Virus record (IMG/VR): IMGVR_UViG_3300020470_000524 | Span: 1 to 23,613 of that record | Direction: 5' to 3' (one strand) | DNA from: a virus | Length of the DNA stretch: 23,613 nucleotides | Shown: piece by piece, positions 1 through 23,613 of the stretch | Layout: each line of letters begins with the position of its first letter | Numbering within the stretch: position 1 is the stretch's first letter | Translations under genes and position numbers: made by a program | Notes under the pieces: model-generated | What the model saw: only the letters and a program-made list of their open reading frames with translations | Database searches by the model: none | What the model was told of the DNA's origin: nothing

Positions 1-138
1 CTCCACTAGTTTATGGGCCTTCCCTTTCTTTTTTAATCTTCTCTCGTTTCTAGAACTTAGTGGTTGATCACTTTGATTATTCATTCCATACTTCAGTTCA
101 AGCTTTTGAATTTGATTAGGTTTATTTAGTATCTTCAA
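1..138 (-). CDS. Partial small basic protein, coupled to the repressor
   Basis: An open frame of 46 codons runs from a TTG at 138-136 to the left edge without a stop, so only the N-terminus is visible. The TTG overlaps the repressor stop (TTGA), and an AGGAGG Shine-Dalgarno sits 7 bases upstream, inside the last codons of the repressor. That is the usual arrangement for translational coupling. The peptide is hydrophilic and becomes strongly basic (RNERRLKKKGKAHK). An in-frame ATG at 84-82 is an alternative start but has a weaker ribosome site. I do not recognise the family. Being co-transcribed with the repressor suggests a regulatory or immunity-region gene, which is inference. Confidence 0.5.
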   Translation of the reverse strand, partial: MKILNKPNQIQKLELKYGMNNQSDQPLSSRNERRLKKKGKAHKLVE

Positions 139-347
139 TATACAGCCTCCTCATATTCTTCAATGGGTCCGTAGATGTCTTCCCAGGTAAGAGCTTGATT
201 AGTCACTGACATAATCTTCTTAGCTTGTTTGACTGTAGGTTGTCTTGTTCCGTAATACCAAGAGCGTACTGCATGGACTGATACATCACATATCTCTGCA
301 ACATTCTCTTGACCTCTGTTTTTTATGTATTCTTGTAATTTATTCAT
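135..347 (-). CDS. Cro/YdaS-like helix-turn-helix repressor
   Basis: This 70-residue DNA-binding protein has a Cro/C1-type helix-turn-helix. The segment NVAEICDVSVHAVRSWYYG (about residues 15-33) reads as helix 2, turn and recognition helix, followed by the RQPTVKQAKKI helix and a short acidic tail. The frame is open back to an ATG at 374, but neither start has a Shine-Dalgarno. I prefer the ATG at 347 because a perfect TATAAT lies 6 bases upstream, which would put transcription start at the ATG and give a leaderless mRNA like that of lambda cI from PRM. It is divergent from the early operon, so it probably represses that operon and its own promoter. Whether it acts as a lysogeny repressor or a Cro-type switch cannot be told. 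Confidence 0.75.
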   Translation of the reverse strand: MNKLQEYIKNRGQENVAEICDVSVHAVRSWYYGTRQPTVKQAKKIMSVTNQALTWEDIYGPIEEYEEAVY

Positions 348-353
348 GGCGTT

Positions 354-382
354 ATTATAGAGAAGCATTTTCATAATGTATA
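354..382 (-). promoter_or_regulatory. Probable leaderless promoter of the repressor
   Basis: On the minus strand, TATACA (382-377, 4 of 6 matches to TTGACA) is followed by 17 bases and a perfect TATAAT (359-354). Six bases separate the -10 box from the ATG at 347, so the expected start of transcription coincides with the start codon. No ribosome binding site is visible there. Confidence 0.5.
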
Positions 383-395
383 TTTTTTTTTACAT
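376..395. promoter_or_regulatory. Candidate operator, inverted repeat
   Basis: ATGTA (376-380) and TACAT (391-395) form an inverted repeat around a 10-base A/T tract. The left arm overlaps the -35 box of the repressor promoter, a position suited to autoregulation. The arms are short and the region is AT-rich, so chance is possible. Confidence 0.25.
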
Positions 396-423
396 ATTTG
401 TCTAAATTAATTTAAAAAAGTGT

Positions 424-452
424 TTGACATTCTGTTGCATTATCTATTTAAT
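424..452 (+). promoter_or_regulatory. Early rightward promoter
   Basis: A perfect TTGACA (424-429) is followed by 17 bases and TTTAAT (447-452, 5 of 6 matches). It is a strong sigma-70-type promoter 30 bases upstream of the first early gene. It faces away from the repressor, so it is the natural target for repression. Confidence 0.7.
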
Positions 453-482
453 TGGCAATGAACAAATTTACAGAGAGATTTT

Positions 483-938
483 ATGAACGATATACAAGAG
501 AAGACCGAGTTCGACGAACTCCAAGAACTTATCGAAAGAAAGAAAAAGAATTTGCTATGGCAAAAGAAACTCCGTGAGGAATCTAAAGAGTTAGACATTG
601 CAATAGCAAGACACCCAAGAGTAAACGAGCAAGTAATTCAACTAAGCAATACCGGGGGATCTCATCGAGTGACGCTTGATGATTTTGACTCTGATATTAA
701 AGTTGAGTACCGCTTGAAGAAATCTTGGGATCAAGACTATGTTGCAAAGATACACGCCGAAGGCAAAGTGCCAGCTAATCTTTGGCCATTTCAAGTAGAG
801 TATAAAGAAGACAAAAGAAAAACTTCTACTCTAGCTGAACAACATCCATCCCACTACTATAAATTAGCTGAAGGTTTGACCACTGAAATATCAGATCGTC
901 CATACGTCAGCTTTGTTGAAAAGAGGAAAACCAAATGA
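483..938 (+). CDS. Early protein of unknown function
   Basis: This 151-residue soluble protein is the first gene after the early promoter. Residues 1-45 are rich in Glu, Lys and Gln and look like an amphipathic or coiled-coil helix. The middle (about 58-110) has a mixed composition with several aromatic residues (WDQDYVAKIHAEG, LWPFQVEYKED). There is no membrane segment or cysteine pair. A GAGAG ribosome site precedes the ATG. Its stop overlaps the next start as ATGA, so the two genes are translationally coupled. I do not recognise the family. Its position suggests an early regulatory or takeover role, which is inference only. Confidence 0.75.
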   Translation: MNDIQEKTEFDELQELIERKKKNLLWQKKLREESKELDIAIARHPRVNEQVIQLSNTGGSHRVTLDDFDSDIKVEYRLKKSWDQDYVAKIHAEGKVPANLWPFQVEYKEDKRKTSTLAEQHPSHYYKLAEGLTTEISDRPYVSFVEKRKTK

Positions 939-1267
939 GTAAAAAAATAGAGATGACTCCCGCACAAAGCGAGTCTAAGGAAAAGTTGTTTGCCGAAGCT
1001 TACGACTATTATGCAAAACATTATTTCAACATTAATGATTTTGTAAGAGCAGTAGATTATTTAAGAGAAGACGGTTTGAGTTTTGCTCACATTGCAAAGA
1101 TCTCAGGTATGACTCACAAAAGTCTTATGCAGTTTTATTATCGAGATCAAATCGAACCACATGCTAGAACCAAAGGCAAAGCTAATTTCTTAATAGACTT
1201 TGTTGCTACCATGAAAAAATTAGGTACAGAAGGAATTCCAGGGAGGTACAACAATGCCAAGTCTTGA
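935..1267 (+). CDS. Small helix-turn-helix early protein
   Basis: This 110-residue basic protein contains a probable helix-turn-helix around residues 38-72: FVRAVDYLREDGLSFAHI followed by AKISGMTHKSLMQFYYR. The 'GLSFAHIAKISGMTHKSLMQFY' part resembles the 'S..eIAk..Gvs..sv..y' pattern of sigma-region-4 and MarR-like DNA-binding helices. A GAGG ribosome site lies upstream, the start overlaps the previous stop by 4 bp, and the end overlaps the ATPase gene by 14 bp, so it belongs to one operon. It probably regulates early transcription or binds DNA as part of the replication module. The exact family is unknown to me. Confidence 0.7.
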   Translation: MSKKIEMTPAQSESKEKLFAEAYDYYAKHYFNINDFVRAVDYLREDGLSFAHIAKISGMTHKSLMQFYYRDQIEPHARTKGKANFLIDFVATMKKLGTEGIPGRYNNAKS

Positions 1268-2015
1268 AGATGAATTATTATCTGGCTTAGAGCCCGGTCC
1301 AGTGAGAATGAATGTTGGTGGAGTAGATGGCATAGGTAAAAGTACCTTCGGCTCTCAAGCTCCCAATCCAGTTTTTATTTGTACCGAGAAAGGTACAGCA
1401 TTCTTAAATGTTAAGAAGTTTCCATTGTGTGAAAAGTATCAAGACATTATTGATTGCATTAAGAAACTTGCCACTATGGATCATGATCGTAAAACAGTTG
1501 TCCTAGATACTACAGACTGGGCAGAGATTTTAACTCATGAGGCCGTGTGTGCAGAAAAGAATGTAGCTAGTATAGAGGATATAACTTATGGAAAAGGTTA
1601 TACCGCATCTAGAGAAAAGTTTAGAAAGATTTTAAGAGGTTTAGATGTCTTACATGATCAAAAGAAGATGAATGTAATCTTGCTTTCGCATGTAGATATT
1701 AGAACTTTTAACGACCCAGAGAGAGAACCTTACGATAGGTATCAATTGAAGTTGCATAACAAGACAGCTTCCATCATTAGAGAATGGGTCGATTTCAATT
1801 TCTTTGCGAACCACCAGGTTCGTACTGTGAAAGAGGGGAAGGGCTTCAACGAGCAGACAAGGGCACTTGCCATGGGTGATCCTATGCTGTTCACGAAGTT
1901 CTCTCCCGCCTTTGACGCGAAGAGACGAGTTCCTCTTCCAGATAAGATAGAACTCAAATGGGATTCGTTTTACGACGAATATAAAAAATCAATTAAAAAT
2001 CTGTCGGAGGCATAA
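1254..2015 (+). CDS. Sak4-like RecA-fold ATPase (AAA_24), phage recombinase
   Basis: This 253-residue P-loop ATPase has a Walker A motif, GVDGIGKST (residues 23-31, catalytic K29), and a Walker B strand TVVLD (D85) followed by TTDW. A third strand, MNVILLSHVD, is the sensor-like strand typical of the RecA core. Size and layout fit the phage Sak4/AAA_24 group, which anneals single strands with the help of an SSB. That matches the next gene, a DUF669 protein. A GGGAGG Shine-Dalgarno lies 8 bases before the ATG. With the downstream helicase and exonuclease it forms a recombination/replication module. The alternative is a general phage nucleotide-binding protein of the same fold. The ATPase call is firm; the Sak4 role is inferred. 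Confidence 0.8.
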   Translation: MPSLEDELLSGLEPGPVRMNVGGVDGIGKSTFGSQAPNPVFICTEKGTAFLNVKKFPLCEKYQDIIDCIKKLATMDHDRKTVVLDTTDWAEILTHEAVCAEKNVASIEDITYGKGYTASREKFRKILRGLDVLHDQKKMNVILLSHVDIRTFNDPEREPYDRYQLKLHNKTASIIREWVDFNFFANHQVRTVKEGKGFNEQTRALAMGDPMLFTKFSPAFDAKRRVPLPDKIELKWDSFYDEYKKSIKNLSEA

Positions 2016-2056
2016 GTGCACAGAAAGAATAACTCAAGAATATTTTTTACTGCACT
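2015..2056 (+). other. Hairpin between the ATPase and DUF669 genes
   Basis: AGTGCA (2015-2020) can pair with TGCACT (2051-2056), extended outward by ATA/TAT with one bulge, across a 30-base loop. It covers the ATPase stop codon and ends just before the upstream ATG at 2059, leaving the ribosome site of the ATG at 2083 free. It may tune translation, but the evidence is weak. Confidence 0.25.
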
Positions 2057-2082
2057 TTATGTCTTCGCAAGGAGTTAAATTT

Positions 2083-2559
2083 ATGAGTGATGACTTTGAA
2101 ATTATGTTAGGCGAAGTGCCTGATCAAGAGGATGACTTTAAACCTATGCCTGCTGGCAACTATGAATTGGTTGCTAACAAATGGGAGAAAAGAACATCGA
2201 AAGCTGGAAATGCAATGGTTGAAATCGAGTTTCAAGTACTCGGCCCAAGCCATGCCAATAGAAAACTTTGGGAGTATTTTACTCTTGAAGGCAATGCTGT
2301 GACTGTGACTGCTAGGAAAATTAAAGCTTGGCGTAAAGCGTTAGGTTTAAGTCCAGATGTCACTTTCAATGCCGAGGTTTTGGACGAAATGATTAACAAT
2401 CCTTTTCAAGCCAAGGTCAAAATTGAGCCTGGAACAAATGGGTACGAGGACAGTAATAAGATACAAGATTACTTAGCAAAAGGATCTTCATCTGAAGAGG
2501 AGGCGCCTGCGGCGAAACCTTTACAAGAAGAAGATGATGCTATGCCTTGGGATAAATAA
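2083..2559 (+). CDS. DUF669-like single-strand-binding protein
   Basis: Residues 'MPAGNYELVANKWEKRTSKAGN' followed by 'VEIEFQVLGP..ANRKLWEYF' match the OB-like start of the phage DUF669 family, which is often encoded beside Sak4/AAA_24 recombinases. The C-terminus is acidic (SSEEEAPAAKPLQEEDDA) and ends in MPWDK, like the acidic partner-binding tip of bacterial SSB. I choose the ATG at 2083 (158 residues) because an AAGGAG site lies 8 bases upstream. The ATG at 2059 would add eight residues and has no ribosome site. The protein probably coats single-stranded DNA and recruits the neighbouring recombinase, helicase or exonuclease. The family call is from motif memory. Confidence 0.75.
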   Translation: MSDDFEIMLGEVPDQEDDFKPMPAGNYELVANKWEKRTSKAGNAMVEIEFQVLGPSHANRKLWEYFTLEGNAVTVTARKIKAWRKALGLSPDVTFNAEVLDEMINNPFQAKVKIEPGTNGYEDSNKIQDYLAKGSSSEEEAPAAKPLQEEDDAMPWDK

Positions 2560-2582
2560 CTGGGTCATCTCCCAAAAAAAGT

Positions 2583-2630
2583 CCTACCGAGCAAGTTAAT
2601 TAATACGAGCGGCGTTACGAGTTCGGTAGG
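2583..2630 (+). ncRNA. Hairpin 1 of a tandem RNA-like array
   Basis: CCTACCGA (2583-2590) pairs perfectly with TCGGTAGG (2623-2630), giving 8 bp with a 32-base loop. It is preceded by AAAGT and followed by CACAGGATTT. The same flanks surround hairpin 2, but the inner stem differs. The loop contains TTAATTAA and a TACGAG direct repeat. No open frame of note covers it. It could be a cis-regulatory leader, a processed RNA or part of an origin. Confidence 0.5.
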
Positions 2631-2645
2631 CACAGGATTTAAAGT

Positions 2646-2687
2646 CCTAGCTAAAGTTGCGTTTGTTTATCTTAAACTTCAGCTAGG
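2646..2687 (+). ncRNA. Hairpin 2 of a tandem RNA-like array
   Basis: CCTAGCT (2646-2652) pairs with AGCTAGG (2681-2687). The stem continues past one A-C mismatch with AAGTT (2654-2658) and AACTT (2675-2679), leaving a 16-base loop. The flanks AAAGT before and CACAGATTT after match those of hairpin 1, and the CCTA/TAGG base is shared while the inner pairs differ. Confidence 0.5.
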
Positions 2688-2695
2688 CACAGATT

Positions 2696-2739
2696 TCGGC
2701 TCAGTCTCCAAAAAAGTCGAAGTCTAGGTAGTGAGCCGA
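2696..2739 (+). ncRNA. Hairpin 3 of a tandem RNA-like array
   Basis: TCGGCTCA (2696-2703) pairs with TGAGCCGA (2732-2739), giving 8 bp with a 28-base loop. The loop holds TCTCC followed by an A-run and AGTC, resembling the sequence just before hairpin 1 (2569-2583). Downstream, CGGG (2743-2746) and CCCG (2756-2759) flank a T-run. This is not a standard terminator because the T-run lies in the loop. Confidence 0.4.
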
Positions 2740-2797
2740 TATCGGGTCTGTTTTTCCCGGCATAAAAACTACTTAGTCTTCGCATTAGGAAACAAAT

Positions 2798-3064
2798 ATG
2801 ATTGATGATAAAAAATTAGTCGCTAACTCTGAGAAGTTGTTAGCAAAAATATATGAGGTAAACAATCACATACTGCCAGTTGAATTATTTGATGAGGTTG
2901 CAGCTTGTGTTGTTTCGATAAACAGATTAAAGAGAGCGAAGGTGCTATATGAAAGACGACAAAATAGATTTGGAAAAGATATCCAAGAAGGACTTATTAA
3001 CAGAATTACGAATACACATGATGTCATTCAACAGAAGAATGGGAGAGATCAAAAATCCCCATAA
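2798..3064 (+). CDS. Small early protein of unknown function
   Basis: This 88-residue, largely helical, soluble protein has a hydrophobic centre (NHILPVELFDEVAACVVSIN) and a basic C-terminus. An AGGAA ribosome site precedes the ATG, and the gene is the first after the hairpin array. Its last 116 bases overlap the next gene in another frame, and the C-terminal stretch there (RRQNRFGKDIQEG and on) is polar and of low hydrophobicity. Either both genes are read through a long overlap, or this protein is an extended or frameshifted remnant. I do not recognise the family. Confidence 0.55.
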   Translation: MIDDKKLVANSEKLLAKIYEVNNHILPVELFDEVAACVVSINRLKRAKVLYERRQNRFGKDIQEGLINRITNTHDVIQQKNGRDQKSP

Positions 3065-3377
3065 ATTATTAGAAGTATTATTGACCTATGTTTGCTGCGT
3101 CACTTACGACGTATTGGAACATAGTACCAATGAAGCAACCATGTTGATCGGTGCATCCTGGGGCAGAGTCATTAATGATATTGCTAAAGAAAAAGGCATG
3201 ACTAGAAAAGAAGTTTTCTTCCAGGCAGATATGTTGGGCAATATAGCAGGAGGTGCTAATACTAATTGGAACTCTATGAATGAAGATTATGTAATAGATC
3301 CAGAGGAGCTTGATGAAGAAGAAGTACTCGACGCTGTTAAACTTCAAATGGAAAGCAAAGATAAAACGAGACACTAA
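2949..3377 (+). CDS. Early protein of unknown function
   Basis: This 142-residue protein has a basic start (MKDDKIDLEKISKKD), a central hydrophobic helix (LLEVLLTYVCCVTYDVL), a Gly/Asn-rich stretch (NIAGGANTNW) and a very acidic C-terminus (DPEELDEEEVLDAV). I chose the ATG at 2949 because GAAGG lies 7 bases upstream; ATGs at 3018 and 3021 lack a ribosome site but would shrink the overlap with the previous gene. Its stop overlaps the next start (TAATG). Function is unknown. The placement between the SSB-like gene and the helicase suggests a DNA-metabolism accessory role, which is inference. Confidence 0.65.
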   Translation: MKDDKIDLEKISKKDLLTELRIHMMSFNRRMGEIKNPHKLLEVLLTYVCCVTYDVLEHSTNEATMLIGASWGRVINDIAKEKGMTRKEVFFQADMLGNIAGGANTNWNSMNEDYVIDPEELDEEEVLDAVKLQMESKDKTRH

Positions 3378-3520
3378 TGGCTGTAAGAAAAGAAGTAAAA
3401 ATACATATATCTAAAGCCAAGTATAAAAAGACTTGCCAAGGTTCTCGTAATGTAAAGTTCAGTAGCATGAACAAGAATAAAAGAAAGTCCTTCAAAGCAT
3501 ATAGAGGACAAGGAAGATGA
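3377..3520 (+). CDS. Small basic phage protein (47 residues)
   Basis: This short frame encodes 47 residues with about one third Lys/Arg. It ends in SSMNKNKRKSFKAYRGQGR. I recognise this ending pattern, 'SSMNK.KR.S.K.Y.GQGR', from tiny basic proteins in other phage early regions, although no function is known to me. The start overlaps the preceding stop by one base (TAATG), and the stop lies 3 bases before the helicase ATG, so it is packed in the operon. The charge suggests binding to DNA or RNA. It may also help set translation of the helicase, whose ribosome site (GGAAG) lies in its last codons. Confidence 0.7.
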   Translation: MAVRKEVKIHISKAKYKKTCQGSRNVKFSSMNKNKRKSFKAYRGQGR

Positions 3521-3523
3521 TCA

Positions 3524-5194
3524 ATGAAGCTAAGACCGTATCAAGAAGACGCTATTACTGCGCTAGAAAGTTGGTTTGCAACTGAGTCAATAGAGAAACA
3601 TCCTCTACTCAGCTTACCTACTGCGTCTGGCAAGACAGTTATCTTTTCCAACTTTATTAAAAGAACCATAAAGAAATATTCTGACGCTAGGTTTTTAGTC
3701 TTAGCACATAGACAAGAACTTATCGAACAAGCAGAAGAAAAAATAAAATCAGTATGGCCAGATGCACCAGTTGGTGTGCTATCATCCGGGCTGAAAAGAT
3801 CTGAGTTGGATTCTCAAATACTTGTAGCTTCAAGAGATACTTTGGCTTCTGGATCTAGATTAAAAAAAGTTGGGCATTTTGATTACACCATCATTGATGA
3901 GGCCCATAACATATCCCCGGACGAACATACTAGATATCAAAAGATAATAAATGAGTTATCTGCTGAACGAGCTATGCGTGTCTTAGGTTGTACTGCTACG
4001 CCTTATCGTATGGGTCAAGGTTATATCTATGGCAAAAGAAAAGATCATTTCTTTCATGACATTGCTTATCAAGCAAAGATACCAGACTTAATAGACCAAG
4101 GTTATCTAGCTAGGATTACTTCTTACAAAGTAGATGACAATACTATTATTGATGCTAGTAAAGCCAAGCTTAAATTTAAAGGTGGCGATTACAAAGAATC
4201 CGACCTAGAAAAATTAGCTATGGATGATAAAACTATTGTCGCTATCATTAATGATTGGCTAGACAAAGCATACACCAAAGGCAGAACAGCTTCTGTATTC
4301 TTTTGCGTATCGGTACTGCATGCTATGAAAATGAACATGCACTTACAGAAACATGGGATTGAATCAAGATTACTAACTGGCGAAACTCCTGGAGAAGAAA
4401 GAAAACAAATACTGGAAGACTTTGAATCTGGGAAAGTACATGCTGTTTGTAATGTCGGTGTTTTAACAGAAGGTTGGGACGCTCCCAGAACAGATTGTAT
4501 TGCTATGTTAAGACCAACCAAAAGTCTAGGGCTTTATGTTCAGATGTGCGGTCGAGGTATGCGACTGTACCCAGGCAAAGATAATTGTTTGCTTTTGGAT
4601 TATGGCGAGAACATTGCTAGACACGGTTGCATTGATACAGCCAAGCCAGATCAAGAAGTAAAAATAAGAAGACCTAAAATTTGTGGCAGTTGTTTAGCTG
4701 TCAATCCACCGCATGCAAAGAAATGTGTCGAATGTAATGAAGAGTTCCCAGTAGCAGAGTTCTTAACTTTCTTAGTACCTATGGAAGAAAGAAAGGTAGC
4801 TAAGAAAACCAAGGCAGATTCTGGAGCAGTTATCTCTGATGAGAAACAAAAGAACAAGAGTTCTTTAGAAGTTGTGACCAGTGTTAGTGCTACTGTCGCT
4901 GACTCTAAAAATGGCAACAAATATTGTAAGGTATTCTTTTATGTTGATAATCAATTCTTGCCTAGAATGATGCCACTTATGTTTGGCCACTCAAGAATGC
5001 ACGGACTAGCAATCAATCATTGGTGTCGTTTAGTAGATCCAAAAATCTGGGGCGTGCCTAGAACTTCTGAGCAAGCAGCTGCTAAGATAAATCAAGGAGC
5101 TCTCAAAGGAGTTAAGTCTGTTGGGATAAAACGAGAAGGCAAATATTTTAATATAAAGAAAGTAATTTTTGACGATAAGGAGATATTTCTATGA
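3524..5194 (+). CDS. DEAH superfamily 2 helicase with zinc ribbon
   Basis: This 556-residue ATP-dependent helicase has an N-terminal Q-like motif (LRPYQEDAI), Walker A TASGKT (33-38, K37), motif II DEAH (125-128), motif III TAT (157-159), motif V LTEGWDAP (314-321) and motif VI QMCGRGMR (340-347). A zinc ribbon follows, with C387, C390, C401 and C404. The last 100 or so residues form an extra domain with a GHSRMHGLAINHW motif and a P-T-E-AA pattern, ending in GKYFNIKKVIF. I recall a similar tail in other phage ResIII-type helicases. It probably unwinds replication or recombination intermediates. Its end overlaps the exonuclease start by 4 bp. The helicase call is firm; the substrate is not known. 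Confidence 0.93.
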   Translation: MKLRPYQEDAITALESWFATESIEKHPLLSLPTASGKTVIFSNFIKRTIKKYSDARFLVLAHRQELIEQAEEKIKSVWPDAPVGVLSSGLKRSELDSQILVASRDTLASGSRLKKVGHFDYTIIDEAHNISPDEHTRYQKIINELSAERAMRVLGCTATPYRMGQGYIYGKRKDHFFHDIAYQAKIPDLIDQGYLARITSYKVDDNTIIDASKAKLKFKGGDYKESDLEKLAMDDKTIVAIINDWLDKAYTKGRTASVFFCVSVLHAMKMNMHLQKHGIESRLLTGETPGEERKQILEDFESGKVHAVCNVGVLTEGWDAPRTDCIAMLRPTKSLGLYVQMCGRGMRLYPGKDNCLLLDYGENIARHGCIDTAKPDQEVKIRRPKICGSCLAVNPPHAKKCVECNEEFPVAEFLTFLVPMEERKVAKKTKADSGAVISDEKQKNKSSLEVVTSVSATVADSKNGNKYCKVFFYVDNQFLPRMMPLMFGHSRMHGLAINHWCRLVDPKIWGVPRTSEQAAAKINQGALKGVKSVGIKREGKYFNIKKVIFDDKEIFL

Positions 5195-6051
5195 GCAAAA
5201 TAAATAAAATGATAGATCATGTAATGTTATCTGAGCCACCAAAGTATCGACCATATTTAGGTATGAGTCAGATTGGTAATCCAGATGAAAGAATGTTGTG
5301 GTTAAATTTTAGATGGTGTTTACCACCAAATAAATTTGAGCCAAGAGTATCTAGGATCTTAGAACTAGGTAATGTTATTGAAGATGTAGTCGTTGATTAT
5401 CTTAAAAAAGCAGATGGTGTAGAAGTATTTACCGAAGATAAAAAAGGTGATCAGTTTAAGGCCTCTTTACTTGGCGATCATTTCTCTGGGCATATAGATG
5501 GCGTAGTTAAAAACTTGCCAGAGCATGATGATGATTCTATGGTCCTGGAAGTTAAGAGTTCCAATGACAGAAGATTTAATAATCTAGTAAGTGAAAGTAG
5601 TTATGAGCGTTGGTCACTAGAATATGAAGCGCAAGTGCATTGTTATATGGGTGCTTTTAAATTACCTAAGTCATTGGCTTTGGTTTACAACAAAAACAAT
5701 TCTGATATCTATACCGAAGTAATTAAATACAATCATGATTTGTTTGTATCTTTGATAGACAAAGCCAAAAGAATTATTACTGCACCAGAGCCACCAGATT
5801 TATTCTTGAGTGAGAACGATTGGAAAGTTAAGAACTTACCAAAAGAATCTAGAGAAGTTTATTTGGGTAGAGCAGAACCAGCTTTTAAAAACTGTAGAAA
5901 CTGTAAACACTCAAGGCCTTTGATAGATGTATCTGGAGCCACGTGGCACTGCGACAAACAAAAGAAAATGTTGAACCCTAAAATGCAGATGGATATAAAA
6001 AATTGTCCAGACCACGAGCTTATATTCGGTTTAATCCCTACACCTTTTTAA
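5191..6051 (+). CDS. Cas4-like PD-(D/E)XK exonuclease
   Basis: This 286-residue nuclease shows the RecB/Cas4 motif order: E64 in GNVIED, D103 in GHIDG, E120-x-K122 in LEVKSS, and Q148 in YEAQVHCYMG. Four cysteines near the C-terminus (C235, C238, C254, C272) could bind zinc or an iron-sulfur cluster, as in Cas4 and AddB, although the Cas4 N-terminal cysteine is missing here. An AAGGAG site precedes the ATG, which overlaps the helicase stop (ATGA). With the Sak4-like ATPase and DUF669 protein it completes a resection and annealing set comparable in role to lambda exo/beta. There is no CRISPR array nearby, so a CRISPR role is unlikely. Confidence 0.88.
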   Translation: MSKINKMIDHVMLSEPPKYRPYLGMSQIGNPDERMLWLNFRWCLPPNKFEPRVSRILELGNVIEDVVVDYLKKADGVEVFTEDKKGDQFKASLLGDHFSGHIDGVVKNLPEHDDDSMVLEVKSSNDRRFNNLVSESSYERWSLEYEAQVHCYMGAFKLPKSLALVYNKNNSDIYTEVIKYNHDLFVSLIDKAKRIITAPEPPDLFLSENDWKVKNLPKESREVYLGRAEPAFKNCRNCKHSRPLIDVSGATWHCDKQKKMLNPKMQMDIKNCPDHELIFGLIPTPF

Positions 6052-6059
6052 TAAAAAGT

Positions 6060-6090
6060 TTGCAATAATATATAAAAATCGTTATATAAT
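6060..6090 (+). promoter_or_regulatory. Promoter for the DUF1289-like gene
   Basis: TTGCAA (6060-6065) and a perfect TATAAT (6085-6090) are separated by 19 bases, slightly long. The promoter lies directly after the exonuclease gene and 27 bases upstream of the next ATG, which has a GAGGT ribosome site. It suggests that the following small gene is transcribed separately. Confidence 0.5.
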
Positions 6091-6117
6091 ACGCATATCT
6101 CTATAAAGAGGTGCGTA

Positions 6118-6375
6118 ATGGCTAAAATATTTAAATTAGATACATTTAAAAACATAGCTAGTCTTAGAGGCGAAACTACCAGTCTCGCTGATTATCCTTG
6201 CATCAACGCCTGCCACTGGCCTACCAGTATGGAAAACGGTCGTTGTACTGTTTGTGGTTTATATGATTACCAACACTCTCCAGTGTTCTGGCAATCATTA
6301 CCAAAATTAGAGCGCAAGATGATAAACCTTAACAACTCTGAGAAAGGCTATAAAATAAAACAGATCTATAAATAA
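6118..6375 (+). CDS. Small zinc-binding protein, DUF1289-like
   Basis: This 85-residue protein carries C28, C32, C43 and C46 in the frame PCINAC...GRCTVC, followed by W-x-x-L-x-x-x-ER (FWQSLPKLERKM). That order, PCI-x-x-C, G-x-C-x-x-C, W and ER, resembles the bacterial DUF1289 family of small predicted iron or zinc proteins. It has its own promoter and a GAGGT ribosome site and is followed by the structured non-coding stretch. The function of DUF1289 is not known to me. A role as a small host-takeover or nucleic-acid-binding protein is possible. The family assignment is tentative, the cysteine knuckle is clear. Confidence 0.7.
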   Translation: MAKIFKLDTFKNIASLRGETTSLADYPCINACHWPTSMENGRCTVCGLYDYQHSPVFWQSLPKLERKMINLNNSEKGYKIKQIYK

Positions 6376-6377
6376 AG

Positions 6378-6463
6378 CACTGGCTTAGGTGTAGATCGCT
6401 AAATATATGTTTAACATATATAAGGCGAAGCTGACACTAATCACATACCCAGCACTCCCGGTG
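6378..6463 (+). ncRNA. Candidate structured RNA
   Basis: The 152-base gap between two genes holds nested complementary segments on one axis: CACTGG (6378-6383) with CCGGTG (6458-6463, one G-U), TTAG/TGT (6385-6388, 6390-6392) with ACACTAA (6434-6440), GCT (6398-6400) with AGC (6429-6431), and ATATATG (6403-6409) with CATATAT (6415-6421). It does not fit a tRNA. It may be the 3' structure of the upstream transcript or a separate small RNA; the AT-rich inner stem alone would not be convincing. Confidence 0.4.
6403..6421. repeat. 19-bp perfect palindrome
   Basis: ATATATGTT (6403-6411) and AACATATAT (6413-6421) flank a single T. In RNA it forms the tip of the larger fold above; in DNA it could be an operator for a dimeric regulator such as the nearby ribbon-helix-helix protein. 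Confidence 0.4.
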
Positions 6464-6512
6464 AGTATATTCTTCAAATTCATGCGCGGATTATATACAA
6501 AAATATTTTGCA

Positions 6513-6535
6513 TATAAAAAAAATTTTTTATTTCT
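6513..6535. terminator. Weak A/T-run terminator between convergent genes
   Basis: A palindromic A-run followed by a T-run, with more T-rich sequence to the right, lies where the leftward HNH gene and the rightward small zinc-protein gene converge. It has no GC stem, so at best it is a weak bidirectional terminator. The fold at 6378-6463 may help on the rightward side. Confidence 0.25.
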
Positions 6536-7019
6536 TTTTATTTCTTACGATATTTTCACACCACCAGAGCAACATGTCCTCACTCAAGGTATGTTTGATG
6601 ATGTTGGCACGCTGACAAACCAATTGAATGTTGTATCTGACGTACCATTCTTCTGGATCTATTCTGTCTATGGTTACGTTGAGGTCTTTCTTACCACTGC
6701 CGTCTCGATAGTGTGTCATCAATACGCCAGACAAAGCGCAAAGACCATCTTGGTTTTCCCATATCTCTATTAAATCTTCTGGAGTTATCTCCCATTCTTT
6801 TTCTGGATTCTTGCTAACTCTAGTATGTCTTAGTTGATTGTGAATTAAATTTAAAAAACTTTTATAACTTGATGATCGTTTTCTGTTTCTATCTATCACA
6901 TGACAATCTCTACAAAGACCGCGATAGGTTGTACCGCCGCCAACTTGTTCTCTAGCTTCAAAAAATTTAATCTTCCGCCTTTTCTTGCAAAGGGTACAAG
7001 TCCTGGTTTTTTGAGTCAT
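6528..7019 (-). CDS. HNH-family endonuclease
   Basis: This 163-residue protein has an N-terminal zinc knuckle with C8, C11, C36 and C39. A C-terminal HNH-like core follows: GLCALSG (92-98), TIDRID (116-121), and YNIQLVCQRANIIKHT (129-144). The pattern 'C..SG...TIDRIDP...Y...NIQLVC...N..K' is one I know from phage HNH enzymes in which the first His is replaced, so catalytic competence is likely but unproven. Its start overlaps the DUF1064 stop by one base (TAATG), so the two nucleases form a small leftward operon. It could cut DNA during packaging, recombination or host-DNA breakdown, or be a homing enzyme. A homing role is less likely, as it does not interrupt a gene. Confidence 0.8.
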   Translation of the reverse strand: MTQKTRTCTLCKKRRKIKFFEAREQVGGGTTYRGLCRDCHVIDRNRKRSSSYKSFLNLIHNQLRHTRVSKNPEKEWEITPEDLIEIWENQDGLCALSGVLMTHYRDGSGKKDLNVTIDRIDPEEWYVRYNIQLVCQRANIIKHTLSEDMLLWWCENIVRNKKK

Positions 7020-7351
7020 TAGGCCCTAGGCGATTGAATTACTTCTATTGTTACGTCCGGGTATATTGCTTCTACTAATTTCTTTTTTAATTTAAAGACA
7101 TCAGTCAATACTCCCTTAGTATCTTCTATGACTTCTTCTCCTTTGACGTTCTTGTATTTAAAGTCTGCTATATAAGTGCAGATCTTCTTACCTTCAACAA
7201 AACATGGAAACTGCGGATGAACTTCCATATCTGATATTGCTCCAGCAGATTCTAATTCTTTTAAAAATTTATATCTTGCCGCCTCTAATTTGCTATCAAA
7301 TGTGATACCATCTAGTTTCACTTTTATAGCTCCGTACTTGTTATAGCCCAT
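7019..7351 (-). CDS. DUF1064 family nuclease, PD-(D/E)XK-like
   Basis: This 110-residue protein matches the DUF1064 pattern: NKYGAIK near the start, DGITFDSKLEAARYKFLKEL (E23), then Y-IADFKY (D63) and EDTKG (D77-x-K79), with a following LTDVFKLKKKL helix. D63 and D77/K79 with E23 form a PD-(D/E)XK-like metal site. The family is often found in phage replication modules and has been linked to Holliday-junction or RusA-like processing. No Shine-Dalgarno precedes the ATG. Instead TATAAT lies 5 bases upstream, suggesting a leaderless transcript. It is co-directional and coupled with the HNH gene. Confidence 0.83.
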   Translation of the reverse strand: MGYNKYGAIKVKLDGITFDSKLEAARYKFLKELESAGAISDMEVHPQFPCFVEGKKICTYIADFKYKNVKGEEVIEDTKGVLTDVFKLKKKLVEAIYPDVTIEVIQSPRA

Positions 7352-7356
7352 AATTT

Positions 7357-7362
7357 ATTATA
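7357..7362 (-). promoter_or_regulatory. -10 box immediately before the DUF1064 gene
   Basis: A perfect TATAAT on the minus strand ends 5 bases before the ATG at 7351, placing transcription start at or next to the start codon. No clear -35 box was found at 16-18 bases upstream. Confidence 0.4.
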
Positions 7363-7411
7363 CAATTTTTTATATATTTTAAGAAAGAATTAACATACCA
7401 GGAGAAGCTAA

Positions 7412-7591
7412 ATGGCAACCCACGTAACCATCGGAGTAAACAAAGAGACTCACAAAAAACTAGGCAAGCTTGCATCATTAACTCACAGGACCCGTGCTAA
7501 CACGGTTGAATGGTTGGTCGAGAAAGCTATTAAAGAAATAGAAATAGCTGAAAAAAATGGTGGTGCCGATCATATTAAGTTTGGTATTTAA
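7412..7591 (+). CDS. Ribbon-helix-helix (Arc/CopG-like) regulator
   Basis: This 59-residue protein has the ribbon-helix-helix layout: a short strand (HVTIGVN), helix A (KETHKKLGKLASLT), then a turn and helix B (RANTVEWLVEKAIKEI), with a short polar tail. A GGAG ribosome site lies 7 bases before the ATG. It is divergent from the DUF1064/HNH pair and convergent with the late operon; the stop codons of this gene and of the 1368-residue protein overlap in 7588-7591. Such small dimeric proteins bind inverted repeats and regulate phage operons or toxin-antitoxin pairs. No toxin gene is adjacent, so a phage regulator is likelier. Confidence 0.75.
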   Translation: MATHVTIGVNKETHKKLGKLASLTHRTRANTVEWLVEKAIKEIEIAEKNGGADHIKFGI

Positions 7592-10500
7592 TCTATTCCC
7601 AGAAGTTTATTAAGTTCTTGTTGTCGTAAGGCGCTTGGTTGAGGAGCCACTGGCGTTTGATTAGCCCTTCTTTGTTGATTTCTTTCTTGAACTCCTCTAA
7701 GTATTTCATCTGGAGAAGTAAAACCTCCCTCTAATCTTTGTCCAGTTAATCTAAATCCAGCTACATCTATATCTGTAATTGGTAATAAGTTTCTAGACTT
7801 GTTGTAATCTTGTCTAAGAGATTCGGTAATAACTTCTTTACTAAGTTCTGAAGGTTTAAATAAGCCAGCCATAACATAATCGGCGTTAGCGACTTTAGCT
7901 GTTTTAAGTTCTTTTAATATCTCTTGATCGTTCAAACCTAAAAGTCTTGCGTCTTCTATTGCTAAATAAAGATCTCTCATACCTCTATATCTAGCTTCAT
8001 TAGATTCTATGTAAGCTTTAGTAAAGTCTTCTGCTTCTCTTACATTAGTAGATCTAGCAACTCTATTAAATTCGTTGGCAGCTGCTCTAATTACATCGTT
8101 AGTTTCAAAACCTCTATATCTTAAAGTTCTACCTATTTGTGGTTTGATAATTTTTAAACCACTAAATCCTTGCACTAAAGCTTCGGCTGGATCTATTCTA
8201 TTTCCTCTTCTGTTAATTAATCTGTCGTCACCCATCAAGCCAGTGCTATTAAATACTGCTGTTGGAAAATCTTTTAACGATGTGCTTACCCCTAAAACTC
8301 CACCAGCTGGGTCAGAGACAATATCAAAAGGTAAAATTGGTGGAGCCATGCCTTGTAAATTATGGACAAAAGCTTTACTAGCTTTATCGCCAAAAGTATC
8401 ACTAGCGGAATAAAGTCTTCTACCAGTTTCAGTTTCACCACTAACAGTTTCATATAATAATTTAGTAGCAATTGAAGGCGTGCCAAAAGGTTGCGTCATT
8501 TCCCCTAAACCATACATAAATCCTTGACTATATCTATTTACCAAACTTTCTCCTTTAGCCTCTCCTTCTTCAGCTTCTGCTATCAATCTAGCAAAAGGCC
8601 TAGATAAATAATCATAAGGATTTGTATAACTTAAATTCATCATTTGAGTTATGTTGCCATTCTTGTCAGTCCCGGTTGGCACTAACGTAGCTGTCTTGTC
8701 CCAAGGAGCTGCAAAAGATCTTTTGTAAGCATCTATTTGATCTTGATCTGCACCAGTTAATCTTGTACCTAGTTCAACCATAGCTGCTGGGAAGGCAGTA
8801 GTCACGGTTAATGCACCTACTGCTCTTTTCATACCTTTCTTTTGTAACTCTGGATTACCACTAGCTAACTCTTGAGCAGCTCGATAACCAATGTTACCCA
8901 TAGTTCTAATTATTTCAGATGGAAAAGCAGCAAAATTACCAATAGGTAGCTTGGCTAAATCGCCAACTATATTTCCTACTCTATTGTAATTTTGATAATG
9001 ATTCTTTGCTAACTGTGCTCCCTCCTCATCTAAGAAATCCATAAATATATCTTTTAATCTTACGTCTTTTTCTCCTACTTTAGTTGTTTGATTTCCTAAA
9101 TTATCATCTAAAAATTTTTCAATGTTACCTCTTTTTATTGGGTTTTTTTCAAAAGCTTCTCTTAATTTTGCTACGTTTTCAGCACCGATTAACTGATTAC
9201 CAGTTACGTTGGTTTTTCGTAAAGCCATTTTATTTTTTACAGATGTAATTGGTATTGGACTATCGCCATGTTTTAATAAAGCTCTTAACAAAGTATCTCT
9301 TTCTTGATAAAAATTAACCACACGAAGAGTACTATCTGTTCCAGTGTAGGCTTTTTTAGCCATTTTATTAGCACGACTATTTCTAAGTCCTTTTATAGCT
9401 TTGCTATTATTAACTGTACTAATAAGACTAGATTGTTCAGCAAACTTAGCTAGGTCTTCAATCTCACCAGTCATAGCTGCAGCACTGTCATCTATCATTC
9501 CTAATCTTTTTAACTTGACGGTATCACTGGCTATTAAATCTGCATCTGGCACTACAGCAAAAGTATTTTTATTTGGATCTTTATTAAATCTATTAAATAC
9601 CTTGCTAAAAGCTTTAGCTAAAGTAGTAGCCCCTGGGATATTACCAGCAGCAAGAGTCATCAAAATACCACCAGTAGGGTTTCTTATTTGTGCAGAAGGA
9701 CTCAATACTGTTTTGTTGTACTGTGCTCCCGATTTAAGGTTTAAAAAACCTTTATATAATGGACCTAAAGAATCAGCTAAATTATTTACCCAAGTATTAG
9801 TGGATTCTAATAAAGCGTCATAAAATTTTTTTGATGTAACCTTGCCAGCTAGTGGCCCAGCCTTGTCATCAAACTTTACAAACTGTTTGCCGCCTACTTC
9901 AAATGATTCGCCGGGTTGATACCTATTTACTCCTAAACCAGTGACTTGTTGCTCGTCAAAAATAAATGGCTTGACGTTATAAAGTTCTGCATCTTTATTT
10001 AGCTTATTAAGATCATCAAATAGTTTAACTCTACCAACTAAATTAGCTTGTTTCTTTACTGTTTGAAAAGCTTGTAATTGTGTATTAGCTAAAGATTTGC
10101 TCCAGTCTTGTTCTAAATATCCAGCTACTTCTCCTAAAGCTTTTCTTACTTGCGGTAAGTTATCTAAAGTTCTACCTTTTAAAATATCTTTTCTTACTGC
10201 GCCAGCTAAAACATTTACACCTCCTTTTGGAGTTTCAAATTGAAAAGCATCTGCTTTACCACTTGCAAAGCTATCAAAAGCTTGTTCGGCATGAGCTCTT
10301 AAATTTTCTCTTGGGACTCCAGCCTGTGCAAAAGCATCTTCTAATTCAGTAATAGCTTTTGCTCTTTGTTCTGGATCTATAACATAACCATTATCAATCA
10401 TAGCCTTGTAAGTTCTGTTTGTATAAAGACCATAATTAGCATCTAAAATATTGCCGTATTCTGTTGGTATAAATTCATTGTCAAATTTTCCAGCAAAGCC

Positions 10501-11694
10501 TGCGATAGTTTCTGAATTTAAATCAACTATCTCTCTTTGTTGTTCTAATAAAGTAGATATTTTTTGATTATCAGCTATGCCTAAAGCTTTGTAATCTATT
10601 TTATTTCCAACTCCATCCTCGTAACTTTTAATAATTTCTAAAGATCTGTTTTGAATTTTTTTTGCGGCTGCTTTTCTTGCATCTACATCTCTTAGTATTG
10701 CTGGATTTTCATAACTAAGCCTAGTCAATGGCGAATAATAATCACCAATAGCTTTAGCTAAATTATCTTGATCTGTAGCATTTAAAGTTCCGCTAACTCC
10801 AGCTTTTTTTATTGTAGTCATTACCTCTCCAAAGTCTTGTTCTACTTGTGCTATTTGTCTTCTAGTTTCTTGAATTTGAGCCTCTTTTAACTGCGCAATA
10901 TCATCACTTCTCAACGCACCTTGGAAAGTAAGCTTATCTTTAATGACATCCATAAAGCTATCTGATCTTTCTTTGATTGCGTCATCTACACTAGTAAATG
11001 TTTGTCCAGTAGAAGGCATGAGTCTATTAGTAACAGCAGTAGTAACTGGGCTAGATGCCACTGCTTTTACTAATGGTGCTGCTGCCAATCCAGCAACTTC
11101 AGCAGTTGCTCTACCAGTTGTAGCCAAGCCTTTTAAGGCTATTGGCAAAGCCCCAACTATTCCAGCAGTTTCACCAAATACTGCTAGTCTTTCTAATAAT
11201 CTACTGGCCGCTGCTTCAGAGCCATTGATTGCAGCTAATCTATCTTGATCATTAATTTCATCAAAAAATAAATCAGATAAAGTTTCTACATCATCAGTAG
11301 CAACAGCTGCATCTACTGCACCAGCAGATAATATCTGTGCGGTTCTACCAGCTTTAGATAAAGCACTAGCAACTCCTATTCCAGGAATACCAAATTGAGT
11401 TATGTATTGGGCAATGTGCCCAGCTGTACTATTGGTTTCTGGTTTGAATTCTTCAAAGTATTGATTAAGACTTTTTGTTAAATCAGTATCAAAGATACCA
11501 TCAACTATGGTTGAACCTAATGTAGTGATTCCTTGAGGTATGCCAACTAAACCAGCACCTATACCTCTACCAACTTCTCCTAAGAAACTGTCTCCACCTT
11601 GTATAGATTTTAATTTTCTTTTGGCTGTAGCTTCTGGATTAGGACTTCCTTCCTCTACGAAAACTCTCACCCCATCTACATTTATTACTGGCAT
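7588..11694 (-). CDS. Giant virion protein, probable ejection/internal protein
   Basis: At 1368 residues this is the longest gene here and the last gene of the leftward operon. The start (MPVINVDGVRVFVEEGSPN) is followed by Ala/Gly-rich hydrophobic stretches (about residues 40-70, 105-135, 175-215) and long helical polar segments. The second half has the motif SPSAQIRNPTGGILMTLAAGN and then a region with YTGTDSTLRVVNFYQERDTLL and NPYDYLSRPFARL. This arrangement recalls large polyvalent or internal virion proteins of podoviruses (possibly an LPD38-type domain; not certain). No transglycosylase motif was seen. I infer it is carried in the virion and ejected with the DNA, acting at the host envelope. 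Confidence 0.7.
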   Translation of the reverse strand: MPVINVDGVRVFVEEGSPNPEATAKRKLKSIQGGDSFLGEVGRGIGAGLVGIPQGITTLGSTIVDGIFDTDLTKSLNQYFEEFKPETNSTAGHIAQYITQFGIPGIGVASALSKAGRTAQILSAGAVDAAVATDDVETLSDLFFDEINDQDRLAAINGSEAAASRLLERLAVFGETAGIVGALPIALKGLATTGRATAEVAGLAAAPLVKAVASSPVTTAVTNRLMPSTGQTFTSVDDAIKERSDSFMDVIKDKLTFQGALRSDDIAQLKEAQIQETRRQIAQVEQDFGEVMTTIKKAGVSGTLNATDQDNLAKAIGDYYSPLTRLSYENPAILRDVDARKAAAKKIQNRSLEIIKSYEDGVGNKIDYKALGIADNQKISTLLEQQREIVDLNSETIAGFAGKFDNEFIPTEYGNILDANYGLYTNRTYKAMIDNGYVIDPEQRAKAITELEDAFAQAGVPRENLRAHAEQAFDSFASGKADAFQFETPKGGVNVLAGAVRKDILKGRTLDNLPQVRKALGEVAGYLEQDWSKSLANTQLQAFQTVKKQANLVGRVKLFDDLNKLNKDAELYNVKPFIFDEQQVTGLGVNRYQPGESFEVGGKQFVKFDDKAGPLAGKVTSKKFYDALLESTNTWVNNLADSLGPLYKGFLNLKSGAQYNKTVLSPSAQIRNPTGGILMTLAAGNIPGATTLAKAFSKVFNRFNKDPNKNTFAVVPDADLIASDTVKLKRLGMIDDSAAAMTGEIEDLAKFAEQSSLISTVNNSKAIKGLRNSRANKMAKKAYTGTDSTLRVVNFYQERDTLLRALLKHGDSPIPITSVKNKMALRKTNVTGNQLIGAENVAKLREAFEKNPIKRGNIEKFLDDNLGNQTTKVGEKDVRLKDIFMDFLDEEGAQLAKNHYQNYNRVGNIVGDLAKLPIGNFAAFPSEIIRTMGNIGYRAAQELASGNPELQKKGMKRAVGALTVTTAFPAAMVELGTRLTGADQDQIDAYKRSFAAPWDKTATLVPTGTDKNGNITQMMNLSYTNPYDYLSRPFARLIAEAEEGEAKGESLVNRYSQGFMYGLGEMTQPFGTPSIATKLLYETVSGETETGRRLYSASDTFGDKASKAFVHNLQGMAPPILPFDIVSDPAGGVLGVSTSLKDFPTAVFNSTGLMGDDRLINRRGNRIDPAEALVQGFSGLKIIKPQIGRTLRYRGFETNDVIRAAANEFNRVARSTNVREAEDFTKAYIESNEARYRGMRDLYLAIEDARLLGLNDQEILKELKTAKVANADYVMAGLFKPSELSKEVITESLRQDYNKSRNLLPITDIDVAGFRLTGQRLEGGFTSPDEILRGVQERNQQRRANQTPVAPQPSALRQQELNKLLGID

Positions 11695-11710
11695 ACATAT
11701 TACCTAACAA

Positions 11711-13039
11711 TTAATCTTTAACGTAGGATTTTGAAACAATAAGATTTATTACACTTTCTCTTTCTGGCCCACTATAACGAATTAACAATTCATCAACACT
11801 TGGATCTTTTTCGCCTTGATAATCAATACCTATTGCTGCAAGATCTTCTTTCTCGACTGCAAAGTCTGACAAGGTTAACTTATCACCACCAGCATTGTTT
11901 TGTAAATATGCTAGAAGCCTACTTTCTTGGTTTTTAAAATCCTCTGAATCTTGTTTCAGACTATTGGCAAATCTAACTATGTCTAAAGGAGCTTGCCCCT
12001 CTGGTACAGATGCAAGATATGCTTCATACAATTGTTGAGTATCTGATTTACCAGCCTCAGACTGAGCCAAAGATTCTGAAAATCCTTCGCCAAATTCGCC
12101 AAGCCCTAAGAAACTTCTTACTGGGCCTTCAGTTGGTTGCAACATCTTTGCGCCACCAGCAATTAAAGCTCTAGCTAAAGCTGGGTCCATGTCTCGTAGT
12201 TTTTCTAAAAATGTTTTAGGCTCTATTGGATCACCGATTGAAGGAGGTGGTGGTGCAGTTTCTTCTTCATCTTCTCCAAATAAAGCGTCATAACCTTTTT
12301 TAAGTCCATAATATCCTAAACCAGCTCCTCCACCATAAACACCAAGTCTAAGAGAGTTTCTAATAGCACTTCTCACCAACTCATTAGCAAGTATGTTTGA
12401 AGAGATTTCTCCAACACGTTTCGCATCACCTCTAGGACTGAACAACAGAGATGATTTTTCTTTATTTTCTGTTATAGCATCTTCTCCATCTGTCTTTGTT
12501 TCTTTCTTTGTATCTTTTTTATCATCCTTATCTTCAGCTTTCTTTTTCTTTTTTTGTTTTTTATATAGTTTGTAACCTTCTTTACCAGCCTCGTAAAACC
12601 TTTTCAATCCGCCAAGAAAAGCATGTTGCACTGGCAAATCAGCCAAGCCACCTTTAGCCATGCCATCAACTCCAGTAATTAATTCTTCGCTTTTATCTGC
12701 TATAGGTTTAACTACATTTTCGCCAATCATTTGATATTTAATATAATTACCAGCCTTTCTCATTTTATCTTTTCTTGGGTTTATTGACGCATCAAGTGGT
12801 ACTGTGATTGTTTTTGCGCCTTTAAGTAATTTATTTAGTTTTCTAAGACGGTTTCCAAGTATTACCCCAGCAGCTGGTAGAGCTCCAACTCCTGAAGCAG
12901 CTAGTCCAGCAGCGCCGTAATCAACCGGGTCTCTTGGATCAAAAAGAAGTAAATCTGTAATATCTCTAAGATTTGATATTTCAGGATCATCATCCAATAG
13001 TAATTGTTCTTTTAAAAGATCTTTTAAACCTTCGCTCAC
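11711..13039 (-). CDS. Probable internal or ejection virion protein
   Basis: This 442-residue protein begins with a GTG whose GTGA overlaps the previous stop, preceded by GAGG. It has a Gly/Ala-rich hydrophobic stretch (AAGLAASGVGALPAAGVILGN, about 43-63), a Lys/Asp/Glu low-complexity linker (KKQKKKKKAEDKDDKKD) around residues 160-195, a second hydrophobic stretch (LGVYGGGAGLGYYGL, about 232-248), and a C-terminal acidic, helical half with ALARALIAGGAKML. Membrane-prone segments and a charged linker fit P22-type ejection proteins that follow tail genes. The function is inferred from position and composition; I do not recognise the family. Confidence 0.6.
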   Translation of the reverse strand: MSEGLKDLLKEQLLLDDDPEISNLRDITDLLLFDPRDPVDYGAAGLAASGVGALPAAGVILGNRLRKLNKLLKGAKTITVPLDASINPRKDKMRKAGNYIKYQMIGENVVKPIADKSEELITGVDGMAKGGLADLPVQHAFLGGLKRFYEAGKEGYKLYKKQKKKKKAEDKDDKKDTKKETKTDGEDAITENKEKSSLLFSPRGDAKRVGEISSNILANELVRSAIRNSLRLGVYGGGAGLGYYGLKKGYDALFGEDEEETAPPPPSIGDPIEPKTFLEKLRDMDPALARALIAGGAKMLQPTEGPVRSFLGLGEFGEGFSESLAQSEAGKSDTQQLYEAYLASVPEGQAPLDIVRFANSLKQDSEDFKNQESRLLAYLQNNAGGDKLTLSDFAVEKEDLAAIGIDYQGEKDPSVDELLIRYSGPERESVINLIVSKSYVKD

Positions 13040-14169
13040 TTCATTAACCTCGCGTAATCAACTGCATAGTAACCATCTTTAATAGTTACTGCCTCTGGCT
13101 CTACTTCAAGAACTTCTTGAGCCAAGAATCCAGCAGTAGGTTCTGCTTCGATTCCTATTTCTTTAGCCTTGTCATTCCAATCCCATTCGTACCAACCAAG
13201 GTTGTTGTCATAATCTCCTACCCTTCTAATGTTTTCTTTTAACTCAACATCACTTGCAGCCACTGCTCCAGCAATCATGCTACCAACCCCAGCCGCTTGA
13301 GATAATGGCGAAGGTTGAGTAAATACTTGTGGTTGATATATTTGCGCTCCTGTGCCCCCAGAAACACCTCCAGCAGGCATTCCAGCTAGTAGTTGCTGAC
13401 CTCTTTGCAATCTAGTAAATGGTTCATCAGCCAGTTTATCGGCGGCTCTAAATCTTCTAGATAGGTCTGCCTGTTCTATTCCTCTTGCAGCAGCACCTTG
13501 AGAAGCCATTGCACCTATTCTGCCAAGCGCTTGTTGTTGTCCAGCGCCAGCTAGATTAGATATGCCACTACCAATATTAGATAGTTGACTTATATTTTGA
13601 CCAACTTGTGATTGAGCGTCTTGAAATCCTTGTCTTCTAATACCACTAACAGCGTCTAGCAAACCTCTACCTAAAGCAGTTTGATTTTCTGCTTGTGCTA
13701 GTCTTCCTCTAGAACCACCATAAGCCCCGGCTCTGTAAGCATCATCTCTAATACCAATATCTTTTTGTTGATAAGCTTTGGTAATATCATCTATCGATTG
13801 TTGTACTACAGCATCTTCATAAGGATTAAATCTAGCTTGAGCTGCTGCCATAGGATCTCTCGCTAAAGCGCCAGCGTCTCTTAAATAATTAATTCCTTCT
13901 GGGGTATAGCCTGCAAATCTTTCTAAATCTCCAACACCAGTCGCCGCTTGTCTTTCTAAGTCAGATAGTTGCGCTGTGCCTTCAATAGGTATAGGTCTTT
14001 CTTGAGATATTAAGCCTTCGTATCGCCCAGGCTCTCCAAAATAAGATCCTAATATTCTTCTACTATAATCCTCTATATAAGGAGATATAAAAGAATAACC
14101 AGTAGTAGGCAACTCAACTGCTTTAGCTGGTGGCCCTTCTTGTTGTTTTTGTTCGCAAGTACAACCCAT
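13036..14169 (-). CDS. Virion protein with a C-terminal S74-type chaperone domain
   Basis: This 377-residue protein has a helical, Gln/Ala/Arg-rich body. Residues 145-185 (YRAGAYGGSRGRLAQAENQ, then IRRQGFQDAQSQ) resemble internal or neck proteins of podoviruses. Residues 305-377 form a short intramolecular chaperone domain of the endosialidase/S74 type: ASDVELKENI with Ser306 and Lys311 in the Ser-x4-Lys spacing of the self-cleaving dyad, then GFLAQEVLEVEPEAV. In tail spikes this domain helps trimer folding and cleaves itself off. Here it sits on a protein that does not look like a fibre. The body's role is inferred. The N-terminus MGCTC is cysteine-rich but has no signal peptide. Confidence 0.75.
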   Translation of the reverse strand: MGCTCEQKQQEGPPAKAVELPTTGYSFISPYIEDYSRRILGSYFGEPGRYEGLISQERPIPIEGTAQLSDLERQAATGVGDLERFAGYTPEGINYLRDAGALARDPMAAAQARFNPYEDAVVQQSIDDITKAYQQKDIGIRDDAYRAGAYGGSRGRLAQAENQTALGRGLLDAVSGIRRQGFQDAQSQVGQNISQLSNIGSGISNLAGAGQQQALGRIGAMASQGAAARGIEQADLSRRFRAADKLADEPFTRLQRGQQLLAGMPAGGVSGGTGAQIYQPQVFTQPSPLSQAAGVGSMIAGAVAASDVELKENIRRVGDYDNNLGWYEWDWNDKAKEIGIEAEPTAGFLAQEVLEVEPEAVTIKDGYYAVDYARLMK

Positions 14170-14173
14170 AATA

Positions 14174-14659
14174 TTACCTATTTATACCATTATAATAAGT
14201 TCCACCTATTTGGTGAAACCCTTTATTTAATAATAATTTTTCTGCTTTATCCAGACTGCCGACATTATATATGCCCATGATCAGTGGTAAATTTTGTTCT
14301 TCAGCATATTTCATTCCAGCTTCCAATAACATATTAGAAGGCTTTACATCATCTTTAACATTTCTAAACTCTGGCCTAACAAAGAACCAAGTATCGCCTA
14401 TAAAAGCGTCATCTGACCACCAGTGAGAGCATTCTTTTAAACCTAAAGTGCCAATGATGTTTTCGTTTTTTCTTACCACATAGACAATGCCTTTTAATAA
14501 GACATTGTTTATCTGCCAAGATGTTTTCCCCCAATGTATTTTAGGAGACTTGCCACCATCTAAAGAATGTTCGGCGTGAAAATATCTAGCTAAAAAATCA
14601 GCTATATCTTTGCCATCTTGTTCGTTAAAAGAAAGTTTATCTAAAGTAAATTTACTCAT
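14174..14659 (-). CDS. GNAT-like acetyltransferase
   Basis: This 161-residue protein has the GNAT layout: an N-terminal helix, strands around 55-78 (GIVYVVRKNENIIGTLGL), a strand at about 90-99 (GDTWFFVRPEFRN) leading to a helix (SNMLLEAGMKYAEEQ) where acetyl-CoA pyrophosphate would bind, then LIMGIYN and KAEKLLLNKGFHQIGGTYY. The usual Q/R-x-x-G-x-G/A loop is weak (PEFRNVKDDVKPSNM), so activity is unproven. It overlaps the gene above by 4 bp (ATGA), and similar acetyltransferase-fold proteins occur in phage tail regions. It may modify a host or virion protein, or be an inactive fold used structurally. Confidence 0.65.
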   Translation of the reverse strand: MSKFTLDKLSFNEQDGKDIADFLARYFHAEHSLDGGKSPKIHWGKTSWQINNVLLKGIVYVVRKNENIIGTLGLKECSHWWSDDAFIGDTWFFVRPEFRNVKDDVKPSNMLLEAGMKYAEEQNLPLIMGIYNVGSLDKAEKLLLNKGFHQIGGTYYNGINR

Positions 14660-16131
14660 GCCATGCTTCTTACTAAGGCGCCTAATCCTTCTTCGCCTAT
14701 TTTCTCAGCCATTTCACCATCAGGTCCTAAAGTGTCTTGTAAGTATTCAAGTACCATAGCTCCTATATCCTTTTGTTCTTCTAAATCCATTGGGTCTGCA
14801 CCCATTTTCATACCTAAACCTCTTACAGTTCTAGCATTAACAACAAATTCACCATCGCTTAACATTGCTGGAATTTTATCTTCACGCTCTCCTCCAGGGC
14901 CAGATACTAATTCATCTGTTTCTGGAAAAAATTTGCCTTCAATTAACATTCCATCGTTTGCATATTCTACGCCAGCAACTTTTCTTGGCGCTGCCATTCT
15001 GCCATCTGCTTGCATGCCTAAGTTAAAATCTACCCTTTCTCTAGGAGGAGCAGCTGTTGCGCTAAAAGGTCCAGGGTTAGCAGCGTTATAAGCCTTTGTT
15101 ACTTCAGAAAAATATGGTCTGTAAAGCGCCTTATATGGAGCGTCAGAAGCTATGTACTGAGGACTTAAAGGTAATGTCTGCTGTCCTATTTGTAAGTTTA
15201 TTAATTGTTTTTGTACAGCTTTGTCGGCCTCTGATAAAGGAGATGCGTCTATTAAAGCTAACATCTGTCTTTGACTTGCTGCTTGTTCGTCTGCCATTGA
15301 AGATCTAGACATATCCATATTAGCAGATACAGGATTTAATGCTTCAATCCCCTGACTAAAATCAAATGATGAAGGAAAACTAAATCTAGCTTCTCCTCCC
15401 ATAAACATGTTTCTAATACCGCCTTCAGCCATTCCGCCTTCAGCCATACCAACTCTTGTAAAAGGAACTACGCTGGCTCCAATAGGTGCGCCCATTTCTC
15501 CACGAGACATTTGGCCGCTCATACTTGCGTCACCCATACCTGCTGCCAAAGCAGCTAAACCATCTGCTACTCTTCCAGCTTTTTCTTCTTTGGTTAATCC
15601 TTTTATACCTTCTTCATTACCTGTTGCCTCAATTTGATCGTCGTTTTCATTTTCGCCATCTTCTCCTTTTTTACCATCTATTATATCTTCATCATTTTCA
15701 GATCCAGATCCAGTAAAATAATCTTTAACTGCACCTGCTTTATCTTTAACATAATCCATGATGCCGCCCATAAACATTTCAGCTATTTCTTCATCTTCTT
15801 TTTGATCTTCTATTTCTTCTATCGCTTGTCTTTTTTTATATTCTTCAATAGCGTCATCTGGCTCCATAGAACCACCAACTCTTGTTACTTTTGCTTTAGC
15901 TGCAGGTATAGCATCTCCCATGACGGCATTGAAAGCTATAGTTTCTTCATCGCCTCCCATACTGCCAAGAGCTTTTGACAATGCTGCAAAATCAACCGAA
16001 CCCCCTTCTGCTAGCATAGCTAAACCACCAGCGTAAAAACTTTCTGGATCGTAGCCCATTTTTCTAACTACATCTGGTCTTTCAGATGCCAATGATTTTA
16101 AACCTTGTTGATTTTCTTTTATGTTTTTCAT
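14656..16131 (-). CDS. Structural or assembly protein with DGEFVVNARTV motif
   Basis: This 491-residue protein has several Gly/Met/Glu stretches (FYAGGLAMLAEGG, GMAEGGMAEGG, MFMGGE), a long acidic, Asp/Glu-rich section (about 135-180), and the conserved motif KIPAMLSDGEFVVNARTVRG near residue 425. I recognise this motif from tail or virion proteins of marine phages, where it is often followed by a Gly-rich end. A 15-bp tandem DNA repeat at 15419-15447 encodes the doubled GMAEG. It overlaps the holin stop and the GNAT start by 4 bp each. The biochemical role is unknown; a virion component or assembly scaffold is inferred. Confidence 0.65.
   Translation of the reverse strand: MKNIKENQQGLKSLASERPDVVRKMGYDPESFYAGGLAMLAEGGSVDFAALSKALGSMGGDEETIAFNAVMGDAIPAAKAKVTRVGGSMEPDDAIEEYKKRQAIEEIEDQKEDEEIAEMFMGGIMDYVKDKAGAVKDYFTGSGSENDEDIIDGKKGEDGENENDDQIEATGNEEGIKGLTKEEKAGRVADGLAALAAGMGDASMSGQMSRGEMGAPIGASVVPFTRVGMAEGGMAEGGIRNMFMGGEARFSFPSSFDFSQGIEALNPVSANMDMSRSSMADEQAASQRQMLALIDASPLSEADKAVQKQLINLQIGQQTLPLSPQYIASDAPYKALYRPYFSEVTKAYNAANPGPFSATAAPPRERVDFNLGMQADGRMAAPRKVAGVEYANDGMLIEGKFFPETDELVSGPGGEREDKIPAMLSDGEFVVNARTVRGLGMKMGADPMDLEEQKDIGAMVLEYLQDTLGPDGEMAEKIGEEGLGALVRSMA
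15419..15447. repeat. 15-bp tandem duplication
   Basis: CCGCCTTCAGCCAT occurs at 15419-15432 and again at 15434-15447 with one base between. It encodes a doubled GMAEG within the 491-residue protein and is a small coding repeat that could vary between relatives. Confidence 0.6.
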
Positions 16132-16511
16132 TTTTTAGTGTCAGTTTTTTTCATTTTATCGTATGATCTAAGCCCAGACATTCCTAATAATGCCATGAGA
16201 ATCGCAGATAACTGCGAAAAATCAAACTCTGGCATATCTATTTGTGCGCCAGAGACTTTTATTATAACCTCAATTATAGGAGATAGTATAAAATGATAAG
16301 CCAATGCAAAGCTACATATCCAACCAACAGAAGGTCGCCAATTTCTTTGAAAGGGCTTACCTTGAGCTTCTATCTTATTTACTTCTATCTGGGCTAAATT
16401 AGCTTGATGAAATAAAGTCGAAAGCTCATGGTCTAATTGAGCTTGTAAATCTTTATCTTTAACAAATTTACCAATTAAATTGCTTACTGGCTTTACTAGT
16501 GATTCAATCAT
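16128..16511 (-). CDS. Holin, GTA_holin_3TM-like
   Basis: This 127-residue protein has an amphipathic helix (about residues 5-50), an RNWRPSVGW motif (56-64), a transmembrane segment (about 63-86) and a second hydrophobic stretch (about 99-113), then a basic tail (KMKKTDTKK). The NWRP-centred layout is characteristic of the three-helix holins found in gene-transfer-agent and alphaproteobacterial phage lysis genes. It would form lesions in the inner membrane at the end of infection. It lies 5 bases after the M15 peptidase gene, with a GAGG ribosome site, making a two-gene lysis cassette. The stop overlaps the next gene as ATGA. Confidence 0.85.
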   Translation of the reverse strand: MIESLVKPVSNLIGKFVKDKDLQAQLDHELSTLFHQANLAQIEVNKIEAQGKPFQRNWRPSVGWICSFALAYHFILSPIIEVIIKVSGAQIDMPEFDFSQLSAILMALLGMSGLRSYDKMKKTDTKK

Positions 16512-16516
16512 AATAT

Positions 16517-16993
16517 TTAATCCTCTACTATTCTATAATGGCTACCATCGAAAGTCATGGCTCTGTTTCTATTATCTTTATCTGATACATAAGATATATG
16601 GACCCAACCACTGCTTGGATTTACACCATCATAATATTCTAAAATTACTTGGTCGAAATTTAATTCATTTTTTATATAATCAAAAAGATCTTGATTACTT
16701 ACTCTAGGTATTTCTAAATCTACTGCTTGACCTAATACATGTTGACTAGTATCAGAAGAGCCAATGTATCTGTTAAGAGTGATACTGCGATAAGCACTAT
16801 TAGGGCTAAAAGGAATTTTGAAATGATTCCTAATTGGTTGAACGATGTTTTTACATAGTCGTTCAAGGTTTTTAAAAGTTTCTTCATCATGAACACAATT
16901 ATCTATATTTTTTCTCTTTGCTACAAAACTTTTTTCAAACTCTTTTAGTTTAAAATTTTTACTTAATTTAGTATCACTATCCCATTCACTCAT
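16517..16993 (-). CDS. Endolysin, peptidase M15A (L-Ala/D-Ala type)
   Basis: This 158-residue metallopeptidase has the M15 motif SQHVLGQAVDLEI (H85, D92), a catalytic-type Glu in ILEYYD (E119) and WVHIS (H132), giving the H-D-H zinc triad, plus the YRS segment before the first His. It cuts peptide cross-links or stems in host peptidoglycan during lysis. Size fits M15_3 endolysins, and there is no extra cell-wall-binding domain and no signal peptide, so it depends on the adjacent holin for release. Its stop is 5 bases from the holin start, and its start is 1 base from the previous gene. Confidence 0.87.
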   Translation of the reverse strand: MSEWDSDTKLSKNFKLKEFEKSFVAKRKNIDNCVHDEETFKNLERLCKNIVQPIRNHFKIPFSPNSAYRSITLNRYIGSSDTSQHVLGQAVDLEIPRVSNQDLFDYIKNELNFDQVILEYYDGVNPSSGWVHISYVSDKDNRNRAMTFDGSHYRIVED

Positions 16994-16994
16994 T

Positions 16995-17324
16995 TTATAT
17001 ACTCACTATTATTGCTATTGAACCTTCTTCATTGACAGTTACCTCTCCTAAAGAGGCAGTTGCTTGTAAAGAAGTTTTTGCTGTGCTTGTAATTTCTTGA
17101 AAACCTACGCCATCAAAAAACTCTAAAGAGTTATTGTCAGTATTAAATACTATATCTCCCTTATTAAAGTTGTTAGTTAATTTTTTTTCTTCAGTTGTTA
17201 ATGGCGTAGCATTTAAATCTACCTTTTGCAGATTTAATTCTAATATTCTTACTAGCCTGTTAAATATTTCTGGAGTTATTTCTAAACCAGCTAGTGGCAA
17301 TCTAGTTTCTAATATTTTAGCCAT
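16995..17324 (-). CDS. Small structural protein of unknown function
   Basis: This 109-residue protein starts with helices (EIFNRLVRILELNLQKV) and contains NKGDIVFNTDNNSLEFFDG (about 53-71), a tail-fibre-like phrase, then a beta-rich end (GEVTVNEEGSIAIIVSI). The start overlaps the stop of the 629-residue gene (TAATG) and GGAAG precedes it, so it is translated with that tail gene. The short strand phrase suggests a tail accessory or fibre-cap protein, but I do not recognise the family. Confidence 0.65.
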   Translation of the reverse strand: MAKILETRLPLAGLEITPEIFNRLVRILELNLQKVDLNATPLTTEEKKLTNNFNKGDIVFNTDNNSLEFFDGVGFQEITSTAKTSLQATASLGEVTVNEEGSIAIIVSI

Positions 17325-19213
17325 TATCTTCTTCCGTCGTTTCTAAAATTAAATCTAGTTGCTCCTAATCTAAACTCCATACCGTTTCTTACCGACACAT
17401 CGTTGTCATCGTCAGACTCTATTCTATAAATCGCTTGTCGAGCTCTTGCTCTAGTATCTATTTTTTTTGTTGTGTTAGTGATTGATGAGGTAACTTTTGT
17501 TGTCGGCGTATCATTTGGGAAGTCTCTGGTTTTTAAAACAACATTTAATGCTGCGTTACCATTGCTCCCGGTAAATCTTATATCTGGTATTATTTCTCTA
17601 ACCGAAATAAATTTATCACCATCTTCTAAATCAAAATCTCCTGATTCTATAAAAACATTATCCATTGGCGAGCCATCATCATCATTACCATTCTCATGGT
17701 CGTACAAGTAAAAAGAAGAACTATCTTTTCCAATTGCCATAGGGTATTGAAATATACCTCTGTCAATCCAAGAGAATCTTGATAATTCGCCTATACTCCA
17801 TACTTGTTCTAAGTAATTAAAAACTACATATTTATCTGGTTCACTAGATGAACTAGAACAATAAAACCAACCTACTTCGTTAAATTCTCTATTGGTAAAA
17901 GCAAAGTTTTTGTAAACTTCATCTAAATTTAAATCATCAAAAACATGATTTAAAACAGAACAAGGTAGTCTTTGTACCGAACCGTTGTAAAAATAAAATC
18001 CATCTGAGGCCATCCAATAAGCACCATTATCTGCATTTATCGCAGCCTTTGGCCCAATTAAACCAACATTCTCACTAATTAAATTAATTCCAAAAGTAAA
18101 GGGAGCACCAACAAATTGCAATGAGTGCATTGACACATCAGTCCAAATTAAAGTTTCTTGTCTTGCTTTTAATGCGCCTACTATTAATGATCCAGAAGAT
18201 ATTCTTATTGAACCAGCTGTATTAGTAGCTTTAGCTTCAAACTCTAATAAATTTTCCTGATCAGAAAAAGCTACTAATAAAGGGTCTATTTCTCCAGTTC
18301 TAGCAGTGCCAGTTGCATTTAAAGGATCAGCGCCTAAAACTACTAAGTGCCTATCAACATCAGAAGTTAAAACTTGCAAACAACGAGTTGGAACTAAGTT
18401 AGCTCCAGATATATTTTGTAACTCTACTGCTCTAGTTGTTAATCCGTTAGTAGCGTCCCACCTAAATATAGAACCAGCTCTAGGATTTATTATTAAGTCT
18501 TCGCCAAAATTATCATGAGTCCACATTCTTAATGTGTTATTGGCCGCTAAAGGAGTAGAAGATCCCCAGCCACTAGAACCCCATGTTCCAGCTCCCCAAC
18601 CAGTAGAAGGCACGAAAGCATCTAACCCAACATTTAATTGATAAGCAGCTACTGTACTGCCTCCACCATTTCCACCATCAGAGGCATTTGCTAAAACAGC
18701 ATTACCGCTTGTGTCTTTTGCTTCAATGGTATAACTATTGCCATCAACAATAGTAGCAATTTGATATTCTTGATTTAATACAGTTGCTGTTATATTACCC
18801 CCTAAACTTGCAGCTCCACTAAATGTTACAAAATCATTAATTGAAGCCCCATGAGAATTTTCAGTTACTGTTATCGTGGCATCATCATTACCAACTTTGG
18901 CAAATGTTGCATCGCCAGCAGAGGTTGTTTCTCTAAGAGGAGTAATATCATTAAAATCAGATCCTTCTTTTATATAATATTTAAAAGTAGTGCCAATTCC
19001 TAAAAGATCTGTGCCATCTAACTTTACCCAATCGTGCATTGATCTAGGAGTTCCTAATAAAGTTGAGCTAGAATTTTTTGCCCAACCTCCTATTTTTTCT
19101 GGAAACCCTTTTCTAAATCTAACTAGATTTCCATCAAACCAACCATTCTCTGCTGTAAGACTAGTACCTTCCTTATCTATTCCGGGTTTAAATAAAATCT
19201 TACTGTAAGGCAT
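17324..19213 (-). CDS. Tail/head-completion protein, P22 gp10-like
   Basis: This 629-residue protein begins with LFKPGIDKEGTSLTAENGWF and then VRFRKGFPEKIGGW, a start I associate with the DNA-stabilising, gp10-like proteins of podoviruses. Later motifs are STGWGAGTWGSSGWG (about 205-219), MWTHDNFGEDLIINP and many short aromatic strands, consistent with a beta-propeller-like tail hub. It would complete the tail after packaging and hold DNA in the head. It is followed by small genes and lysis genes, as often in phages of this kind. The family is from memory of start motifs; P22-level homology would need a profile search. Confidence 0.65.
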   Translation of the reverse strand: MPYSKILFKPGIDKEGTSLTAENGWFDGNLVRFRKGFPEKIGGWAKNSSSTLLGTPRSMHDWVKLDGTDLLGIGTTFKYYIKEGSDFNDITPLRETTSAGDATFAKVGNDDATITVTENSHGASINDFVTFSGAASLGGNITATVLNQEYQIATIVDGNSYTIEAKDTSGNAVLANASDGGNGGGSTVAAYQLNVGLDAFVPSTGWGAGTWGSSGWGSSTPLAANNTLRMWTHDNFGEDLIINPRAGSIFRWDATNGLTTRAVELQNISGANLVPTRCLQVLTSDVDRHLVVLGADPLNATGTARTGEIDPLLVAFSDQENLLEFEAKATNTAGSIRISSGSLIVGALKARQETLIWTDVSMHSLQFVGAPFTFGINLISENVGLIGPKAAINADNGAYWMASDGFYFYNGSVQRLPCSVLNHVFDDLNLDEVYKNFAFTNREFNEVGWFYCSSSSSEPDKYVVFNYLEQVWSIGELSRFSWIDRGIFQYPMAIGKDSSSFYLYDHENGNDDDGSPMDNVFIESGDFDLEDGDKFISVREIIPDIRFTGSNGNAALNVVLKTRDFPNDTPTTKVTSSITNTTKKIDTRARARQAIYRIESDDDNDVSVRNGMEFRLGATRFNFRNDGRR

Positions 19214-19230
19214 ACTAAATACCTACCTTA

Positions 19231-19440
19231 TTAAAAAAGAGTTTGCTGCGCTAAGTAAGCTGTAACACTTAAAAATACCGTTACGGTAAAAATTAAACTG
19301 TTTCTTATACTTTTGTTTATTGAAATAATGCCTTGTTCAATAGCATCTAAGCGTCTGTAATTCTCTTTCCATCTTTGTTCACATGCGGCTTCATGCGAAC
19401 TGAGCCTTTTATCTAATTCTGTTACTGTAGTTCTTGCCAT
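19231..19440 (-). CDS. Small coiled-coil protein with a C-terminal membrane segment
   Basis: This 69-residue protein has a soluble, charged helix (residues 5-45; KRLSSHEAACEQRWKENYR) and a single C-terminal transmembrane segment (about 48-66; SLIFTVTVFLSVTAYLAQ). The topology resembles short phage tail-anchored proteins that take part in lysis or superinfection exclusion. No Shine-Dalgarno is seen before the ATG. With two more small membrane proteins it forms a run between the tail proteins and the gp10-like gene. Confidence 0.65.
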   Translation of the reverse strand: MARTTVTELDKRLSSHEAACEQRWKENYRRLDAIEQGIISINKSIRNSLIFTVTVFLSVTAYLAQQTLF

Positions 19441-19468
19441 GTTTTTTTATATTTCGTTACATTTTATA

Positions 19469-19819
19469 TCAATCTTTACGTTTGTCATCTCTTTCAGATT
19501 TAGATAATTTATCAGGCTCTATAAGCTCTGGCGCATTTAATAGAGTTTTTAATAAAACATCTTGCCTTATTATCTCATTATCTACAGATCTAACCCGATC
19601 TATTAGTTGAACTAATATACCCATTTGTGAGTCTAATTTAGAATCTAGTCTTTTTTCCATAGCTGCCATGCTTTCATTTATCTTGTCATCAACTACATCT
19701 ATTTTTTGTTCCATGCCGTTAATGATTTTATTTAAAAGTTTCCAAAGAAAAAATCCTAAACCTAAAGTTGCTGCTATTGGAAATCCTACTTCGTTAATTA
19801 TTTTAACTAGATCGTCCAC
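19469..19819 (-). CDS. Small membrane protein with coiled coil, holin-like
   Basis: This 116-residue protein begins with a GTG and has one N-terminal transmembrane segment, VGFPIAATLGLGFFLWKLL (residues 11-29). A long heptad-like helix follows (ID.VD.KINESMAAMEKRLDSKL), ending in a charged tail. The VGFPI start recalls YvrJ/BhlA-type holin-like phage proteins. It lies 11 bases after the 44-residue gene. The GTG is the only usual start in the frame, and no ribosome site is visible, so translation may depend on coupling. A role in lysis or envelope contact is plausible, not shown. Confidence 0.6.
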   Translation of the reverse strand: MDDLVKIINEVGFPIAATLGLGFFLWKLLNKIINGMEQKIDVVDDKINESMAAMEKRLDSKLDSQMGILVQLIDRVRSVDNEIIRQDVLLKTLLNAPELIEPDKLSKSERDDKRKD

Positions 19820-19830
19820 CGCAATCTAAA

Positions 19831-19965
19831 TTAAAAATAACTTTTTAAATCTTCCCAATAATCTCTAGTTTTTTCATTTAATAATCTATTCCAATCTGGC
19901 CTAATAGCTTTTAAAACTACCTTACCAATTAAAAGAATAAATATTATCCATAATAAAATTTCCAT
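19831..19965 (-). CDS. Tiny single-pass membrane protein (44 residues)
   Basis: This short frame encodes 44 residues, with an N-terminal hydrophobic segment (ILLWIIFILLIGKVVL) and a soluble tail (RPDWNRLLNEKTRDYWEDL). A GAGGT ribosome site lies 5 bases before the ATG, and the gene fits between the tail protein and the following membrane gene with short gaps on both sides. It is probably an inner-membrane protein, perhaps part of the lysis machinery with its neighbours. There is no recognisable family. Confidence 0.6.
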   Translation of the reverse strand: MEILLWIIFILLIGKVVLKAIRPDWNRLLNEKTRDYWEDLKSYF

Positions 19966-19972
19966 ATTTACC

Positions 19973-20593
19973 TCATGCTAGTATAAAATTTTGAGCTTGG
20001 GTCCCTACCCATGCAGTATTTCTAGGGTAACCAATTAATTGACTATCATAACTATAACTTCCAGGCAAAGATACATTCCATGACCAAGTTGTACTACCGC
20101 TGGTATAACTATAATTAGCATCTGTTCTGTTCATAACATAAGGATTACTTGCATTGGTATAACTATGATACAAACTTAAAGAAGTCCAGCCAGAATTAAA
20201 TACCGGGGCATTTATTGTAAAGAGAATAGGATAGTTGATGTTGCTTGAATACAATGCTGTGATAGTTTTACCCATCCAAGATGTATTGCTTAAGGACCCT
20301 ATAGATCCTGAAATATATCCCATTGATGCAAATCCAAAAGCACTAGTGTAGCCAGCATTTAAAGTTGCGCTTAAAGCAGCACTACCAGATAAAGAAGTTC
20401 TTATTTCATCTGTTGCTCCGTAAAAATCTCCTATTTCTATAGCCGTTCCTGAACCAGTAGGTATGGTGTAACCATCAGCAGCCTCTAACCCTCTAATATC
20501 TGAATCATTAATAGTACATGCAGTTTCAGAAGTTCCACCAGCTTCTACGTGTATTTGATTTAAAGTTAGATTGCCGCTAGTTGGAAGAGCCAT
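19973..20593 (-). CDS. Tail protein, probable receptor-binding or fibre part
   Basis: This 206-residue protein opens with MALPTSGNLTLNQIHVEAGG and DSDIRGL, a start I recognise from marine phage tail proteins. The rest is Ser/Thr/Tyr/Asn-rich beta sequence (SYTSGSTTWSWNVSLPGSYS), typical of a fibre tip. A strong GAGGAG ribosome site is present, and its start lies 17 bp inside the end of the previous gene. It may be an adhesin or a variant tip protein working with the fibre upstream. Receptor identity is unknown. Confidence 0.7.
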   Translation of the reverse strand: MALPTSGNLTLNQIHVEAGGTSETACTINDSDIRGLEAADGYTIPTGSGTAIEIGDFYGATDEIRTSLSGSAALSATLNAGYTSAFGFASMGYISGSIGSLSNTSWMGKTITALYSSNINYPILFTINAPVFNSGWTSLSLYHSYTNASNPYVMNRTDANYSYTSGSTTWSWNVSLPGSYSYDSQLIGYPRNTAWVGTQAQNFILA

Positions 20594-21785
20594 TTTTTAA
20601 CTCCTCTACTTGTTTACTTAAATCTTTTACTGCCTCTATAAGCAGCCCTACTGTATTAGCGTATTTCATGGTTTTTACTTTGCCTAGTTCTTTGTCTTCA
20701 TGTTCATCTACTAGCTCTGGTACCACTTTTTCTACTTCGTTCGCCACTACTCCTATTTCTTTTGACTTGTTTGATTTTTTAGTGAAGTGTACACCTCTTA
20801 ATTTTTTTACTTTATCCAAAGCGTTTTCAATTTGGTAAATATCTTCTTTAAGAGCCACATCAGAATATGCACCTACATTACCTGTAGCTGTAAAATTACC
20901 GCTAGTATCACAACTCAACATAGTAGAGCCAGCATTATTATCAACTCGCCATTGAGTATCAAACTGCATTACAGTATTAGCGTTTGTAGTGAAATAGAGT
21001 CTTTGCCTGCCATCAGCAGAACTAATCCAAGCATCATTAGGTAAAGCTGAATTTAGTTTAGTGCCTAATTGCGTTTGTATAGCAGAAGTCACACCGTCTA
21101 AATATCCTAATTCTGTAGAAGTCACATCGCTAACAGAAACATCTCCACTACCATCAGAAACTAAAGCCCTTGCTGTAGTAAGATCAGCCATCTTACTAAA
21201 AGCAATAGCTGCAGATGCACTTATGTCAGCATTTTCTATATTAGTTATGCTGTTACCTGTGCCATTTGCATCAAAAGTTTTATTAGTAAAAGTATCTGTA
21301 GTGCTTGCGGTTACAGTTCCTAAAGTAGTTCCGTTAATAGAAGAGCTCGATCCTAAATCTAAAGCATTAAAAGCATCTGTTATAGCTGCTCCACTGCCAG
21401 CGCCGTCTGAAAAAACAGCTTTAATTTTACCTGTTGGAATAGTTACACTAGCCCCACTACCTTGAGAAATAATTATACTTTGTGATCCACTGGTGCCATT
21501 TTCAATAAACCATAATTTTGAAATAGTATTAGGAGCTATAGTAATAGTACAAGCAGAATCTAAAGTTCCCGTATATTTAAGATATATTGCTCTGCCTGGA
21601 TCTGTTGAACCATCAGCTATTGTAGTTGTATGTGTATCAGCATTAGTTGTAATGCTTTCAGTACCATAACCTAAAGCCTCTCCAATTAATTCTAAATTTT
21701 CATTGGTACGAGTTCCCCAGGTACCTGATTCATCACCAGTTCCCATTTCTCTAAGTCTGAGATTATTTTCGTAAGTACTTGCCAT
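20577..21785 (-). CDS. Tail fibre with C-terminal S74 chaperone
   Basis: This 402-residue fibre protein has a beta-rich shaft with 'FTNKTFDANGTGNSITNIENADIS' type motifs around residues 165-190 and an 'LGYLDGVTSAIQTQLGTKL' fibre motif (226-244). It ends in an intramolecular chaperone: YSDVALKEDI with S308 and K313 in the Ser-x4-Lys spacing, then EIGVVANEVEKVVPELV and a helical tail. The chaperone should aid trimerisation and then be cut off near S308, releasing about 95 residues. A GAGGT ribosome site precedes the ATG. The role is host attachment. Confidence 0.88.
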   Translation of the reverse strand: MASTYENNLRLREMGTGDESGTWGTRTNENLELIGEALGYGTESITTNADTHTTTIADGSTDPGRAIYLKYTGTLDSACTITIAPNTISKLWFIENGTSGSQSIIISQGSGASVTIPTGKIKAVFSDGAGSGAAITDAFNALDLGSSSSINGTTLGTVTASTTDTFTNKTFDANGTGNSITNIENADISASAAIAFSKMADLTTARALVSDGSGDVSVSDVTSTELGYLDGVTSAIQTQLGTKLNSALPNDAWISSADGRQRLYFTTNANTVMQFDTQWRVDNNAGSTMLSCDTSGNFTATGNVGAYSDVALKEDIYQIENALDKVKKLRGVHFTKKSNKSKEIGVVANEVEKVVPELVDEHEDKELGKVKTMKYANTVGLLIEAVKDLSKQVEELKNGSSN

Positions 21786-21822
21786 GTTTTTACCTCGTTA
21801 AATTATAATTAAATTATTAACA

Positions 21823-22794
21823 TTAAGCCACATCTTCCCAATTAGGAGTTTGAGTATCTGTTGTTTCACTAAAGCTTGATGTTTGTGTTTCTGTTATTTG
21901 ACTAAAACTTGAGTCTTGATTTTCGTTTATATCTGAATAACTAGGTGTTTGCGAAGTAACAACTCCGCTATAACTAGAATTTTGACTTTCATCTACTTCC
22001 CCCCAAACTAATACAAAACTTATATCTCCAGAGTTTCCAGCTTGTCCCAAAACGGTTACATTTGCTTTTCCTGTGAAATTAAGTGTGCCAAGGTTTGCAG
22101 TTGAACTTACTCCACTAACAGTTACTGAATTTGAAGATTTTTGAGTTACTGTGCCTAAAGCTACAGTTCCAACTTGGCCAGTTAGCGTTACATTAGCATC
22201 TGCGTTCGGCAAAATAGTTCCTAAAGCAGATGTGCCAGCTTGGCCAGTAATACTTACATTGCCTTTTCCTTGTATCGCAGTAGTACCTAAAGCACCTGTC
22301 GCTAGTTGAGTTGCCGGGGTAACTTCTGCTTTTCCTTGAATTGTTAAAGTGCCTAATTCGCCATCTGCTTCATCAGCAGCAGGGATAGAAACATTAGCTG
22401 CTGCATTTATACTTACACTAACAGAACCTACATTACCTGCTAAAGTGGGTAAGATAGCTACTACACTACCATTTACACCAACACCTGATATTGCTCCAGT
22501 TCCTACTTGACCAGCAGGAGTTACATTAGCCTCTGCATCTGTAGAAATACTTCCTAAAGAACTTGTACTAACAAAACCACTTAAAGTTAAATTAGCTTCT
22601 GCATCTGGCGTGATAGAACCAACAGCTGAAGTTCCTACTTGAGATCCAAGAGTTATATTTGCTTTTCCTACAAAAGTAAAAGAGCCAACAGCGCTTGTAC
22701 CAGCTTGTCCTGTAATGCTTACATCAACACTTACAGTACCGTCGCCAGCTAATGCTGAAAACGGGGTTTCTGAAAATGCACTTATACCAAACAT
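21823..22794 (-). CDS. Repeat-built tail protein
   Basis: After a short start (FGISAFSETPFSALAG), this 323-residue protein consists of about 11 tandem repeats of 22 residues (about 23-260), with consensus ANVTLTGQVGTSALGTI plus a variable tail (one unit has 23). Five 11-residue units follow (269-323; QTSSFS or QTPNW core), a motif I know from marine phage tail proteins. The shape suggested is an elongated beta-solenoid or beta-prism. No Shine-Dalgarno is visible before the ATG; TATAAT sits 5 bases upstream instead. It is probably a tail fibre or decoration part. Repeat number may vary among relatives. Confidence 0.75.
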   Translation of the reverse strand: MFGISAFSETPFSALAGDGTVSVDVSITGQAGTSAVGSFTFVGKANITLGSQVGTSAVGSITPDAEANLTLSGFVSTSSLGSISTDAEANVTPAGQVGTGAISGVGVNGSVVAILPTLAGNVGSVSVSINAAANVSIPAADEADGELGTLTIQGKAEVTPATQLATGALGTTAIQGKGNVSITGQAGTSALGTILPNADANVTLTGQVGTVALGTVTQKSSNSVTVSGVSSTANLGTLNFTGKANVTVLGQAGNSGDISFVLVWGEVDESQNSSYSGVVTSQTPSYSDINENQDSSFSQITETQTSSFSETTDTQTPNWEDVA

Positions 22795-22796
22795 AA

Positions 22797-22901
22797 TTAA
22801 TTATAAAATTTTTTCTTAAATTCTTTGCGTAATTTCTTTTCTTCTTCTACTTTTTTATAGAATTTTTTATCTATTTTTTTTGTGTCTAATTTTAAAGCCA
22901 T
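22797..22901 (-). CDS. Tiny Lys-rich protein (34 residues)
   Basis: This short frame encodes 34 residues with 14 Lys and Phe/Tyr at intervals (KKFYKKVEEE...). Its start overlaps the end of the upstream gene by 10 bp, AAGG lies about 4 bases before the ATG, and its stop is just before the next gene. It fills an otherwise empty gap. A lysine-rich frame arises easily in T-rich minus-strand sequence, so it may be spurious. Confidence 0.4.
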   Translation of the reverse strand: MALKLDTKKIDKKFYKKVEEEKKLRKEFKKKFYN

Positions 22902-23596
22902 TCGCCTTGATCAGTAGGATAACGAACATACCCTTTTACCTGTTTTATTTCTAAAGTGTTTTTGTCATACACTAAACCATATATCCAAATAAAATCGTCT
23001 TCTCTACTTTCTGGCACAGGAAAATTAAGACTTTTTTCTTTGCAAAATTCTTTCATAATATCTTTAGTGGTTGTAAAGAAAACATCATACTCATCTGCTT
23101 CTGTACCATCTTCGTTAAAAATTTTTGCAAAAAAGAAAGTTGTTCGTGCATAAACAGGAACTTCTGGCCTTGGTATAAAAGTATCTGGATGTTTTTGATA
23201 ATTACTTGTATGTTCTGTATCTGCTATAACTAATTTAAACTGTTTTTTACCTGTCACTGTATTGTATTTTATAGCGTGCCATTCTTTATATGTATAGCCT
23301 ACATCAGGAACTTTAAAAGCATTCAATGTTTCTTTCGGAACATCTGTAAAAACATTGTACCAACTATATGTTTTTACATTCGTGTATGGCGGTCTTAAAG
23401 GTGCATCATCATGTTCTTGATATGTGCCAAGGATATTAAATCTATTGCTCTTCCATTCTTGATCTTTACCAAATACTTTTTCTACTTCTTCTATTAACTT
23501 ATCAGATTGCCATAATCCTATATTGTAATCAGTTCTTACTAATTTTTTATTTACATAAACTTCGTCATAAGTATTAGTGCTTTTTGGCACAGCCAT
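22892..23596 (-). CDS. Structural-region protein of unknown function
   Basis: This 234-residue soluble protein has many aromatic and charged residues, with runs such as NVKTYSWYNVFTDVPKE (about 74-90), YTYKEWHAIKYNTVTG (102-117), and the C-terminal WIYGLVYDKNTLEIKQVKGY. There is no membrane segment or cysteine cluster. It is the first of the leftward genes seen in the window; a ribosome site is weak. Its position before tail fibre genes suggests a head or tail structural role, but I do not recognise the family. The genes for capsid, portal and terminase presumably lie further right. Confidence 0.65.
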   Translation of the reverse strand: MAVPKSTNTYDEVYVNKKLVRTDYNIGLWQSDKLIEEVEKVFGKDQEWKSNRFNILGTYQEHDDAPLRPPYTNVKTYSWYNVFTDVPKETLNAFKVPDVGYTYKEWHAIKYNTVTGKKQFKLVIADTEHTSNYQKHPDTFIPRPEVPVYARTTFFFAKIFNEDGTEADEYDVFFTTTKDIMKEFCKEKSLNFPVPESREDDFIWIYGLVYDKNTLEIKQVKGYVRYPTDQGEWL

Positions 23597-23613
23597 ATTA
23601 TTTTCAATATTAT

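Follow-up and report, generated by a model that had tools for sequence, protein, structure and literature searches.

Mobile structured cassettes behind an SSB-like phage gene as candidate RNA punctuation elements

The DNA analysed here (the window) is a stretch of 23,613 nucleotides, corresponding to positions 1 to 23,613 of the IMG/VR virus record IMGVR_UViG_3300020470_000524. A non-coding array of structured units, which as a whole spans ~2577-2785, lies between a gene for a phage ssDNA-binding-like (SSB-like) protein, itself preceded by a gene for a Sak4-like annealing ATPase, and a small gene of no assigned function (Table 1). The first unit starts 19 nt past the SSB-like gene's stop codon. 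Elsewhere in the window, a small HNH-type gene gave no match in a Pfam search, and a late protein shows 31-40% matches to stabilisation proteins from non-T4 phages.

Table 1. Genes and array features of the window (H, hairpin unit; PK, pseudoknot unit; gene X, see text).
Feature	Position	Strand	Remarks
Sak4-like single-strand annealing ATPase gene	1254-2015	+	One gene further upstream; PHROG 124, E=1e-33; Pfam AAA_24
DUF669 / phage ssDNA-binding-like (SSB-like) gene	2059-2559	+	Upstream of the array; Pfam PF05037, E=4e-13; PHROG 378
Unit 1 (H)	2579-2633	+	AAGTC 2579-2583; stem CTACCGAGC..GTTCGGTAG; GCAC 2630-2633; also carried by close relatives
Linker, units 1/2	2634-2641	+	AGGATTTA
Unit 2 (H)	2642-2690	+	AAGTCCTAGCT..AGCTAGGCAC; AAGTC; stem CTAGCT.AAGTT/AACTT.AGCTAG; GCAC
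Pseudoknot unit (PK)	2695-2785	+	Helices S1 and S2, inner hairpin; AAGTC 2714-2718; GCAT 2782-2785
PK helix S1	2696-2703/2732-2739	+	Third hairpin of the first-pass annotation
PK helix S2	2719-2731/2769-2781	+	5' strand begins within the S1 loop; 12 of 13 positions paired
PK inner hairpin	about 2743-2746/2756-2759	+	Between S1 and the 3' strand of S2
Small gene, no assigned function	2798-3064	+	Downstream; AGGAAAC ribosome-binding-type sequence directly after the array
HNH-type small protein gene	6528-7019	-	65-74% DNA identity to its counterpart in gene-X phages, where the gene context differs

The first-pass annotation had described tandem hairpins with common flanks and different, still paired stems, and this is what units 1 and 2 are: both follow the H layout (AAGTC, variable stem, loop, GCAC), sharing their flanks and differing in the inner stem and loop. 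The third hairpin described there is sound as a pairing but not as a separate hairpin, being helix S1 of an H-type pseudoknot whose second helix, S2, ends at 2781. The likeness that had been seen between its loop and the sequence before hairpin 1 is genuine, since the S1 loop contains repeat D1, the AAGTC flank belonging to the next unit, and S2 is framed by AAGTC and GCA, as in the H units. The array region (2560-2797) has folding-energy z-scores, relative to shuffles, of -3.3 (+ strand) and -3.7 (- strand). A detector for AAGTC-stem-GCA[CT] reports three units in ~210 bp of the window, and 475 kb of shuffled phage DNA gave two. A long-range pairing around both hairpins (CTGGGTC/GGCTCAG), favoured by the minimum-energy fold, is broken in two relatives (L002 and L003) and was rejected.

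At gathering score, no Rfam family matches the array (an E-value search of the gap returned a chance microRNA match only), a tRNA/tmRNA search found none, and a literature search returned only citations of the PeSL elements discussed below and general papers on structured RNA.

Close relatives were collected via the SSB-like protein and compared over the same gap, which holds one to four units in varied combinations: a single H (L005, L007, L013-L024), H+PK (L004), H+H+PK (the window, L002, L003), H+PK+H (L008-L011), H+H+PK+H (L006) or H+H+H (L012). In L004, unit 2 of the window is missing and the flanks are 98.6% and 95.4% identical. A repeat (TAGGCACAG...ATT) recurs at the unit junctions, which are the places of unit gain and loss, and, this repeat being common to them, repeat-mediated gain or loss would be enough within arrays. 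Gain and loss involve complete units, which makes the array modular and mobile and not one fixed regulator. Among the readings proposed earlier, a tandem cis-acting RNA element is best supported. An intact gene pair with missing stems did not occur in the relatives, and no support turned up for a replication origin, which had also been suggested.

Scans of viral contigs yielded about 76 distinct units in at least three phage groups that differ in gene content. The viral relatives are all metagenomic contigs (IMG/VR assemblies, often fragments), several of them from the same surveys, so that the counts do not represent independent events. The AAGTC/GCAC flanks served in part as search criteria, and loci found by protein similarity alone carry them too; over half of the initial pattern matches were chance or coding sequences lacking a stem, and a stem was therefore required in all later counts. 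In the second phage group, the units sit behind a gene of no assigned function (gene X), which has no relative among cultured or named phages, and the array region itself gave no DNA match in cultured phages. The carrier phages are uncultured and apparently marine. Positions 2641-2739 of the window are 85% identical over 101 bp to L054, a locus of another, unrelated phage group that carries a homologue of unit 2 and the start of the pseudoknot. Beyond the array, the DNA shared by loci of the window group and the gene-X group is limited to the HNH-type gene, a small gene and a short, weak match. The small gene (about 40 codons, L024:2546-2676 and L054:7988-8118) is 85% identical across otherwise different groups, a similarity that points to gene exchange.

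The third group is represented by a 59-kb contig (L142), in which neither gene X nor the Sak4 gene of the window group was found, and whose 51-bp unit is 96% identical to that of L134, this unit being the sole DNA common among the loci compared. Six relatives of this contig (L207, L208, L210-L213), with a protein 93-98% identical to that of L142, have an empty site, and their comparison with the filled sites of L142 and L206 reveals a clean insertion with a flanking TAA repeat (3 bp): the filled site reads ...GACTTCTAA-ACAAAAGTCC..GGCAC-TAATCC... and the empty one ...GACTTCTAATCC... The units are therefore mobile, as shown by their gain and loss within the gap and by the recurrence of the same unit in phages without other common DNA. 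Records searched whole contain a single cluster each for the pattern used. A second, separate H unit with a 12-pair stem is seen in one gene-X phage (L198:4338-4383), 11 nt past the stop codon of another gene. Bacterial matches with long stems were few (Chitinophagaceae, Pseudoalteromonas and Leucothrix), and the bacterial total is at or below chance by a rough estimate; the hairpins concerned are intergenic, of the form AAGTCCTA-long stem-TAGGCAC (L175 and L177 from Chitinophaga and a relative, L172 from Pseudoalteromonas, L173 from Leucothrix).

The first-pass annotation had proposed that the secondary structure is under selection, arguing from two units of one genome, and had asked for covariation in relatives; the relatives now support this. 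In an alignment of 24 distinct PK units, pairing holds in 93% of cells and 11 of the 21 pairs show double changes, with a covariation score of 0.268 versus 0.138 in shuffles (none of 500 as good), a conservative figure because two rows (L006 and L008), each shifted by one column within S1, weigh against it. When the partners are slid by one column, pairing falls to 42%, and all slid versions are far worse. Additionally, the stems of 79 distinct units, read on the gene-sense strand, contain 28 G-T wobbles versus 7 A-C mismatches; the units compared are related by descent, and among 36 dissimilar representatives the counts are 8 versus 1, a modest excess (P about 0.04). An excess of G-T over A-C on the sense strand fits a selected sense-strand RNA and not a DNA cruciform alone, and the comparison supports the view that selection acts on the units as RNA of the gene-sense strand.

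This asymmetry bears on whether the units might simply be selfish DNA, that is, a miniature element moved as ssDNA by a transposase, REP-associated or of the IS200/IS605 type (Y1), that reads foot and hairpin, any RNA role being incidental. The clean insertion with its 3-bp flanking repeat and the lack of coding content would fit such an element, as would ends that stay constant while the hairpins they enclose vary: small palindromic mobile elements such as REP/BIME and PATE are likewise intergenic insertions of non-coding hairpins whose feet are conserved. Nevertheless, besides the wobble asymmetry, the units typically form one cluster per record, unlike REP families, and keep one orientation relative to the genes, in sense behind stop codons. 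Moreover, a search that was positive in control genomes found no Y1 transposase in nine related phage records, although a host could supply the enzyme. On balance we consider this explanation unlikely.

The position of the units bears on what they may do. In nearly all clusters the first unit lies 3-19 nt past a same-strand stop codon, and almost all units lie outside long reading frames. Among 72 relatives compared over the gap after gene X, H units are present in 36, ten of them with a tail of T6 or longer, and another GC-rich hairpin is present in 28, many of these being T-tailed, plain terminators; T-tailed H units also occur behind other genes in further contigs, some units ending in GGCA+T6-8. 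Units and terminators thus occupy the same gaps, and the units stand where terminators stand. In the window itself, a consensus scan detected no + strand terminator in the array and no T run follows the units, so that this copy is unlikely to act by plain intrinsic termination. The units resemble intrinsic (rho-independent) terminators in their post-stop position and, for some members, in the T-tailed end, and differ from them in the constant AAGTC/GCAC frame, the pseudoknot members, the mobility and the tandem arrangement. On the + strand, a sigma-70 consensus scan of 1900-3200 gave no promoter match.

Further structured sequences were observed in the gap after gene X. Within about 90 bp past the gene X stop, L255, L256 and L269 carry another pseudoknot module (GTCTACCCCGACGG..GTCGCTGTCGGGACTGACTTTAAAGTTGC.GAC..CAC), without an Rfam match, in which the second helix varies in an apparently compensatory way (GTAAGTC/GACTTAC, GAGAGTC/GACTCTC, GGAAAGTC/GACTTTCC). 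Other long structured non-coding sequences (e.g. ..GTGGGGATGAAAAGCCCCAC.., ..GGTCTGGTTCGGGGTATAAACCAG..) occupy the gap in L276, L280-L284, L287, L297, L301, L305-L307, L312-L316 and L321, with no Rfam match among those scanned. This gap has the look of a structured-RNA hot spot. In L047, downstream of the array (~6560-6190, - strand), a second long non-coding stretch with many inverted repeats includes AGCTAGGACTAG..CTAGTCCTAGCT, which holds the stem sequence of an H unit.

The array also directly precedes the ribosome-binding-type sequence of the next gene, and pseudoknots are frequent in leaders, both of which would suit a 5' cis-regulator (riboswitch-like or a protein-autoregulated leader) of the small downstream gene. 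The leader of T4 gene 32, for instance, contains a pseudoknot through which an SSB is autoregulated; here, however, the pseudoknot lies behind the SSB-like gene, and elsewhere the same units follow unrelated genes. Such a leader seems improbable to us, given that the set of units varies freely ahead of the same gene and that the downstream genes are wholly different between groups, the post-stop position being what stays constant. The unit of L142 has convergent genes on its two sides, the next gene being on the opposite strand, so that it does not form the leader of an adjoining downstream sense gene.

It has also to be considered whether cleavage of the units releases stable small RNAs (decoys or antisense), with AAGUC/GCAC as a processing or binding mark. 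The base motif GUC/GCAC with its bulged C is constant across H and PK units, the loops vary freely and the units come in tandem, all of which this possibility would accommodate; the T-tailed single units, however, resemble ordinary terminators, and we regard it as very unlikely.

The nearest known kind is the promoter early stem-loop (PeSL), which reportedly combines an early promoter with a terminator stem-loop in T4-like phages, in descriptions attributed to Arbiol et al. 2010 and Comeau et al. 2014. Papers citing them present PeSLs as small intergenic regulatory stem-loop cassettes shuffled between phages of the T4 type (PMC4503421, PMC3950731). As far as these citing papers describe them, PeSLs resemble the units of the present family, which are also stem-loop cassettes with a variable stem that move between phages. 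The differences are that the sigma-70 scan found no promoter in the window array, a promoter being the part that PeSLs are said to carry, and that the present family has the AAGTC/GCAC frame, pseudoknot units and tandem arrays. On these grounds, and within what the citing papers convey about PeSLs, our best reading is that the window units are a different family, and we do not file them as PeSLs.

Since the first unit lies nearly always behind a stop codon and terminators take the same position in relatives, we favour the reading, which sequence comparison makes reasonably probable, that the units are mobile cassettes without a promoter, serving as RNA punctuation where the upstream gene ends. 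The family would consist of non-coding, structured cassettes of 35-100 bp, either H or H-type PK, within the frame AAGTC ... GCA(C/T). T-tailed units may act as terminators or attenuators, intrinsic termination being the simple reading, and for units without a T run, as in the window, partial attenuation, protection of the transcript end or processing would be more likely. Transfer might proceed via recombination at short homologies of the unit ends, perhaps helped by the Sak4-like annealing recombinase encoded next door, whose presence is no more than suggestive. A bolder proposal, which we hold to be rather doubtful, is that H and PK units, although their stems are unrelated, form one mobile RNA system, in which AAGUC/GCAC and the bulged C would be a common recognition element read by one host or phage factor, the cassettes spreading among unrelated phages as plug-in RNA devices whose tandem combinations tune the genes around them.

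The swapping of genes between phages is well known; here, the item swapped is a structured RNA element of 50-100 bp, and the empty and filled sites, the tandem arrays and the compensatory stems make both its mobility and the selection for its structure visible. The family is a candidate addition to RNA databases, searchable in other phages, and offers a tractable case of the spread of regulatory RNA parts among unrelated viruses.
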